From: Bacillota bacterium
Lineage (GTDB): Bacteria; Bacillota; Clostridia; Peptostreptococcales; Acidaminobacteraceae
Direction of reading: 5' to 3'
Assembly (NCBI GenBank): GCA_025210655.1
Contig: JAOARG010000028.1
Location: 1-64,000 of the forward strand
Length of the DNA stretch: 64,000 nucleotides
Shown: piece by piece, positions 1 through 64,000 of the stretch
Numbering within the stretch: position 1 is the stretch's first letter
Layout: the number at the start of each line of letters is the position of its first letter
Position numbers and translations under genes: made by a program
The notes under the pieces: generated by a model
Seen by the model: only the letters and a program-made list of their open reading frames with translations
Told to the model about the DNA's origin: nothing
The model's database searches: none

Positions 1-240
1 ATTTATTTGCTCAAGGAGCAAAAAATATCATAGGACGCTACTATATAATGGATGCTTTTTGCTGAACAAAACCATAAATATAAATTAAATAAGATCATTT
101 TAATTTATATTTATTAGCTTAACTAGACGAAAAATTGAAAAGAGAAATTTTACACTAGACGGGCTTGCAAAGCAAACACACTAGACGAAATGTTGCGATG
201 AAACAAAACATTTCACTAGACAAAAAAATGTGATTTACCC
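1..240. repeat. Half of a GTCTAG/CTAGAC-type 'fishbone' hairpin element
   Basis: Four copies of ACTAGAC (from about 124, 152, 178 and 214) alternate with short inverted repeats. The last is GAAATGTT pairing with AACATTTC. Positions 1-43 match 59971-60013 closely, with the same order of parts. Positions 50-126, starting GGATGC, are an inverted copy of the module at about 8367-8443. This is therefore the right half of an element of the kind seen complete at 59732-60135; its left half lies outside the window. No gene is seen here. Confidence 0.75.
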
Positions 241-262
241 ACAAGCTTTTTATTAGTATCAT
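234..262 (+). promoter_or_regulatory. Candidate sigma-A promoter of the ECF sigma operon
   Basis: TTTACC (234-239), a 17-nt spacer and TATCAT (257-262) precede the sigma factor start by about 100 nt. The fit is moderate. An ECF-type autoregulatory promoter could also exist, but I cannot recognise one. Confidence 0.4.
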
Positions 263-365
263 AAATAGGGTAGAAACAAAAAATAAAAAAAACAAAAAAG
301 TGGGAACATTTTTTTTAGAGTTGTCGTCTAACATATATAAGCTGGATGAGAAGGGAGTGTATTTA

Positions 366-968
366 GTGACCGATTATGAAATACTTCTTATTAAAAGGAG
401 TAAAAAAGGGGATACTGATAGTTTTGAAGAACTGATATCAAACTATCAACTAAATGCCTATAATATAGCTTTCCGGATGCTCGGGAATCAGGAAGATGCT
501 AAGGACTGTACTCAGGATGCCTTGATTAAGGTGTATAAGTCTATAGGTAAATTTAAAGGAAATTCAAGTTTTTCTACTTGGCTGTATAGGATCGTTACTA
601 ATACTTGTAAGGATTTTATTAGAAAGAAGAAAGAGGTTCTTTACCTTGATAATGATATCAAGGGTGAAGAAGGAAATATAAAAAGAGAATTAAGGGATGA
701 GGGAGATACTCCTGAAACTGTTCTTGAAAAGAGTGAACTTAAAGAAGTTTTAACTCAGGCAATTTCTGAACTTAATGAAGACCATAGGGAGGTAATCGTA
801 CTCAGGGATATAAATGGTTACTCCTATGATGAGATAGCGGAAATACTTAATTGTTCCCATGGAACAGTAAAATCCCGTATTAATCGGGGACGTAAGGCCT
901 TGAAAGAAGTTCTTTTGAAGAAATATACCTTCAAGGGACTATGGAAGGAGGGATACAATGAACTGTAA
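366..968 (+). CDS. ECF-type RNA polymerase sigma factor (SigW-like)
   Basis: This 200-residue protein has the two-domain layout of extracytoplasmic-function sigma factors. Region 2, about residues 20-90, binds core polymerase and the -10 element and includes the run RMLGNQEDAKDCTQDALIKV. Region 4, about 135-190, has a helix-turn-helix around YSYDEIAEILNCSHGTVKSR. I chose the GTG at 366 because GGGAG at 353-357 sits 8 nt upstream; a GTG at 300 in the same frame has no ribosome site and would add 22 untypical residues. The end overlaps the downstream zinc-finger anti-sigma gene by 11 nt, so the two are translationally coupled. Such factors are usually released by envelope stress; the signal here is unknown. 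Confidence 0.9.
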   Translation: MTDYEILLIKRSKKGDTDSFEELISNYQLNAYNIAFRMLGNQEDAKDCTQDALIKVYKSIGKFKGNSSFSTWLYRIVTNTCKDFIRKKKEVLYLDNDIKGEEGNIKRELRDEGDTPETVLEKSELKEVLTQAISELNEDHREVIVLRDINGYSYDEIAEILNCSHGTVKSRINRGRKALKEVLLKKYTFKGLWKEGYNEL

Positions 969-2223
969 AGAATGTTTGGATTTAATATCATTATATGTTG
1001 ACGGACTTCTTGTTGGCAAAGAAGCTGATGAAGTTAAGAAGCATATTGAAAATTGTGAAGAATGTAGAGAAGAATATGAAACTTTAATGATTATTAAAGA
1101 ATCTCTTAATGATATAGAAATGGTTGAACTTCCTGAAAACTTTAATGAAGAGTTGCATGAAAGACTAGTGGTTGAAAGTCAGACTAAAAAGACTCCTTCA
1201 TTTGATTTTAGGAAGATCAATTTCAAAAAAATAAATAAAAAAGTATCCTTCGGAGTAGTTGCTGCAGTAGTAATGATTGGAGTCCTTGTAGGACCTTTAA
1301 GTAATATGAATAAGTATGATTATGAAGATGCAGTTTATGAGACTAAGGCTGCTGCGCCAATGTCAATGAAAGCTGAGGCTGATTATGGAGCGGTTGAGTC
1401 ATTTAATGCAGTTGATGCTCCTGAAGTTAGGATTACTTTTGATGAGGCGGCAATAGATGTTGGGGCTGCCAATGATACAGCTACTTATAGCCTAGAAAGC
1501 GGAAAGAGTCCGGCTAGGGAAAGTAGTAGAAAAATTATCAAGTATGGTAATCTTTCAGTAAGGGTACTGGACTTTGATATGACAATAGAAGATATTGAAA
1601 AGAAGGTAACTTCTGTAGGTGGATATGTAGAAAATTATTATTCAGAAATAAGTGAATACGATGAGTACAACCCAGAGGAATCTCTAAAATACGGAAATAT
1701 CAATGTGAGGATTCCAAAGGATAAGTTTGACAGTATATTTGGTGGTTTTGGTCAACTTGGAATAGTTCAAAACTCGAATGTATATACTAGTGATGTTACT
1801 GATAACTACAGGGATACTGAGGCAAGTCTTAAAAATCTTGAGTCCCGTGAAGAGGCTTTAAGAGAAATAATGAAAAAGGCTGTTGAAATTAAGGATGTAA
1901 TAGAGGTCGAAAGGGAACTTGCCAGGGTAAGAACTGAAATTGATCAGCAAACTGGAAGATTGAAAAATTGGGATAACAAGGTTGAATACTCTAGTCTTTC
2001 TATAGAGATTATAGAAGTTAGGGAGCTAAAAAAGGTAATTAATCCTGTTGATAAGACCCTATGGGAGAAATCAATGGATGGATTAAGAAATACAATCAAC
2101 AACCTAATAAATATGGTTGAAGAGCTAGTAATATTTATAGTTTCATATATTCCGATTATTGCAGTGATTACTGTGATAGGAATAGTATTATTAATTAATA
2201 GGAGGAAGAAAAATGAGAAGTAA
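958..2223 (+). CDS. Membrane anti-sigma factor with zinc finger and DUF4349 domain
   Basis: The N-terminus carries the anti-sigma zinc-finger signature, with C3 or C6 and the H29-x3-C33-x2-C36 motif, which in this family holds the sigma factor inactive in the cytoplasm. A membrane helix follows at about residues 95-113. The external part, about 175-385, resembles DUF4349 (starting near IIKYGNLSVRV), a domain with a coiled-coil insert found in surface lipoproteins and anti-sigma factors. A second hydrophobic helix (about 385-413) and a basic tail close the protein. Two membrane passes with the sensor loop outside are inferred. The gene overlaps both neighbours by 11 nt, which places the sigma factor, this protein and the SIMPL protein in one operon. 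Confidence 0.85.
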   Translation: MNCKECLDLISLYVDGLLVGKEADEVKKHIENCEECREEYETLMIIKESLNDIEMVELPENFNEELHERLVVESQTKKTPSFDFRKINFKKINKKVSFGVVAAVVMIGVLVGPLSNMNKYDYEDAVYETKAAAPMSMKAEADYGAVESFNAVDAPEVRITFDEAAIDVGAANDTATYSLESGKSPARESSRKIIKYGNLSVRVLDFDMTIEDIEKKVTSVGGYVENYYSEISEYDEYNPEESLKYGNINVRIPKDKFDSIFGGFGQLGIVQNSNVYTSDVTDNYRDTEASLKNLESREEALREIMKKAVEIKDVIEVERELARVRTEIDQQTGRLKNWDNKVEYSSLSIEIIEVRELKKVINPVDKTLWEKSMDGLRNTINNLINMVEELVIFIVSYIPIIAVITVIGIVLLINRRKKNEK

Positions 2224-2914
2224 ATTGATTTTAGTAGTACTTGTAGTAACAGCTTTAATGATGGGTTCTTTTGGTTCATTTGCAGCAGAAGGTGATCAAT
2301 TAGGAAGTGTAACAGTAAATGGTGAAGGATCAATAAGTGTATTTCCTGATATAGCATTTATAAATGTTGGAGTAGTTATTGAAAATGAAAATGCATCTGT
2401 AGCTCAAGCTGAAAATAATAAAGTTATGAAAACTGTAATTGAAGAAATAAAAAAATTAGGTATTGATAAGAAAGACATCTTAACTTCTGGATTCTCAGTA
2501 TATAATAGAAAAGATTATAATGACAAAAACGAAAAATCTTACTATGTAGTAAGTAACAACTTGAATATAACTGTTAGAAATATTGATGATTTAGGTAGAA
2601 TTATTGATGTTGCAACAGCTAATGGAGCAAACAATATTAATGGAATAACTTTTGACTATGTAGATAAGGATAAGGTTTATAACGAAGCTCTTAAGCAGGC
2701 TATGAAAGATGCAAAAGCTAAGGCTAATACAATTACAACTACATTTGGAAAAACTGTTACCGTTCCAAGTTCAGTTAATGAGATTAAATCATATAGCGAC
2801 TTCTATAGAGGTGGAGTAGCTATGGATGCTTTAAATGCAAAAGTTTCTAGTACTCCAATAGAGTCCGGTGCTCTAGTAATCAAAGCTGAAGTTAATGTAA
2901 CTTATGGCTATTAA
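2213..2914 (+). CDS. Secreted SIMPL-domain (DUF541, YggE-like) protein
   Basis: The 233-residue product starts with a signal peptide (cleavage probably after FGSFA, near residue 24). The rest is a SIMPL/DUF541 domain: the opening VTVNGEGSISVFPDIAFI, the central GITFDY and the EALKQAMKDAKAKA helix are typical. Proteins of this family are periplasmic or surface-exposed; some have been linked to oxidative or envelope stress, but the biochemical role is not settled. It is the last gene of the sigma/anti-sigma operon, overlaps the anti-sigma gene by 11 nt and is followed by a terminator. It may be an effector of the envelope response; that is inference from position. Confidence 0.85.
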   Translation: MRSKLILVVLVVTALMMGSFGSFAAEGDQLGSVTVNGEGSISVFPDIAFINVGVVIENENASVAQAENNKVMKTVIEEIKKLGIDKKDILTSGFSVYNRKDYNDKNEKSYYVVSNNLNITVRNIDDLGRIIDVATANGANNINGITFDYVDKDKVYNEALKQAMKDAKAKANTITTTFGKTVTVPSSVNEIKSYSDFYRGGVAMDALNAKVSSTPIESGALVIKAEVNVTYGY

Positions 2915-2953
2915 AAGCTTTTATGGCTATGATAATATGATATAATGTTCTAT

Positions 2954-2991
2954 AAGAAATCACTGTAATATACAGTGATTTCTTGTTTTTT
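2954..2991 (+). terminator. Rho-independent terminator of the sigma operon
   Basis: A perfect 14-bp stem, AAGAAATCACTGTA against TACAGTGATTTCTT, with an ATA loop, is followed by GTTTTTT. Confidence 0.9.
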
Positions 2992-3032
2992 GAAAAAGAA
3001 TTAAATTATCTTTATATAAAGGAGAGATTGAT

Positions 3033-5693
3033 TTGAAAAGATTGGTCCTAATAGATGGAAACAGTTTGATAAATAGAGCCTTTTATGCCCTTCCGCCATT
3101 ACAGAATAAGGCTGGAATATATACCAATGGAGTTTATGGTTTCATCAATATGATAAACAGAATCATAGATGAGTATAAGCCTGATTATATGAGTGTGGCA
3201 TTTGATCTAAAGGGGCCTACCTTTAGACACAAGACTTATACAGAGTATAAGGGAACTAGAAAAGGAATGCCTGAAGAGTTAAGACAGCAAATGCCAATAG
3301 TAAAAGAATGGCTAGACAAGGCTGGTATCAATAGAATGGAAATGTCTGGCTTTGAAGCAGATGATCTAATTGGTACAGTTGCAAAGATGTTTTCATCAGA
3401 TGGAAAAGAAGTTTGTATATTTACTGGAGATAAGGATGCAATGCAGCTTGTTGATGAAAATATCAATGTATATATCACTAAAAAGGGTATTTCAGAGCTT
3501 AAAAAATATGACCTTACAACAATAAGGGAAGAATTTGATTTAGAACCAAAGCAGTTCATTGATATGAAAGGGCTTATGGGGGATAAATCTGATAATATTC
3601 CTGGAATACCAGGTGTTGGTGAAAAGACAGCATTAAAACTTTTACATCAGTACGGAACTCTTGAAAAGGTTCTTGAAAATGTAGAAGAGATATCTGGAAA
3701 GAAAATGAAAGAGAAAATAAGGGACAATGTTGATATGGCAATACTTTCAAAGAAACTTGGAAGAATTGTAATAGATATTCCTTTGGAGTTTGATAATGAA
3801 GAAATGGCCCTAATTGAAGCCAATCCATCAGAATTAATAGAGTTCTATAAAAAGTATCAGTTTACAAAACTTCTTAAAGAAGTCAATGCTTCTGGGGGAG
3901 GACAAGGAGAATTAGTGCTTCCAGAGGTGATTAAGTCAAATGCATCAGAAGTAATTAGCCTTATTAAAGATGATCAAGAGATTCATATTGAACTACTTGG
4001 GGATAGATCTAATATTATGGAAGATATTCCTATGGCTTTGGCAATTATGTTGGATGAGAAGAAAATATATTTTGTTAAAGAAGATGTAGGAACACTTTTT
4101 GAGACAGAAGAAATCAAACTTATTATGGATAAAGTTGTGAAATCAAAGGCTAAAATTTGTGGATTTGATTTGAAGGACAAGTTGATGTACTTTAAGTCTA
4201 TGGGAATGGATTATCCTAATATGGAATTTGATTTATTCATTGCCCACTATCTTTGTGAGCCAGAAAAAAAGGACCATTCACTAAAGACAATGGCACTTGA
4301 AGAGATAGTATTCCAATTAAAAGATAGTGAAGAGTTATTAGGGAAAGGTAAGAAGGCTATTCTTTATAGTGATGTTGAAGAGGCAGACTTAATAGACTAT
4401 ATGTCCAAAAGACTTTTTGCCTCATATAAGTTAAAAGAAATCTACAAGACTAAAATCACTGAAAATGATTTTGAAAGTCTTTACTATGATATAGAATTGC
4501 CACTTGTTGAAGTACTTTGTGATATGGAGTATGAAGGATTTAATGTAAATACAAGTGTACTTGATGAACTTGATACAGAAATTACGGAAAAAGTTGAAAC
4601 CCTTAGAAAAGAGATATTTGAACTTTCTGAAGTAGAGTTTAACATCAATTCACCAAAGCAGTTGGGAGAAATATTATTTGATGTATTAAAACTTCCAGTA
4701 ATTAAGAAAACAAAGACAGGTTACTCAACTAGTCATGACGTATTAATGAAACTTAGATACGAGCATGAGATAGTAGATAAGGTAATGGAGTATAGAACCT
4801 ATACAAAGCTTAAGAGTACCTATATTGACGGTTTAAGAGCGGTAATCAACCCTATAAGCGGAAAAATACATTCAAGTCTTAATCAAACAGTAGCGGTTAC
4901 AGGAAGATTATCTTCTACAGAGCCAAATCTTCAAAATATACCTGTGAGACTTGATTTTGGTAGGCTAATAAGAAAGGTTTTTATAGCAAAGGACAATGAA
5001 CACAAACTTGTTGACGCCGATTATTCTCAAATTGAGCTTAGAATACTTGCCCATCTTTCACAGGATGATAACCTTTTAAGGGCCTTCAGGGAGAATATAG
5101 ATGTTCATAGACTTACGGCTTCTCAAGTGTTTGGTGTCCCAGAAGAAGATGTAACATCCCTTGAGAGATCCAGAGCTAAGGAAGTAAACTTTGGTATAGT
5201 ATACGGTATGAGTGATTATGGTTTAAGTGAAAACCTTAAAATAAGTAGAAAAGAAGCCAAAGAGTATATAGATGGATACTTTGCAAATTATCCAAATGTA
5301 AAGGGCTATATGGATTCTCAGATAGATTATTGTAAGGAAAATGGATTTATTACAACAATCTTTAATAGAAGAAGATTTATACCTGAAATAAACTCTAAAA
5401 ACTTTAATATCAGATCATTTGCAGAAAGAACAGCAATGAACACACCTATTCAGGGAAGTGCAGCTGATATCATTAAAATAGCAATGGTCAAGGTATACAA
5501 TAAGTTAAAGGAAGAAAATTTAAAGTCAAGACTAATACTTCAAGTACATGATGAACTTATCATAGATACTGATATGGATGAACTTGAAAAAGTTAAGGAG
5601 ATACTAGTAAATTCAATGGAAAGCGCAGCAGAGCTTTTAGTACCACTTAGTGTAGACTTAAATGTAGGTGATAGTTGGTATGAAACAAAATAG
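3033..5693 (+). CDS. polA: DNA polymerase I, without a working proofreading domain
   Basis: The 886-residue protein has a 5' nuclease domain (about 1-290), a middle domain (about 300-470) and the polymerase domain (about 480-886). Polymerase motif A is VDADYSQIELR with catalytic D663; motif B is RAKEVNFGIVYGMS; motif C is VHDEL with D840. The middle domain lacks the DxE metal-binding motif of 3'-5' exonucleases, as in Bacillus and Thermus PolA, so proofreading is probably absent. It would fill gaps in repair and remove RNA primers. The start is a TTG at 3033 with GGAGAG 6 nt upstream. The end overlaps coaE by 14 nt, so the two are co-transcribed. Confidence 0.97.
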   Translation: MKRLVLIDGNSLINRAFYALPPLQNKAGIYTNGVYGFINMINRIIDEYKPDYMSVAFDLKGPTFRHKTYTEYKGTRKGMPEELRQQMPIVKEWLDKAGINRMEMSGFEADDLIGTVAKMFSSDGKEVCIFTGDKDAMQLVDENINVYITKKGISELKKYDLTTIREEFDLEPKQFIDMKGLMGDKSDNIPGIPGVGEKTALKLLHQYGTLEKVLENVEEISGKKMKEKIRDNVDMAILSKKLGRIVIDIPLEFDNEEMALIEANPSELIEFYKKYQFTKLLKEVNASGGGQGELVLPEVIKSNASEVISLIKDDQEIHIELLGDRSNIMEDIPMALAIMLDEKKIYFVKEDVGTLFETEEIKLIMDKVVKSKAKICGFDLKDKLMYFKSMGMDYPNMEFDLFIAHYLCEPEKKDHSLKTMALEEIVFQLKDSEELLGKGKKAILYSDVEEADLIDYMSKRLFASYKLKEIYKTKITENDFESLYYDIELPLVEVLCDMEYEGFNVNTSVLDELDTEITEKVETLRKEIFELSEVEFNINSPKQLGEILFDVLKLPVIKKTKTGYSTSHDVLMKLRYEHEIVDKVMEYRTYTKLKSTYIDGLRAVINPISGKIHSSLNQTVAVTGRLSSTEPNLQNIPVRLDFGRLIRKVFIAKDNEHKLVDADYSQIELRILAHLSQDDNLLRAFRENIDVHRLTASQVFGVPEEDVTSLERSRAKEVNFGIVYGMSDYGLSENLKISRKEAKEYIDGYFANYPNVKGYMDSQIDYCKENGFITTIFNRRRFIPEINSKNFNIRSFAERTAMNTPIQGSAADIIKIAMVKVYNKLKEENLKSRLILQVHDELIIDTDMDELEKVKEILVNSMESAAELLVPLSVDLNVGDSWYETK

Positions 5694-6273
5694 CAAAATA
5701 ATCGGACTTACAGGGGGGATTGCAACAGGAAAATCCACAGTAAGTAGGTTTTTAATTGAACAAAACTATCCAGTCGTTGACTGTGATAAATTGGCTAGAA
5801 TAGCAGTAGAACCAGGAAGACCGGCCTATATAGATATAGTGGATTATTTCGGTGCTGAAATACTGCTAGAAGACGGCTCATTAAATAGAAAAGCACTTGG
5901 AAACATTGTATTTTCAGATAAAAGAAAATTAGATAAACTTAATGAAATAATCCATCCAAGGATTAGGGATTTGGTCTTGGAAAAGATAGAAGAGTATAGA
6001 CTAAATGGATATGAAAAGATATTTGTAGATGCACCTTTACTATTTGAAACCGGTCTAAACCAACTTTGTGATGAAGTATGGCTTGTAAGTATACCGACAG
6101 AGCTTCAGATTGAAAGAATGGTGAATAGGGATAATGTATCTGTTGATTATGCAAAAAGCGTAATTGCTTCACAGATGTCCCTTGAAGAAAAAAGAAAAAA
6201 ATCAGATAAAGTCATAGAAAATAGCAAAGATTTAGCAAGTCTATACAAATTAGTTGATGAGTTATTGAAATAA
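5680..6273 (+). CDS. coaE: Dephospho-CoA kinase
   Basis: The P-loop GLTGGIATGKST opens a protein of about 197 residues, the normal length for CoaE, which phosphorylates the ribose 3'-OH of dephospho-CoA in the last step of CoA synthesis. The family segments VDCDKLAR and FVDAPLLFETGL are present. I chose the ATG at 5680, with AGGTG at 5666-5670, over a GTG at 5668 that has no ribosome site. The polA-coaE order and overlap are common in Firmicutes. Instead of a clean terminator, a 42-bp palindrome follows. Confidence 0.95.
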   Translation: MKQNSKIIGLTGGIATGKSTVSRFLIEQNYPVVDCDKLARIAVEPGRPAYIDIVDYFGAEILLEDGSLNRKALGNIVFSDKRKLDKLNEIIHPRIRDLVLEKIEEYRLNGYEKIFVDAPLLFETGLNQLCDEVWLVSIPTELQIERMVNRDNVSVDYAKSVIASQMSLEEKRKKSDKVIENSKDLASLYKLVDELLK

Positions 6274-6279
6274 ATTCCA

Positions 6280-6321
6280 ACACGCTTAGTGTATATACAG
6301 CTGTATATACACTAAGTGTGT
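6280..6321. repeat. 42-bp palindrome after coaE
   Basis: Both arms meet at CAG/CTG around 6300; only one position, a G-T pair, departs from perfect symmetry. There is no T-run behind it, so it is not a standard terminator. It is followed by GTCTAG at 6319-6324, the linker of the hairpin elements described elsewhere in the window. Confidence 0.8.
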
Positions 6322-6475
6322 CTAGTCGTAAGACCAAATGAAAATATAATAGTTTTTTGTATATATTAGTCATTGAATATTTTGGGGAGATTTATTATAA
6401 TTATTGTGATTACTTGATTTAATGACATTTGGGATAAATTTGGGTATTCCTTTATAGAAAGTGGGAGGTTTAACA

Positions 6476-7513
6476 ATGAACCAATTAAAAGGACTAAAGG
6501 ATGTAGAAAATTTTAAAATAGAAGATGATAGAAAATTACATTCAGCAAGTCATGAAGAAATTATTTCTGGAGCAACAACAGATATTTATTTTGTAAGAAC
6601 TTTAGATATTCTTAAGGGAATGGATTTAGATGAGGCTATGGTTACTGCTGAAATCTTCCCGAGAAAGCCTGGTATAATGGCTGGAATGGATGAAGTAATA
6701 GAATTACTTAAGGGAAGAGACCTTGAAGTAATGGCTGTAGAAGAAGGAACAGAGTTTGAACCTAAAGATACAGTTCTTAGAATAACAGGAAAATACAAAG
6801 ATTTTGCTATATACGAAACAGCAATGTTAGGTATGCTTGCAAGTGCAAGTGGATGGGCTACAGCTTCTAAAAAAATAAAAGAAGCATGTGGAGACAAGCC
6901 ATTTTTATGTTTTGGTGCTAGACACCTACATCCATCAGTTGCACCAGTAATGGAAAGAGCAGCAGTAGTAGGTGGAGCGACAGGAGCATCATGTATCTTA
7001 GCTGCAAAAATCTTAGGAGTTGAGCCATCAGGAACACTTCCTCATGCATCGATCCTTATCGCTGGAGATACAGAGAAGATAGCAGTAGAGTACGATAGAC
7101 TAATGCCAGCAGAACATCAAAGAACAGTTCTTATTGATACATTTAAAGATGAAGTTGAAGAGTCACTAAGAATAGCAAGAGCACTAGGTGACAATCTTTA
7201 CGGAGTTAGGGTAGATACACCATCAGAAAGAGGTGGAGTAACACCAGGACTAATTAGAGAACTTAGAGCAAAGCTTGATATAGAAGGATTCAATCATGTT
7301 AAGATAATCGTTTCTGGAGGATTAACACCAGAAAGAATAGAGATACTAAGAGAAGCAGGAGCAGATTCATTTGGAGTTGGAAGCTTCATTTCAGCAGCAT
7401 CTCCAATTGACATGACAATGGATCTAAAAGTAGTAAACGGAAAAGAAGTAGCAAAAAGAGGTAGAATACCTGGTTTAATCAACAATGATAAGCTAAAGAA
7501 AATTGAATTATAG
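6476..7513 (+). CDS. Nicotinate phosphoribosyltransferase, short form
   Basis: The 345-residue product matches the compact nicotinate phosphoribosyltransferase branch, which joins nicotinate and PRPP to nicotinate mononucleotide in NAD salvage. The segments FGARHLHPSVAPVMERAA, GTLPHASILI and the late phosphate-binding IIVSGGLTPERI with DSFGVGSFI are visible; they are shared with quinolinate phosphoribosyltransferase, a relative with the same fold. Length and the first motif favour the nicotinate enzyme. The ATG at 6476 has GGGAGG 9 nt upstream, better than the GTG at 6461. The gene stands alone. A NadD gene for the next step lies at 54.7 kb. Confidence 0.88.
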   Translation: MNQLKGLKDVENFKIEDDRKLHSASHEEIISGATTDIYFVRTLDILKGMDLDEAMVTAEIFPRKPGIMAGMDEVIELLKGRDLEVMAVEEGTEFEPKDTVLRITGKYKDFAIYETAMLGMLASASGWATASKKIKEACGDKPFLCFGARHLHPSVAPVMERAAVVGGATGASCILAAKILGVEPSGTLPHASILIAGDTEKIAVEYDRLMPAEHQRTVLIDTFKDEVEESLRIARALGDNLYGVRVDTPSERGGVTPGLIRELRAKLDIEGFNHVKIIVSGGLTPERIEILREAGADSFGVGSFISAASPIDMTMDLKVVNGKEVAKRGRIPGLINNDKLKKIEL

Positions 7514-7523
7514 TCACAAAAAT

Positions 7524-7552
7524 TTGACATATAATGCTAAATGATTTAAAAT
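7524..7552 (+). promoter_or_regulatory. Sigma-A promoter of tRNA-Leu
   Basis: A consensus TTGACA (7524-7529), a 17-nt spacer and TAAAAT (7547-7552) predict transcription from about 7559, just 31 nt before the mature tRNA. Confidence 0.8.
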
Positions 7553-7557
7553 AATAT

Positions 7558-7588
7558 ACGTCCTGAATAATAGTCAGGACGTAATTTT
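7558..7588 (+). other. Hairpin in the 5' leader of tRNA-Leu
   Basis: ACGTCCTGA pairs perfectly with TCAGGACGT around a 7-nt loop, followed by AATTTT. It could end read-through from the upstream gene. The promoter just before it would also make it the very 5' end of the tRNA precursor. Confidence 0.65.
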
Positions 7589-7589
7589 C

Positions 7590-7675
7590 GCGGATGTGGT
7601 GGAACGGCAGACACGCTATCTTGAGGGGGTAGTGGGCAACAGCTCGTGCGGGTTCAAATCCCGCCATCCGCACCA
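7590..7675 (+). tRNA. tRNA-Leu(GAG)
   Basis: The acceptor arms GCGGATG (7590-7596) and CATCCGC (7665-7671) pair fully; discriminator A and an encoded CCA follow. The anticodon stem CTATC/GGTAG encloses the loop TTGAGGG, so the anticodon is GAG (7623-7625), reading CUC and CUU. The long variable arm is typical of leucine tRNAs, and the T arm GGGTTCAAATCCC is canonical. Its GAG anticodon and ACCA end fit the T-box in front of leuS at 56.3 kb. Confidence 0.96.
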
Positions 7676-7681
7676 GATGAT

Positions 7682-7709
7682 AAAGGCAATCTTTTGATTG
7701 CCTTTTTTT
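7682..7709 (+). terminator. Terminator of tRNA-Leu
   Basis: AAAGGCAATC and GATTGCCTTT form a 10-bp stem with a TTTT loop, then a T-run. Confidence 0.93.
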
Positions 7710-7720
7710 CGTTTTTGATT

Positions 7721-8022
7721 GACCCCAACTCAACTGCTTTTCTCCATATAGAGATGACCTGAGGGCAAAGTAGTTTATCCTCATATTGGTTTTGATTTAA
7801 ACTACTGTGCTTTATTAGTCTAGTGCTCATTCGATGCTCAAATTTCGCGTCTAGTCCAGAACTCAGTTCTGGGTCTAGTGCAAAACTTATAGAACATGTT
7901 TTGCGACTAGTATACTTCCTTTGGAAGTATGTCCAAGGAAATTTTACTTGCGTAAAATAACAATAGAAGGTTTTAGGTTCTTTCTTACTGAGTAAAAATC
8001 TATAGATTTTTACTCAGTAAGA
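7721..8022. repeat. Structured repeat, copy A (GTCTAG linkers)
   Basis: Linkers GTCTAG at 7818, 7849 and 7873 and GACTAG at 7905 separate hairpins: CCAGAAC/GTTCTGG (7856-7872), GCAAAAC/GTTTTGC (7880-7904), ATACTTCC/GGAAGTAT (7912-7930) and TTTTAC/GTAAAA (7942-7957). It ends in a perfect 38-bp palindrome, 7984-8021, centred on ATCTATAGAT. Copy B follows in tandem and a third copy lies at 59.7 kb. No coding sequence is seen. Confidence 0.85.
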
Positions 8023-8110
8023 TTTTTTTGTTGGTTTTTAAGACCCGAATTCAAAAATCGGACTTTCTCATAATAGAATGACAGTCATAGAAAGTTGATT
8101 TAGCTCTATA

Positions 8111-8549
8111 AGTGACCCAAATTCAACTGTTTTCTCCGCATAGAGATCAAAAGGATGCTTTTTGTCATGCAAAACCGTATTTTCAATTTGAATAGGAGCA
8201 TTTCAATTTCAAAATACTAGCTTACAAAGTAGTTTTTATCCTAAGAGTGGTTTTTATTTTAAATATTGTGCTTTAATAGTCTAGTACTTATTTGATGCTC
8301 AAATTTCACGTCTAATCTGAACATTATGTTCAGGTCAAGTGCAAAACTTATATAACCTGTTTTGCGACTAGTAAAGCTAAGAAATATAAAGTAAATGTTT
8401 TAATTCACTTTATATTTGTGGTTTTGTGAAACAAAAAGCATCCTTTTGTGTGAAGTATGTCCAAGGAAATTTTACTTAGGTAAAATAACAATTGAAGATG
8501 TTAGGTTCTTTCTTGCCCAGTGAAAATCTATAGATTTTTACTGGGTAAT
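8111..8549. repeat. Structured repeat, copy B (GTCTAG linkers)
   Basis: Same order of parts as copy A, with an extra module at about 8367-8443 that also occurs at 59778-59853 and, inverted, at 50-126. The hairpin matching CCAGAAC/GTTCTGG of copy A reads CTGAACAT/ATGTTCAG here: a new sequence, still self-complementary. The terminal palindrome (8513-8548) has arms TTGCCCAGTGAAAATCTA and TAGATTTTTACTGGGTAA, which pair along all 18 positions if two G-U pairs are allowed. Confidence 0.85.
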
Positions 8550-9088
8550 ATGTTTTTAAGGAGTTTGGTTTTGAGTAGTTTTCGGATCTAATTCAATAAC
8601 TCGACGTTTTATTATAGAATTATTTTTTCATAGGAGGTTGCTTTATTTTTCATGTGAACTGCAGTAGTTAAATAACTTTTATTAATGAAGATTGAGTGAA
8701 ATAGTATTTTCGTGAGAAGTCATTCAGATGAATTATTCTTAATGAAAAAATCAATAGCTCAAATCCTGTTTGTTGAGATTAAAGTTGAGTGGAACATTAA
8801 AATTTATTTCAATGCGTACAATTTTTTGTTGTTATTCAAAGTTAATGTTAATAATATTATTATGAGCTTAATTTCTTGATTAGTGTATCCAAATTTATAA
8901 GAATAGTGAAGTTATTAATACTGAAATTACATAATAAATATTATAAAAGAGCTTTATTTAATTTATAAAAAAGAGTATAATTTACTTAATATAGGTAAAA
9001 TTAGAAGTATGATGTAAAAGATTATGATTAAATATCTTGTAATGAAATAATTGAGCTATATTAATTATTTATAAATGCAGATAATAAA
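8550..9088. other. AT-rich gap at the left edge of the defence island
   Basis: About 540 bp with frequent stops in all frames. I see no gene, RNA or clear repeat. No copy of the tRNA-Leu 3' end is found here or after the island, so no integration scar is evident. Confidence 0.6.
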
Positions 9089-9106
9089 ACACTATACATA
9101 TAGTGT
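9089..9106. promoter_or_regulatory. Dyad upstream of ariA
   Basis: ACACTATA and TATAGTGT form an 8-bp inverted repeat with a 2-nt spacer, 21 nt before the ariA start. TATACA at 9093-9098 could serve as a -10 element, so a repressor bound here would block transcription. No regulator gene is adjacent. Confidence 0.5.
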
Positions 9107-9127
9107 AAATAAAAAATGGAGGATGAC

Positions 9128-10480
9128 ATGATAGCGGTAAAAAATATTGAAATAAAGGGTTTGTTTGATCAATTCAATGTAGATGTTCCTTTAGGTTTAC
9201 AAGCAAATATTTTTGTTGGTGAGAATGGAATGGGTAAAACAACTATTCTTAATTGTTTATATGCAGTTCTTTCAGGTAAAATTGAAAAGCTATCAAATAT
9301 TAACTTTGATTCAATAGCAGTATATTTTAAAGATGGTACTAATGCTGGAATTACAAGTCAAGATGCTATTGCGTATAATGAGCACTTGTTTAAAGGGGGA
9401 GCCGTTAGAAGAAGAATAAATTTCGAAACTATTTTTACTTCTAGAGAAATTGAGATAATGCAAAACTATAATGAGATAAATGATGTAGACTTAGCAAAGT
9501 TTATCTATCGTATATCGGATACATATATGATGCCTACAAATTATGCTGAACGAGAATTACGAAGGTATATGATTGGATTAAAAAAAGAGAAAAAAAAAGG
9601 AAATTACAAGAATGTTATTAAGTTTAAAGAAGTAATAGAAAGTAAAGTAAAAGAAGAAGTTATTTACTTTCCTACATACAGAAGGATAGAAGAAGATTTA
9701 AATAAGCTTGGTATTCATGTGGATAGAGAGAGGAACTCGTTTAATGATAAGTTAATACAATTCGGAATGAATGATGTAGATAAAGTAATAGAAAAATTAT
9801 TGGATGAAATAAAGTTAAAAGCAATAAATGGATTTAACAAAATGACGGGAATATTATTGAATCAATACCTACATGCTCAGTTGGAATTAAATAAAGTTGA
9901 AGAAATTGACAGGGATAGTTTAGTTATTGCTTTAGATAGACTAGGTGATGAGATTAATAAGTCAGATAAAATGAAAATCATTGAATTAGTTGAAAATAAT
10001 AAAATGATGGAAGCTGAGAACGAATATCTGTTAAATTTGATTATGAACCTAATTTCAAGTTATAAAGAACAAAGCTCTATTGATGAAAAGATTAAATCTT
10101 TTTCAAATACATGTAATAAGTATTTGAATGATAAGAAGTATATTTATGATGAAAGTAATGTAGATCTGAAGATTTTTAGGAATAATTATAAATGGCCAAT
10201 CGAAATTCAAAATCTATCATCGGGAGAGAAACAAGTAATTTCTATTTTTGCAAAATTATATTTTGAAATTGATGACAAATGTATTTTATTGTTTGATGAG
10301 CCGGAGTTATCATTATCGATAAAATGGCAATCAATGTTTTTGCCTGATGTAATAGACACAAAAAAATGCTCGATGCTTGTTGCCGTAACTCATTCACCGT
10401 TTATATTTGATAATGACTTTGATGAAATTGCATTGGATATGTCGGATTGTATTAGAGATAAGAATGTGCAGGTGAATTAG
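9128..10480 (+). CDS. ariA: AAA/ABC-type ATPase of a PARIS-like defence pair (AriA)
   Basis: The protein of about 450 residues is an SMC/OLD-like ATPase: Walker A GENGMGKTT (residues 32-40), ABC-type signature LSSGEKQ (S364-E367), Walker B CILLFDEPELSLS (D390, E391) and the switch VAVTHSPFIF. The centre is helical and charged. In phage defence, an ATPase of this type next to a DUF4435 gene defines PARIS, where the ATPase senses a phage anti-restriction protein and releases the effector. The effector gene starts directly after the stop. I moved the start from the ATG at 9116 to 9128 because GGAGG (9118-9122) overlaps the first ATG and fits the second. No helicase or HNH gene is present, which argues against Gabija and Septu. 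Confidence 0.82.
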   Translation: MIAVKNIEIKGLFDQFNVDVPLGLQANIFVGENGMGKTTILNCLYAVLSGKIEKLSNINFDSIAVYFKDGTNAGITSQDAIAYNEHLFKGGAVRRRINFETIFTSREIEIMQNYNEINDVDLAKFIYRISDTYMMPTNYAERELRRYMIGLKKEKKKGNYKNVIKFKEVIESKVKEEVIYFPTYRRIEEDLNKLGIHVDRERNSFNDKLIQFGMNDVDKVIEKLLDEIKLKAINGFNKMTGILLNQYLHAQLELNKVEEIDRDSLVIALDRLGDEINKSDKMKIIELVENNKMMEAENEYLLNLIMNLISSYKEQSSIDEKIKSFSNTCNKYLNDKKYIYDESNVDLKIFRNNYKWPIEIQNLSSGEKQVISIFAKLYFEIDDKCILLFDEPELSLSIKWQSMFLPDVIDTKKCSMLVAVTHSPFIFDNDFDEIALDMSDCIRDKNVQVN

Positions 10481-11395
10481 ATGTTGAAAGTATTAAAAAA
10501 CGCAAGAAATAAGGGTGTTGTGGCATTTAATAAGTTTGTACTAGATTCGAAAGAGTATGCATCGAAATTATTTTGTTTCTATGAAGGTGAAGACGGAAAG
10601 TATTACAATCCTAGAAATGTAGATAACTCAAAGTATGATTATGAGGATTTAATAAGTTATGATTGTGGTGGGAAGAAACAAGTTGAAAAGGCATATAAAT
10701 TAATAAGTAAAACAAATAAGTATAGTTATACTAGAACAGCTTTTTTTATTGATAGAGATTTTTCACTATATGACAACATTGACGATGATAAGATATATGA
10801 AACACCATTTTATTCAGTAGAAAACTTTTATACTGATGAGAAAGTATTAATCAATATTCTTATCACTGAGTTTAATGTTAATGTAAGTAATGTTGATTAT
10901 TATAAAATAGTTAGTGATTTTAGAGAAAGAAGGGAGGAATTTCACAAACATGTCACTAATCTTAATGCGTGGATGTATCTAGTTAGAGAATATGAGAAGG
11001 AAAATAAAAGTAAAAGATTTGAGTTTGCTGAAGTAAAATTAAACAAGTTCTTTAAAAAAATACAAATAGATAAGTTAGAATTAAAAGAAGAAATATGTTT
11101 AGAGAATATTGAAAAAATTTTTCCGGATGCCCCAAAAATTAGGCGTGAAGATTTAAAGAAATTAGTAGAAAGAAATAATGGTATTGATAAAGGGAAATAT
11201 TTTAGAGGTAAAAATGAGTTAGAATTTTTCAAATCTATAGTTAATGATTTAAGAATGAAAAATAAGAATAACACTTATTTTGAAGAGAAAAGGGCATGTG
11301 TAAGAATTGATCCTAATTCGAATACATTATCTGTTTTTTCCAAATATGCTATTACAACGGACTGTTTAAGAAACTATATTAGTAATGTGTGTTAA
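10481..11395 (+). CDS. ariB: DUF4435 TOPRIM-like nuclease, PARIS effector (AriB)
   Basis: The 304-residue protein shows the TOPRIM-type layout of DUF4435: an acidic residue after a hydrophobic strand in LFCFYEGEDGKYY (E35), the metal-binding pair in AFFIDRDFS (D91, D93), and the family segment TPFYSVENFY (E114, N115). The C-terminal half is helical and charged and would contact the ATPase. In studied PARIS systems the freed AriB is a toxic nuclease that cuts host tRNA. The start is the base right after the ariA stop, so the two genes are coupled. Codon use, such as CGT, CGC and CGA for arginine, differs slightly from the AGA-rich neighbours, in keeping with transfer. Confidence 0.82.
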   Translation: MLKVLKNARNKGVVAFNKFVLDSKEYASKLFCFYEGEDGKYYNPRNVDNSKYDYEDLISYDCGGKKQVEKAYKLISKTNKYSYTRTAFFIDRDFSLYDNIDDDKIYETPFYSVENFYTDEKVLINILITEFNVNVSNVDYYKIVSDFRERREEFHKHVTNLNAWMYLVREYEKENKSKRFEFAEVKLNKFFKKIQIDKLELKEEICLENIEKIFPDAPKIRREDLKKLVERNNGIDKGKYFRGKNELEFFKSIVNDLRMKNKNNTYFEEKRACVRIDPNSNTLSVFSKYAITTDCLRNYISNVC

Positions 11396-11732
11396 TAAAT
11401 GTTCTTTTAGACAAATTGAGTTATTTGAGGAAAATTCAAATTATGGTTAGAGGTATAAGAATTAATGAATGAAGAGCGAAGAATTATATTAGATTAATAA
11501 ATCTTAGATTATTACATTTTATTAAATAACTTACAGTGAACTAAATATAATAAGTAAAATGAAAATTAATGTATGACTGTTTGGCGGGAAGTAATAGAGT
11601 TATTTTATGAGAATTGAGATTAATAGCTGGATTGATTTTATATCTTGACTTTCGTATATAACTAAAGAGAGACTATAATCAATTACGTTGTTATTTTATT
11701 CTAATTGTATAAATATAGTGAGGTGTTTTTAT
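11396..11732. other. Gap between the PARIS pair and the PIN gene
   Basis: About 340 bp, AT-rich, with no clear terminator, promoter or gene. Its length suggests that the PIN gene is a separate transcript. Confidence 0.5.
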
Positions 11733-13097
11733 ATGAAAAAGGCTTTTTTTGAATATCACATAAGAGATGAAAGAAACTTTTCAAAGTTATTAAATGATGC
11801 ACTAATAATTCTTGATACAAACTCGATATTAAACTTATATAGATATAATAATGAAAATAGAGAAAAATTTTTTGAAATTTTAGAATCAGTTGAGGACAGA
11901 CTTGTAATGCCATATCAAGTAGCTTACGAGTTTTATGAGAACCGCGAGAAAATAATCCAATCCAAAGCGAGTTTTAAGAAAAATATTACAGAATTTTTGA
12001 ATACACAGTTATCTAAAATTTCGAACAATATCAGAGAGTCCAATAGCAATGATAATTATAATAGTTCCGTATCTTTATTAAAGTATGAGGATCCTTTGAG
12101 AAAAGAATTAGTTCAAAAATTTGATTTGTTTAATAAAGATATTATAAAAGTAATAGAAGATTATGAAAGTGATATATCTAGTGAGTATATATTTACGAAT
12201 GACAAAATATTGGATGACGTTAATAAGTTATACAATGAAAGAATTTCTAAAGCTTTTTCAATAGAAGAACTTGAAAAGATATATGTAGAAGGTAAAGATA
12301 GATATGAAAAGAAAACACCTCCAGGTTATAAAGATTGTAATAAGCCAGAACCTAAAAGATATGGAGATTTAGTTATTTGGAAAGAAATGATTAAAATATC
12401 TAAAGATAAAAATAAATCAGTTCTTTTTATTTCTGATGATAGGAAAGAGGATTGGTGCTACAAATTTGAGGGTAAAGATTTAGGTTCGCGCCGTGAATTA
12501 ATTCGTGAATTTTATGATGAAACAAATAAGGTGTTTTACTCACTAACTACATCAGATTTTATTAAGAAAATTTCTGACTTGAATTCGATAGTAGAAATAG
12601 AATCTTTAGAAAGAGAGACAGTTATTCTAGAAGAGGAACTTAGAAGAGAGGACGAGTATCTTAGAAAAAGAAATTCACCAAGAATGTTATTAAATCAGAT
12701 ATCTCAGTGTGAAGAATGTCCTGATAAAGAAGGTTGTGATTTACTAGATGAATACAAGAGGGATATAAAAAAATTGTTGAAAGATGGGAATTTAGATATA
12801 ACTTATCAACATAAGCTGTTGAGATATCTGAAAAATGATCGTCAATTTAATTACTTGGGTAACTATATTGATAATTGGAAAAAAGTTAATAACTTAATAC
12901 TGGAGGAGAAAAATTTTGATCCCATAGATGGGTGTATTAATTTAGAAAACAAAAGAAATGAACAAGATTACGAAGTAATTAAGTTAGATGATATTAGTGA
13001 TGACAAAATTAGTATGGAGAAGTATTACAAAGTCCCAAAAAATATAGTTGAAAAAATTAGAAAACAATCTTATGAAGAGGATGAAAATAAATGGTAG
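11733..13097 (+). CDS. Large PIN-like domain (PIN_8/DUF4935) nuclease
   Basis: The 454-residue protein opens with a PIN-like nuclease domain (about residues 1-265). Acidic metal-binding positions are D28 in LIILDTNSILNLY, E66 in VAYEFYENREK and D235/D236 in SVLFISDDRKEDWCYK; the last motif with the DW pair is typical of the PIN_8 (DUF4935) group. A charged helical stretch and a Cys cluster, C326-x2-C329-x5-C335, follow. Such proteins occur in defence islands and are thought to cut RNA; the role here is inferred. I chose the ATG at 11733, preceded by GAGGTG, over an upstream ATG at 11688. It may be an extra defence gene or a partner of the PARIS pair. Confidence 0.72.
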   Translation: MKKAFFEYHIRDERNFSKLLNDALIILDTNSILNLYRYNNENREKFFEILESVEDRLVMPYQVAYEFYENREKIIQSKASFKKNITEFLNTQLSKISNNIRESNSNDNYNSSVSLLKYEDPLRKELVQKFDLFNKDIIKVIEDYESDISSEYIFTNDKILDDVNKLYNERISKAFSIEELEKIYVEGKDRYEKKTPPGYKDCNKPEPKRYGDLVIWKEMIKISKDKNKSVLFISDDRKEDWCYKFEGKDLGSRRELIREFYDETNKVFYSLTTSDFIKKISDLNSIVEIESLERETVILEEELRREDEYLRKRNSPRMLLNQISQCEECPDKEGCDLLDEYKRDIKKLLKDGNLDITYQHKLLRYLKNDRQFNYLGNYIDNWKKVNNLILEEKNFDPIDGCINLENKRNEQDYEVIKLDDISDDKISMEKYYKVPKNIVEKIRKQSYEEDENKW

Positions 13098-13481
13098 AAT
13101 TTATACTTTAAATGTTATATGACTCAGGTTATAAATAGTGAGTTAAAGAAACAGCATGAATATAGTTATTTTGTTTCTGCTGAATTGTTTTCATGCGAAT
13201 ATTAGGTTCAATTTCAAATTTTGATTTAAGTATTGTAGGAGATTACAAAAACTTAATAAGTTAAGAAGTTACATATTAATTTATAATTTCACCCAAAACA
13301 TGGTTTAGAGGATTTAATCTGTAGAATCGTGTTTTTTAATGTTACTTTTTTATCGGAATCTTTTATAAAAATATATACAAAGCCAACATATTATATTACA
13401 GATCAATAATATAGATATATGATTTATGCAATAAATTTATTATAGAGTCATTTTTCGTTAGCAAAAAATAACCTTGCTCTA
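13098..13481. other. Gap right of the island
   Basis: AT-rich with no open frame of note. A weak inverted repeat near 13152-13195 (AGCATGAA and related) could end the PIN transcript. The hairpin array begins at its right end. Confidence 0.45.
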
Positions 13482-13585
13482 GAAATTATCCCCATATAAT
13501 TTCCCTGGGCTAAACACCAAAGGTGTAGCTGGGCTTATATCCTGCAAGAGATATAGCTAGGCTATCATCAAAGATGATGCTAAGC
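13482..13585. repeat. Hairpin array with GCTRRGCT linkers
   Basis: Four short stems are joined by a repeated linker: GAAATTAT/ATAATTTC (13482-13503), CTGGGCT, ACACC/GGTGT (13514-13526), AGCTGGGCT, TATATC/GATATA (13536-13555), GCTAGGCT, ATCATC/GATGAT (13564-13578) and GCTAAGC. Stems of different sequence are separated by near-identical linkers. GCTAGGCT and GCTAAGC recur at 38558-38575 in another gap. Confidence 0.75.
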
Positions 13586-13631
13586 ATAATAAAACATTTT
13601 AGTTGAACTTTCAACTAAAATGTTTTATTAT
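13586..13631. promoter_or_regulatory. 46-bp palindrome overlapping the marR promoter
   Basis: Two perfect 21-bp arms with an ACTT loop contain a complete promoter: TTGAAC (13603-13608), 17 nt, TATTAT (13626-13631). The core AGTTGAAC-TTTCAACT has the shape of MarR-family operators. Transcription would start near 13638, so the palindrome is not in the mRNA and more likely acts as DNA, as an autoregulatory operator. Confidence 0.75.
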
Positions 13632-13652
13632 ATAAAGAAAGAGGTGATCAAA

Positions 13653-14090
13653 ATGCTAAAAAACACCCTACTAAGGGAAATCGGAAGTATCACAAGGTGT
13701 ATTCAGTATCTTTCGGATATTGAGTATAGGAAGTTTAATTTACAAAAGGGGCAGTTTATGTATCTTGTCAGAATTATTGAGAATCCTGGTATTAATCAAA
13801 GGGATCTTACTAATATGATGAATGTGGACAAGACTTCTGTTGCAAAGGTTGTTGTTAAGCTTGAGAATGAGGGATATATTCATAGGGAAAAATCTGAGAT
13901 AGATAAGAGGATGATGATGCTTTATCCTAAGGATAAGGCTAAGGATTTGTATGATGAGTTTATTCGGATGGAAAATGAAAATTTAGATCTTATTCTTGAG
14001 GATTTTGATGATGAAAGTGTTGGAAAAATCATTGAAGATTTAAGGCTTATAAAAGAAAAAATTAATGTTAAGTGGTTGGAAAAACAATAA
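13653..14090 (+). CDS. MarR-family transcriptional regulator
   Basis: The 145-residue protein carries the winged helix of the MarR family: NPGINQRDLTNMMNVDKTS as the DNA-reading helix region and the wing with EKSEIDKRMMMLY, including the conserved D-x-R. Long helices at both ends form the dimer interface. These proteins usually repress their own gene and are released by small phenolic or oxidising ligands. The ATG at 13653 with GAGGTGAT upstream was chosen over an ATG at 13620, which lies inside the palindromic operator. The regulated targets are not certain; the acetyltransferase or exporter downstream are candidates, but a structured repeat separates them. Confidence 0.9.
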   Translation: MLKNTLLREIGSITRCIQYLSDIEYRKFNLQKGQFMYLVRIIENPGINQRDLTNMMNVDKTSVAKVVVKLENEGYIHREKSEIDKRMMMLYPKDKAKDLYDEFIRMENENLDLILEDFDDESVGKIIEDLRLIKEKINVKWLEKQ

Positions 14091-14094
14091 GTTT

Positions 14095-14406
14095 GACTGT
14101 TAAAGAGCAACAGTTGTTGAGCGTTATGATCAGAGATCATAATGTTAAGCGTTCCTTTCACTCCGTTGAGCGATGAGTTTATCAACTCATTGTTAAGCGG
14201 TAATTTTACAAATTACGTACAATGTTACTTTACTTCGTAAACTTTTCTTAAAACAAAGTGCTTGCGCTAGCAAGGTTACCATGTACAGCATTGAAAATGC
14301 CGCTTAACGCTATGATAATAGCTGCTTAACGGTGGATACACCTGCTTAACATATATTAATCTTATTAATATATTGCTTAACGAGAGTGTTGATTTGAAGA
14401 CACTCT
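14095..14406. repeat. Fishbone element with GTTRAGCG/CGCTTAAC linkers
   Basis: Four left linkers GTTGAGCG or GTTAAGCG (14116, 14144, 14165, 14192) face four right linkers with the complement GCTTAAC (14302, 14324, 14344, 14375). Between them lie hairpins: TTATGATC/GATCATAA, ATGAGTT/AACTCAT, GTAATTT/AAATTAC, CTTGC/GCAAG, GCATT/AATGC, GCTAT/ATAGC, GGTG/CACC, ATATATTAAT/ATTAATATAT and AGAGTGT/ACACTCT. The unit 14152-14164 has no visible stem. The element fills the gap between marR and the acetyltransferase. Confidence 0.85.
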
Positions 14407-14434
14407 GAAAATAAGACAATTGGAGGTAGCTAAC

Positions 14435-14929
14435 ATGATTAGATTGGCTAATGTTAATGATTTGGAAAGAATAATGGAGATTGTTGATGAGACTGTTAAG
14501 ATTATGAATGATTCTGGCAATTTCCAGTGGGATAGTACTTATCCTAGGGAGGATAGATTCCAGAAGGATATTGATGCTGAGGATCTTTATGTTTACGAAG
14601 AAGATGGAAGGGTTCTTGGTTTTGTATGTATAAATACTGAGGAATCTGATGAGTATATGGATGCTAAGTGGTCTTTGGAGGGTGAAGCCCTTGTTGTTCA
14701 TAGGGTTGCTATTGCAGTTGATGGAAGAAGAAAAGGAATTGCTGGAGCTTTTATGAAACTTGCTGAGGAAATTGCAGTTAAAAAAGGTATAGGACTTATA
14801 AAGACTGATACAAATACTAAAAATGATCCTGCCAGGGGAATGTTTAAAAGATATGGTTTTAATGAAATTGGTGAAATCAACTTAATTGGCAGATTTGGAA
14901 AATTCGTGTGCCTAGAAAAAGTCTTATAA
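14435..14929 (+). CDS. GNAT-family N-acetyltransferase
   Basis: The 164-residue protein has the GNAT fold. The acetyl-CoA binding motif A is seen in VHRVAIAVDGRRKGIAGAFM (about residues 92-111), with the R/Q-x-x-G-x-A pattern as RRKGIA, and the late TNTKNDPARGMFKRYGF segment is typical. The substrate cannot be told from sequence. The ATG at 14435 has GGAGGT 7 nt upstream. A structured repeat fills the gap before it, so it may not share a transcript with marR. Confidence 0.88.
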   Translation: MIRLANVNDLERIMEIVDETVKIMNDSGNFQWDSTYPREDRFQKDIDAEDLYVYEEDGRVLGFVCINTEESDEYMDAKWSLEGEALVVHRVAIAVDGRRKGIAGAFMKLAEEIAVKKGIGLIKTDTNTKNDPARGMFKRYGFNEIGEINLIGRFGKFVCLEKVL

Positions 14930-14986
14930 GGTATTAATAGAATTTAATTACAAATTATGGTATAATGATTTTCAGGAGGGATTTTT

Positions 14987-15448
14987 ATGAAGAAAATTGT
15001 TATACCATTTATTTTTGTTCTTGTTTTACTTGTTAGCAATTGTTTTGCAGGGGATGAGCTATATAGCATAGGATCTGCTTCAAAGGTTTATAATGTCCAT
15101 TACATAAGTGAATCAGGTAAGATTTATATTAGTCTTGATGATTTGGAGTCAAAACTAGATATTACTGATCTAGGTAAAAAACAAGTGATAGAAGAAAAGG
15201 ACCTTACCCTTAAGGATCTGTATAATGAAGTATTGCTACTTAGTAAACGTGTAGATCAATTAGAGAAAAATGGTCTGGTTATATCTGATGGTGATTCTGA
15301 TGATGATGGGGGCGGCTATGTGTATATTACTGAGCATGGAAGCAAGTATCATAAAAAGGGATGTGGATCTTTAGGTAAGAATTATAAGAAGGTTACTTTG
15401 AAAGAAGCAAAGAAAGAGCACGAAAAATGCAAAAGATGTAATCCGTAA
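14987..15448 (+). CDS. Secreted protein with C-terminal Cys/His metal-site motif
   Basis: A signal peptide (about residues 1-21, ending in NCFA) leads a 153-residue protein. A coiled-coil stretch lies near 65-85 and an acidic linker DGDSDDDGGG follows. The C-terminal 40 residues hold HGSKYHKKGCGSL, KEAKKEH and a final CKRCNP. The pattern Y-H-x3-C, then A-K-x-x-x, then C-x-x-C-x-P occurs as a tail domain in secreted nucleases and surface proteins and resembles the zinc site of Ada. A metal-binding or cell-wall role is inferred; I know no function for the whole protein. A terminator follows. Confidence 0.75.
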   Translation: MKKIVIPFIFVLVLLVSNCFAGDELYSIGSASKVYNVHYISESGKIYISLDDLESKLDITDLGKKQVIEEKDLTLKDLYNEVLLLSKRVDQLEKNGLVISDGDSDDDGGGYVYITEHGSKYHKKGCGSLGKNYKKVTLKEAKKEHEKCKRCNP

Positions 15449-15495
15449 TAAAGCGAATAGTTAAGAAATTAATCGTTTTATTACTAAATCATTAT

Positions 15496-15540
15496 AAAAA
15501 TCTTAAGAATATCTTAAAAGACTTATTCTTAAGATTTTTT
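15496..15540 (+). terminator. Terminator after the Cys-motif protein
   Basis: AAAAATCTTAAGAATA and TATTCTTAAGATTTTT form a 16-bp stem with a 12-nt loop and end in a T-run. A TATAAT at 15545-15550 just downstream may belong to the promoter of the next operon; no good -35 is visible. Confidence 0.85.
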
Positions 15541-15599
15541 GCGTTATAATCAATATAGTTAATTTAAGGACAAAATAATTATATTAAACGGAGGTAGCT

Positions 15600-18119
15600 A
15601 TGGGCATATTGTTAAAATTTACTTTTAAGAATATTAAAGAAAGTAAATTTAGATCTTTTCTTATTATCATATCAGTTGCCCTTTCTGTAGCATTGTTTTT
15701 CGGTTCTTTTTCTTTGTCTGATACTGTTGAAAATATGTTTGTAGAGCAGTTCAAAGCATATTTTGGTACAGCTGAAGAAATTGTCCAACCAGATAAGTCA
15801 TCTACTTTCAGGTATATGGTACCTGAAAATTTAGAACTGGACTATGAATATCTAGTTGGTGCTTATGAAACATCCGGCCAATTTAAAGCTAAAGATGGGA
15901 CAAAGACTGGTGTCTCTATAAAGGGTTTTGAACTTGATGGTCTAGATAAGATGAATCCGATAACGATACTAGAAAAAGGTAAACTGGACGATTTTTCTGG
16001 GAAAAAGGTTATAGTTGGTAAAAAATTCGCTGATGAGAATGGCTATAAGCTTGGTGATGATATTGTATTTGAGATTGGTGGTAAGAAGGATAAGTACTTC
16101 ATAGAGGGTATAGCTGAAGACTATGGATTTTTTAGACCCAATGACTATAATAAAACAGTCATCGTGCCAAGGAATACTTTAGCAACTAAGTATGGAAAGG
16201 CAGGTCATGTTACTTCCATTTATGTTAAACCTAAAGAGATGCTTGATTTTGATACTGTAGAAAAGGATCTTAAAAAAGGTTACAACAAACATATGATACA
16301 GGAGACGATTTCTAAAAAAGAAATTAACGAGATTTCAAAGCAAATTCGTACTCCATTCTTATTTATGTTGATATCTGTAATTTTTATATCCATTTATATT
16401 ATATACACATCTTTCAAAGTAATTACTTTGGAGAGATTACCTATACTAGGTACATTTAGAAGTGTTGGTGCAACTAAAAAGATGACCAACAGAGTACTTA
16501 TAATAGAAAGTATGACTTATGGAATTATTGGTGGTATTGTTGGTTCAGGACTAGGAATACTGGTATTAAAAGGTGTAACTAAAGTTCTTGGAAGTGGTGC
16601 TCTAACTGGCCAACCAATGAGGGTTGCAATGAAGTTTAATCCTATGAATATTTTATATGGATTCCTTCTTGCGGTTATTTTATCATTTATTAGTGCTATT
16701 ATTCCTATAAGAAAAACTTCTAAAATGCCAATAAAAGAAATCCTTCTTAATATTATGGAGGGTAATAAGAAGAAAAAAACTTATATAAGATATATTATTG
16801 GAGCATTTTTAATGGTAGCTGCAAATGTACTGCCGAATATTGTTCCAGAAGCTCAAAAGCTTATGGTATGTGCTATATCTATGGTTATGATAAGTGTTGC
16901 TATAGTAATGCTTGTACCAGTAATGACAATGTTCCTTCTTAGATTTGTAACACCGATAATATCAAAGCTTTTTGGAAATATTGGTATATTGGTTGGGAAG
17001 GGCTTCAAGGGAAATAAGGGACTAATCAGTTCTATAATACTTCTTACAATGGGTATATCTTCATTAATGATGATAGATTCATTAAGTTCATCAGTAAATA
17101 GTTTGATTACTGAGCATTATGACAATATGCACTATGATGTGAGCCTTAGAATATGGGGTTCCAAAGAAGGTGGAGGAATTGGAAACACACTTTATCAGAA
17201 AATTGCATCAGTAGATAATGTTAAGGGATATCTTCCTTATGATTCTACTTGGGGAGTATCTTTGGCAAATAAAAAGGATTTTGCTGATGAAGTTGCAGCA
17301 ATAAAGAATATGGAGTATTTCAAATACTTTGGTCTTGAAATAGAGACGGATGATTTAGATGGTCTTGTTAAGAAGTTAAATAACTCGAGATCAATGGTTT
17401 TATCTAAGAATATGATGAATACTTCTGGATATAAAATTGGTGACAAGTTTTTACTGAAGACTCCAAGTGGTAACAGAAATTATGAAATAATAGCTTTTAC
17501 AAGAAAGAGTTCAGGAAATGACAAGAAAATGTATATTGGTGATGTTTTCCTAAGATCAGATTTTAGGACAGGAAAACCTGGAAATATTGCTATAAAACTA
17601 AAAGATCCATCACAATTTTTCTCTACTAAGGGAGAAATAGAAACAAAACTTAATAACTATTGGTATAGATTAAGCTCAGTTGAGGAAGATAAGGCTAGAA
17701 ATCTTAAATCAAATGCAACTATGCTGATGCTTATGAAGGCCTTTTCAATTGTAACGATGGTAATAGGTACGATTGGTATTGTTAACAACTTCCTTGTTGA
17801 CTTTATGAGAAGAAGAAGATCTCTTGCTCTTTATGCTTCTGTTGGTATGAGTAGAAGACAAACTGTAAAGATGGTATTTGCTGAGGCTCTTACTACGGGA
17901 TTCTTCGGTGGTATATTCGGTATATTTGGAACGATTTTAATGGTTAGGATGCTTACAATGATATTTAAGGCACTTGAAATGGGTCTTGATATTGCGGTAC
18001 AGCCATCCTTGATGATACAAATGACTATTGGATCAATGATATTAAGTCTTATATCTTCAATAGTACCAGCTATGAAATCTTCAAGAATAAATATTGTAAA
18101 CGAAATAAAATATGAGTAG
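15600..18119 (+). CDS. ABC exporter permease (FtsX/MacB type, two FtsX units)
   Basis: The 839-residue membrane protein has an N-terminal helix (about 16-38), an external MacB-like loop, then two FtsX-type blocks of three helices each (about 255-375 and 705-830) with extra helices near 400-460 and a second external domain (about 500-690). Blocks such as LGTFRSVGATKK and ALYASVGMSRRQ are the cytoplasmic coupling segments of this family. This is the usual single-chain permease with 10 helices that works with a LolD-like ATPase. Its ATPase and an adaptor follow in one operon, with spacings of 8 nt and a 1-nt overlap. The cargo could be a peptide or lipid-like toxin, which cannot be told from sequence. 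Confidence 0.9.
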   Translation: MGILLKFTFKNIKESKFRSFLIIISVALSVALFFGSFSLSDTVENMFVEQFKAYFGTAEEIVQPDKSSTFRYMVPENLELDYEYLVGAYETSGQFKAKDGTKTGVSIKGFELDGLDKMNPITILEKGKLDDFSGKKVIVGKKFADENGYKLGDDIVFEIGGKKDKYFIEGIAEDYGFFRPNDYNKTVIVPRNTLATKYGKAGHVTSIYVKPKEMLDFDTVEKDLKKGYNKHMIQETISKKEINEISKQIRTPFLFMLISVIFISIYIIYTSFKVITLERLPILGTFRSVGATKKMTNRVLIIESMTYGIIGGIVGSGLGILVLKGVTKVLGSGALTGQPMRVAMKFNPMNILYGFLLAVILSFISAIIPIRKTSKMPIKEILLNIMEGNKKKKTYIRYIIGAFLMVAANVLPNIVPEAQKLMVCAISMVMISVAIVMLVPVMTMFLLRFVTPIISKLFGNIGILVGKGFKGNKGLISSIILLTMGISSLMMIDSLSSSVNSLITEHYDNMHYDVSLRIWGSKEGGGIGNTLYQKIASVDNVKGYLPYDSTWGVSLANKKDFADEVAAIKNMEYFKYFGLEIETDDLDGLVKKLNNSRSMVLSKNMMNTSGYKIGDKFLLKTPSGNRNYEIIAFTRKSSGNDKKMYIGDVFLRSDFRTGKPGNIAIKLKDPSQFFSTKGEIETKLNNYWYRLSSVEEDKARNLKSNATMLMLMKAFSIVTMVIGTIGIVNNFLVDFMRRRRSLALYASVGMSRRQTVKMVFAEALTTGFFGGIFGIFGTILMVRMLTMIFKALEMGLDIAVQPSLMIQMTIGSMILSLISSIVPAMKSSRINIVNEIKYE

Positions 18120-18127
18120 GTGAAAAA

Positions 18128-18799
18128 ATGGACACTATGATAAAAGTAGAAAATCTTTATAAGAAATTCACCCTTGGGGATCAAGAGTTGACTGTTTTGA
18201 AAGATATAAATCTTGATATTCAAAAAGGAGAATTTGTTTCCCTAATGGGGCCGTCAGGTTCTGGTAAGTCAACATTATTGTATTTAATTGGTGGTCTTGA
18301 TAAACCAACAGAAGGCTCTGTGAATATTAAGGGAAAGCAACTTGAAAAAATGAAAGACAAGGAAGAGAGTATTTTAAGAAGAAGGGATATAGGATTTGTA
18401 TTTCAGTTTTATAATCTAGTTCCTAATCTTAATGTAGAAGACAATATTATGCTTCCAGTTCTTTTAGATGGAAAAAAACTTAAAGACTATAAAGAAAGAT
18501 TAGATGAGCTTCTTGATCTTGTAGGTCTTAGTGATAGAAGAGACCATACTCCTAGGGAGCTTTCAGGTGGTCAACAGCAAAGGGTTGCAATTGCAAGGGC
18601 ATTAATCAACAATCCAGATATAATTCTTGCAGATGAGCCTATAGGTAACCTGGATAGTAAGACAGGTGCTGATATTATGGAATTATTCCAAAAGATCAAC
18701 AAAGAAAAAAATATTACTATAGTTCAGGTAACACACTCTTTTGAGGCATCTGAATATGGAACAAGATTAATCAAATTGATGGACGGGAGGATCATATAA
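18128..18799 (+). CDS. ABC exporter ATPase (LolD/MacB family)
   Basis: All nucleotide-binding motifs are intact in 223 residues: Walker A GPSGSGKST, Q-loop in FVFQFYNLVPNL, signature LSGGQQQRVAIARAL, Walker B IILADEPIGNLDS and the switch histidine in VTHSFEAS. The FQFYNLVPNLNVEDN segment places it with the MacB/LolD/FtsE branch that drives FtsX-type permeases by mechanotransmission. It lies between its permease (8 nt upstream) and an adaptor that it overlaps by one base. Confidence 0.93.
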   Translation: MDTMIKVENLYKKFTLGDQELTVLKDINLDIQKGEFVSLMGPSGSGKSTLLYLIGGLDKPTEGSVNIKGKQLEKMKDKEESILRRRDIGFVFQFYNLVPNLNVEDNIMLPVLLDGKKLKDYKERLDELLDLVGLSDRRDHTPRELSGGQQQRVAIARALINNPDIILADEPIGNLDSKTGADIMELFQKINKEKNITIVQVTHSFEASEYGTRLIKLMDGRII

Positions 18800-19809
18800 T
18801 GAAAAAAGGTATATTGTTAGTAATGGTTGTAGCCTTATCTTTTGGACTGTTTGGCTGCGGAGGTGGAAATGCTCAGGCTGAGGCAATGCCAGAGGATATG
18901 ATGGAGCAGACAGAAGAGGTTAAAGAAGTACCTAAGATAGATGCTTTTGGAGTTGTTAAGGTAAGAGAGATGCAAAATGTTAAGGTTGACTTTAACAGTA
19001 AGGTTGAGAAAGTTTTTGTTAAGGCTGGGGAGAAAGTTGCCCTTAATACTGAACTTGTTGAGCTAGATTTATCTAAACTAAATAATGAACTTGAAGATCA
19101 GAAACTTGATCTTGAAGAAAAAGAATATGAATTATCAATGAAAGATGTTGATGTAACTAAAATGATAAATGATTTAAAAGTATCAAGAGATAATTTCCAA
19201 ATGGCAAAAGATGATTACTTTAAGTCAAAGGATCTATATGCTAAAAATTCTATTTCTAAAGAGGAACTTGATAAGAAAGAATTAACATATAAAGAATCTC
19301 AGAAAAATGTTACTAATATGGAGCTTTCTCTAAGTGATACGAAAAACAATAAAAACAACAATGATAGAAAGCTTATCAATAGTATTTCTAAGGCTAAAAG
19401 AAACATCTCGATTTTAGAAAAGAAAATTCAAGATGCAAATCTTAAGGATGGAAGTATTTTATTATCGAAAGTGAATAACGGAGTAGTTCAGAAGTTAGAT
19501 GTACTGGAAGGTGATTACCTAACTAATGAAATCAAAATCATGACAATCATGGATCTTGATACAAGATATATTGAAACTGAAATTGCAGAAGAGTTTGTTA
19601 AAGATGTAAAAGTTGGACAAAAAGTAGAAGTGAAATCAATGGCAAATTTAGACAAAGTATACACAGGATCAATTAAAAGAATCTGGAAAACATCAGAAAA
19701 TAGAAATGGCGAAACAGTAGTACCAGTTGAAATTGAAATTGATAACCTTGATGATAATTTACTAGTAAACTTTAATGTAGAAGTGAAAATTATTCTTGAA
19801 GAAAACTAA
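18799..19809 (+). CDS. Lipoprotein adaptor of the ABC exporter (HlyD/MacA family)
   Basis: The 336-residue protein has a lipoprotein signal with lipobox LFGC (C20), so it would be anchored outside the membrane. A lipoyl/barrel-sandwich half (VEKVFVKAGEKVALNT), a long coiled coil (about 93-200) and the second lipoyl half (GVVQKLDVLEGDYLTN) follow, then a beta-barrel part with VKVGQKVEVKSM. This is the MacA/HlyD layout. In Gram-positives such adaptors help MacB-type pumps move peptides. The operon is permease, ATPase, adaptor, and a strong terminator closes it. Confidence 0.88.
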   Translation: MKKGILLVMVVALSFGLFGCGGGNAQAEAMPEDMMEQTEEVKEVPKIDAFGVVKVREMQNVKVDFNSKVEKVFVKAGEKVALNTELVELDLSKLNNELEDQKLDLEEKEYELSMKDVDVTKMINDLKVSRDNFQMAKDDYFKSKDLYAKNSISKEELDKKELTYKESQKNVTNMELSLSDTKNNKNNNDRKLINSISKAKRNISILEKKIQDANLKDGSILLSKVNNGVVQKLDVLEGDYLTNEIKIMTIMDLDTRYIETEIAEEFVKDVKVGQKVEVKSMANLDKVYTGSIKRIWKTSENRNGETVVPVEIEIDNLDDNLLVNFNVEVKIILEEN

Positions 19810-19811
19810 AT

Positions 19812-19853
19812 AAAAAATAGACAATCGTAAAAAATTACGATTGTCTATTTTTT
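19812..19853. terminator. Bidirectional terminator
   Basis: A 19-bp stem built on ATAGACAATCGTAA and TTACGATTGTCTAT with an AAAA loop has A- and T-runs at both sides. It can serve the exporter operon on the + strand and the small gene on the - strand. Confidence 0.92.
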
Positions 19854-19859
19854 TATTTT

Positions 19860-19976
19860 TTATTCCTCTATCTCAAGCTTCTCTACACAAGACACCGAGT
19901 CCATTAAAAACTTAATTCCTAATCCTAAAGCAGCAAAGAATAAAAGAAGTCCACAACACTTTTTACATTTGTTCAT
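19860..19976 (-). CDS. 38-residue membrane protein with Cys-rich N-terminus
   Basis: On the - strand an ATG at 19976 is preceded by GGGAGGT with 8 nt spacing. It encodes a 38-residue protein that begins MNKCKKCCGLLLFFAALGLG, has one hydrophobic segment (about 9-26) and an acidic end, and stops at 19860 next to the bidirectional terminator. An AT-rich stretch with TATATT and TATAAA upstream can supply a -10. The strong ribosome site, the open frame and the fitting terminator support a real gene. The C-x2-C-C cluster at the membrane edge could bind metal. I do not recognise a family. Confidence 0.65.
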   Translation of the reverse strand: MNKCKKCCGLLLFFAALGLGIKFLMDSVSCVEKLEIEE

Positions 19977-20078
19977 ATTATATTACCTCCCTAAAATTCT
20001 ATATATTTATAATATACCATTTTTCTTAGACTATATAGCATAATTATGATTTGTATTTTAATTGTAATATCTGTGACA

Positions 20079-20400
20079 GGGGCGGTGAAACGGGGAAGCG
20101 CACAAGATTACATTTGTGCTAGAAGAAATTTTACTTTGTAAAAGGGGAATGGGAAGAACTAAGAACTTATGCAAAACTTAGACTTTAGAAATAATCATTT
20201 TAACAAACTAATATTTATGTACAAATATGCGAAATGCGGATTCGTACTATGATTAAAAAATCTTAATCACTTCCTTTTCACCTAGACTTTGCCAAAGCAA
20301 AGTTGATTCCCCTAGCACAAAAATTATTGTGCGATTCTCCTTTTCAGCCAGAGGACATTTTTACTATTTATATACAACAAAAAAGTGATAGACACCGCTT
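20079..20400. repeat. Fishbone element with AGGGGAAT/ATTCCCCT linkers
   Basis: Nested complementary linkers are GCGGTG (20082) with CACCGC (20392), AGGGGAAT (20143-20150) with ATTCCCCT (20306-20313), and GGAAG (20152) with CTTCC (20270). Side hairpins are GCACAA/TTGTGC (20100-20119), TTTTAC/GTAAAA (20129-20143), ATATTT/AAATAT (20211-20228), TGATTAA/TTAATCA (20250-20269), ACTTTGC/GCAAAGT (20286-20303) and GCACAA/TTGTGC (20315-20332). The element shares its linker with that at 51266-51620. The rest of the gap to 20581 shows no gene. Confidence 0.82.
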
Positions 20401-20581
20401 CACTACTATAGTAGACTTAGTTGATTCAAAAAATTATATTCTTTTATGGTTTGGTCTAAAGAATATATGTGGATTGTTTAGGTTTAGAGGTTAGTGAAAA
20501 ATATGATGTTTGGGTTAATATTTTTTTATAACCTGTAGGATAAATGTGATTTTTTGGACTATTTATCTTTGGAGGTGTTGT

Positions 20582-20929
20582 ATGAAGTTCATTTTACAAG
20601 GAATCCTTATAGTTGTACTACTAAGGGTAAGTGAATTCATAAGCGAATTTTTTAGACTTCCTATACCAGGAAGTTTGTTAGGAATGATAATTTTATTTCT
20701 TTTATTAGAGACAAAGGTATTAAAGTTGGATTTTATTTCTGATTTTGGCAATGTAATGCTGAAGCATTTAGGTTTTTTCTTTATTCCACCAGCAGTATCA
20801 CTGATGGTATCTTATGGAATAGTTAAGGGAAGTATAATGAAAATGCTAATCATACTTGTTGTGAGTTTGTTTATAGTAATGGGAGTAACGGGAAAAGTTG
20901 TAGATAGAATCTTAAAGGAGGATCATTAA
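20582..20929 (+). CDS. CidA/LrgA-family holin-like membrane protein
   Basis: The 115-residue protein has four hydrophobic helices and the family segment RLPIPGSLLGMIILFLLL, followed by FFIPPAVSLM. CidA/LrgA proteins are holin-like membrane proteins of Gram-positives linked to autolysis control and, in some species, to pyruvate uptake with their LrgB partner. I set the start at 20582 (GGAGGT 5 nt upstream). The stop is one base before the LrgB-like start, so they form a pair. Whether it is of the CidA or LrgA type cannot be decided from sequence alone. Confidence 0.9.
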   Translation: MKFILQGILIVVLLRVSEFISEFFRLPIPGSLLGMIILFLLLETKVLKLDFISDFGNVMLKHLGFFFIPPAVSLMVSYGIVKGSIMKMLIILVVSLFIVMGVTGKVVDRILKEDH

Positions 20930-20930
20930 T

Positions 20931-21617
20931 ATGATACATGAATTATCAATGGTCGCTATGACAGTAATTTTTTATATACTGAGTACTGTTATTTATAAGA
21001 AATTTAAGACTCCCTTACTTAATCCTATACTAGTAAGTACAATATTTATTATAGCTACTTTAATGTTTGCTGGAATGGATTATGAAGCATATGATATGGG
21101 TGGGAGACACATTAAATTTTTCCTTGGACCATCAATAGTTATACTTGCAATTCCACTACACAGACAGTTTCATATATTAAAAAAATCATACAAGCCTATT
21201 TTAGGTGGAATAATAACAGGAATAATCGTTTCTTTTATAACTGTAGTGGGATTATCTAAATTATTTAATTTAAATAGAGAGTTGATGCTTTCAATAGTAC
21301 CAAAATCAATTACTACACCTATGGGAATACTTGTAACAAGCGAAATTGGTGGTCTAGAGTCAATTACAATAGCCTCAATAATCCTTACAGGTATCATAGG
21401 AGCAGTACTTGCACCAACGGTAATGAAGGTATTCAGAATAAAAAATAACGTAGCGGTAGGGATTGGAATAGGAACCTCATCCCATGCTGTCGGAACTTCA
21501 AAAGCAGTAGAAATGGGAGAAGTAGAAGGAGCAATGAGCAGTCTATCCATAGCAGTAGCTGGACTAATTACTGTACTTTTAACTCCGCTTATTCAGATTG
21601 CTTTAAACTTAATATAA
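20931..21617 (+). CDS. LrgB/CidB-family membrane protein
   Basis: The 228-residue, multi-helix protein carries the LrgB signatures KSITTPMGILVTSEIGG and GIGTSSHAVGTSKAVEMGE. The family forms the membrane partner of LrgA/CidA. Start ATG at 20931 with AAAGGAGG upstream; the two genes are almost fused. The C-terminus ends inside the following bidirectional terminator. Confidence 0.92.
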   Translation: MIHELSMVAMTVIFYILSTVIYKKFKTPLLNPILVSTIFIIATLMFAGMDYEAYDMGGRHIKFFLGPSIVILAIPLHRQFHILKKSYKPILGGIITGIIVSFITVVGLSKLFNLNRELMLSIVPKSITTPMGILVTSEIGGLESITIASIILTGIIGAVLAPTVMKVFRIKNNVAVGIGIGTSSHAVGTSKAVEMGEVEGAMSSLSIAVAGLITVLLTPLIQIALNLI

Positions 21618-21651
21618 AAAAATAAGCCGAGTAGGCTTATTTTTTTATATT
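21611..21651. terminator. Bidirectional terminator between convergent genes
   Basis: AATATAAAAAAATAAGCC and GGCTTATTTTTTTATATT pair along 18 bp with a GAGTA loop. The arms contain the stop codons of both the lrgB-like gene and the opposite HD-GYP gene. Confidence 0.93.
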
Positions 21652-22792
21652 AAGTTTCGTTTTTGCTGTCCTTAGGATCCACATACTGTATCCCATCAAT
21701 AACAATATTAGGATTTACAAGTAAATCCATTCTAGACTTTTGGACTCCGGCCTTACTAATATTAAGAATATTGATTACCGGTCTAAGTGGATAGTTTGGA
21801 TTAACTTTTTCAACAACGGCTATTTGGCCATTACTTAATTTTACTAATGTTCCTGCTGGATACGGTATTATCTTTCTTACAAAAGTATTTGCCATATCAA
21901 AATCAAAATGTCTTCCTGCTGCCCCCATTATATATTCTATTGCTTCATTAGGTGGTTTAGCAGGCGAATTTACTGTGTCTGATGTTATTTCGTCGTAAGA
22001 GTTTGCTATTGCAACTATACGGGCCATTCTATTTATAAAATTGCCACTCATTCCCCTAGGATAACCTGAACCGTCATAGTGCTCATGGTGTTGAAGGGCA
22101 ACAACCTTTGAATGGCTTGATAAACTATAATGTTCCTTTAGATAGTTGTAACCATCAAGTGTGTGGTTTTTATATTGTTCCTGTTGATCTTCATTTAACT
22201 CATCAAATGAAACTGACAACAGTTCCTTTGGTAAGAATGCTTTACCTACATCGTGTAATAAAGCTCCCATAAATAACTTATATAGATCCCCCTTAGAAAG
22301 TTTAAGTTCAATACCTAAGATAAGTGAAAGAACTGCGACATTTAGGGAATGCTCATAAGTATAGTTATCTATAGATTTTATATCAACAAGATTTATCATA
22401 AGCTGACGACTGTTGGTAATATCTTCTACAATATAGTCAGATACTTGCTTTAATTGTTGTAGGTATTTTTCCATACCCTTAACCTTGAGTTTATCATTAA
22501 AGCTAGTAAATTCATTTTTCATAGAAGAATTGAACTTTTCTATATTTTGAAAAGTTTCCTTAATGGCTTTAATTGCCTGGTTTCTAACTTCAGGCTTAAT
22601 AAGCTCATTTATTTCTTCATCACTATAACCGTCATCTATATAAACGGTGTAAAGACCGTTTTCTTTAATACGTGTAATTAGTGCTTCTGATAGAACTACT
22701 CCTGCCTTGAGAAGAATACTTCCCTTAGAGTTATAAATGGTTTTGGCAAGGCGAGTTCCTTCACGAACACAACTTAGTGGAACAATCCTCAT
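21650..22792 (-). CDS. HD-GYP domain cyclic-di-GMP phosphodiesterase, no receiver
   Basis: The 380-residue protein starts with a small beta-rich N-terminal domain (VREGTRLAKTIYNSKGSILL) often joined to HD-GYP domains, then a helical linker, then the HD-GYP domain (about 140-320). The metal ligands are seen in HSLNVAVLSL, LLHDVGKAFLPKELL and ALQHHEHYDGSGYPRG, including the GYP signature. These enzymes cut cyclic di-GMP. No transmembrane or receiver part is present. The gene stands alone on the - strand between two operons. Confidence 0.9.
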   Translation of the reverse strand: MRIVPLSCVREGTRLAKTIYNSKGSILLKAGVVLSEALITRIKENGLYTVYIDDGYSDEEINELIKPEVRNQAIKAIKETFQNIEKFNSSMKNEFTSFNDKLKVKGMEKYLQQLKQVSDYIVEDITNSRQLMINLVDIKSIDNYTYEHSLNVAVLSLILGIELKLSKGDLYKLFMGALLHDVGKAFLPKELLSVSFDELNEDQQEQYKNHTLDGYNYLKEHYSLSSHSKVVALQHHEHYDGSGYPRGMSGNFINRMARIVAIANSYDEITSDTVNSPAKPPNEAIEYIMGAAGRHFDFDMANTFVRKIIPYPAGTLVKLSNGQIAVVEKVNPNYPLRPVINILNISKAGVQKSRMDLLVNPNIVIDGIQYVDPKDSKNET

Positions 22793-22930
22793 TCTCTAAC
22801 AACTCCTATTCTAGATATAAATCAATTATACCATAAAAGCTACTTTCCTTTAACTTAATAGTAATATTAGAGCCTCAATAGATATGATATAATATTCTTA
22901 TATAAATTATCCCTTATAAGCAGGGGCGAG

Positions 22931-22966
22931 AGGAGGAAATTGCCATAAAGGCAATATTTGAATATG
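22931..22966 (+). promoter_or_regulatory. Unusual ribosome site split from its start by a hairpin
   Basis: AGGAGG (22931-22936) is the only good ribosome site, but the first ATG is 27 nt away. The gap holds a hairpin, ATTGCC (22939-22944) with GGCAAT (22950-22955). Folded, it would leave about 10 nt between site and ATG 22964. A TTG at 22940 in the right place is followed by a stop after two codons. Confidence 0.6.
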
Positions 22967-23959
22967 AACAGAATGGATAGAAAAAATAATAGTCGTAGTT
23001 CTAAAGAAAAAAAGATGTCAAAGATAAATATGCTCTTCATAATTTTACCTTTGCTTTCAATAATTATTGGATTTGTAGCAGTAAGATTTGTTATGATACC
23101 AAGGTTTCAGTCAGTCTACCAAGAGAGGGCTAAAAAAATAGAAGAATTTAATAAAGAAAAAGAGAAGAAAAATATCGAAATTCAAGAAAGTGGAGACAAT
23201 GATGAAAATGTTATTGTTAGACCTGAGTCTGTTGAAGATGATAATAATACTGTAGAAAAAACGGAAACGGAAAATCAGATAGAAACAGGAAAAGAGACAG
23301 GATCTTCTTCAGATGAGATTGATTTAGATAATGTTACTATTAATAAAGAAAGCTCAAGAATTGTCTTAGCTGATAATAGCTATTATGCATTACAGGTGGC
23401 TAGTTTTAAGGAAATGGCTAATGCAAATAAGATGAAAGAAGAAATGAATAAGAAAGGCATACCGGCCCTTATTCAAGATGATGGTGCTATGAAAAGAGTT
23501 TTTGCAGGTGTATTTAATGATAGTGAATCTGGAAAGGCTATACTTGAAACTGTAAAAAAAGAATATCCAGATGCTTACTTATCTAAAAGAACCATAGTAC
23601 CTATGTTGTCAAGTACTACAATTCATGGAAAAACTGACATAGATAAGGTGAAAGATGGTGTTAATAATATACAGAAAGAAATTTATAAAATTTCATCGAT
23701 TTTAGAAGGTAAAAGTAGTTTTGAGGTATCAGGAAAGTTACTTAGTGAGGCTATGGAAACCAGTGATAGTGTAATTGTTGAGAACTTTCAGAACATTGAA
23801 ATACTAGGTGATGGTCAAGAAGTTGATAAAAAATTCACAGATTATCAAAATGAATGTATGAAAATACTACAGAAGGTCAAAAAACTTGACGAAAATCAGT
23901 GGATTGAGGCATGGGAATATTACATGAATTTAAGAATTGTATACAATAAGCTGACTTAA
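22964..23959 (+). CDS. Membrane-anchored SPOR-domain protein
   Basis: The protein of about 331 residues has a basic N-terminus, one membrane helix (about 22-45, INMLFIILPLLSIIIGFVAV), a charged coiled-coil and acidic linker, then a SPOR domain (about 140-210; YYALQVASFKEMANANKM and the second half VFAGVFND). SPOR domains bind bare glycan strands at the septum. The C-terminal 110 residues are helical and unrecognised. The start is uncertain: TTG 22958, ATG 22964 or ATG 22973. It may be a divisome protein. A terminator overlaps its stop. Confidence 0.82.
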   Translation: MNRMDRKNNSRSSKEKKMSKINMLFIILPLLSIIIGFVAVRFVMIPRFQSVYQERAKKIEEFNKEKEKKNIEIQESGDNDENVIVRPESVEDDNNTVEKTETENQIETGKETGSSSDEIDLDNVTINKESSRIVLADNSYYALQVASFKEMANANKMKEEMNKKGIPALIQDDGAMKRVFAGVFNDSESGKAILETVKKEYPDAYLSKRTIVPMLSSTTIHGKTDIDKVKDGVNNIQKEIYKISSILEGKSSFEVSGKLLSEAMETSDSVIVENFQNIEILGDGQEVDKKFTDYQNECMKILQKVKKLDENQWIEAWEYYMNLRIVYNKLT

Positions 23960-23973
23960 AAGTCGGCTTTTTT
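23948..23973 (+). terminator. Terminator overlapping the SPOR gene stop
   Basis: AAGCTGACTT and AAGTCGGCTT pair (one G-T) around an AA loop, then a T-run. The stop codon lies in the loop region. Confidence 0.85.
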
Positions 23974-24052
23974 ACTTTTTTGTAATAAAATAGCAAGTTA
24001 AATATTTAACATGTACTAAAAAAAATACATTTTATATAGTAAGGCTAAACAA

Positions 24053-24080
24053 TTGACATGCCGTCTCTTTGTAGTAAAAT
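24053..24080 (+). promoter_or_regulatory. Promoter of the rnf operon
   Basis: TTGACA (24053-24058), 16 nt, TAAAAT (24075-24080). This leaves a leader of about 90 nt before rnfC. Confidence 0.75.
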
Positions 24081-24176
24081 AATAGGGTAAAGGCGATAAT
24101 ATGATTTGATTGTGTGCATAAAAATACACATGAATGAATATTAAAAACAAATAAAAATATTTAAAGGGGTGAAGTT

Positions 24177-25490
24177 ATGGGTTTACTGTCTTTTAAAGGT
24201 GGTATACATCCTCCACATGCAAAGAAAAGTTCTGAAAAGAAAGCTGTGGAAGTTGCAGTTAAGCCAGACGTAGTTACAATACCGCTTAGACAGCATATTG
24301 GTGCTCCATGTGAACCGCTAGTTCAAAAAGGTGATCAAGTTAAAGTTGGTCAGAAAATTGGAGAGCCAGGTGGTTTTGTTTCGGCACCAGTCCATGCGAG
24401 TGTTTCAGGTACTGTAAAGGAAGTTAAAGATATGTTTGGTATGGGTCTATGTGTAGTTATTGAGTCTGATGGACTTGATGAAGTACATGAGAGCGTTAAA
24501 CCAAGCAAAGATTTCACTGAGCTTGATTCGAAGGAAATCTTAAACATTATTAAGGAAGCTGGTATTGTTGGTATGGGTGGAGCAGGTTTCCCTACTCATG
24601 TTAAATTATCTCCTCCACCAGAAAAGAAGATTGATACAATCATTCTTAATGGTGCTGAGTGTGAGCCTTATCTTACAGCTGACCACAGACTAATGTTAGA
24701 AGATCCTGAGGAAATAGTTTACGGATTAAGAGCAATGATGAAATCTTTAGATGTAAAAGAAGCATATATTGGTATTGAAGATAACAAGCCAGATGCTATC
24801 GAAACAATGAAAAATGTCTGTTCAAAGTACGAAGGAATTCATGTAGTTGGGTTACATACTAAATACCCACAAGGTGCGGAGAAGCAGTTAATTTATGCTT
24901 GTACTAAAAGAGAAGTTCCAAGTGGTGGCCTACCAATGGATGCAGGAGTTGTTGTAAACAACGTTGCTACATCGGCAGCAGTTTCTACTGCAATCAAGAC
25001 TGGTATGCCTTCTATAGAAAGAATTTGTACTATTACAGGAAAAGGTGTAAAAGAGCCTAAAAACTTAAAAATTAAAGTTGGTACTAGCCTTCAGTCAATC
25101 ATTGACCAGTGTGGTGGATTTGCTGATAGCGTTGGTAAAATAATTCTTGGTGGACCTATGATGGGTATGGCTATTTCAGATACTGAAATGCCTTCAACAA
25201 AAACAACTTCAGGTATTCTTATTTTCAGCGAAGAAGAAGCTAAACTTCCTGAAGCAGGCCCATGTATCAAGTGTGGAAAATGTGTAAGTATTTGTCCTGC
25301 TTTCCTAGAGCCGCTATATATTAGTGCCTACAGTCAGAAGGAAAACTTCGAAATGACTGAGAAGTATCATGCTCTTGATTGTATCGAGTGTGGATCTTGT
25401 TCGTTCATATGTCCGTCTAAGAGACCACTTTTACATTCAATCAGAGTAGCAAAGCAACAGGTTCAAAAAATGAAAAGAAAGGCTAAATAG
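24177..25490 (+). CDS. rnfC: Rnf complex subunit RnfC
   Basis: RnfC is the cytoplasmic subunit that exchanges electrons with NAD. The 437-residue protein shows the N-terminal barrel-like part (KSSEKKAVEVAVKP), the nucleotide-binding GIVGMGGAGFPTHVKL segment, the NQRA/SLBB-type part and two four-cysteine cluster motifs near the end, CIKCGKCVSICP and CIECGSCSFICP. It is first in a six-gene operon with the clostridial order C-D-G-E-A-B. The complex moves electrons from reduced ferredoxin to NAD and pumps Na+ or H+. Confidence 0.97.
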   Translation: MGLLSFKGGIHPPHAKKSSEKKAVEVAVKPDVVTIPLRQHIGAPCEPLVQKGDQVKVGQKIGEPGGFVSAPVHASVSGTVKEVKDMFGMGLCVVIESDGLDEVHESVKPSKDFTELDSKEILNIIKEAGIVGMGGAGFPTHVKLSPPPEKKIDTIILNGAECEPYLTADHRLMLEDPEEIVYGLRAMMKSLDVKEAYIGIEDNKPDAIETMKNVCSKYEGIHVVGLHTKYPQGAEKQLIYACTKREVPSGGLPMDAGVVVNNVATSAAVSTAIKTGMPSIERICTITGKGVKEPKNLKIKVGTSLQSIIDQCGGFADSVGKIILGGPMMGMAISDTEMPSTKTTSGILIFSEEEAKLPEAGPCIKCGKCVSICPAFLEPLYISAYSQKENFEMTEKYHALDCIECGSCSFICPSKRPLLHSIRVAKQQVQKMKRKAK

Positions 25491-25501
25491 GAGGTAGGAA
25501 A

Positions 25502-26437
25502 ATGGATAATAAATTATTGTTGTCATCGTCTCCTCATATTAGGGCGAGTCACACGATTAATTCTGTGATGAGAGACGTTGTTATAGCTTTACTACCAGCA
25601 ACGATAGCGGGTATTTACTTCTTCAAGATGGCTGCGGTTAAGGTTATTTTAGTTGCGGTTCTTGCAGCAGTTGCTACTGAGTACGTTTGTCAAAAGCTAA
25701 AAAAGGCTCCAGTTACAATTAACGATTGGAGTGCTGTTGTTACAGGTTTATTACTGGCACTTAACCTTCCGGCTTCTGCACCATGGTGGTTGCCACTTAT
25801 AGGTTCTATATTTGCCATTGCAATAGTTAAACAATCATTTGGTGGTCTTGGACACAACTTCATGAATCCAGCACTTGCTGCTAGAGCGATGCTTGTTGCT
25901 TCATGGCCTGTTGAAATGACTGCATGGGTTACTCCGGGAGCTGACGCTGTTGCTACAGCTACACCACTTGGAATAATCAAAGAAGGTACAGGAGATGTAT
26001 TACCATCACTTATGGATGTTCTTGTTGGTAATGTTGCAGGTTGTATTGGAGAGACTTCAGTTATCTTACTTGTTTTAGGTGGACTTTATTTACTTTATAA
26101 GGGTGTTATCGATATCAAGATTCCTGCAGTATACATTGGTACAGTTGCAGTACTTACTCTTATCTTCGGAAAAGGTGATTTTACTGGAATGATCTATCAA
26201 GTATGTGCTGGTGGTCTTATGATTGGTGCATTCTTCATGGCTACAGACTATGCGTCAAGCCCATGTACTCCAAAAGGACAAATCGTATTTGCTTTTGGTT
26301 GTGGACTTCTTACTACAATAATCAGATTCTTCGGTGGATACCCAGAGGGTGTTTCTTACTCAATCCTGATTATGAATGTTGCAGCTCCACTTATTGAGAA
26401 ATATACAAGTCCTAGAGTGTTTGGAGGTGCAAAATAA
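25502..26437 (+). CDS. rnfD: Rnf complex subunit RnfD
   Basis: RnfD is a membrane subunit with FMN bound covalently to a threonine. The 311-residue protein has about nine helices. The motif DAVATATPLG near residue 157 includes the likely FMN-linked threonine. Start ATG 25502 with GGAGG 7 nt upstream; the stop overlaps the rnfG start by one base. Confidence 0.96.
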   Translation: MDNKLLLSSSPHIRASHTINSVMRDVVIALLPATIAGIYFFKMAAVKVILVAVLAAVATEYVCQKLKKAPVTINDWSAVVTGLLLALNLPASAPWWLPLIGSIFAIAIVKQSFGGLGHNFMNPALAARAMLVASWPVEMTAWVTPGADAVATATPLGIIKEGTGDVLPSLMDVLVGNVAGCIGETSVILLVLGGLYLLYKGVIDIKIPAVYIGTVAVLTLIFGKGDFTGMIYQVCAGGLMIGAFFMATDYASSPCTPKGQIVFAFGCGLLTTIIRFFGGYPEGVSYSILIMNVAAPLIEKYTSPRVFGGAK

Positions 26438-27012
26438 TGAAAGAAATCGGTAAATTAGGTGCGATTCTATTATTAATATGTGCCATTGCATCTGCTCTTT
26501 TGGCTTTCGTAAACACAAAGACTATCGATAAGATTGTTGAACAAAGAGAACTTGCTAGTGAATTAGCAAGAAAAGAAGTTTTACCAGATGCGGATAAGTT
26601 TGAAAAACTTGACGATGCACTATTAAAAGAATTTAGCGATAAAAATGATAAAGTTAAAGAAATTTATGTAGGATTCAGTGGAGACACTGTAATCGGATAC
26701 GTTGTTAAAACTGCTCCAGGTGGATATGGTGGAGCTGTAGAGGTTATCTCAGGTATTTCTACTGATAACAGCCTTACTGGTGTAAGGGTTGGTAACCATA
26801 ATGAGACTCCTGGTCTAGGAGCTAACGCATTACTTCCAAGTTTCTACGAGCAGTACAATGGTATGAGCGTAGAGGGGGAAGTTGGAGTTGCTAAGGCAAA
26901 TCCTCAAGAAAATCAAATTCAGGCAATTGCTGGTGCTACAATTACATCTCAAGCTGTAACTGATGGTGTAAATATGGCAGCAGAAGTTGTTAAAGAGTTA
27001 AATAAGAAGTAG
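26437..27012 (+). CDS. rnfG: Rnf complex subunit RnfG
   Basis: The 191-residue protein has one N-terminal membrane helix and an external FMN-binding domain. The flavinylation motif is seen in IAGATITSQAVTDGV, where the threonine of GATITS is the usual attachment point; TPGLGANALLP belongs to the same fold. It passes electrons at the outer face of the membrane. Confidence 0.96.
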   Translation: MKEIGKLGAILLLICAIASALLAFVNTKTIDKIVEQRELASELARKEVLPDADKFEKLDDALLKEFSDKNDKVKEIYVGFSGDTVIGYVVKTAPGGYGGAVEVISGISTDNSLTGVRVGNHNETPGLGANALLPSFYEQYNGMSVEGEVGVAKANPQENQIQAIAGATITSQAVTDGVNMAAEVVKELNKK

Positions 27013-27025
27013 GAGGTTAAAGTAG

Positions 27026-27622
27026 ATGAATATTAAAAATTTTACTAATGGTCTGATTAAAGACAATCCAATATTTGTTCAGATGCTAGGTATGTGTCCT
27101 ACTCTTGCCGTTACTACTTCAGCAATAAATGGTATGGGTATGGGACTTGCCACTACAGCAGTATTGGTATCAGCGAACATCGTTATTTCATTGCTTAAGA
27201 GTGTAATTCCAAGCAAGATTAGAATACCGGCGTTTATCGTTATCATTGCAAGTTTCGTTACAATAATAGGTATGGTTATGGAAGGATATCTTCCATCATT
27301 ATTCAAAGCACTAGGATTATTTATTCCACTAATCGTTGTTAACTGTCTTATCCTTGCTAGAGCAGAGGCATTTGCATTTAAGAACGGTGTAATGCCTTCA
27401 CTTCTTGATGGTGTTGGAATGGGACTTGGTTTTACACTTGCACTTACTATTCTAGGAGCTGTTAGAGAAATATTTGGAGCAGGAAGCGTGTTTGGTTTTA
27501 CATTATTCGGAGCGGCATACAAGCCAGCGCTTATAATGATCTTACCTCCAGGAGCATTCCTTGCATTAGGTTTACTTCTAGCTCTTAAGAACGTAGCTGA
27601 GGCAAAAGGAGGTAAAAACTAA
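27026..27622 (+). CDS. rnfE: Rnf complex subunit RnfE
   Basis: A 198-residue protein with six membrane helices, related to RnfA and Nqr[21 protein letters not shown] carries the cysteine of the membrane iron-sulfur site that RnfA and RnfE share, and the second Cys lies in [15 protein letters not shown]. The stop overlaps rnfA by one base. Confidence 0.95.
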
Positions 27623-28203
27623 TGGAAAACGCAAGTATTTTTGTCATACTAGTAAGTTCGATACTTGTAAATAACTTTGTACTTTCAAGATTCTTAGGAA
27701 TCTGTCCATTCCTTGGAGTTTCTAAAAAAGTTGAAACTGCATTTGGTATGGGTATGGCTGTTACATTCGTTATGACTCTTGCAGGTATCATCACTTATTT
27801 CGTACAATATAAAATTTTAGTACCACTTGAACTTGAGTACTTACAAACAGTAGCATTTATCCTGGTAATCGCATCACTTGTACAGTTTGTTGAGATTGTT
27901 CTTCAAAAGATCAGTCCAACACTTTACCAAGCACTTGGTGTGTTCTTACCACTTATTACTACTAACTGTGCGGTTCTTGGACTTGCACTATTAAACATTC
28001 AGTTTAAATTTGGCTTAGTACAAACAATCTTCCATTCAATTGGTGCAGCTATAGGTTTCTCCCTTGCAATCGTATTATTTGCAGGTATTAGAGAAAAACT
28101 TGAAATTGCAGACGTTCCAAAGCCATTCCAGGGATTCCCAATAGCATTAATCGCAGCAAGTTTAATGGCAATTGCATTCCTAGGCTTTACAGGTTTAGTA
28201 TAG
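27622..28203 (+). CDS. rnfA: Rnf complex subunit RnfA
   Basis: A 193-residue protein with six membrane helices. [18 protein letters not shown] and [14 protein letters not shown] hold the two Cys regions that, with RnfE, form the cluster site in the middle of the membrane. Its first residues overlap the rnfE stop. Confidence 0.96.
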
Positions 28204-28221
28204 AGAAGGGGGATTCTAGAT

Positions 28222-29202
28222 ATGGATATAAATAGTATAATTGTACCAGGATTAACCCTTGGAACAATGGGCCTTCTTTTTGGAGCTGGACTTGCATATG
28301 CTTCACAAAAGTTTGCCGTAGAAGTTGATCCTAGGGCAGTAAAAATAGGAGATGCTCTTCCAGGAGCTAACTGTGGTGGATGTGGATACCCAGGTTGTGG
28401 TGGATTCGCGACTGCTGTAGTTGCTGGAGAAGCACCAGTAAACGGTTGTCCTGTTGGTGGACCTGACTGTGCAGCTGCAATAGCTGAAATCATGGGTCTT
28501 GATGCTGGAGATTCAGTAAAAATGGTTGCTAAGGTTCTTTGTAACGGTGGAAGCAACTGTCAAGATAGTTTTAAATATGATGGATACTCTGATTGTAGAG
28601 CGGCTTCAATGCTTCAGGGTGGAGAAAAATCATGTAAGTATGGATGTCTTGGTCTTGGAACTTGTGTAAATGTTTGTCCATTTGACGCAATGTTTATCAA
28701 TGATCAAGGAATTGCAGAAATAGATAAAGATAAGTGTGTTGCATGTGGAAAATGTATTGATGCATGTCCTAAGGCAGTTATCGGAATGGTACCTTATGAG
28801 CAAGAAGTTATTGTTGATTGTAACAACAAAGAAAGAGGCGGATTCGTTAAGAAGAACTGTTCTGTAGCTTGTATAGCTTGTGGAATGTGTGAAAGAAACT
28901 GTCCTTTCGATGCAATTAAAGTTGTAGACAATGTAGCAGTAATTGATTACGATAAGTGTACAAACTGTATGGTTTGTGTTGAAAAGTGTCCTACTAAAGC
29001 AATCGAAGGAAACCTTGAAAACAGAAAAACTGCAGTAATTGATGAAGAAAAATGTATCGGATGTACTTTATGTAAGAGAGCTTGTCCAGTAGATGCAATC
29101 GAAGGAGAAGTTAAGCAAAACCATAAGGTTGATCCAGAAAAATGTATCGGTTGTGGACAATGTGAAGTTAAGTGTCCTAAAGATGCAATTGAGATGAAGT
29201 AA
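28222..29202 (+). CDS. rnfB: Rnf complex subunit RnfB, multi-cluster ferredoxin
   Basis: RnfB takes electrons from ferredoxin. The 326-residue protein has an N-terminal membrane helix, a Fes domain (CGGCGYPGCGGFA with two later Cys) and six ferredoxin-type Cys motifs, among them CVACGKCIDACP, CIACGMCERNCP, CTNCMVCVEKCP, CIGCTLCKRACP and CIGCGQCEVKCP. This is the long clostridial form; proteobacterial RnfB has fewer motifs. A terminator closes the operon. Confidence 0.96.
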   Translation: MDINSIIVPGLTLGTMGLLFGAGLAYASQKFAVEVDPRAVKIGDALPGANCGGCGYPGCGGFATAVVAGEAPVNGCPVGGPDCAAAIAEIMGLDAGDSVKMVAKVLCNGGSNCQDSFKYDGYSDCRAASMLQGGEKSCKYGCLGLGTCVNVCPFDAMFINDQGIAEIDKDKCVACGKCIDACPKAVIGMVPYEQEVIVDCNNKERGGFVKKNCSVACIACGMCERNCPFDAIKVVDNVAVIDYDKCTNCMVCVEKCPTKAIEGNLENRKTAVIDEEKCIGCTLCKRACPVDAIEGEVKQNHKVDPEKCIGCGQCEVKCPKDAIEMK

Positions 29203-29211
29203 AAAATAATA

Positions 29212-29240
29212 AGCGCCCTTTAAAGGGCGTTTTTTATTTT
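29212..29240 (+). terminator. Terminator of the rnf operon
   Basis: The palindrome CGCCCTTTAAAGGGCG (29214-29229) is followed by TTTTTT. Confidence 0.93.
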
Positions 29241-29264
29241 TTGTTTGGCCTAAGCTAGCCTAAT

Positions 29265-29417
29265 GTTTAAAGAGTCTAGGGTAAATTGTATCTTTGATAC
29301 ATCCATCTAGGATCAAAGCGAGGCCCTAGACTATTAATATAAAACTAAAGTCCCTAAAGTTCTTCCCGCCTACGACCAACGACCTAGGACCCACGAAAAA
29401 AACAATTTGTTTTTTCA
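29265..29417. repeat. Small hairpin cluster after rnf
   Basis: GTCTAGGG (29274-29281) pairs with CCCTAGAC (29324-29331) and encloses TGTATC/GATACA (29287-29301). A second hairpin, GAAAAAA with TTTTTTC, lies at 29395-29416. The outer stem contains the GTCTAG linker of the larger elements, so this may be a decayed copy. No gene is visible between 29203 and 29564. Confidence 0.5.
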
Positions 29418-29438
29418 AAAGTTACAATAATAACACCA

Positions 29439-29467
29439 TTTACTCCTTGATTGTACATATGTATAAT
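29439..29467 (+). promoter_or_regulatory. Promoter of the maf-radC-mre cluster
   Basis: TTTACT (29439-29444), 17 nt, TATAAT (29462-29467). It lies about 100 nt before the DUF4321 gene. Confidence 0.7.
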
Positions 29468-29564
29468 GCTAAACTTTAAGTATATTGGGGTTTTTCCGTC
29501 CAAATTAATATTACCCGGGAAATAAATAGAAAATTAATATAGAATACTTTGGAGTGATTGATTT

Positions 29565-29813
29565 ATGGCAGGAAGAAATAAAAATACCTTATTGTTACTA
29601 ATATTGTTGCTGGTTGGACTGGTTATCGGGGGAGTAATTGGTGAACTTCTTGAGAGTCATATTAAGATTCTTGCATATTCTGAAAGAATCGGTTTTAGCC
29701 CTGTAACGGTTGATTTATCAATAATTAAGTTTACAATTGGATTCTTGATGGATATCAATCTATCCAGTATCATTGGTATAATATTAGCAGTAATTGTTTA
29801 TTCAAAAATATAG
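29565..29813 (+). CDS. DUF4321 small membrane protein
   Basis: The 82-residue protein has two hydrophobic helices (about 8-29 and 57-80) flanking GELLESHIKILAYSERIGFSP. This matches DUF4321, a clostridial family usually encoded just before maf, radC and mreB, as here. A role in cell shape is suggested only by that position. It is probably the first gene of the cell-shape operon. Confidence 0.8.
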   Translation: MAGRNKNTLLLLILLLVGLVIGGVIGELLESHIKILAYSERIGFSPVTVDLSIIKFTIGFLMDINLSSIIGIILAVIVYSKI

Positions 29814-29823
29814 GTGGTGTAAT

Positions 29824-30399
29824 ATGAAGATAGTTTTGGCATCAGGCTCACCAAGACGTATGGATTTATTAAATATGCTGAATGTTGAGTTTGTAAAAGA
29901 TCCTTCAGGTATTCCAGAGGATATTGACTTAAATGATTCACCAGAATCCATAGTAATGTCCCTAGCTTTTCAAAAGGCCATGGATGTTTCTACTAGATAT
30001 GAGGATGGGGAATTAGTTATAGGTGCAGACACAATAGTATATAATGACCAAGTGTATGGTAAACCTCTTGATAGGGATGATGCATATAATATGCTTAAAA
30101 CCCTTAGCGGAAAAGAACATTCTGTGTACACAGGAATAGCTGTAGTGAAGGCTGGATCAAATGAAAAGGTCGTAGATTATGTTAGAACAAAGGTTGTTTT
30201 TAAGGATCTTTCCGATGAGACAATTTATAGTTATATAGATACACAAGAAGCCTACGGGAAAGCAGGGGCATATGCTATTCAAGGCTTTGGATCAATTTTA
30301 GTAGAGGAAATACAGGGGGACTATTTTAATATAGTTGGTCTTCCTATTTCGAGACTAAGTGATATATTAAAGAATTATTTTGGATTTAGAATTTTATAA
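29824..30399 (+). CDS. maf: Maf nucleotide pyrophosphatase
   Basis: The 191-residue protein starts VLASGSPRRMDLLN, the Maf signature, and has GADTIVYNDQVYGKP and the later EAYGKAGAYAIQGFG segment. Maf proteins hydrolyse dTTP, UTP and modified nucleotides to monophosphates and are linked to septum control in Bacillus. The ATG at 29824 has GGTGGT upstream; a TTG at 29794 in the same frame has none. Confidence 0.95.
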   Translation: MKIVLASGSPRRMDLLNMLNVEFVKDPSGIPEDIDLNDSPESIVMSLAFQKAMDVSTRYEDGELVIGADTIVYNDQVYGKPLDRDDAYNMLKTLSGKEHSVYTGIAVVKAGSNEKVVDYVRTKVVFKDLSDETIYSYIDTQEAYGKAGAYAIQGFGSILVEEIQGDYFNIVGLPISRLSDILKNYFGFRIL

Positions 30400-30411
30400 G
30401 GGGGAAATGGC

Positions 30412-31092
30412 ATGTCTTTTACAATTAAGGAGATGCCTTTAAGTGAACGCCCTAGGGAAAAAATGATTAGGGAGGGAGTGGATACCCTTTCTAATTCAGA
30501 ACTTCTTGGTTCAATTTTAGGAACCGGTACAAGGAAAGAAAGTGCAGTAATACTATCCCAAAGAATCTTGAACCAATCTGAGGGACTAGTAAGTTTAAGT
30601 CAGATGAGTATCGAGGAATTGAAAAGAATTAATGGTATAGGTGAGGCTAAAGCATGCCAAATTAAGGCATGTTTTCAATTGTGTCACAGATTAAGCTCAG
30701 AGAAATCCTTCAACAAAAAGTCTGTAAAATCTCCTGGAGATGCAGCTATTTATCTTGAGAGTCAGTTGAGATTTGAGAAGAAGGAGTATTTTGTAATATT
30801 ACTATTAGACACAAAAAATCAAGTCATAGCCAAGGAAGTAATATCAGTAGGCAGTTTGAATTCTTCAATTGTTCATCCAAGGGAAGTATTCAAAGTGGCA
30901 ATAAAAAGGAGCGCAGCAAGTATTATTCTTGCCCACAATCATCCAAGTGGTAACACTAGCCCGTCTCAGGAGGATATTAAAGTCACAAAAAGACTAATAG
31001 AAACCGGAGATATTGTGGGAGTGAAGGTGCTTGATCACATAATTATAGGAGATGGAGGTTATCTTAGTCTTAGGGAAGAAGGCTATATATGA
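30412..31092 (+). CDS. radC: RadC-family JAB-domain protein
   Basis: The 226-residue protein has an N-terminal helix-hairpin-helix part (LKRINGIGEAKACQIKA) and a JAB/MPN domain with the metal motif HNHPSGNTSPSQED. No DNA repair role is proven for the family despite the name. The maf-radC-mreB order is widespread in Firmicutes. Ribosome site AAGGGGG lies 8 nt before the ATG. Confidence 0.94.
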   Translation: MSFTIKEMPLSERPREKMIREGVDTLSNSELLGSILGTGTRKESAVILSQRILNQSEGLVSLSQMSIEELKRINGIGEAKACQIKACFQLCHRLSSEKSFNKKSVKSPGDAAIYLESQLRFEKKEYFVILLLDTKNQVIAKEVISVGSLNSSIVHPREVFKVAIKRSAASIILAHNHPSGNTSPSQEDIKVTKRLIETGDIVGVKVLDHIIIGDGGYLSLREEGYI

Positions 31093-31111
31093 CCTTTGAA
31101 AGGAGAAAATA

Positions 31112-32140
31112 ATGAAGTTTTTTAACATGTATAGAGATTTCGGAATAGATTTAGGTACAGCAAATACTCTGGTAAATCAAAAAGGTAAAGGTATTATCAT
31201 AAGAGAGCCTTCAGTTGTTGCTATTCAAACTGGAACTAATGAAGTAATGGCAGTTGGTGAAGATGCTAAGAAAATGATTGGTAGAACACCTGGAAATATA
31301 GTTGCAATAAGACCACTTAGGGATGGTGTAATTGCTGATTTCCATATAACGGAGAAAATGCTTAAGTATTTTATAAAAAAATCATTCAACAAAAAAAGAA
31401 TGTTTTGGGGTCCAAGAGTTGTTGTTGGTGTTCCTTCTGGAGTAACTGAAGTTGAAAAGAAAGCAGTTATTGATGCTGCAATCGCAGCAGGGGCTAGGGA
31501 TGCACTTTTAATTGAAGAACCAATGGCAGCTGCTATTGGAGCAGGACTTCCAGTTGCTGAAGCTACAGGTAGCATGGTTGTTGATATCGGTGGTGGTACT
31601 ACTGAAATCGCTGTTATTTCATTAGGTGGTATCGTTACAAGTCTATCTATTAGGATAGGTGGAGATGAACTTGATGAAGCAATCATCGGATATGTTAAAA
31701 AAGAGTATTCTTTACTTATTGGAGAAAGAACTGCTGAAAATGTAAAAATGTCTATTGGTTCAGTATACAGATCTGATAAGGTAATTGAGTATGAAATAAC
31801 AGGAAGAAACATGCTTTCAGGTTTACCTAGGACTATGAAGGTTAATTCTACTGAAATATATGAAGCCCTTATGGAGCCGGTAAGTTCAATCATAGAAGGA
31901 ATTAAGAATACACTTGAGAAAACACCACCAGAATTAGCTTCTGACATAATGTTACACGGAATTATGCTTACAGGTGGAGGTGCATTATTAAAAGGTTTAG
32001 ATAAACTTGTAGGTGATGAGACGGGTATGCCTGTAAATATAGCTGAAGAACCATTAGACTGCGTTGCAGCAGGTACAGGAGTTGCAATTGAAAATTATGA
32101 CATGTTAAAATCAGTATTTCTAACTTCAAAAAGAAAATAA
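31112..32140 (+). CDS. mreB: Rod-shape protein MreB (actin homologue)
   Basis: A 342-residue actin-fold ATPase. The phosphate-1 loop [10 protein letters not shown], the phosphate-2 motif [16 protein letters not shown] and the adenosine motif [14 protein letters not shown] are intact. MreB polymers move with the elongasome and guide wall synthesis. It is followed at 15 nt by mreC. Confidence 0.96.
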
Positions 32141-32155
32141 TAGATTGGTGATAAT

Positions 32156-32977
32156 ATGAATTCGATGTCAGGGTTAAAAAAATGGGCAGTGATCGTAGTA
32201 ACAATACTACTAATTGCAATAATGGGATACTCCATGGGAGGACGTACTAGGATAACGATATTTGAAAATGTTATTGGAAATGTTGTTACTCCTATTCAAA
32301 AGGTGTTAAAGATGACTGGAGATTCTATTTCTTCGAAGCTTAAGCCTATCAAAAATATTTGGGTTTACGAAGAAAAACTTCAGGAACTTGTTGAAGAAAA
32401 TTCCAAGTTAAAAAAGCAAGTAATTGAAAATACCCTAGATAAAAATGAATACAGAGAACTTAAAAAATTAGAAGAGCTGTTAGATTACGATAAAAATATA
32501 TCACCAGAAAAAGTAATGGCTAGTAATATAATTTCTAAGGACCCAGGAAACTGGTTTAGTATGTTTATTATTGACAAGGGAACTGATGATGGTGTCAGTA
32601 AAAACTCTACCGTTGTAACAGGAGAAGGACTTGTTGGTCTTGTTTATGAGGTAGGAAGTAACTGGGCTAAGGTTATTTCTATAGTTGATAATAAAAGTTC
32701 TGTAGGTATTGAAATAATATCTGGAGATAAGCTTTATGACGGAGTTATTAGTGGGACTATTGATGGAAAGCTTGTAGGTTATCTTTTTGATCCTGATGCA
32801 GAAGTTGCAGTTGGAGATCAGATAATTTCTTCAGGTATTGGAATATTTGCCAAGGGTATTGTAATTGGTTCAGTTGAAGAGGTTATAGTCGATAATGATT
32901 CCTTACTAAAAAACATTTCAGTAAAGCCTAATGTGGATTTTAAAAACTTAAATATAGTAATGGTAATTACAAAGTAG
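32156..32977 (+). CDS. mreC: Rod-shape protein MreC
   Basis: The 273-residue protein has a membrane helix (about 9-28), a coiled coil (about 70-105) and the external double beta-barrel domain (from about 115; GLVGLVYEVGSNWAKV, with ISSGIGIFAKGIVIG near the end). It links MreB and PBP2 in the elongasome. Spacing and order mreB-mreC-mreD are standard. Confidence 0.94.
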   Translation: MNSMSGLKKWAVIVVTILLIAIMGYSMGGRTRITIFENVIGNVVTPIQKVLKMTGDSISSKLKPIKNIWVYEEKLQELVEENSKLKKQVIENTLDKNEYRELKKLEELLDYDKNISPEKVMASNIISKDPGNWFSMFIIDKGTDDGVSKNSTVVTGEGLVGLVYEVGSNWAKVISIVDNKSSVGIEIISGDKLYDGVISGTIDGKLVGYLFDPDAEVAVGDQIISSGIGIFAKGIVIGSVEEVIVDNDSLLKNISVKPNVDFKNLNIVMVITK

Positions 32978-32993
32978 TTTAGGAGGTATAAAT

Positions 32994-33482
32994 ATGAAAC
33001 TAAGATATGTAACACTTATTTCAATACTTCTCTTTCTACTTCAGACTACACTATTACAGTATTTCAGAATCGGAGGTGTGATTCCTAACACCTCTTTGAT
33101 TTTTATTATACTTATGACGGTTTTATATGGAAAGTCGGAAGGATTGTTAAGTGCAGTATTATTAGGGGGATTTCAGGATATATTCTTAAGTAAAGCATTA
33201 TGTATGAATTTACTTATTTATCTTGCGATTTCAGCTTGCCTTATTCTTATTGATGATAAGATATTTAAAAATAACTATACTGCACCAATAATTATATTTG
33301 TAAGTACTACTATAATATACAATCTTCTATATGGAATGTTTTTGTTTTTTATGAATGATCAAATAAACTATAGTAGAAGTTTTATAGAAATAATTCCAAT
33401 AGAGGTTATTTACAATACCTTGATTGGTGTGTTTATTTACAAGAAATTGTTTAAGAGAGTATTCGGATATGAACTTAGATAG
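32994..33482 (+). CDS. mreD: Rod-shape protein MreD
   Basis: A 162-residue protein with five hydrophobic helices and the MreD-like segment GKSEGLLSAVLLGGFQDIF. Sequence is weakly conserved in this family; position after mreC makes the call firm. Confidence 0.9.
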   Translation: MKLRYVTLISILLFLLQTTLLQYFRIGGVIPNTSLIFIILMTVLYGKSEGLLSAVLLGGFQDIFLSKALCMNLLIYLAISACLILIDDKIFKNNYTAPIIIFVSTTIIYNLLYGMFLFFMNDQINYSRSFIEIIPIEVIYNTLIGVFIYKKLFKRVFGYELR

Positions 33483-33497
33483 AAAGATGGGAAGAAT

Positions 33498-36443
33498 ATG
33501 CTGAATAAGTTGAAAAGTAGAGATTATCATATAATTATTGCATTTTCTTTAGTTTTTCTTATTCTTCTTGCTAAGCTTGCAATTATTACAATAGCCCAAG
33601 GGGAATACTATAAAGAAGAAGCTTTAAATAAAATGCTAAAGAAAATTCCCATCGTTGCAAAGCGTGGGGAAATTAGGGATGTAAATGGTAAAATACTTGC
33701 TGGTAATATACCTGCATTCACAGTAAATCTTCTAAACTCAAGTTTGACGACTAAGGACTTTGATAATGTAGCCATATCGGTATTTGATTTATTAGATCCC
33801 AATGGGGAATATGAGTTATCAATGCCTATAGTATATGAAAATGGACACTTTATTTATAGTGCTGATGAGCGAATCCTCCAGTGGCTAAATGAAAATGGAT
33901 ATGAAGATTATGTAGATGCCCAAGTTGTTTACGATGATATAAAGGAGAGGGAGAATATTTCAAGTGAACTTGATTATTTTGAAGTTCAGAGATTTCTTTT
34001 ACTCAAGGGAATTAACCTTCCTATATCAGTAAAGAGTATGAAGTATTTACAAGAGCTTGAAAAGGATAGGTTCCTTGAAGAGTTTAATATAGAAACAGAC
34101 TTGTCCGCAGAGGAAGCCTTTAAGAAATTAAGGGAGTATAAAAGTTTTAAGGTAAGTGAAGAATATGATGATTATACTGCATATAAAATAATCATGCTAA
34201 GATACGCAGTAAAACAAAAGGGTTATAGAAAATATGAACCTATAAGAATCTCAAGTAATGTTGATAAGGAAAGAGCCGTAAAAATAGAAGAGATGTCAAT
34301 GGATTTACCAGGTATTTCTGTCGATGTTGAACCTATCAGATATTATCCTTACAAGGAGCAGGCGGCCCATGTATTAGGATATATGGGTAAAATATCAACT
34401 GAGGGTGAGATTGAGAAGTACGTTAAGGAAAATAAATATCTTAGAAGTGACATTATAGGTAAAGTTGGTATAGAAGGAAACTATGAACTTGACCTTAGGG
34501 GAGAGAATGGTTTTAAGTATATAGAAGTTGATGTATATGGCCAGCTTGTTAGAAACCTTAATGAAAGTGTTTACGGAATTGCAAACAAAGCTTCTAAGGC
34601 TGGTAAAGATATAGATCTTACTATCGATATAGACATACAGAAAAATACTTATGAGAATTTAGAAAAAGCTCTAAAGGCAATTCAAGTAGGTGGGACATAT
34701 AAGAGTAAGTGGGGGGATTATAAGTATCAACCTTATCCTAAAGCAGAATCAGGTGCTGTTGTTGCTGTAAATGTTAAAACTGGAGAAATAATAACTCTGG
34801 TTAACTATCCATCCTATGATGTAAATCTATTCTCAACAGGTATATCTCTTCAGAATTGGAGAGATTTACAACCGGATAACGTTAGGAATCCACTTGCACC
34901 AAGACCACTTTATAATACGGCTACAAGAACGGCGGTTCAGCCTGGTTCAACATACAAGATGATTACAGGATTTGCAGCCCTTGAAGAGGGACTTGATCCA
35001 TATCTCAAAATTTTCTCAGATGGATATATAGATATAGGTAACAATAGATTCGGTTGTTGGTTATGGAATACCTATAGAGCTAAACATGGCCCTACAAATC
35101 TATTTGAAGCAATTGAGGTTTCATGTAACTACTATATGTATAATATATCTACAGGATATAATCACTATAAGGATGAGCCTTTAGATTTTGATATGGATAC
35201 TAAGAAACTTCTTGAATACACTAAAAAGTTTGGATTAAATGATCCTACAGGTATTGAGATTTCAGAATCAGTTAAAGGAGTTCCTGATCCAGAGAAGAAA
35301 AGAAAAATGATTATTTGGGGATTAGAGAGAAAACTTGATAGGGTTCTTGATGAATATTTCCCAGAAGAAATGATGAACAATGAAAAAACAAAGGAAAATA
35401 TCAAAAGTACTATAGTTTCATGGGCAGATGAAAATCCTTCTAGAGGGACACTTATTAGAAGACTTATCGAACTAGGTGCAAATGATGATTACTATATTGT
35501 GCAAAATCTTGCTGATATCATAAAATATGATTATTTCACTCAGCTTAAGTGGTTCAAAGGAGATACATTCAACCTTGCCATAGGTCAAGGTGGTCACCAG
35601 TATACACCAATACAAATGGCTAGGTATATAGCTACTGTGGCTAATGATGGATATTTGAAACCTTTATCAATAATTAAATCAGTTGACTCAGTAGAGCTTG
35701 TAAAAGAAGAAACAGAATTTATTAATCAAAATGACAATATGAAATTCATTAGACAGGCGATGCTTAGGGTTATAAATGGTAAAAGTGGTACAGCAAGAAC
35801 CGCTTTTGTAGATTTCCCAATACAAGCTGCCGGTAAAACAGGTACTGCTGAAAAAGATGGTAGGATTCCTCCTAAGGATGAAGTTAAGTATATCCTTAGT
35901 AATTTAAGAAGAATAGCCCCTTATATTTCTAAGGATGCACTTCAAGAAAAAACAGATGAAATACTAAAGAATCGTCATGGAGAAATAAGTTCTTTACAAT
36001 TATCGAAAAAGGAAATAACAGATGAGGAAGAACTTAATAAGATTGATGAAAAAATAGTTAATCTTGTTAAATCGGGATATCTTACTGAAAGAAGCAGTAT
36101 GAGAGAAGCACTTAAAATATTAAGCAATGATAAAATCACAAATGAAGATATTGATCAGTTTAGGGATACTTACGACAACTACGCATGGTTCGTTTCATTC
36201 GCACCATACGATGATCCAGAAATAGCAGTAGTAGTAATGATCCCACAAGGTGGACACGGAGGCTACGGCGCTCCAGTTGCCAGAGACCTAATGGCTGACT
36301 ACTTCAAGCTTAAAACACAAGAAGAAGTAGAGCAGGAAAAAATCGCAAAAGAAGCTGAAAGAATTGCAAAAGAACAAGAACAGTTAAATCAAGAACAACA
36401 ATTAGAAGAAACTTCACCCGACGGGCAAGCCGTTGCTGAATAA
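33498..36443 (+). CDS. mrdA: Elongasome transpeptidase PBP2 with two inserts
   Basis: This class B penicillin-binding protein is unusually long at 981 residues; E. coli PBP2 has about 630. One membrane helix (about 12-33) and a dimerisation part with RGEIRDVNGKILA lead to the transpeptidase domain: S484 in GSTYK, SCN at 542-544 and KTG at 780-782. Extra helical sequence lies between SCN and KTG (about 595-690) and another insert of about 100 residues lies between KTG and YDNYAWFVSFAPYDDPE (about 787-890). The C-terminal tail (about 940-981) is a charged, Gln/Glu-rich coil. It follows mreD and would work with RodA encoded downstream. Confidence 0.93.
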   Translation: MLNKLKSRDYHIIIAFSLVFLILLAKLAIITIAQGEYYKEEALNKMLKKIPIVAKRGEIRDVNGKILAGNIPAFTVNLLNSSLTTKDFDNVAISVFDLLDPNGEYELSMPIVYENGHFIYSADERILQWLNENGYEDYVDAQVVYDDIKERENISSELDYFEVQRFLLLKGINLPISVKSMKYLQELEKDRFLEEFNIETDLSAEEAFKKLREYKSFKVSEEYDDYTAYKIIMLRYAVKQKGYRKYEPIRISSNVDKERAVKIEEMSMDLPGISVDVEPIRYYPYKEQAAHVLGYMGKISTEGEIEKYVKENKYLRSDIIGKVGIEGNYELDLRGENGFKYIEVDVYGQLVRNLNESVYGIANKASKAGKDIDLTIDIDIQKNTYENLEKALKAIQVGGTYKSKWGDYKYQPYPKAESGAVVAVNVKTGEIITLVNYPSYDVNLFSTGISLQNWRDLQPDNVRNPLAPRPLYNTATRTAVQPGSTYKMITGFAALEEGLDPYLKIFSDGYIDIGNNRFGCWLWNTYRAKHGPTNLFEAIEVSCNYYMYNISTGYNHYKDEPLDFDMDTKKLLEYTKKFGLNDPTGIEISESVKGVPDPEKKRKMIIWGLERKLDRVLDEYFPEEMMNNEKTKENIKSTIVSWADENPSRGTLIRRLIELGANDDYYIVQNLADIIKYDYFTQLKWFKGDTFNLAIGQGGHQYTPIQMARYIATVANDGYLKPLSIIKSVDSVELVKEETEFINQNDNMKFIRQAMLRVINGKSGTARTAFVDFPIQAAGKTGTAEKDGRIPPKDEVKYILSNLRRIAPYISKDALQEKTDEILKNRHGEISSLQLSKKEITDEEELNKIDEKIVNLVKSGYLTERSSMREALKILSNDKITNEDIDQFRDTYDNYAWFVSFAPYDDPEIAVVVMIPQGGHGGYGAPVARDLMADYFKLKTQEEVEQEKIAKEAERIAKEQEQLNQEQQLEETSPDGQAVAE

Positions 36444-36510
36444 ATATTGTTGAATCAATTATTTTATTATATAATAAGAACAAATGATACTCTGTGCTTT
36501 GGAGGTTGCT

Positions 36511-37158
36511 ATGGGGGCAAATAATATAGTAGATTTTAAAGGTCTAAAAGATGGACTGGTAATATATGTACTTAAGGGTGGCATAGATATAGATGCCATG
36601 ATTGAAGCGATAAACAATAAGATTCTGGATAAAGAGAAGTTCTTTAAAGGTGCTAAAATTAAAGGTGTTGAGGGTATTGATCTTAGTGATGATCAAAAGA
36701 TTGATTTAGGATATTTCCTCAAGACTAAGTACAATATGAAAATTGAAAGTCTCTCTTCCAGTAAGACATCAGAAGAAGTTGTTATAATAAAGGAAGAGCC
36801 TGTAAAGAAAGAAGAATTTATGGCAGGTTTCAATCCTGGGGCAACAAAATTCATCAAGTCTACCATTAGATCAGGAACAAGGGTGGAATATGATGGATCA
36901 ATAGTCATACTTGGAGATGTTAATCCTGGTGCAGAAATTATGGCCAAGGGAAACATACTTGTTTTAGGTTCCTTAAGGGGAATCGCACACGCAGGAATAG
37001 GCGGTGATGACAAGGCATTTGTCATATCAATGAAACTCCATCCTACACAGCTGAGGATTGGGGAAATGATAACAAGGTCTCCGGATGATTATAAGCCGGA
37101 ATATCCTGAAATAGCGTATATTAAGGGAAATAATATAATAATAGAACCTATAAATTAA
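36511..37158 (+). CDS. minC: Septum-site inhibitor MinC
   Basis: The 215-residue protein has a weakly conserved N-terminal FtsZ-binding domain and the C-terminal beta-helix domain (TIRSGTRVEYDGSIVILGDV, then GAEIMAKGNILVLGSLRG), which binds MinD. ATG 36511 has GGAGGT 6 nt upstream; an ATG at 36484 in frame has no site. Confidence 0.94.
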   Translation: MGANNIVDFKGLKDGLVIYVLKGGIDIDAMIEAINNKILDKEKFFKGAKIKGVEGIDLSDDQKIDLGYFLKTKYNMKIESLSSSKTSEEVVIIKEEPVKKEEFMAGFNPGATKFIKSTIRSGTRVEYDGSIVILGDVNPGAEIMAKGNILVLGSLRGIAHAGIGGDDKAFVISMKLHPTQLRIGEMITRSPDDYKPEYPEIAYIKGNNIIIEPIN

Positions 37159-37298
37159 GACTTTGAAAAATTACCTACAGTTTATTCTTATCTACAATAT
37201 GTTGGGTTCCATAGTTGATAAGAAGATATATATTGTGAAATAAGAATTTAAAAAGTGATTTATTTAAAGTACTGAACTTAGATTGGGAGGATTTTCTG

Positions 37299-38099
37299 AT
37301 GGGAGAAGTAATAGTAATTACATCTGGAAAAGGTGGCGTTGGTAAAACTACAACAACTGCAAATATTGGTACAGGACTTGCAATGATGGGTAAGAAGGTA
37401 GTAGTAATCGACGCTGATATAGGACTAAGAAATCTTGATGTTGTATTAGGATTAGAAAATAGAATAGTATTTGATATAGTAGACGTTGCAACTGGAGTAT
37501 GTAGACCAAAGCAAGCACTAGTTAGGGATAAAAGATATGATGGTCTTTTCTTTCTTCCAGCAGCTCAAACAAAGGATAAAAATGCAATAAATGAGCAGCA
37601 AATGATTGATTTAGTGGAAGGCTTTAGGGACGAATTTGATTTTATTATAGTTGACTGTCCAGCTGGAATTGAGCAAGGATTTAAGAATGCCATTGCAGGT
37701 GCAGATAGGGCAATCGTAGTTACAACACCAGAAATGTCAGCTGTAAGGGATGCAGATAGAATCATTGGACTATTAGAAGCTGCTGAACTTAACAATCCTA
37801 AGCTTATTGTTAATAGAATTAGGATCGATATGGTAAGAAACGGTGACATGATGGATATTGATGATATTAATGAAATATTAGCAATAGACCTTATTGGTGT
37901 AGTTCCTGATGATGAAGATATTGTAATTTCAACTAATAGAGGTGAGCCGGCTGTAACAATGGAAGCCTCAAGATCAGGAAGAGCATTTAATAATATAGCG
38001 AATAGAATTGCAGGAAATGAAGTTCCGTTTATGGACCTTAATGTTCAAGATGGATTCTTTACAAAGATAGCCAAACTATTTAGTTTAGGCGGAAAGTAG
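37299..38099 (+). CDS. minD: Septum-site ATPase MinD
   Basis: The deviant Walker A GKGGVGKTT near residue 10, the switch segments VVIDADIGLRNLDVVLGLEN and FIIVDCPAGIEQGF, and a C-terminal amphipathic helix (FFTKIAKLF) for membrane binding are all present in 266 residues. MinD carries MinC to the membrane. A gap of 140 nt separates it from minC. Confidence 0.97.
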   Translation: MGEVIVITSGKGGVGKTTTTANIGTGLAMMGKKVVVIDADIGLRNLDVVLGLENRIVFDIVDVATGVCRPKQALVRDKRYDGLFFLPAAQTKDKNAINEQQMIDLVEGFRDEFDFIIVDCPAGIEQGFKNAIAGADRAIVVTTPEMSAVRDADRIIGLLEAAELNNPKLIVNRIRIDMVRNGDMMDIDDINEILAIDLIGVVPDDEDIVISTNRGEPAVTMEASRSGRAFNNIANRIAGNEVPFMDLNVQDGFFTKIAKLFSLGGK

Positions 38100-38111
38100 G
38101 GAGGGAAAAGT

Positions 38112-38378
38112 TTGTTTGATTTATTTAAGCTACTTAAGAAAGATCCTTCAAGCAAGGAGCTTGCAAAAGAAAGGCTTAGGGTAGTGCTTGTAAATGATAG
38201 AACAAAGTGCTCTCCTGAAATAATTGAAACAGTAAAAGGGAACTTATTGGACGTACTATCAAAGTATGTTGATATTGAAGAGGAAGGTCTTGATATCAAG
38301 ATTGAGAATTCGGTTGATGAAACTGATGGAAAGCCTCTACTTACAGCATATATTCCAATTAAAAACTTGAAAAGGTAA
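38112..38378 (+). CDS. minE: Min-system topological factor MinE
   Basis: An 88-residue protein that starts with the membrane-targeting MFDLFKLLKK and has the MinD-binding helix region (AKERLRVVLVNDR). The start is a TTG at 38112 with GGGAGGG upstream. MinE, and not DivIVA alone, points to an oscillating Min system, as in many Clostridia. Confidence 0.94.
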   Translation: MFDLFKLLKKDPSSKELAKERLRVVLVNDRTKCSPEIIETVKGNLLDVLSKYVDIEEEGLDIKIENSVDETDGKPLLTAYIPIKNLKR

Positions 38379-38473
38379 ATTTATTTCGAAAAAATAAAGG
38401 ACATTCCTTTAATAAATATTCTGATAATAAAAATTGAAGCATATTTATTTAGTATTGTTCTTATAGTCAAGCT

Positions 38474-38600
38474 GTTGCCAAGCATTTGGTGAGCAATGGT
38501 TTAACGATTGTAGGGTATAAGACCTTATAACAATTGTTAAACCATTGTTTGACAATTGCTAGGCTACTGCTAAGCGGGGCAGTCTTTTTACGACTGGCCC
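38474..38600. repeat. Hairpin element with GCTAGGCT linkers
   Basis: CAATGGTTTAAC (38494-38505) pairs perfectly with GTTAAACCATTG (38536-38547); inside, ATTGT pairs with ACAAT and TATAAG with CTTATA, giving 23 paired positions. GCTAGGCT (38558) and GCTAAGC (38569) follow, the same two linkers as at 13556-13585. CAGTC/GACTG lies at about 38579-38595. The gap separates minE and rodA. Confidence 0.7.
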
Positions 38601-38623
38601 AGTTTCTATGTGAGGGGGTTAAC

Positions 38624-39736
38624 ATGTTTAATAGAAAGCTCCTAAGGAATCTTGACTTCACACTGATAGCCCTGGTACTTGTGATTTTTACTTTAGGTTT
38701 AGTAATGATTGCGACTGCCACAAATGTAAATGAGTTGGGCCTTACAAGACAAGTTAAGATTCAATTTATAGGATTTATAATAGGAACCGTCATGTTACTA
38801 TGTATTTTAGCCATAGATTACAACACCTTTGGAGATTTTTATAAATCAATATATGTTATCTCCATACTATTCTTACTCAGTGTATATATACCTGGACTTG
38901 GAATAGTAAGAAATAACGCTAGATCTTGGATCAATCTAGGAATAATTGATTTGCAAACTTCAGAGATTGCCAAAATAGGATTTATACTTTCATATGCTAA
39001 GTTTTTAGAACTGAGAAAAGGGCAGCTTAATACTATAAAGGATTTGATTGGACCGGTAGCTTTTATATTACCATTCCTATTACTCCTTTTAAAACAGCCA
39101 GATCTAGGTTCTGCATTAGTATTTTTAAGCATAGCCTTTGGAATGTTATATGTAAGTGGTCTAAATTATAAAATTATTTTTGCAGGGATAGTAGGGGCTG
39201 TAGTTTCACTACCCCTTATATATAAAATGATGAAACCACATCAAAGGATAAGAATTGATGCATATCTAAATCCTCAGGATTTATCACTTCCGGGAAATTA
39301 TCATGTATTCCAGTCTAAAATAACAATAGGTTCAGGAGGAGTATATGGTAAGGGACTATTTATGGGTCAATATCATAGATATGATTACTTACCAGTTCAA
39401 GAAACAGACTTTATTTATGCTGTTCTTGGTGAAGAACTTGGTTTTGTAGGAGGAGCTGTTGTAATAGCTCTGTATTTTATGTTTCTCATGAGAATGCTAA
39501 CAATCTCAAGAAAGTCAAAAGATTTATATGGTTCCCTAGTTGCGGTGGGAATAACTTTTATGTTTGCATTCCAAATAATTGAGAATATCGGTATGACAAT
39601 GGGAGTAATGCCAGTTACAGGTGTTACATTACCATTTATAAGTTATGGAGGAAGTTCTGTTATTACCAGTCTTCTTTCAATCGGACTTCTTCTTAATGTT
39701 TATATGAGAAGAAAAAGAATCAGTTTTAGTCTATAG
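38624..39736 (+). CDS. rodA: Peptidoglycan glycosyltransferase RodA (SEDS family)
   Basis: The 370-residue protein has about ten membrane helices. SEDS signatures are NNARSWINLG, LLKQPDLGSALVFL, and the late GVTLPFISYGGSSVI. RodA polymerises glycan in side-wall synthesis with PBP2 encoded 2 kb upstream. ATG 38624 has GAGGGGG 6 nt upstream; an upstream in-frame start at 38534 would begin inside the hairpin element. Confidence 0.95.
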   Translation: MFNRKLLRNLDFTLIALVLVIFTLGLVMIATATNVNELGLTRQVKIQFIGFIIGTVMLLCILAIDYNTFGDFYKSIYVISILFLLSVYIPGLGIVRNNARSWINLGIIDLQTSEIAKIGFILSYAKFLELRKGQLNTIKDLIGPVAFILPFLLLLLKQPDLGSALVFLSIAFGMLYVSGLNYKIIFAGIVGAVVSLPLIYKMMKPHQRIRIDAYLNPQDLSLPGNYHVFQSKITIGSGGVYGKGLFMGQYHRYDYLPVQETDFIYAVLGEELGFVGGAVVIALYFMFLMRMLTISRKSKDLYGSLVAVGITFMFAFQIIENIGMTMGVMPVTGVTLPFISYGGSSVITSLLSIGLLLNVYMRRKRISFSL

Positions 39737-39780
39737 TAGGATACTTGGACATAATTAATTAGAACTTTGGAGGAAACACA

Positions 39781-41616
39781 ATGTTAGATAAGTTAGATGA
39801 TATCTTATACAGAGTTGAAAAACCTGGAAGATATATAGGGGAAGAAATTAACATGGTCGAAAAAGACCTTGGAAAAGTTACAACTAGATTTGGTTTTGCT
39901 TTTCCTGATATTTATGAAGTTGGTATGTCATATCTTGGTCTTCATATCATATATGGTCTTATGAACGAAAGAGAAGATCTTTACTGTGAAAGAATATTTT
40001 CACCATGGGTTGATATGGAAGCTGAGATGCGAAAGGAAGAAATGCCACTATTTACACTTGAGACAAAAACACCTATAAAAGAATTAGATATTATAGGAAT
40101 AACACTTCAGTATGAGCTTTCTTATACAAATATACTAAATCTTATGGATTTAGGAAATATTCCATTAAGAACAAGTGAAAGAACTGAAGATGATCCTATT
40201 ATCTTTGCGGGTGGCCCTTGTGCCTATAATCCAGAGCCTCTTGCTGGAATAATAGATTTCTTTATTATGGGTGAAGGGGAAGATGTCCTTAATGAAGTGA
40301 TGGACGAGATGAATTATAAAAAGGAAAATGGCCTTACTAAGGCTCAGTTCCTTGAAAGAATAGTAAAAATTGAAGGTATTTATATACCGGAGTTTTATGA
40401 AATTATTTATAAAGAAGATAAGACAATTGAAGAAATGCGTCCTTTAAAAGAAGGATATCCTGTGAAAGTAAAAAAGAGAATTATGAAGGATATGAATGAA
40501 AGTTATTATCCAGAAAAATTCATAGTTCCATACCTTGAAGTAGTTCATGGTAGAGTAATGACTGAAATCTTCAGGGGTTGTACAAGAGGTTGTAGATTCT
40601 GTCAGGCTGGTATGATCTATAGACCTGTAAGGGAGAAGTCGCCTGAGAAGATTATAGAGAGTTCTTTAAAGCTTTTAGAAACAACTGGATATGAAGAATT
40701 ATCTCTTACTTCATTATCTACATTGGATCATACAGCTATTAAGCAAATTGTAACTACACTTATGGAGAAAAATAGTGATAAGAAGATAGGTCTATCACTT
40801 CCTTCATTAAGACTTGATTCATTCTCTATGGAAATACTTCAGGAAATTCAGAAAATCAGAAAGACTGGACTTACATTTGCTCCAGAAGCTGGTACTCAAA
40901 GGATGAGAGATGTAATCAATAAAGGTGTTACAGAAGACAATCTATTTGATACCCTTACTGAAGTTTTTAATCTTGGATGGTCAAAGGTTAAATTATATTT
41001 TATGATTGGACTTCCATATGAAACAGACGAGGATATTGAAGGAATAGCTAAGCTTGGACAACAAGCCCTTGGAATCTATAGAAATACACCTAAGGAAAAC
41101 AGAGGAAGAGGTGGTTCTATTACACTTTCAGCAAGCTGTTTTGTACCTAAACCATTCACACCATTCCAGTGGTTTGCACAAAATCCTGTAGATGAATTCT
41201 CAAGAAAAGCATATTTCCTTAAGGATGCAATAAATAGCAAGCATATCAAGTACCAATACCATGATTCAAAGACATCTTATCTTGAGGGTGTATTTGCTAG
41301 GGGTGATAGACGACTTTCTGAAGTACTAATCAAGGCATTTGAACTTGGTTGTAAGTTTGATGGTTGGGGAGAGTACTTTGATTTTGATGCTTGGATGAAA
41401 GCATTTGAAGAGCTGGGAGTAGATCCAGATTTTTATAACTTAAGAGAAAGGGATTATGAAGAGATCCTTCCTTGGGACTTCATTGATGTTGGAGTAACTA
41501 AGAAATTCCTAATCAGAGAAAATGAAAAAGCAAAAAATGGTGAAACAACTGGAAACTGTATGGATACATGTGGTGGTTGTGGAGTTAATACTGGTTTCTT
41601 AGGAGGGCTTTGCTAA
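39781..41616 (+). CDS. B12-binding-type radical SAM protein (TIGR03960 family)
   Basis: The 611-residue protein has an N-terminal B12-binding-like domain and a radical SAM core with C267-x3-C271-x2-C274 (FRGCTRGCRFCQAG), the three ligands of the iron-sulfur cluster. GMSYLGLHIIYGLMN and the late CMDTCGGCG are also seen. The family is always paired with the DUF2344 protein that follows here, overlapping by one base. Its substrate is not known to me; a link to tRNA or ribosome maturation is often proposed because of the RNase G and L21 neighbours. Confidence 0.9.
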   Translation: MLDKLDDILYRVEKPGRYIGEEINMVEKDLGKVTTRFGFAFPDIYEVGMSYLGLHIIYGLMNEREDLYCERIFSPWVDMEAEMRKEEMPLFTLETKTPIKELDIIGITLQYELSYTNILNLMDLGNIPLRTSERTEDDPIIFAGGPCAYNPEPLAGIIDFFIMGEGEDVLNEVMDEMNYKKENGLTKAQFLERIVKIEGIYIPEFYEIIYKEDKTIEEMRPLKEGYPVKVKKRIMKDMNESYYPEKFIVPYLEVVHGRVMTEIFRGCTRGCRFCQAGMIYRPVREKSPEKIIESSLKLLETTGYEELSLTSLSTLDHTAIKQIVTTLMEKNSDKKIGLSLPSLRLDSFSMEILQEIQKIRKTGLTFAPEAGTQRMRDVINKGVTEDNLFDTLTEVFNLGWSKVKLYFMIGLPYETDEDIEGIAKLGQQALGIYRNTPKENRGRGGSITLSASCFVPKPFTPFQWFAQNPVDEFSRKAYFLKDAINSKHIKYQYHDSKTSYLEGVFARGDRRLSEVLIKAFELGCKFDGWGEYFDFDAWMKAFEELGVDPDFYNLRERDYEEILPWDFIDVGVTKKFLIRENEKAKNGETTGNCMDTCGGCGVNTGFLGGLC

Positions 41617-42311
41617 TGTACGTATTAAGACTTAAATATAGAAAAATAGGTGCCCTTAAATTTGTATCTCACCTTGAAACATTAAAGATGGTAGAAAGAT
41701 CATTCAGAAGAGCTAAATTGCCACTAAGCTTTTCACAGGGATTTAATCCCCATCCTAAAATGTCATTTGCAGCACCATTATCAGTTGGTATAGCAAGTGA
41801 TGGAGAATATATGGATGTTGAACTGGATGAAAAAATAGATATAGATGAGTTTATTAAAGATCATAGTAAGTATTTTCCTAAGAACTTTATTCTTGTTAAG
41901 GGAAAATATGTAGAGGGAAAGAAAAAACTTATGAGCCTTGTTTCTATGGCTTCTTATGCTGTGACATTTGAAACTGAAAAGCCTTATACAAAGGAAGAAG
42001 TTGAAAATGAAATTAAGAAATTTATGTCACTAGAAGATATTATCCTTGAGAGAGTAAATAAAAGAAAAAAGAAGGTCGTTAGAAATATTAGACCTTCAGT
42101 TAAGGATATAAAAGTACTACAATATGTTGATAAGATTATGCTAAAACTAGATTTATCAACAGGCTCAGTTGAAAATCTTAATCCAAAGACTGCTGTAGAG
42201 AAGATAAATGAGCATACAGATATTGATGTTGTTTTAGATACTATAAGAGTTCATAGAATTGAAATGTTTGCCGAGAAAAATGGGAAATATGTAACATTAA
42301 TGGATTATTAA
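41616..42311 (+). CDS. DUF2344 (TIGR03936) partner of the radical SAM protein
   Basis: The 231-residue protein begins with VLRLKYRKIGALKFVSHLE and has SQGFNPHPKMSFAAPLSVG, both typical of DUF2344. ATG 41616 shares one base with the stop of the radical SAM gene; AGGAGGG lies 8 nt upstream. In some lineages the two are fused into one protein, so they are thought to act together. Confidence 0.9.
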   Translation: MYVLRLKYRKIGALKFVSHLETLKMVERSFRRAKLPLSFSQGFNPHPKMSFAAPLSVGIASDGEYMDVELDEKIDIDEFIKDHSKYFPKNFILVKGKYVEGKKKLMSLVSMASYAVTFETEKPYTKEEVENEIKKFMSLEDIILERVNKRKKKVVRNIRPSVKDIKVLQYVDKIMLKLDLSTGSVENLNPKTAVEKINEHTDIDVVLDTIRVHRIEMFAEKNGKYVTLMDY

Positions 42312-42332
42312 TAGTCAAATCGGAGTGATAAT

Positions 42333-43778
42333 ATGAAACAGTTACTGTTAGAAGACGGTATCTTGTACGAAAAAATTGCCCTGATTGAAGATGGTAAACT
42401 TCAAGATTTTCATATATCAAAGAAAGATAATTCCGTAAAAAAAGGCGATATTTTTCTAGGCAAGGTAGTAAATATATTAGATGGTATGGATAGTGCTTTC
42501 CTTGACATTGGATTGAAGACAAATGGATATCTTCATATACAAGATATCATTGGAAAAAATGATATTAAAAATAAGGATATAAAAGTGTCTATCAGTAATC
42601 TTTTGAAAAAGGGAAGGGACTATGTAGTACAGGTTATTAAAGAGCCTGCTGGAACAAAGGGACCAAAGCTGACAATGAAACCAAGTATTTCAGGTAAATA
42701 CTCAGTCCTTTTAATAGAAGATACATCAGTTAAGGTATCAAGAAAAATAATAGAAAAAGAAACACGAGATAAGTACCATGAGGCTGCAAAGGATGTTCTT
42801 TATGGACTGCCATACGGTGCCATTATACGTACAGAGTGTATAGAGGTAACGGTTGAGGAGTTTGTAAATGACTTAAAATCTCTCATTGCAAAATGGGGTC
42901 AGCTTTCAAAGGGAATAGAAATAAGTAGAGCTCCAAAACTTATATATTCAGGTGAAAATATATATGATCACTTGAAAAATGATTTTTTACAAAGAGATAT
43001 TGATAAAATAATCTGTGTTAATGATGAAGAAAAATCATCAGTATCTAAGATTGTTGATCAACTAGGTGAAGATTATAATACTGAAGTTGTTCTTCATAAA
43101 GAAAATGTATCTTTATTTAGGGATTTTAATGTAGAATCTCAGATTGAAGAATCATTAGGAAAAAAGGTAAATATAGAAGATGGTGGATTTTTATATATAG
43201 AAGAAACTGAAGCCATGACTATAATTGATGTCAATTCAGGAAAGTATATAGGGAAGTATGATACAGAAAAAACATTTCTTGATATGAACATGAGAGCAGC
43301 AAAAGAAATAGCCCGTCAATTAAGAATTAGGAATACAGGTGGAATAGTTCTGATTGATTTTATTGATATGAAAAAAGAGTCAAGTAGAAAAAAAGTAATA
43401 GGTCTATTGCAAGAAGAATTTATAAAGGATAGAAATGGCTGTAACATACTTGGCTTTACAAGACTGGGTTTCCTAGAAATGACTAGGAAAAAGCAGCAAA
43501 AGTCTATCAAGGAGCTTTTAACATGGCCATGTAGCTTTTGTGATGGTGAAGGTTTTCTTATAAATAGTGATTACATGATGAATCATGTAATTGAAGAAAT
43601 AAGAAGAATAATTAGGCACCATCAATCTAGTAAGATACAATTTAAGGTTTCTAGAATTTTTTATGAAAATATTGATAAAAAATTCATTGAAATAATTTCC
43701 GAAGAGTATGGTGTCAGTATTGAATTTACTGTAGATGAAGAACTTTTTCAATTGCCAAAAATAAAACGTATTGGTTAG
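42333..43778 (+). CDS. rng: Ribonuclease G/E family endoribonuclease
   Basis: The 481-residue protein has an S1 domain (about 35-110; KVVNILDGMDSAFLDIG), then the catalytic core with D299 in TIIDVNSGKY and D342 in IVLIDFIDM, which match the two metal-binding aspartates of E. coli RNase E, and a Zn-link motif C-x2-C in WPCSFCDGEGF. The length matches RNase G without the long scaffold tail of RNase E. Family enzymes process rRNA and mRNA 5' ends. Confidence 0.93.
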   Translation: MKQLLLEDGILYEKIALIEDGKLQDFHISKKDNSVKKGDIFLGKVVNILDGMDSAFLDIGLKTNGYLHIQDIIGKNDIKNKDIKVSISNLLKKGRDYVVQVIKEPAGTKGPKLTMKPSISGKYSVLLIEDTSVKVSRKIIEKETRDKYHEAAKDVLYGLPYGAIIRTECIEVTVEEFVNDLKSLIAKWGQLSKGIEISRAPKLIYSGENIYDHLKNDFLQRDIDKIICVNDEEKSSVSKIVDQLGEDYNTEVVLHKENVSLFRDFNVESQIEESLGKKVNIEDGGFLYIEETEAMTIIDVNSGKYIGKYDTEKTFLDMNMRAAKEIARQLRIRNTGGIVLIDFIDMKKESSRKKVIGLLQEEFIKDRNGCNILGFTRLGFLEMTRKKQQKSIKELLTWPCSFCDGEGFLINSDYMMNHVIEEIRRIIRHHQSSKIQFKVSRIFYENIDKKFIEIISEEYGVSIEFTVDEELFQLPKIKRIG

Positions 43779-43788
43779 CAAAAATCTA

Positions 43789-43817
43789 TTGACTAACAGT
43801 AAATCCTATGATAGTAT
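43789..43817 (+). promoter_or_regulatory. Promoter of the rplU operon
   Basis: TTGACT (43789-43794), 17 nt, TAGTAT (43812-43817). It starts directly after rng, so L21-Prp-L27 has its own promoter. Confidence 0.75.
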
Positions 43818-43821
43818 ATAT

Positions 43822-43903
43822 ATTCGGATAGCCGCATAAATTAGGTTGTAAATTCGAACAGTTCGAATACCTAATATAGCGAGTTTGGTTTGAGGAGGTG
43901 TAA
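43822..43903 (+). ncRNA. L21 leader RNA
   Basis: The untranslated leader contains CGG-ATAG-CCG and a two-part hairpin: TTAGGT pairs with ACCTAA, and inside it ATTCGAA pairs with TTCGAAT around a CAG loop. Its position directly before rplU fits the L21 leader known in Firmicutes, where the ribosomal protein is thought to control its own operon. I cannot test the covariance model here. Confidence 0.7.
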
Positions 43904-43905
43904 CA

Positions 43906-44217
43906 ATGTACGCAATTATCGAAACAGGTGGAAAACAGTACAGAGTTCAAGAAGGAGATACTATTTTCGTTGAGAAGCTAGGAGTAGCTGCTGGTGAGAA
44001 AGTAGAATTCGATTCTGTATTAGCGGTTTCTAAAGATAATACTCTTTCTGTTGGTGCTCCATACGTAGCAGGAGCTAAAGTTGAGTGTAGCGTTGTTGAA
44101 GAAGGTAAAGCTAAAAAGATTATCGTTTTCAAATACAAGGCTAAGAAAGACTATAGAAAGAAGCAAGGTCATAGACAACCATTTACAAAGTTAAAGATTG
44201 AAAAGATCAACTTATAA
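43906..44217 (+). CDS. rplU: Ribosomal protein L21 (bL21)
   Basis: The 103-residue protein starts [20 protein letters not shown], the L21 signature, and ends in the basic [19 protein letters not shown] region that contacts 23S rRNA. GAGGAGGTG precedes the ATG. First gene of the rplU-prp-rpmA operon. Confidence 0.98.
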
Positions 44218-44226
44218 GGATTAATT

Positions 44227-44577
44227 ATGACCAAGGTTATAATTAAACTTGAGAGTGATGCCATTGTTGGTATCAACATATCAGGTCATGCCGATTATGA
44301 TGAGCATGGTTATGATATTGTTTGTTCTGGAATTTCTGTATTAGGTCAGACAGCAATCGTATCTTTGTATGAGGTTGCACATATAGAAGATTTAGTTTAC
44401 GAAATTCAAGATGGGTATATAGACATAAAATTACCCATAGATATAAATGAAGAGAAGCTTGGGACTTCCCAAATTATTTTCAAGACCATAATCCGAGGCC
44501 TTGAAGGAATTAAGGAAGCATATCCTGAGTATATTGAGGTTTACGAAGAGGAGGTGCAAGGATATGTTAAAATTTAA
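44227..44577 (+). CDS. prp: Ribosomal-processing cysteine protease Prp
   Basis: The 116-residue protein has the catalytic pair H21 (in SGHADYDE) and C33 (in YDIVCSGIS). Prp removes the N-terminal extension of L27 in Firmicutes and some other phyla. It lies between rplU and rpmA, as in Staphylococcus, and its end overlaps rpmA by 14 nt. Confidence 0.95.
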
Positions 44578-44842
44578 CTTGCAGTTATTCGCTAGTAAAA
44601 AAGGAGTAGGTTCTTCTAAAAACGGTCGTGACAGTATCGCTAAGAGACTTGGCGTTAAGAGAGCTGACGGTCAGACAGTAAGCGCTGGTAGCATACTAGT
44701 TAGACAAAGAGGAACTAAGATTCACCCTGGAAACAATGTTGGAAGAGGTGGAGATGACACTCTTTTTGCTAAGGTAGAAGGTGTAGTTAAGTTCGAAACA
44801 GTTGGTAAGAACAAGAAGCAAGTAAGTGTTTATGCCAAGTAA
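44564..44842 (+). CDS. rpmA: Ribosomal protein L27 (bL27) precursor
   Basis: The start at 44564 (GAGGAGG upstream) gives 92 residues beginning [20 protein letters not shown]. The first nine residues are the extension cut by Prp, between F9 and A10; the mature chain then starts ASKKG. Removal is needed because the L27 N-terminus reaches the peptidyl-transfer centre. The internal motif [14 protein letters not shown] is canonical. Confidence 0.97.
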
Positions 44843-44860
44843 TTAAGAGCTCAAATACTG

Positions 44861-44892
44861 AAGGGGCTGTACCTAAGTACAGTCCCTTTTTA
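44861..44892 (+). terminator. Terminator of the rplU-prp-rpmA operon
   Basis: AAGGGGCTGTAC and GTACAGTCCCTT pair with one G-T around CTAA, followed by TTTT. Confidence 0.88.
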
Positions 44893-45080
44893 TTGGTTAT
44901 AGGGAGCCTTTGGATAGTAAAAATCTAAAGGTGGGTGCATTACTAGATTAATGATTGAGGCTGTGTAATAGACGAAAAAATGGATATCTATTAAGATGTT
45001 AAAGCTATTATAAAGCCACGATCATTAGTTTGTAGTACGGTGTACTCAAATTGAAGAGTCATGAAAATGAGGTGAGAAAC

Positions 45081-46358
45081 ATGTTCGTAGATAAGGCCCA
45101 TATACATGTTAAAGCTGGAAACGGTGGAAACGGAATAGTATCTTTTAGAAGAGAAAAATATGTACCGGACGGAGGTCCAGATGGTGGAGACGGTGGACGT
45201 GGAGGAAGTATTGTCCTTCAAGTAGATACTGGTATGAGAACACTAATGGATTTCAGATACAAAAGAAAATATGTTGCTGATAATGGCAAGCATGGAAGTA
45301 AGAAAAATGCTACAGGAAGGGATGCTGATGATTTAGTTCTTCTAGTACCTCCTGGAACAATTGTAATAGATGAAGAAAGTAATAGAGTTATTGCAGACCT
45401 TGTGGATGGAGATTCTAGGGCAGTAATCTGTAAAGGTGGAAGAGGTGGAAGAGGAAATACACACTTCAAAAACCCAGTAAGACAGGCCCCAACATTTGCA
45501 GAGCAGGGCTTTTATGGTGAAGAGAGAAATATCGTTCTTGAGCTTAAGATGTTAGCTGACGTTGGACTTGTTGGATACCCTAATGTTGGTAAGTCAACAC
45601 TACTTTCTCAGGTAACTAAAGCAAAGCCAAAGATTGCAAACTATCACTTTACAACACTTACTCCAAATCTTGGTGTTGTTGAAGCAATTAAGGGAAAAAG
45701 TTTTGTAATGGCTGATATTCCTGGCCTAATAGACGGAGCTCATGAGGGAGTAGGTTTAGGTCATGATTTCCTAAGACACGTAGAAAGAACAAAACTAATA
45801 TTACACGTAGTTGATGTTTCTGGTATTGAGGGAAGAGATCCAGTTGAGGATTTTGAGAGAATCAATTCAGAACTTGAAAAATATAGTCCGCAGTTAGCAA
45901 CAAGAAAGCAAATCGTTATTGCTAATAAGTCTGATCTTTTATTTGAAGAAGGAAAGCTTGAAGAGTTCCAGAAAGCTATGGAAGAAAAAGGACTAAAGGT
46001 ATTTGTTATTTCAGCAGCAACATCTCAAGGTATAGCTGAAGTAATGGAGTACGTGACTACAGAGCTTGATAATATAGAAGACATTGATTTATACGAAGAT
46101 ATTATGGATCTGGAAGAAGAAGTTGTTGAAACAAAAGGTCCTGATATTGATTACAAGATAGAAAAAGGAAAATATATCGTATTTGGTAGAACAATCGAAA
46201 GACTTGTTTACAGTACGGATTTTGAAAATGTAGAATCCCTAAGAAGATTCCAAACTGTTCTAGGACAAAGAGGAGTATTCGATAAGCTAAGGGAAATGGG
46301 AATCGAAGACGGAGATACAGTATCTATAGAAGGATTCGAATTCGATTATTACGAGTAA
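45081..46358 (+). CDS. obgE: Ribosome-associated GTPase Obg
   Basis: The 425-residue protein has the Gly-rich Obg fold (about 1-158; VKAGNGGNGIVSFRREKY), the G domain with G1 GYPNVGKST, G3 DIPGLIDG and G4 NKSD, and the C-terminal OCT domain (from about 345) found in Gram-positive Obg. It acts in 50S assembly and stress control. ATG 45081 with GAGGTGA upstream is chosen over an ATG at 45051. No spo0B gene lies before it. Confidence 0.97.
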   Translation: MFVDKAHIHVKAGNGGNGIVSFRREKYVPDGGPDGGDGGRGGSIVLQVDTGMRTLMDFRYKRKYVADNGKHGSKKNATGRDADDLVLLVPPGTIVIDEESNRVIADLVDGDSRAVICKGGRGGRGNTHFKNPVRQAPTFAEQGFYGEERNIVLELKMLADVGLVGYPNVGKSTLLSQVTKAKPKIANYHFTTLTPNLGVVEAIKGKSFVMADIPGLIDGAHEGVGLGHDFLRHVERTKLILHVVDVSGIEGRDPVEDFERINSELEKYSPQLATRKQIVIANKSDLLFEEGKLEEFQKAMEEKGLKVFVISAATSQGIAEVMEYVTTELDNIEDIDLYEDIMDLEEEVVETKGPDIDYKIEKGKYIVFGRTIERLVYSTDFENVESLRRFQTVLGQRGVFDKLREMGIEDGDTVSIEGFEFDYYE

Positions 46359-46374
46359 ATCGGGAGGTAACAAA

Positions 46375-46674
46375 ATGAGAGGTAAAGAAAGAAGTTATTT
46401 AAAAAGCCTGGCTCACAATAAGAAGCCAGTTACTCAAATAGGTAAGGAAGGCATCACAGAAGCTGTAATCGATAGATTAAGACAAGATCTACAGTCTCAC
46501 GAACTAATTAAAGTAAGATTATTAGATTCAAGTCTTTTAGGAGCTAAAGAAGCAGCAATTGAAGTGTGTGATAGATTAAGTGCTGAGTTTATCCAAGCAA
46601 TTGGAAATATCTTTGTAATCTACAGACCTAATCCAGAGTTAGATAAAGAAAAAAGAATTAAATTACCTAAATAA
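46375..46674 (+). CDS. yhbY: YhbY-type CRS1 RNA-binding protein
   Basis: The 99-residue protein shows the CRM fold: YLKSLAHNKKPVTQIGKEG with the basic loop and the later GNIFVIYRPNPELDKEKRI. YhbY associates with pre-50S particles. Spaced 16 nt after obgE, so probably the same transcript. Confidence 0.93.
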   Translation: MRGKERSYLKSLAHNKKPVTQIGKEGITEAVIDRLRQDLQSHELIKVRLLDSSLLGAKEAAIEVCDRLSAEFIQAIGNIFVIYRPNPELDKEKRIKLPK

Positions 46675-46687
46675 ATAGGCAAAAAGA

Positions 46688-46714
46688 AAATCGGGAATTT
46701 TTCCCGATTTTTTT
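46688..46714. terminator. Terminator between convergent genes
   Basis: AAATCGGGAA and TTCCCGATTT pair around TTT, with A- and T-runs on both sides. It can serve yhbY and the opposite SRPBCC gene. Confidence 0.92.
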
Positions 46715-46727
46715 TTATATTATTTTT

Positions 46728-47180
46728 TTAATGCATTCTCTCTACAACATGCTTAATATCTTCTAAATCTTGCTTAATAGACTTATTTAAAGAAGTAGTC
46801 ATAGACCTTCCGAAAATAAGTTCCCCAAGTCTTCCCCAGAAATTCATAGGAGTACTGTGGAATTCCATAGTAAGAGTCTCACCACTATCATCATCAGTAA
46901 TAGTCATTTTAGAAACATAGGCCATACCATGGCTCTTAGCAAGAGTTTCATAGTAGTAGTTTTCCTCACTATCAGAAACCCACATAACCTCAGTAGCTTC
47001 CCTACCAAACATCTTCCTAGTCTCACGCCACTTAAGTCCTTCTAAAGATTCCCCAGCCTCTTCAAGAATTTCAATTTTCTCAATAGCTGAAATATTCTCA
47101 TTAGCATGCTCAATATCAGAAATAACCTTCCAAACCTCTTCACGAGATCCATCAATATGAACGGAACTGCTAACTTTCAT
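46728..47180 (-). CDS. SRPBCC (START/Bet v1-like) family protein
   Basis: The 150-residue protein has the SRPBCC pattern: MKVSSSVHIDGSREEVWKVI at the start, a central W-R/E-rich strand part (GLKWRETRKMF) and the long C-terminal helix. Members bind hydrophobic ligands or act as cyclases; no ligand can be named. Start ATG at 47180 with AAAGG upstream; a TTG at 47189 is less likely. Confidence 0.78.
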   Translation of the reverse strand: MKVSSSVHIDGSREEVWKVISDIEHANENISAIEKIEILEEAGESLEGLKWRETRKMFGREATEVMWVSDSEENYYYETLAKSHGMAYVSKMTITDDDSGETLTMEFHSTPMNFWGRLGELIFGRSMTTSLNKSIKQDLEDIKHVVERMH

Positions 47181-47321
47181 AAAAACCAACCTTTCTTATT
47201 AGTTTTGGTGTTATATTTATACCCGAAAACTAGGACTTTAATTATATTAAAGTCCGTTTGTATAGCTAAATATTGGGTATCCAACTCCTAGATAGAATAT
47301 GTAAAAAAATGGGGTGGAAAT

Positions 47322-48398
47322 ATGGAAAAAATATTAGTAGTAGATGATTCTATGACTTACAGGGGAATAATTTCAAGTATACTTGAGGATTATAATCTTG
47401 TAATGGCTGAGGATGGTTCTAAGGCTATTGAAAAGCTTAATAAGTATGATGATATAGATATTATGATACTTGACCTTAAAATGCCTGTTATGGACGGATT
47501 TCAGGTTTTGAGTGAGGTTAAGAAAGAGAGAAAGTTTAAGGATATACCGGTTCTTATTCTTACTAATGTTGATGAGATTGAGAGCGAAATTAGGGGTCTT
47601 GAAGCAGGAGCGGTCGATTATATAAGAAAACCTATTAATGCTGATTCACTTCAAAAGAGAATTGAGGTTCATAGGGATCTTATTAGGGCTCGTAAAGAGA
47701 TTATTAAAAAGAATGAAGAGCTGGAAGAGAGGGTTAAGTATAGGACTAAGCAGCTTGAATTATCTAGGAAGATAACTATTGATGCCCTGACTGGTCTATT
47801 AGAAATAAGGGATGTTGAGTCATCTAATCATACTAGGAGGACTCAATGTATTATGAAAGTTTTAGGTGAAAAGCTTTTAAATGATTCACCTTATTCTAAA
47901 TCACTTAATAAGTTAAAAGTTGAGGAAATATATAAGACATGTCCACTTCATGATATAGGAAAAGTAGGAGTACTTGATTCTATACTTTTAAAACCTGGAA
48001 AACTTACTGATTATGAGTATGAAGAGATGAAGAAACATGTAAAGTATGGTGTAGATGCTCTTATCAAAAATGTTCCTACTGAAGAGGATTTACCTTTAGT
48101 GGGGACTGCACTAAACATTATTGCACATCACCATGAAAAATTTGATGGAACAGGTTATCCCAAAGGACTAAAGGGAACTGATATATCAATAGAAGGAAGA
48201 ATGATGGGGATAGTTGATGTATACGATGCTCTTTCAAGCAAGAGGGTGTATAAAAACGCATTTCCTCATGAAAAATCAATGGAGATAATTATTTCTGAAA
48301 GGGGAAAACACTTTGACCCTATTATTGTTGATGCATTCATTAAAATTCAGGATGATGTGATCAAAATAATAAAGGAATATGGTGCAGATGATGAATAG
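47322..48398 (+). CDS. Response regulator with HD-GYP output
   Basis: The 358-residue protein has a receiver domain (1-120) with D8, D9 and phosphorylation site D51 in IMILDLKMPVMDG, a coiled coil (about 125-155), then an HD-GYP domain with HTRRTQ, LHDIGKVG, HHHEKFDGTGYP and DVYDALSS. Cyclic-di-GMP phosphodiesterase activity controlled by phosphorylation is inferred. The next gene is a hybrid histidine kinase that overlaps it, so the pair forms one relay. Confidence 0.92.
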   Translation: MEKILVVDDSMTYRGIISSILEDYNLVMAEDGSKAIEKLNKYDDIDIMILDLKMPVMDGFQVLSEVKKERKFKDIPVLILTNVDEIESEIRGLEAGAVDYIRKPINADSLQKRIEVHRDLIRARKEIIKKNEELEERVKYRTKQLELSRKITIDALTGLLEIRDVESSNHTRRTQCIMKVLGEKLLNDSPYSKSLNKLKVEEIYKTCPLHDIGKVGVLDSILLKPGKLTDYEYEEMKKHVKYGVDALIKNVPTEEDLPLVGTALNIIAHHHEKFDGTGYPKGLKGTDISIEGRMMGIVDVYDALSSKRVYKNAFPHEKSMEIIISERGKHFDPIIVDAFIKIQDDVIKIIKEYGADDE

Positions 48399-51261
48399 AA
48401 AGAAAATTATCAGCCTTTTACTTGCTATGGTTATGTTGCTTCTTAATGGATTAGCAGTATTTGCCTCATCGGAAAGTATATTTTCTTTAGAAGAGCTTGA
48501 GTTTATTAAGGACAATCCAGTAATTAAGATAGGTATTGACCCAAATTTTGCACCCTTTGAATTTTTTGACTCAAAGGGTGATTACCAAGGATTAAGTAAA
48601 GAGTATCTCCAAAATATAGAGGAAATCTCAGGTTTGAAATTTGAGATATATGGAAATGAAAACTGGGAAAGTACATATGAAAGGGCAGTCAATGGAGAGT
48701 TAGATATGCTCCCTTGTATATCGATGACAAAGGAAAGGCAGGATCTATTTGATTTTTCTGATCCATACTATACTTTCCAAAGAGTTATAGTTATCAATAA
48801 TGAAAATGACGAAATAAAATCTAGAAAAGATCTCTTATATCTCAAGGTAGCTGTTCAAAAAAATAGTTCCCATGAAAGCTATCTAGGTGAAAAGGAAAAG
48901 TTTCAGCTAAATATTTATGATAATGTTGTTGAGGCACTAGAAGCAGTTGCAATTGGTGAGGAAAAAGCCTTTATAGGAAATATGGCTACAACTCAGTATA
49001 TAGTCAAAAATAAAGGTATAGCTAATCTTAAGTATGTTAAGTATGAAGCTAAAGATGAAAGCCATCTTCATTTTGCTGTAAGGAAAGGGATGAGTTCCCT
49101 TACATCTATATTAAATAAATCATTAGTCCAAATATCCGAAGCTGAAAAACTTAGAATTCAGAATAAGTGGATAGGTATGGAGAAGGAAGTTGATTATTCT
49201 TGGATAATTAAATTGATTGTGATTATTGTCATATTAGCTATTATTATATTTTCTGTGTCGACATATTGGATAATGAAGCTAAAAAGAGAAATAAAGAAGC
49301 GTGAGGAAATACAAGAAGAGTTAATCATTGCTACTGAAGATGCTAAGAGGGCAAATGAAGTGAAATCTGATTTTCTTGCTAGAATGTCCCATGAAATTAG
49401 AACACCCCTCAATGGCATAAGCGGTATGGCATTTTTACTAGGCAATACGGATCTTGATTATAAGCAAAGGGCACATTTAGAGAGGATAAAACAAGCATCT
49501 GATACTATGTTAGGGATAATAAATGATATATTAGATTTTTCAAAAGTAGAAGCAGGTAAGATAGATATTGATCATAGTCCTGTAAACTTAGATGAACTAA
49601 TAAAAAATGTACTAAATATAGTTGCATTTAAGATAGAAGAGAAGGGTTTAGATTTTACTTTAGTAAGGGATCCTAAGCTTCCTAATTATTTCATTAGTGA
49701 TGCAAAAAGAATTCAGCAAGTATTTCTTAATATTATCAATAATGGAGTAAAATTTACCAGTGAAGGTGGAATTACATTAAGTGCTAAGCAAAAGGGCTGT
49801 GAAGGTGATATTTGTTTGGTGGAATTTTCCATTAAAGATACTGGAATAGGAATTGCAAAGGAAAATATGGATAAGCTTTTTCAGCCATTTATTCAGGAAG
49901 ATTCAAGTATTACGAGACGGTTTGGAGGAACGGGTCTCGGACTTTCAATATCGAAAAATATTGTAGAAATAATGGGGGGAGAAATAAAGGTTGAAAGTGA
50001 AGTGGGTAGTGGTACAGAGTTTATTATATCTCTTCCACTAAAACATGATGAAGAGAAGGAAGAGATTGAAAAAAGTAGCAATAAGGCATTTGATGGGCTT
50101 AAGGCAATAATTCTTGATAAAACAAGTACAGAGCTAAGTGTTACAAATGCATACCTTAGTTCCTTTGGAATTAAATCAGAACTTACCACATCAACAGAAC
50201 ACATTCTTAAAATACTTGATATAAATGAAAAGAGTGGGGCTAAAGCCTATGATTTATTGGTCATTGATTATGATACACCTGAAATGGGACTTGAAGAGTT
50301 CCATAGGATAATTGATGAAGATACCAATTTAAGCAAACAACCTAAGATGCTATTTATTCTTCCATTCCTTAGGGATGATATGTCTACCTCAATAGATAGT
50401 AATCATATGTACATTACAAAGCCAATTTTTCCATCAATACTTCATGATTCACTTATGTATTTATTTGAATCCAAGGTTTTAAAGGAGAAGAAGGATATGA
50501 TAATAAAAGAAGACGATATTCAAAGAGAATCATTTGGTCAAGAAAACAAGGTACTTATAGTTGAAGATAATAAAACCAATCAGTTAATAGCAAAGTCACT
50601 TCTTGAAGAAGAAGGCATAAGTGTACTTTTAGCAGATAATGGTGAAATAGGTGTGAAAACTTATGAAGAGAAGAAAGACGAAATAAGTCTTATTTTAATG
50701 GATCTTCATATGCCTGTGATGGACGGTTATCAGGCAACCAAATCAATAAGATCAAATGATACAGATATTTCTATAGTTGCCCTTACAGCAGATGCAATAA
50801 CTGGTGTAGAAGAAAAATGTAGGGCCTATGGTTTTTCATATTTCCTTAGTAAACCATTCGTACCAGAACAGTTTATAAAATTGGTTAAAGATATTATTAT
50901 AGATACAAAAACTAAAGATAAAGACAAAGAAATACTTTGGGATAAAGAGTTAGGACTAAAAATGTTAGGAGGAAATGCCAAACTCTTTAAAGAAGTAATC
51001 AATCTATATTTGATAGAAAACCAAAATACCGAGATGGAATTGAAGTACTTAGTAGATAATAATAAATTTGAAGAAGCCAGAGACCTTGTACACAAATTAA
51101 AAAGCTCCACAGGATCAATAGGAGCAAGACCGGTACAAAATCTAGCTAAACAGCTACAAGAAGCCTTTGATAGTAATGATGACAAAGAGATAGAAGCACT
51201 ATATCCACACTTTATGGATGTGTTTTCTAAGTTGATGAAGGAGTTGAAGGATGAAATATAA
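48388..51261 (+). CDS. Hybrid histidine kinase with solute-binding sensor, two REC and HPt
   Basis: The protein of about 957 residues has a signal peptide, a SBP_bac_3 sensor (about 35-255; IGIDPNFAPFEFFDSKGDYQ), a membrane helix (about 272-297), a phosphoacceptor domain with H335 in MSHEIRTPLNG, an ATPase domain (INNGVKFTS, DTGIGI, GGTGLGLSI), a degenerate receiver (VIDYDTPEMG), a second receiver with D772 in LILMDLHMPVMDG and a C-terminal HPt with H902 in LVHKLKSSTG. The path H335, D772, H902 would end on the REC/HD-GYP protein encoded just upstream, with which it overlaps. The sensor type suggests an amino acid or similar ligand. The start is uncertain (48379, 48388 or 48391). Confidence 0.92.
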   Translation: MMNRKKIISLLLAMVMLLLNGLAVFASSESIFSLEELEFIKDNPVIKIGIDPNFAPFEFFDSKGDYQGLSKEYLQNIEEISGLKFEIYGNENWESTYERAVNGELDMLPCISMTKERQDLFDFSDPYYTFQRVIVINNENDEIKSRKDLLYLKVAVQKNSSHESYLGEKEKFQLNIYDNVVEALEAVAIGEEKAFIGNMATTQYIVKNKGIANLKYVKYEAKDESHLHFAVRKGMSSLTSILNKSLVQISEAEKLRIQNKWIGMEKEVDYSWIIKLIVIIVILAIIIFSVSTYWIMKLKREIKKREEIQEELIIATEDAKRANEVKSDFLARMSHEIRTPLNGISGMAFLLGNTDLDYKQRAHLERIKQASDTMLGIINDILDFSKVEAGKIDIDHSPVNLDELIKNVLNIVAFKIEEKGLDFTLVRDPKLPNYFISDAKRIQQVFLNIINNGVKFTSEGGITLSAKQKGCEGDICLVEFSIKDTGIGIAKENMDKLFQPFIQEDSSITRRFGGTGLGLSISKNIVEIMGGEIKVESEVGSGTEFIISLPLKHDEEKEEIEKSSNKAFDGLKAIILDKTSTELSVTNAYLSSFGIKSELTTSTEHILKILDINEKSGAKAYDLLVIDYDTPEMGLEEFHRIIDEDTNLSKQPKMLFILPFLRDDMSTSIDSNHMYITKPIFPSILHDSLMYLFESKVLKEKKDMIIKEDDIQRESFGQENKVLIVEDNKTNQLIAKSLLEEEGISVLLADNGEIGVKTYEEKKDEISLILMDLHMPVMDGYQATKSIRSNDTDISIVALTADAITGVEEKCRAYGFSYFLSKPFVPEQFIKLVKDIIIDTKTKDKDKEILWDKELGLKMLGGNAKLFKEVINLYLIENQNTEMELKYLVDNNKFEEARDLVHKLKSSTGSIGARPVQNLAKQLQEAFDSNDDKEIEALYPHFMDVFSKLMKELKDEI

Positions 51262-51265
51262 ATGA

Positions 51266-51620
51266 CTGGGTGGAGTGTTTTACTAGATGTAAAACGGTAG
51301 TGTACGCGCCTGAGAGGCTTGTGGTGGTTAGCTTCTAGGTGAAATGGGGAATCGCACGTTACTTTGTAAGTACTAGGGGGAATAAAACTAATAAATAAGT
51401 TTAGGGGAAAAGGAAAACATAAGATCTCTTAAAGGTCTTACGTTCTTCCTGTTCCCCTAAATTTTTTTCGAAAATTGATTCTTCTAGTACGATAAAATAG
51501 CGTACGATTCCCCTAAGAATTACTGCCAAACCACCGCTTGCGATAGCAAGCTCACTACCATAAGTCACAAGGTGACGAGTACACTACCATTTTTTCTAAA
51601 GGAAAAATACACCACCCATT
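51266..51620. repeat. Best-formed fishbone element (AGGGGAAT linkers)
   Basis: Nested linker pairs, outside to inside: GGGTGG (51268) with CCACCC (51612); GGTAGTGTAC (51296-51305) with GTACACTACC (51579-51588), 10 of 10; GGTGGTT (51323) with AACCACC (51529); GGGGAATCG (51346-51354) with CGATTCCCC (51505-51513), 9 of 9; AGGGGAAAAGGA (51403-51414) with TCCTGTTCCCCT (51447-51458), 11 of 12. Side hairpins include GTTTTAC/GTAAAAC (51277-51295), GCCT/AGGC, TTAC/GTAA, AAACT/AGTTT, GTACG/CGTAC, GCTTGC/GCAAGC (51536-51551) and GTCAC/GTGAC (51564-51576). The apex is TAAGATC with GGTCTTA. It fills the gap between two convergent genes. Confidence 0.9.
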
Positions 51621-52592
51621 CTACCAACTAGTTAAATCCTTAAAATCAGCCCTATACACTCCACTTTCAAATACCGGAGCCTTAAATTTCCACTTCCTGG
51701 TTCCGCTAATGGATTCGATAGTATCACTTGAAGTAGCAACAACATATCCTGCTTCATCAAATAAATCAAAACTTATTGTAACCATTTTGATATCTTCTTT
51801 TGAAAGATTTTCAACAACACCGGTTAAATAAACTACATTATCGATTTTTTCAAACTGGAAATCCCAAAGTACTAGCCCGTTTTCAGTTCTTGCAACATGG
51901 GCTGGGAGATTAGCCATACTACTTTGATTTTCATTATATTCTACTTGAGTACTATCAAAATCGTATGATGCAATGACTTCGTTATTTCTGCTCATTACCT
52001 CTACAGTAGCAATAAATTCCGTTTCTATTTCATCAAAAAAAGTTGAAACTATACCATCTGACTGAGGGATTATTTCAATAACCTGTGCAAGTCTATCAGG
52101 TAGAGGATTTATTACATTTCCATCTACATCAACTAGTCTTATGGCTGTTTCCCTAATTTTCACAGTTCTTTTCCCCGTATTGCTAATAGTAGTATTTAGG
52201 GTAAAAGCACCTGCTTCTAAAGATGCAGAGTTAAAATTAGCTCTTATACTTATTTTATTTTGTTCATCTCTTTCTTTCTTAGACTCAGTTTTTTTCTTTT
52301 CCTCGGCCTTTCGAATTTCTTCCTTTTTCTTTACTTCATCAGCTTTTCTTTTTTTCTCTACTTCTTTTTCTTTTTCGGCTTTTTTAGCTTCTTCGTCTTT
52401 TTTAATTTCCTCTCTGACCTGAGCTTCAATTTCTTTTCTGATTTCTTCCTCAGTTTTTTCTTTTTCGATTGGCACTTCAGAAGAGCCTTCCTGAATCTTG
52501 TTAGAAGAAGTATCATTGTTACTTCCACAGCCAGTAAAAAGTAATGAAAGGATCATCATGGATATAATTAATTTGATATATTTTGATTTCAT
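51621..52592 (-). CDS. Lipoprotein with charged coiled coil and FxLYD-like domain
   Basis: The 323-residue protein has a lipoprotein signal with lipobox LFTGC (C22). A highly charged Lys/Glu helix or coil covers about 40-115. Two beta domains follow; the second (about 240-323; VVYLTGVVENLSKEDIKMVTI, ISFDLFDEAGYVV) resembles FxLYD, a surface domain of unknown binding partner. It lies convergent to the hybrid kinase gene. A role at the cell surface is all that can be said. Confidence 0.75.
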   Translation of the reverse strand: MKSKYIKLIISMMILSLLFTGCGSNNDTSSNKIQEGSSEVPIEKEKTEEEIRKEIEAQVREEIKKDEEAKKAEKEKEVEKKRKADEVKKKEEIRKAEEKKKTESKKERDEQNKISIRANFNSASLEAGAFTLNTTISNTGKRTVKIRETAIRLVDVDGNVINPLPDRLAQVIEIIPQSDGIVSTFFDEIETEFIATVEVMSRNNEVIASYDFDSTQVEYNENQSSMANLPAHVARTENGLVLWDFQFEKIDNVVYLTGVVENLSKEDIKMVTISFDLFDEAGYVVATSSDTIESISGTRKWKFKAPVFESGVYRADFKDLTSW

Positions 52593-52789
52593 TTATCATC
52601 TCTCCTATGAAGTAATTTTATTATAATAATTATACATTATATATATGGGGACTAGGATTAAGTTTTAGAGACAAGAAAATCTTATTAAAAAGAAGGTCCA
52701 CAAGTTCTAATAAAGATTGAATGAAGAAAAGTTAGGGTATTATTTATCTGAAAGATACCGTATAAAAATTCACAAAAAGGGGTGAGGAG

Positions 52790-54655
52790 ATGAAAAAAAC
52801 ATATATTATACTAGCTGCTTTTATTATTATTTTCATGTCCTTTAGCTTTGCTCAAGATAATAAGTCAGTACTAATAATTAATTCATACAGTACTGAATAT
52901 AGTTGGACTGTTGATACTATTGAAGGAGTCAAAGATAAATTAGGTGAGTATAGCCCAAGTATTGATATAAAGACTGAGTACATGGATACGAAAAATAATA
53001 ATACGAAAGATTATATTAGATCTCTCTACCAAGTTTATAAAGGAAAGTATAAAGATGTTCACTTTGATGGAATCATAGTTTGTGATGATAATGGCCTAAG
53101 ATTTATATTAGAATATGCTAATGATTTATTTGGTGAAACACCTATATTTTATTGCGGTATAAATTCCACATCGGTTTATGAAGAAGGGATACTTGAAAGT
53201 CTAGTGGGGATAATCGAAGAAGCATCTATTAGAGAAACATTAGATATAGCATTAGAAGCAAATCCTGACCTTAGCAAAGTGTATTTGCTAAAAGAAGAAT
53301 CCACATCAGGAAAAATAACAACAAATGAAATACTAAAAGAAATGGATTTATATGAAAATATTGATGTTGAGCTTATTGAAGGAAATAATTTTCATGAAAT
53401 ATCAAAAAACATAAATGATATAGATGAAATAAATAGCATCCTACTCCTTACATTTTTTGCAGTAGATAAGGAGGGGAATGTTTATAATTCTGTTGAAAGT
53501 ACATTTGAAAAACTTATCAAAAATAGTAATATACCAGTTTATGGATTGTGGGATTTTGGTTTTGGTCATGGAGTGATTGGAGGTAAGATGATTTCAGGCT
53601 ACAGTCAAGGAGTTGAAGTGTCTAAATATCTTATAGATTATTTTGAAAGTGGAAAATATGAAGCTGGTACAAGTAGGGTAGAGAATATTCATATGTATGA
53701 TTATGAAGCTATGATGACTTACGGTATAGATCCAAGCATTATCCCAGAAAACTCAATAGTAATAAATAGACCTATTTCATTTACTGAAAGACATAGGGAT
53801 GCAATTATGTGGAGTATTGTAATAATTACTGTTTTAGGAATCTATATAATTCTTTTAAGAGTTCAGATTAGAAGAGGTATAGAAAGGGAGAAAAACACTT
53901 TGGAAGAACTGATGGAAGCTAAAAAAATGAGTTCTTTGGTTTCTATAATGAATAGACTCTCCCATGAAATGAATACACCCCTTGGAAATCTTGTAACAAG
54001 TCTCTCACATATGAATAATACAACAAGAAAAATAAAAAGTAGTGCACTAGCTGGAAACCTAACGTCTAAAGATTTGTCTAAGGCACTGGATTTATATGAG
54101 GCTATCCATGACATAATGGAAAAAGGTATAGATAGTACCATGAAGATATCAGAATCTTTTAGAGAAATTTCCAAAGATAATTCTGTTCCTAAGATTAAAT
54201 ATAATCTTTTAATGAAGATAAATGTAATAGTAGATTCTTTAAAAAAGAAAAATGAGGATATAGATACTGTTCTTTTATTTGATATAGATTGTTCTGATAA
54301 GTTGCAGATTTATGCAAGACCAGGGGCATTAAAAACAATTTTTTCTAATCTCATTCAAAATTCTATAGATCACGGTTTTGAAGGTTACCATAGTGGGCAA
54401 ATTTCTATAAAGGCATATGAAGATGATAGCAATGTGTATATAGAGTACAGTGACAATGGTAAAGGAAAAGCTGAAATTTGTAGCAAGGTTTTTGAACCCT
54501 TCTATACAGAAAAAAAATGGTCTGAACATCAGGGATTGGGACTATATACAGTTCAAAATATTATCCATTCTATGGATGGCAGTATTAAATGTACCCCTGG
54601 GGAAGTGGAGGGATTGATTTTTAGCATTCTTATTCCTAAGGACATTGTAAAATAA
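52790..54655 (+). CDS. Sensor histidine kinase with ABC-type solute-binding sensor
   Basis: The 621-residue protein has a signal peptide, an external ABC_sub_bind-type sensor (about 25-330; VLIINSYSTEYSWTVDTIEGV), one membrane helix (about 342-362), a phosphoacceptor helix with H392 in RLSHEMNTPLGNL (an unusual HEMNTP box) and the ATPase domain with NLIQNSIDHG, DNGKG and GLGLYTVQN. No response regulator is adjacent, so its target is unknown. ATG preceded by GGGGTGAGG. Confidence 0.88.
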   Translation: MKKTYIILAAFIIIFMSFSFAQDNKSVLIINSYSTEYSWTVDTIEGVKDKLGEYSPSIDIKTEYMDTKNNNTKDYIRSLYQVYKGKYKDVHFDGIIVCDDNGLRFILEYANDLFGETPIFYCGINSTSVYEEGILESLVGIIEEASIRETLDIALEANPDLSKVYLLKEESTSGKITTNEILKEMDLYENIDVELIEGNNFHEISKNINDIDEINSILLLTFFAVDKEGNVYNSVESTFEKLIKNSNIPVYGLWDFGFGHGVIGGKMISGYSQGVEVSKYLIDYFESGKYEAGTSRVENIHMYDYEAMMTYGIDPSIIPENSIVINRPISFTERHRDAIMWSIVIITVLGIYIILLRVQIRRGIEREKNTLEELMEAKKMSSLVSIMNRLSHEMNTPLGNLVTSLSHMNNTTRKIKSSALAGNLTSKDLSKALDLYEAIHDIMEKGIDSTMKISESFREISKDNSVPKIKYNLLMKINVIVDSLKKKNEDIDTVLLFDIDCSDKLQIYARPGALKTIFSNLIQNSIDHGFEGYHSGQISIKAYEDDSNVYIEYSDNGKGKAEICSKVFEPFYTEKKWSEHQGLGLYTVQNIIHSMDGSIKCTPGEVEGLIFSILIPKDIVK

Positions 54656-54699
54656 CCTATTTATGATATAATCACCTTAGCAAAAACATAGGGGGAAGT

Positions 54700-55311
54700 A
54701 TGAGTAAAAGAATTGGAATTATGGGAGGAACATTTGACCCTATTCATTATGGTCATTTAGTCTTAGCTGAAGAAGTGCTGAATGCATTCTCTCTGGATAA
54801 AATATATTTTATACCAGTTGGAAAAGCACCCCATAAAGATGAAGAAAAAGCAGACAAGGATATGAGATTTCAAATGGTGCAACTTGCTACTATTACAAAC
54901 TCAAACTTTAGAGCTTTAAGCATAGAAATAGATTGCGAAGAGGTCAGTTATACAATAAATACTGTTGAGAAACTAAAAATGGGAGAAAATAAGGACGATG
55001 AATTGTTCTTTATTACAGGTGCAGATGCTATATTGTATTTAGATTCATGGATGAGATTTGAAGAATTATTCTCAATGTGCAGTTTTATTGCCGCTACTAG
55101 ACCGGGTATAGACTATAAAAATGTATTAGAAAAAATAGAGTATCTAAAAGATAAATACGGTGCAAATATATATCCAATAGAAGTTCCGGCACTTGATATA
55201 TCATCTACAGAAATTAGGGATAGGGTTAGGGATGATAGATCTATAAAATATCTTGTACCAGAGTCGGTTGAAGCATATATTAAGAAAAATAATCTATATA
55301 AGAAGGGTTAG
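54700..55311 (+). CDS. nadD: Nicotinate-mononucleotide adenylyltransferase
   Basis: The 203-residue protein starts IGIMGGTFDPIHYGHLVLAE with the nucleotidyl-transferase H-x-x-H motif and ends with the ISSTEIRDRV motif. It makes deamido-NAD from nicotinate mononucleotide, the step after the phosphoribosyltransferase at 6.5 kb. The yqeK gene follows at 2 nt. Confidence 0.96.
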   Translation: MSKRIGIMGGTFDPIHYGHLVLAEEVLNAFSLDKIYFIPVGKAPHKDEEKADKDMRFQMVQLATITNSNFRALSIEIDCEEVSYTINTVEKLKMGENKDDELFFITGADAILYLDSWMRFEELFSMCSFIAATRPGIDYKNVLEKIEYLKDKYGANIYPIEVPALDISSTEIRDRVRDDRSIKYLVPESVEAYIKKNNLYKKG

Positions 55312-55313
55312 AA

Positions 55314-55880
55314 TTGAAAAAACTAAAGGATAAAGTTAAGGGGAAGCTAAAGAAAAAAAGATTCTTACATACTGAAGGTGTTGTTGATACAGCTGTAGAA
55401 CTATGTAAAATCTATGGTATAGATGGACAAAAAGCAATTTTGGCAGGATATTTACATGACTATACAAAGTATATGAAAAAAGATGAAATATTAGAAATTG
55501 TAAAAAGAGAGAAGATTAAACTCAATGAAGTAGAAAAACACAATCTCTTTCTAGTACATGGATATACAGCAGCAGTAGTTGCCAGGGATGAATTTGCTAT
55601 TTCTGATGAAGAGGTCCTTGATGCAATTAGATACCATACCTTTGGTAGAGTTAATATGACAATACTTGATATGATAATGTATGTTGCAGATGCTATAGAA
55701 CCTGAAAGGGAATATGATGGTATTGAGCAGTTAAGAAAACTAGCAAAAAAAGATATAGAAAAGGCTTATCTTATGGCTTTAGAGCATTCAATAAAGTATG
55801 TTATAGATAAAAATCAGATGATACACCCAAATAGTATAGAGTCAAGAAATGCAATACTTATGAAGAATACGGAGGAATAA
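55314..55880 (+). CDS. yqeK: YqeK-type HD-domain hydrolase
   Basis: The 188-residue protein has HTEGVVDTA, the HD pair in GYLHDYTKYM and the late YVADAIEPERE. YqeK proteins hydrolyse Ap4A symmetrically. The start is TTG 55314 with a GAAGGG-like site. The nadD-yqeK-rsfS order is standard in Firmicutes. Confidence 0.92.
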   Translation: MKKLKDKVKGKLKKKRFLHTEGVVDTAVELCKIYGIDGQKAILAGYLHDYTKYMKKDEILEIVKREKIKLNEVEKHNLFLVHGYTAAVVARDEFAISDEEVLDAIRYHTFGRVNMTILDMIMYVADAIEPEREYDGIEQLRKLAKKDIEKAYLMALEHSIKYVIDKNQMIHPNSIESRNAILMKNTEE

Positions 55881-56237
55881 ATGAAAGAAATAAAAGATGT
55901 GGCTATTGACATAGCAGGAATGATAGATGAGCACAGCGGACTAAATGTTTCGGTACTTGATATAAGTAAACTTTCACCTATGGCAGATTATTTTGTAATA
56001 GCTACTGGAAAAAACAACAGACATGTAAATGCCCTTGCTGCACATGTGGAAGATGAAATGGGAAAATATGATTTTGATATAAGACACAAGGAAGGTCATA
56101 GACAGGGGAAATGGATACTACTAGACTATAGTGATATAGTAATTCATATCTTTACTGAAGAGGAAAGATATTTCTACAATTTAGAAAGAATATGGGCGGA
56201 TGCAAATAAATTGGATCTTCATATTGACACATTCTAG
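55881..56237 (+). CDS. rsfS: Ribosomal silencing factor RsfS
   Basis: The 118-residue protein has ISKLSPMADYFVIATGKN, the GKWILLDYSDIVIHIF core and the FYNLERIWADA end typical of RsfS, which binds L14 and blocks subunit joining when nutrients are low. The promoter of leuS begins inside its last codons. Confidence 0.95.
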   Translation: MKEIKDVAIDIAGMIDEHSGLNVSVLDISKLSPMADYFVIATGKNNRHVNALAAHVEDEMGKYDFDIRHKEGHRQGKWILLDYSDIVIHIFTEEERYFYNLERIWADANKLDLHIDTF

Positions 56238-56252
56238 AATAAAAAGTAGAAT
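56224..56252 (+). promoter_or_regulatory. Promoter of T-box-leuS
   Basis: TTGACA (56224-56229), 17 nt, TAGAAT (56247-56252), partly inside the end of rsfS. Confidence 0.8.
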
Positions 56253-56258
56253 AATTAG

Positions 56259-56530
56259 AAGAAGTAAAATAAAATAAGAATAATTAGGGAAGTATTAGAT
56301 AAGAAAATCTTACTAGAGAGCTAGGGTGTGGTGGAACTTAGCAGCTTTTTTTATTGAACTTGTCCCATTCAAATAATTATTGGAGTAGTTTACCTTATAA
56401 AACTTACAAGAGGACAGTTATAGGTCATAAAAAGACTTATGAATATAGTCAATTAGGGTGGTACCGCGGGCAAAGCTCGTCCCTATTAGATGTGAAAAAG
56501 GGTACCTTTTTTATTTTTTGAATTTATTAA
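56259..56530 (+). ncRNA. T-box riboswitch controlling leuS
   Basis: The leader has a stem I with AGAGAGC, then a specifier in TTGAACTTGTCCC (CUU, leucine, at 56359-56361) and the T-box core AGGGTGGTACCGCGG (56455-56469). The antiterminator bulge reads UGGU and fits the ACCA end of the tRNA. The competing terminator pairs GGTACC (56460-56465) with GGTACC (56511-56516), then a T-run. Uncharged tRNA-Leu would favour leuS expression. The tRNA-Leu(GAG) at 7.59 kb fits both contact points. Confidence 0.95.
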
Positions 56531-56544
56531 GGGAGGAAATATTT

Positions 56545-59010
56545 ATGCATTATAATTTTGCTGAATTTGAATCTAAATGGCAAAAAACATGGGAAGCCAA
56601 CAAAGATTTCAAAGTAGAGATGGACAAGGACAAAGAAAAGTACTATGTACTTGAAATGTTCCCATACCCATCAGGTAAGTTACACATGGGACACGTTAGA
56701 AACTATTCTATCGGTGATGTAATTGCTAGATTTAAAACAATGAGAGGATTCAACGTACTTCACCCAATTGGATGGGATGCATTTGGTCTTCCAGCAGAAA
56801 ATGCTGCAATCGCTAACCAGATTCACCCTGATATCTGGACTAGAGAAAATATTGGAGATATGCAAAGAGAGCTTAGAAGACTTGGTATATCTTATGATTG
56901 GGATAGAGAAGTTGCTACATGTATGGAAGATTACTACAAGTGGACTCAGTGGATTTTCACTCAGTTATATAATAAAGGTCTTGCATATAAGAAGAAATCT
57001 CCAGTAAACTGGTGTCCATCATGTGAAACTGTACTTGCAAATGAGCAGGTAGTAAATGGTTTATGTGAAAGATGTGATTCTGAAGTAACTAAGAAGAATC
57101 TTGAGCAGTGGTACTTCAAAATTACTGATTACGCTGATGATTTATTAGCAGATCTTGATGTACTTAAGGGATGGCCAGATAAGGTTAAGACAATGCAGGC
57201 AAACTGGATTGGAAAAAGTGTAGGAGCAGAGATTGACTTCGAATTAGAGGGACTTGACGAGAAAATGAGAGTTTTCACAACAAGACCAGATACATTATTC
57301 GGAGTTACTTATATGGTACTTGCTCCAGAACATGACCTTGTAGATAAGATGATTGAAGGTAAAGAGCAAAAAGATGATATCATCAAGTTTAGAAATGAAC
57401 TTGCTCACCAATCAGAAATAGAAAGAACTTCAAATGATACTGAGAAAAAAGGTATCTTCACAGGAGCATATGCAGTAAATCCTATAAACGGAAAGAAAGT
57501 TCCTGTATACGTTGCAAACTATGTATTAGCAAATTACGGAACAGGTGCAGTAATGGCAGTTCCAGCTCATGATGAGAGAGACTTCGAGTTTGCTAAGAAA
57601 TACGATATAGAAATAATTCCAGTAATCAAGCCATCAGATGATTCTATCAATTTAGAAAACCTTGAGGCAGCTTATGTGGAAAAGAATGAGATGATGAACT
57701 CAGGTGAGTTTGATGGACTTTCATTCGAAGAAGGTTCTGCTGCAGTTATAGCTAAGCTTGAAGAGCAGGGAATCGGAGAAAAAACAGTAAACTTCAGACT
57801 AAGAGACTGGTTAGTATCGAGACAAAGATATTGGGGTACTCCAATTCCTGTTATTTACTGTGACGACTGTGGTGAAATGGCAGTTCCAGAAGATCAACTT
57901 CCAGTAAAACTTCCAAAGGATGTTGAGTTCACTGGTAAGGGAGAATCTCCACTAATTACAAGTGAATCATTCAAGTACACTACTTGTCCTAAGTGTGGAA
58001 AGAAAGCTAGAAGAGAGTTAGATACAATGGATACATTTGTTGATTCTTCATGGTACTTCTTAAGATACACAGATGCAACAAATGAAAATGAAGTATTCAA
58101 CTTCGAAAAAGCTGAGTACTGGATGGATGTAGATCAGTATATTGGAGGAGTTGAGCATGCAATACTTCACCTTCTATATGCAAGATTCTTTACAAGAGTA
58201 TTATACGATCTAAAACTTTCTCCAGTTAAGGAGCCATTCAAGAATCTTCTTACTCAAGGTATGGTTCTTAAGGATGGAGCAAAGATGTCTAAATCTAAAG
58301 GAAATGTAGTAAGTCCTGATGAAATCATTAAGAAGTATGGAGCAGATACTGCAAGACTGTTTATCCTATTTGCAGCTCCTCCAGAAAGAGATCTTGAGTG
58401 GAGTGATGAGGGAGCAGAAGGATCATACAGATTCCTTAATAGAGTTTGGAGACTTGTTGATGAGATGAAAGATCATCTTGGAGATGGTAAGTTAGAGATA
58501 AGAAACAAAGATGAAAAAGAGCTTAACTTCGTTCTTAACAAGACACTTAAGAAGGTTACTGAAGATATTGAAGGAAGATTCAACTTCAATACAGCAATCT
58601 CTTCTATCATGGAGCTTGTTAACGAAGCATATAGATATAAGGAAAAATACAAGGATGACTTAAATGAAAACCTTGTAGGAGATGTAATTACTAAGCTTAT
58701 CACAATGCTTTCACCATTTGCACCTCATATCACTGAGGAATTATGGATGAACATTGGTAAAGAGTACAGTGTACACAAATTACAGTGGCCTGAATTTGAT
58801 GAAAAAGCTTTAGTACAAGATGAAGTAGAAATAGTAGTTCAGATCAACGGTAAAGTTAGGGATAAAATTGTAGTTTCTACATCAATTTCTAAAGATGACC
58901 TTGAGAAGGCTGCACTTGAATCAGATAAAATTAAGGCAGCAACAGAAGGCAAAAATGTAGTAAAAGTTATAGCAATACCAGGAAGACTAGTAAATATAGT
59001 TGTAAAATAA
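56545..59010 (+). CDS. leuS: Leucyl-tRNA synthetase
   Basis: The 821-residue class I synthetase has the HIGH-type motif HMGH at 47-50 ([14 protein letters not shown]), the KMSKS motif at 580-584, an inserted editing domain (about 220-415; [14 protein letters not shown]) and a Cys-x2-Cys knuckle in [14 protein letters not shown] 56545 has GGGAGG 8 nt upstream; an upstream in-frame GTG lies inside the T-box terminator and is rejected. Expression is controlled by the T-box. Confidence 0.98.
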
Positions 59011-59019
59011 AATGTATTA

Positions 59020-59046
59020 TAGGGCAGTCATATATTGACTGCCCTA
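59020..59046 (+). terminator. Probable terminator of leuS
   Basis: TAGGGCAGTCA and TGACTGCCCTA pair around TATAT. The T-run is weak (ATTTATAAAA). Confidence 0.7.
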
Positions 59047-59074
59047 ATTTATAAAAATGAGGGAGGTATTTAAA

Positions 59075-59710
59075 TTGGAAAGAGAAGTTCATCCGGAAGT
59101 ACTAAAATTTAGACCCATGGTAAAAGCAGTAGCAGAAACATTTGGAAATAAGTGCGAAGTAGTACTCCATGATTTTAGTGACACTTCAAACACAATAGTA
59201 GCTATAGAAAATGGACACGTTACAGGAAGAAGTATCGGAAGTCCCCTCACAGAAGAATCCCTCAAAAAAGTCAACAAGGGAAATACAGATAAAGACATCT
59301 ACAACTATACAGGTAAAAGCACAGACGGAAGAATCCTAAAATCCTCAACAGTATTTATAAAAGATGAAGAGGGATATACCGTAGGAAGCTTTTGCATCAA
59401 TCTTGATATTACAGAACTTACAGCTGCAGCAAGTGTCTTAAAAGACCTAATGAAAATAAACAATGGTGAAGAAGAAAAAGAGCAAGTAGGGACAAAAAAA
59501 ATAAATGACGTATTAACAGACCTAGTAGATCAAACAATAAAAGCATACGGAAAACCAATTGCTTACTTGTCAAAAGAAGATAAAGTAAAAATAGTAAAAG
59601 AACTAGAAAAACATGGAGCATTCTTAATAAAGGGAGCAATAGACCATGTTGCTAAGATACTTTGCGTTTCTAGGTACACAATTTATAATTACTTAGATGA
59701 AATAAGATGA
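59075..59710 (+). CDS. YheO/DauR-type PAS and HTH regulator
   Basis: The 211-residue protein has a YheO-like PAS domain (about 5-115; FGNKCEVVLHDFSD, then GSFCINLDITEL) and a C-terminal HTH_22 helix-turn-helix (about 160-210; HVAKILCVSRYTIYNYLDEIR). Related DauR proteins control amino acid use. The TTG at 59075 lies 8 nt after GGGAGG; an ATG at 59057 would precede that site. A hairpin overlaps the stop. Confidence 0.85.
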   Translation: MEREVHPEVLKFRPMVKAVAETFGNKCEVVLHDFSDTSNTIVAIENGHVTGRSIGSPLTEESLKKVNKGNTDKDIYNYTGKSTDGRILKSSTVFIKDEEGYTVGSFCINLDITELTAAASVLKDLMKINNGEEEKEQVGTKKINDVLTDLVDQTIKAYGKPIAYLSKEDKVKIVKELEKHGAFLIKGAIDHVAKILCVSRYTIYNYLDEIR

Positions 59711-59737
59711 TTTTGATTTAATCAAAATCATCTTATT
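59701..59737 (+). terminator. Hairpin overlapping the regulator stop
   Basis: AATAAGATGATTTTGAT and ATCAAAATCATCTTATT pair along 17 bp with a TTA loop. The T-run is short, so it could also be the edge of the adjoining repeat element. Confidence 0.65.
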
Positions 59738-60135
59738 TCTTGTCTAAAGCAAAACTTATTAGATTCGTTTTGCGTAAAGTAAAGCTAACAAATATAAGGT
59801 GGAATGCTCTAATTAACTTTATGTTTGTGGTTTTGTAAAATAAAAAGTATCCTTTGATATGAAGTAGGTTCAAGGAAATTTTACTGTGTAAAATATCAAT
59901 TTAAGAATAGTTCTTACTTGCCTAATAAAAATCTATAGATTTTTATTAGGCAATATGTTTTTTAAAAGGAAATTTATTTGCTAATAGAGCAAAAAATATC
60001 ATAGTACGCTACTCAAAGTGAGTAGTACTAGACGAAAAACTGAGAAAATCAAAGTTTTTCACTAGACATTTTTACAAAGTAAAGATACTAGACGAAATGA
60101 TGAAAGAAATGAATCATTTCACTAGACTAAATAAG
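59732..60135. repeat. Complete GTCTAG/CTAGAC-type fishbone element
   Basis: The outer stem CTTATTT (59732-59738) pairs with AAATAAG (60129-60135). The left half has GTCTA (59742), GCAAAAC/GTTTTGC, the module also seen at 8367-8443, TTTTAC/GTAAAA and the perfect 36-bp palindrome 59920-59955. The right half has a copy of the 1-43 part and ACTAGAC at about 60028, 60062, 60088 and 60121, between GAAAAACT/AGTTTTTC, TTTAC/GTAAA and GAAATGAT/ATCATTTC. It is the only full copy of its type in the window. Confidence 0.82.
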
Positions 60136-60167
60136 TACACAAAGAACAAAGATGACAATGATAATCA

Positions 60168-60196
60168 TTTACAACAATCGAAATTACTGCTATAAT
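60168..60196 (+). promoter_or_regulatory. Promoter of rpsD
   Basis: TTTACA (60168-60173), 17 nt, TATAAT (60191-60196). Confidence 0.8.
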
Positions 60197-60214
60197 AAAT
60201 AAGTACATGATTGG

Positions 60215-60241
60215 CATAAATTATCGCGGCGAAAATTTATG
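60215..60241 (+). promoter_or_regulatory. Leader hairpin before rpsD
   Basis: CATAAATT (60215-60222) pairs with AATTTATG (60234-60241) around a GC-rich loop with TCGCGGCGA, directly before the ribosome site GGAG. In Firmicutes S4 controls its own gene through the leader; this hairpin may be the target, which is inference. Confidence 0.5.
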
Positions 60242-60258
60242 TTTGGAGATGATTAATC

Positions 60259-60858
60259 ATGGCAAGAATGAGAGAAGCAAGATTTAAAAAATGTAGACGA
60301 CTAGGTCTAAATGTATGCGGACATCCAAAGGCAATGGCTCGCGCTGGAAATGGCCAGTCTAGAGAGAAAAGGAACCTATCCCCCTATGGTGTTCAACTTT
60401 TGGAAAAACAAAGGTTAAGATCCTATTATGAAGTTATGGAGAAACAGTTTATAAGGTATGTGAAAGCTGCAATTAAAGATAGTGAAACTACTGGTAGTTC
60501 ACTGGTTAAGCGATTAGAATGCAGACTGGACAATCTTGTATACAGACTCAGTCTTGCGGGCTCTATAAGACAGGCAAGACAAATGGTAGTACATGGTCAT
60601 ATCCTTGTTAACGGAAAAAAGGTTGACATTCCTTCATACTCAGTTGAAGTTGGCGACGAAATTTCTTTAAGAGAAAAATCAAGGTCTAATGAATTATTTA
60701 AGGCAAACTTCCTTGATAATTCATCATTCACACTCCCGTACTTAAAGAAAAGTCAGACTGAGTTCTCTGGAATCCTAGAAAGGATGCCTGAAAGAGATGA
60801 AGTGCCAATTGACATTAATGATCACTTAGTTGTTGAATATTATTCACAAATCATCTAA
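60259..60858 (+). CDS. rpsD: Ribosomal protein S4 (uS4)
   Basis: The 199-residue protein has the early [17 protein letters not shown] segment and the S4 domain (about 90-160; [20 protein letters not shown], then [20 protein letters not shown]). It lacks the N-terminal Cys zinc motif of longer S4 forms except for scattered Cys. It stands alone with its own promoter and terminator, as in Bacillus. Confidence 0.96.
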
Positions 60859-60878
60859 GTACAATTTAAACAGCCGAA

Positions 60879-60900
60879 AGGACATCGTTTACGATGTCCT
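60879..60900 (+). terminator. Terminator of rpsD
   Basis: AGGACATCG and CGATGTCCT pair around TTTA, then ATTCATTTT. The T-run is imperfect. Confidence 0.75.
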
Positions 60901-60934
60901 ATTCATTTTGAAATTAAACATGGAGGTGGAAGGG

Positions 60935-61618
60935 ATGCAGGAGCAAAGTAAAAAAGATAATTTTTATTTTTGGGAAAATAAAATTAGAAATATAGATGAT
61001 ATCCTGTTTAGTAAATGTGATAAAGAAAAAATAACTAGAGAATCCGTAATAATTTATATAGGAATACTTGATAAGAAAAAGGGATTGTTAAGATCAGGTT
61101 GGAGTGTACAAGAAGATTTTTCAACAGCCTTAGGTTTTATTAAGTATGTATTTTTACCAACAGCATTTTATACATGGATAGACAGGGAATCAAATGGCTT
61201 TTTTATTCCCCTTTCCCCATTTGATATATTAAAAGAAGAAGTATTGCAGTATCAAAAAGTAGTAACGAAAGACACCTCAAATGATGCTATAAGAATGGAA
61301 AGAGCCTATCATTATTTAAATACTTTGGGAAGGAAAGAAGATGGAAATAGTAGACTGAAGCTTGACAAATTCACCAAAGATTTCAACAAACTATGGAATA
61401 AAGATCCAGAGAATCGTTTGTTTTTAAAAGTCTTTTCCAGTGCCCAGGAAATAGTAGACTTTATATTTGATGAAAATGAGTTTGAAGAGTTTGTAGAGGA
61501 AGAAATAGAAATGAGCAAAGCAGAGTTAGAAAACTTATGCCAAGATGTTTACACTCAACCTTTCATAAATAGGAATTTTATTAATATACTAAATAATAAA
61601 ATTCCTGTATGGTTTTAA
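60935..61618 (+). CDS. Protein of unknown family
   Basis: The 227-residue product starts at the ATG 60935 with GGAGGTG 6 nt upstream. No signal peptide or clear membrane helix is visible; KYVFLPTAFYTWIDRESNGFFI is the most hydrophobic part. The C-terminal 60 residues are acidic (EFEEFVEEEIEMSK). I do not recognise a family or catalytic motif. It is encoded alone between rpsD and a bidirectional terminator. Confidence 0.75.
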   Translation: MQEQSKKDNFYFWENKIRNIDDILFSKCDKEKITRESVIIYIGILDKKKGLLRSGWSVQEDFSTALGFIKYVFLPTAFYTWIDRESNGFFIPLSPFDILKEEVLQYQKVVTKDTSNDAIRMERAYHYLNTLGRKEDGNSRLKLDKFTKDFNKLWNKDPENRLFLKVFSSAQEIVDFIFDENEFEEFVEEEIEMSKAELENLCQDVYTQPFINRNFINILNNKIPVWF

Positions 61619-61624
61619 AATTAG

Positions 61625-61654
61625 AAAAGCATCAGCTGATTAGCTGATGCTTTT
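61625..61654. terminator. Bidirectional terminator
   Basis: AAAAGCATCAGCT and AGCTGATGCTTTT pair along 13 bp around GATT, between convergent genes. Confidence 0.93.
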
Positions 61655-61661
61655 ACTCTTT

Positions 61662-62084
61662 TTAAACCTGAAGTTTCTCCGCAAGAACATATAAATCTGT
61701 ATCTTCTTTCTTAATCCTAGTTTCAATAGCAGAAAATACCTTAGCTACTTCTGATTTGAATTGAGAAAGAGAATTGTTGATTTTAGATTGTGTATTATAC
61801 TTATCCTTAAAATCCATATATATAGAAGATAAGTCACCCATCTCATCTATATATTTCTTAGCCTTGTTTTGAAGATCAGTATTGCTACTCTTTGTAAAAG
61901 CAGGATATAGATTTCTATCTTCACTCATAAGATGAATTTTTAATATTCCAGCCAATTTACTAATATTCTTGGCAATTTTCATTTGTACAGAAGAATCATC
62001 AATCTTATTTATCATGCCCTTAGTTTCATTAAGAAGTTCAATAATATCTCCATGTTGTTTTTTAAGTTGATTTAATTTATTCAT
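61662..62084 (-). CDS. Hemerythrin-like HHE-domain protein
   Basis: The 140-residue protein is a four-helix bundle with family ligand positions in KQHGDII, KIHLMSEDRNLYP and KKEDTDLYVLAE. One or two ligand histidines of classic hemerythrin seem replaced, so it may hold iron in another way or bind oxygen species or NO. Start at 62084 with GGAGGT upstream. A palindromic site lies about 73 nt before the start. Confidence 0.8.
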   Translation of the reverse strand: MNKLNQLKKQHGDIIELLNETKGMINKIDDSSVQMKIAKNISKLAGILKIHLMSEDRNLYPAFTKSSNTDLQNKAKKYIDEMGDLSSIYMDFKDKYNTQSKINNSLSQFKSEVAKVFSAIETRIKKEDTDLYVLAEKLQV

Positions 62085-62122
62085 TATATTTACCTCCAAA
62101 AGTTAAGTTTTGATATATCTGA

Positions 62123-62165
62123 AGTATATATTTTATTAATAAAGGATACCGTAACTTAAGTTACG
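62123..62165 (-). promoter_or_regulatory. CRP/FNR-like dyad and -10 of the hemerythrin-like gene
   Basis: The perfect palindrome CGTAACTTAAGTTACG (62150-62165) lies upstream of TATACT (complement of 62123-62128). With a start near 62116 the dyad centre falls at about -41.5, the usual place for CRP/FNR-type activators. The regulator is not in the window. Confidence 0.55.
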
Positions 62166-62367
62166 ATTTTAATATGAGAGAATATAATTTTTAGGAAAAG
62201 ACTAAATTCCGTAGCAAATAATTAGATGATTATTATTCAAGATTATGAGGATAAAAAAGGTCCGTAGACTCTAGAAATAATGAAATTTTTTCTATATTAT
62301 AAAATTAAATTTAAATACTTGTAAGCATAGCTGCAATATATTAATATAAATCTATGGAGGGGACTAA

Positions 62368-63780
62368 ATGAAAAAGATAAGTGTTGTTATACTTTTAATA
62401 GTTATATTAACCATAGGAGCAACTTTCGGGGCTTCAAAATTTCAAAATGAAAATTATACTATAGAAAGTTTTGATGATATTAGCTTAAGTAAGGATGAGT
62501 TTTCAAGTAAGCTTCCTAATGATGGTGGTTATATAAAATATGATATGTATTCTACAGAGTTGGACAATGTTTTGATTAGATTTTTTACTAAATCCAGTTA
62601 TGATATTGATATATTTAAGTCAAGTCTTCCTGGTGCAGATTTTGTAAATCATGGAGAAATCGATTATTCACGTGTAAACAATAGTGATGGCACTTTAAAT
62701 TATTATCAGTGTACTTTTGAAAAATATGGGACCTACATGGTGGAGATAAAAGATCAAAATTCCAAGTTGGTAGAGAAATTTCCTATATTTATAGGTGGTT
62801 TTGGTAAGGCTCTTGAAGCTGATAGAAACAATAGGGATATACTAAAAGTCGGTGAAAATGAGTATATAGATTCTTTTATTACAAGTAATTATTCAGGTCA
62901 TAAGGCTTCAATTACTTCAGATGAAAGGTATATTTATATTGATGGTGCTTATTCAGTGGATAATCAAAAATACATGCTTTATGATATAAAAAAAGAAGGC
63001 AGTAAATCATCAAAGATAAAAGACGTAGAAAAAATAAACTCCAAAGGCATATTTGATATGAAAATCAGAAATAATTTAAGTGATGGTGATTATATCATAG
63101 GTCTTTATACTTCGGATAAGAGAAATAGTACATTCCACTCATTTATATATAATGTTAAAGTTAAGGTTGAAGATGATCTACTGTATTTTGAAAAGTCACC
63201 TGTTCTTGATCATAATAAGAGATTATTTGATGAAATAGGAATGAAAAAAGATCCTCAACAATATTTAGTATCAGCTGGCATGCTTACTATGGATAGTCCA
63301 GAATTAATAGAACTTGCTGATAAGATTACTAAAAATAAAGAAACAGATTATGAGAAAATACTTGCTATTCATGATTGGGTGGCTGAAAATATCTATTATG
63401 ATTTTGATAGTTACTATGGAGGAACATATCCAAGTGGGAAAGCTATTGATGTATTAAATAGCAAAAAATCTGTTTGTGAGGGATATGCAAATCTTACGGC
63501 ATCTCTTGCTAGATTATCAGGAATACCTTGCAGAAAAGTGTCAGGATATGCCCTAGGTATTTCCTCTCAGGGCAAGTGGACAGATGAAAATATAAACAAT
63601 GATACTAATCATGCTTGGAATGAGGCATATGTGGATGGTAAGTGGATTATATTAGATACAACTTGGAGTTCAAGAAATAAATTCCAAAAGGGTAAGTTTG
63701 ATAAAAAAGAACAAAATAGACAGTATTTTGATAGTACTATGGAGTTTTTCTCATTAAGTCACAGAATTGAAGGATATTAA
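62368..63780 (+). CDS. Secreted transglutaminase-like (cysteine protease fold) protein
   Basis: The 470-residue protein has a signal peptide, about 280 residues with beta-rich domains, and a transglutaminase-core domain with C370 in SVCEGYANL, H415 in NHAWNEAYVD and D430 in ILDTTWSS. The triad is intact. Secreted forms in Gram-positives are thought to be proteases or cross-linking enzymes; the substrate is unknown. ATG with GGAGGGG upstream, and a terminator follows. Confidence 0.88.
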   Translation: MKKISVVILLIVILTIGATFGASKFQNENYTIESFDDISLSKDEFSSKLPNDGGYIKYDMYSTELDNVLIRFFTKSSYDIDIFKSSLPGADFVNHGEIDYSRVNNSDGTLNYYQCTFEKYGTYMVEIKDQNSKLVEKFPIFIGGFGKALEADRNNRDILKVGENEYIDSFITSNYSGHKASITSDERYIYIDGAYSVDNQKYMLYDIKKEGSKSSKIKDVEKINSKGIFDMKIRNNLSDGDYIIGLYTSDKRNSTFHSFIYNVKVKVEDDLLYFEKSPVLDHNKRLFDEIGMKKDPQQYLVSAGMLTMDSPELIELADKITKNKETDYEKILAIHDWVAENIYYDFDSYYGGTYPSGKAIDVLNSKKSVCEGYANLTASLARLSGIPCRKVSGYALGISSQGKWTDENINNDTNHAWNEAYVDGKWIILDTTWSSRNKFQKGKFDKKEQNRQYFDSTMEFFSLSHRIEGY

Positions 63781-63783
63781 GAT

Positions 63784-63814
63784 AAAAACATACGGAAATT
63801 TTCCGTATGTTTTT
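63784..63814 (+). terminator. Terminator of the transglutaminase gene
   Basis: ACATACGGAAA and TTTCCGTATGT pair, then a T-run. Confidence 0.9.
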
Positions 63815-63859
63815 CTATTTTTTGGGTATATAAAATAAGTAGAATAGGAGGGGAAGGAT

Positions 63860-64000
63860 ATTAGCATTTTAGAAACATATAGGGTTGAAAAAAAGTTTAT
63901 AGTGGATAAAATTACAGCTGAAAAAACAAAGCATCTACTTAAACTATCAATGTCTCCTGATACTAACAATGGTATTGATGGTTATGAAGTAAGATCCTTA
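63860..64000 (+). CDS. VTC-domain protein, cut by the window end, ATT start
   Basis: The open frame runs past the window end. YRVEKKFIVDK followed by GYEVRSL matches the start of VTC domains (polyphosphate polymerase-like; CYTH superfamily), in which the basic residues bind the triphosphate. No ATG, GTG or TTG lies between the in-frame stop at 63845 and the conserved part. The best start is an ATT at 63860, 8 nt after GGAGG (63847-63851). ATT starts are rare but known from infC. A missed base or upstream frameshift is the alternative. Confidence 0.65.
   Translation, partial: MSILETYRVEKKFIVDKITAEKTKHLLKLSMSPDTNNGIDGYEVRSL

Follow-up and report, generated by a model that had tools for sequence, protein, structure and literature searches.

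A dispersed family of many-branched, mosaic palindromic repeats in the intergenic regions of a Clostridia genome

The window, which is the whole stretch of DNA analyzed here, comprises positions 1 to 64,000 of contig JAOARG010000028.1 in assembly GCA_025210655.1 of a Bacillota bacterium (Acidaminobacteraceae). A gene for a 960-amino-acid hybrid sensor histidine kinase (SBP_bac_3, HisKA, HATPase, receiver and Hpt domains) lies at 48379-51261 on the plus strand, and a convergent gene for a 323-amino-acid putative lipoprotein with no Pfam match lies at 51621-52592 on the minus strand. Since the histidine kinase frame closes with a stop codon ending at 51261 and the stop codon of the lipoprotein gene occupies 51621-51623, the element between them (51264-51621, assigned to neither strand) adjoins both and fills the entire gap, as stated in a preliminary description that likened its plan to a fishbone. 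Folded as RNA, positions 51262-51622 reach -150.7 kcal/mol on the plus strand (z -12.4) and -140.3 kcal/mol on the minus strand (z -11.9), and none of 100 dinucleotide shuffles folds as well, which bears out the earlier statement that the order is far beyond chance. When the same positions are folded as single-stranded DNA, z is -10.4. A scan of 51000-51900 gave no canonical intrinsic terminator and the only Rfam match in the window was to a tRNA elsewhere in it, in agreement with the description's view that the element is neither a terminator, a tRNA nor a known riboswitch.

The element consists of an outer module, A, surrounding an inner module, B, and two covariance models, R1 for the B core and R2 for the A arm, were used to find further copies. 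The left arm of module A (51264-51333, plus strand) contains the linkers TGGGTGGAGTGT, GGTAGTGTAC and TGGTGGTTAG and the hairpins, or ribs, at 51277-51295 and 51308-51318, as placed by an R2 match at 51269-51352 and by the fold. Its right arm (51529-51616, minus strand; R2 match, E 5.6e-18) has ribs at 51536-51551, 51564-51576 and 51589-51608 and the linkers CTCACTACCA, GTACACTACC and TACACCACCC. Module B (51338-51520, assigned to neither strand) has AGGGGAAT linkers, two ribs per arm and an apical arm, and it is matched by R1 on both strands (E 1e-30 on the plus strand and 5.8e-28 on the minus strand). The linkers pair in nested order: TGGGTGGAGTGTTTT (51267-51281) with AAAATACACCACCCA (51604-51618) outermost, then GGTAGTGTAC (51296-51305) with GTACACTACC (51579-51588), both read on the plus strand and perfect over 10 bases, then TGGTGGTTAG (51322-51331) imperfectly with 51552-51561. 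In module B, GGGGAATCG (51346-51354) pairs perfectly over 9 bases with CGATTCCCC (51505-51513), both on the plus strand, and an inverted repeat and the fold place the inner pair, TTTAGGGGAAAAGGAA (51400-51415) with TTCCTGTTCCCCTAAA (51446-51461), also on the plus strand, around the apical arm at 51418-51442. On the plus strand, the B ribs are rib 1 left (51354-51375), which is imperfect in this copy and is recognized from alignment and covariation, and three that the fold indicates as well: rib 2 left (51385-51402, AAACT..AGTTT), rib 2 right (51461-51477) and rib 1 right (51487-51505, GTACG..CGTAC). The nested linkers and the hairpins on both arms are thus present in the sequence as first described, with two corrections to the fishbone plan: the third left rib of module A is degraded in this copy, and the pairing of the backbone, although real in the sequence, is not backed by covariation across the family. 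A second, degenerate B-type copy (20084-20348, assigned to neither strand; R1 match, E 2.4e-21) lies between tandem genes in the same window.

The element belongs to a dispersed family. Searching the organism's own genome (82 contigs, 3.94 Mb) with blastn turned up 77 matches at about 40 places, R2 gave 66 matches, and the merged R1 and R2 matches define at least about 88 sites in this Clostridia genome. Each copy consists of two opposed arrays of units, a unit being a conserved G-rich linker and a variable hairpin. Module A, with GGTGGTG linkers, often surrounds module B, with AGGGGAAT linkers. The A linkers are GGTGGTGTA, GGTAGTGTAC, GGTGGTGAG and GGTGGTTAGG, and each A arm carries three hairpins; module B, of about 180-195 bp, has the linkers AAAAGGGGAATC, TAGGGGAATC and TAGGGGAAAAGGAAGAAC, two hairpins per arm and the apical arm, and one of its sides is A-rich and the other T-rich. 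The modules occur alone (A at C71:55552; B at C30:67500 and C79:16420) and combined (the window copy, C50:114837 and C82:20243), which counts for reading the family as a mosaic repeat. In some copies ribs are swapped, with GTTTTGTATACAAAAC or TTCAAAGC..GCTTTGAA replacing GCACAAG.., and others have extra outer linkers such as GCCTAATGTTGTT. Terminal inverted repeats are present (TTGGGTGG..CCACCCAA and GCTGAAAAG..CTTTTCAGC ends), and many copies are decayed or truncated. Contigs C1, C45, C14, C8, C64, C15 and C75 each have an end no more than a few hundred bases from a copy, probably because the hairpin repeats interrupted the assembly.

Outside this genome the family was not found. Neither blastn in 40 relatives nor R1 and R2 in 40 genomes from its taxonomic family detected a copy. 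The exact gapped pattern was missing from viral contigs and from 84,980 other genomes, scans that may leave out records of the window's own genome, and nothing convincing with the same architecture in other sequences appeared in about 370 kb from 11 relatives. Open-access papers yielded no described family with such a plan. In one relative of the same family (G012, L232:3829-4229), short hairpins of another kind, AAATCACCGAAGGTGATTT, are arrayed in tandem with GGGTCGCACCGCAGTAAATGGGAGTGTG as the spacer.

The preliminary description had proposed a check for conserved pairing in homologous gaps; applied to the copies within the genome, it gives strong support for conserved pairing in the ribs. 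The four B rib helices (26 copies, 24 rib pairs) are 93.5% paired and contain 82 double-change cells compared with 20.4 in shuffled alignments (0 of 500 shuffles), and for the two A rib helices, compared over 27 arms, pairing is 97.6% and double changes number 65, compared with 15.8. The alternative in which ribs of opposite arms pair to give a long hairpin has 19 double changes versus 22.1 when shuffled, and Watson-Crick pairing is 93-94% within ribs versus 66-74% for the same bases between arms. The ribs are therefore kept as ribs, and one long hairpin or a plain palindrome is ruled out since the ribs of the two arms do not covary with each other. The conserved pairing does not extend to covariation of the backbone, whose 34 pairs are 88.3% paired with 6 double changes versus 5.1 shuffled; the backbone pairs because the same conserved linkers stand in inverted copies. 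Although the shuffles leave the kinship of the copies in place, slid-partner controls and the contrast among ribs, backbone and long hairpin on one alignment do not have that weakness. In the linkers, mean pairwise identity reaches 0.85 for B and 0.90 for A; the rib stems stand at 0.74 (B) and 0.71 (A), and the rib loops at 0.49. The linkers are thus conserved in sequence and the ribs in structure, which makes linker plus hairpin the repeated unit. That the linkers change so much more slowly argues that something may read them, or may have done so until recently.

The pairing appears to be maintained in DNA. G-T occupies 4 and A-C 10 of 594 rib cells in module B, and each occupies 3 of 344 in module A; G-T being no commoner than A-C, wobble is favored on neither strand. 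Folding energy of the sense strand minus that of the antisense strand averages -0.1 kcal/mol over 62 copies between tandem genes (p 0.96), and the B consensus is nearly identical to its own reverse complement. Covarying ribs that are almost purely Watson-Crick, together with the lack of sense-strand bias, indicate that pairing is kept at the DNA level, and the family looks like a home-grown repeat rather than an RNA gene.

The reading favored here, with somewhat better than even confidence, is that the family is a lineage-specific intergenic palindromic DNA repeat of the REP/BIME/BOX kind, non-autonomous and mobile, or formerly mobile, as folded DNA. A non-autonomous mobile element was one of the guesses in the preliminary description, and of those guesses it is the one that the dispersed family fits best. 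The nearest relative lies within 20 kb for 13 of 70 B copies, a count that leaves out tandem neighbors, when 0.86 are expected and the maximum in 2000 permutations is 6. Neighboring pairs such as C4:79573/80520, C42:53503/57164 and C30:12219/14210 are about 90-95% alike across intervening genes. Such clustering of similar copies supports this reading, as do the number of sites, the absence from the other genomes searched, the conserved linkers, the strand-neutral covariation of the ribs and the placement at gene 3' ends described below. Against it, a search for target-site duplications at 14 A-ended and 6 B-ended copies did no better than with shuffled flanks, the 20 proteins encoded between or beside neighboring copies include no transposase, and the Y1 transposase genes of the genome have no adjacent fishbone. 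Nor was an autonomous copy found among the matches to the 12-base A end outside known copies, those that were read being coding sequence or chance-like. With a mean identity of about 50%, most copies are old, so that mobility at present is no more than a conjecture.

Under this reading, the functional form would be folded single-stranded or extruded DNA, in which linker plus hairpin may be recognized by a nuclease or transposase that reads hairpins and acts in trans. Copies would spread mainly to nearby sites and be tolerated at gene 3' ends, and template switching during replication may repair the ribs. Mobility as folded DNA is on balance the best-supported mechanism, with a host role, a relic and a Y1-driven REP as the other candidates; the likelihoods assigned to these explanations are not mutually exclusive. 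A stronger proposal, to be entertained only tentatively, is that the family represents a new class of mobile DNA, whose active form would be a multi-branched folded strand, with four-way junctions in a row and hairpins to either side, and in which a putative hairpin-recognizing enzyme reads the repeated linker-plus-hairpin sites and produces local spread with no target duplication.

With genes taken as mechanical open reading frames, all copies are intergenic. Copies avoid divergent gaps (1 of 74 copy-bearing gaps versus 48 of 156 other gaps of at least 100 bp; p 2e-8) and favor convergent ones (18 of 74 versus 15 of 156; p 0.0045). Many copies are tight against the stop codon of the upstream gene or even share a few bases with it, and several that begin within 10 nt of a stop codon or overlap one fill convergent gaps entirely. 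One copy directly follows groEL (L035), and several B copies lie directly 3' of apparent ordinary terminators. A 140-amino-acid protein with an HNH endonuclease domain (L027:4658-5080, contig C4) has its stop codon inside the end of a B copy, and a truncated A copy (L038, C46:52986-53122) lies beside a gene for a Y-family DNA polymerase. Some BIMEs act between genes as host elements at 3' ends, and it is conceivable, though unlikely, that the host has adopted these repeats as bidirectional terminators or attenuators, protectors of mRNA 3' ends, or binding sites for gyrase or a nucleoid protein. The strong 3'-end placement with convergent enrichment, the stop-hugging copies, the sequence conservation of the linkers and the A-rich and T-rich sides of module B are all consistent with such a role. 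The 3' bias, however, is predicted both by tolerance of insertions and by a function at 3' ends, and selection against promoter damage would also produce it. The negative terminator scan of this element, the copies that follow apparent ordinary terminators, the absence of sense-strand bias, the sporadic placement and the many decayed copies also speak against a host role.

Alternatively, the repeats could be a passive relic, an old and inactive family whose ribs look conserved only because template switching has re-perfected small hairpins. Replication template switching, which is reported both to form hairpin stems and to mend them (PMC8794818), can also yield double changes without intermediates, so that rib covariation alone is no proof of selection. 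Template switching predicts the observed double changes in which G-T and A-C intermediates are nearly absent (PMC8794818), and the copies are old and many are truncated. Passive decay of a single ancestor, however, is not expected to leave linkers 85-90% identical beside loops at 49%, or neighboring copies that are 90-96% identical, and the relic explanation is accordingly judged improbable.

The genome encodes three Y1 transposases, and these RAYT-like enzymes might have mobilized the family as REP-type elements. Among known plans, that of REP comes nearest: a conserved head adjoins a hairpin in which complementary changes preserve the pairing (PMC2817692), and linker plus covarying rib follows it; the lack of target duplication also fits. 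No fishbone unit, however, lies within 1.5 kb of any of the three genes, and one of them has an unrelated repeat as its flank, which leaves mobilization by Y1 enzymes distinctly improbable. The flanking repeat, about 76 bp long (AAAGGATGCTTTTTGCTGAAGCAAAACC...TTAGCT), occurs as direct copies around the gene for a 176-amino-acid Y1 protein (L149; C71:27576, 27763 and 28531), and the two look like a REP-transposase system of their own. It is also found at C70:88361 and 88437 (in tandem) and at C11:25196, and it adjoins three fishbones, on C70, C11 and C1. The two larger Y1 genes (L150 and L151, frames of about 303 and 311 amino acids) have C-terminal extensions and no obvious flanking repeats. 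Finally, a structured non-coding RNA or riboregulator, which the preliminary description had also offered and which very strong folding, covariation and adjoining 3' ends would suit, is rejected as scarcely credible on strand symmetry, given nearly equal folding of both strands, no sense bias at 62 tandem sites, no G-U excess, a near two-fold symmetric consensus, no Rfam match and a backbone that does not covary.

This last case indicates that strong folding and covariation need not mean RNA and that strand symmetry also needs testing. The family provides a large sample within one genome of hairpins that evolve under a DNA-level pairing constraint, with wobble intermediates nearly absent, next to linkers whose sequence is conserved. 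It makes testable whether such hairpins are maintained by template switching or by selection, and how intergenic palindromic repeats spread without a matching transposase.

Several known repeats share part of this plan. Like DDE-type MITEs, the fishbones have terminal inverted repeats, but they show no target-site duplication, and no full-length element with matching ends was found among the sites examined. ERIC, Correia/NEMIS, RUP and other MITE-like palindromes are intergenic, imperfect, roughly 100-200 bp long and presumed to be non-autonomous; drawings of palindromes of the ERIC/Correia/RUP type usually show one main hairpin, and several of these palindromes have target duplications or transposase-matched ends. 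The fishbone is likewise an intergenic, imperfect and presumably non-autonomous palindrome, but it differs from ERIC, Correia/NEMIS and RUP in its many side hairpins and lack of target duplication. Enterobacterial BIMEs and RIBs sit at the 3' ends of genes, as do the fishbone copies. Intergenic location, many copies, a conserved head with a pairing-kept hairpin, inverted pairs and mosaic assembly are shared with REP/BIME (PMC2817692, PMC3733652). Unlike REP/BIME, the fishbones form units of 180-390 bp in which each arm has its two to three hairpins nested in mirror order. The flanked transposase gene that defines REP with RAYT was not seen, as none of the three Y1 genes stands between inverted fishbone repeats, and the linkers are longer and appear not to be simply of the GTAG/GTGG or CGTC type (the A linkers contain GGTAG or GGTGG, the B linkers AGGGGAAT). 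BOX of Streptococcus pneumoniae, also in the Firmicutes, is a modular mosaic of interchangeable hairpin modules that is mostly intergenic (PMC3049150); it has the form boxA-boxB(n)-boxC with polarity, whereas the fishbone consensus is nearly two-fold symmetric and its modules are nested rather than tandem. The fishbone family is a genuine lineage-restricted mosaic palindromic repeat, unusually many-branched, known in kind and new in architecture.
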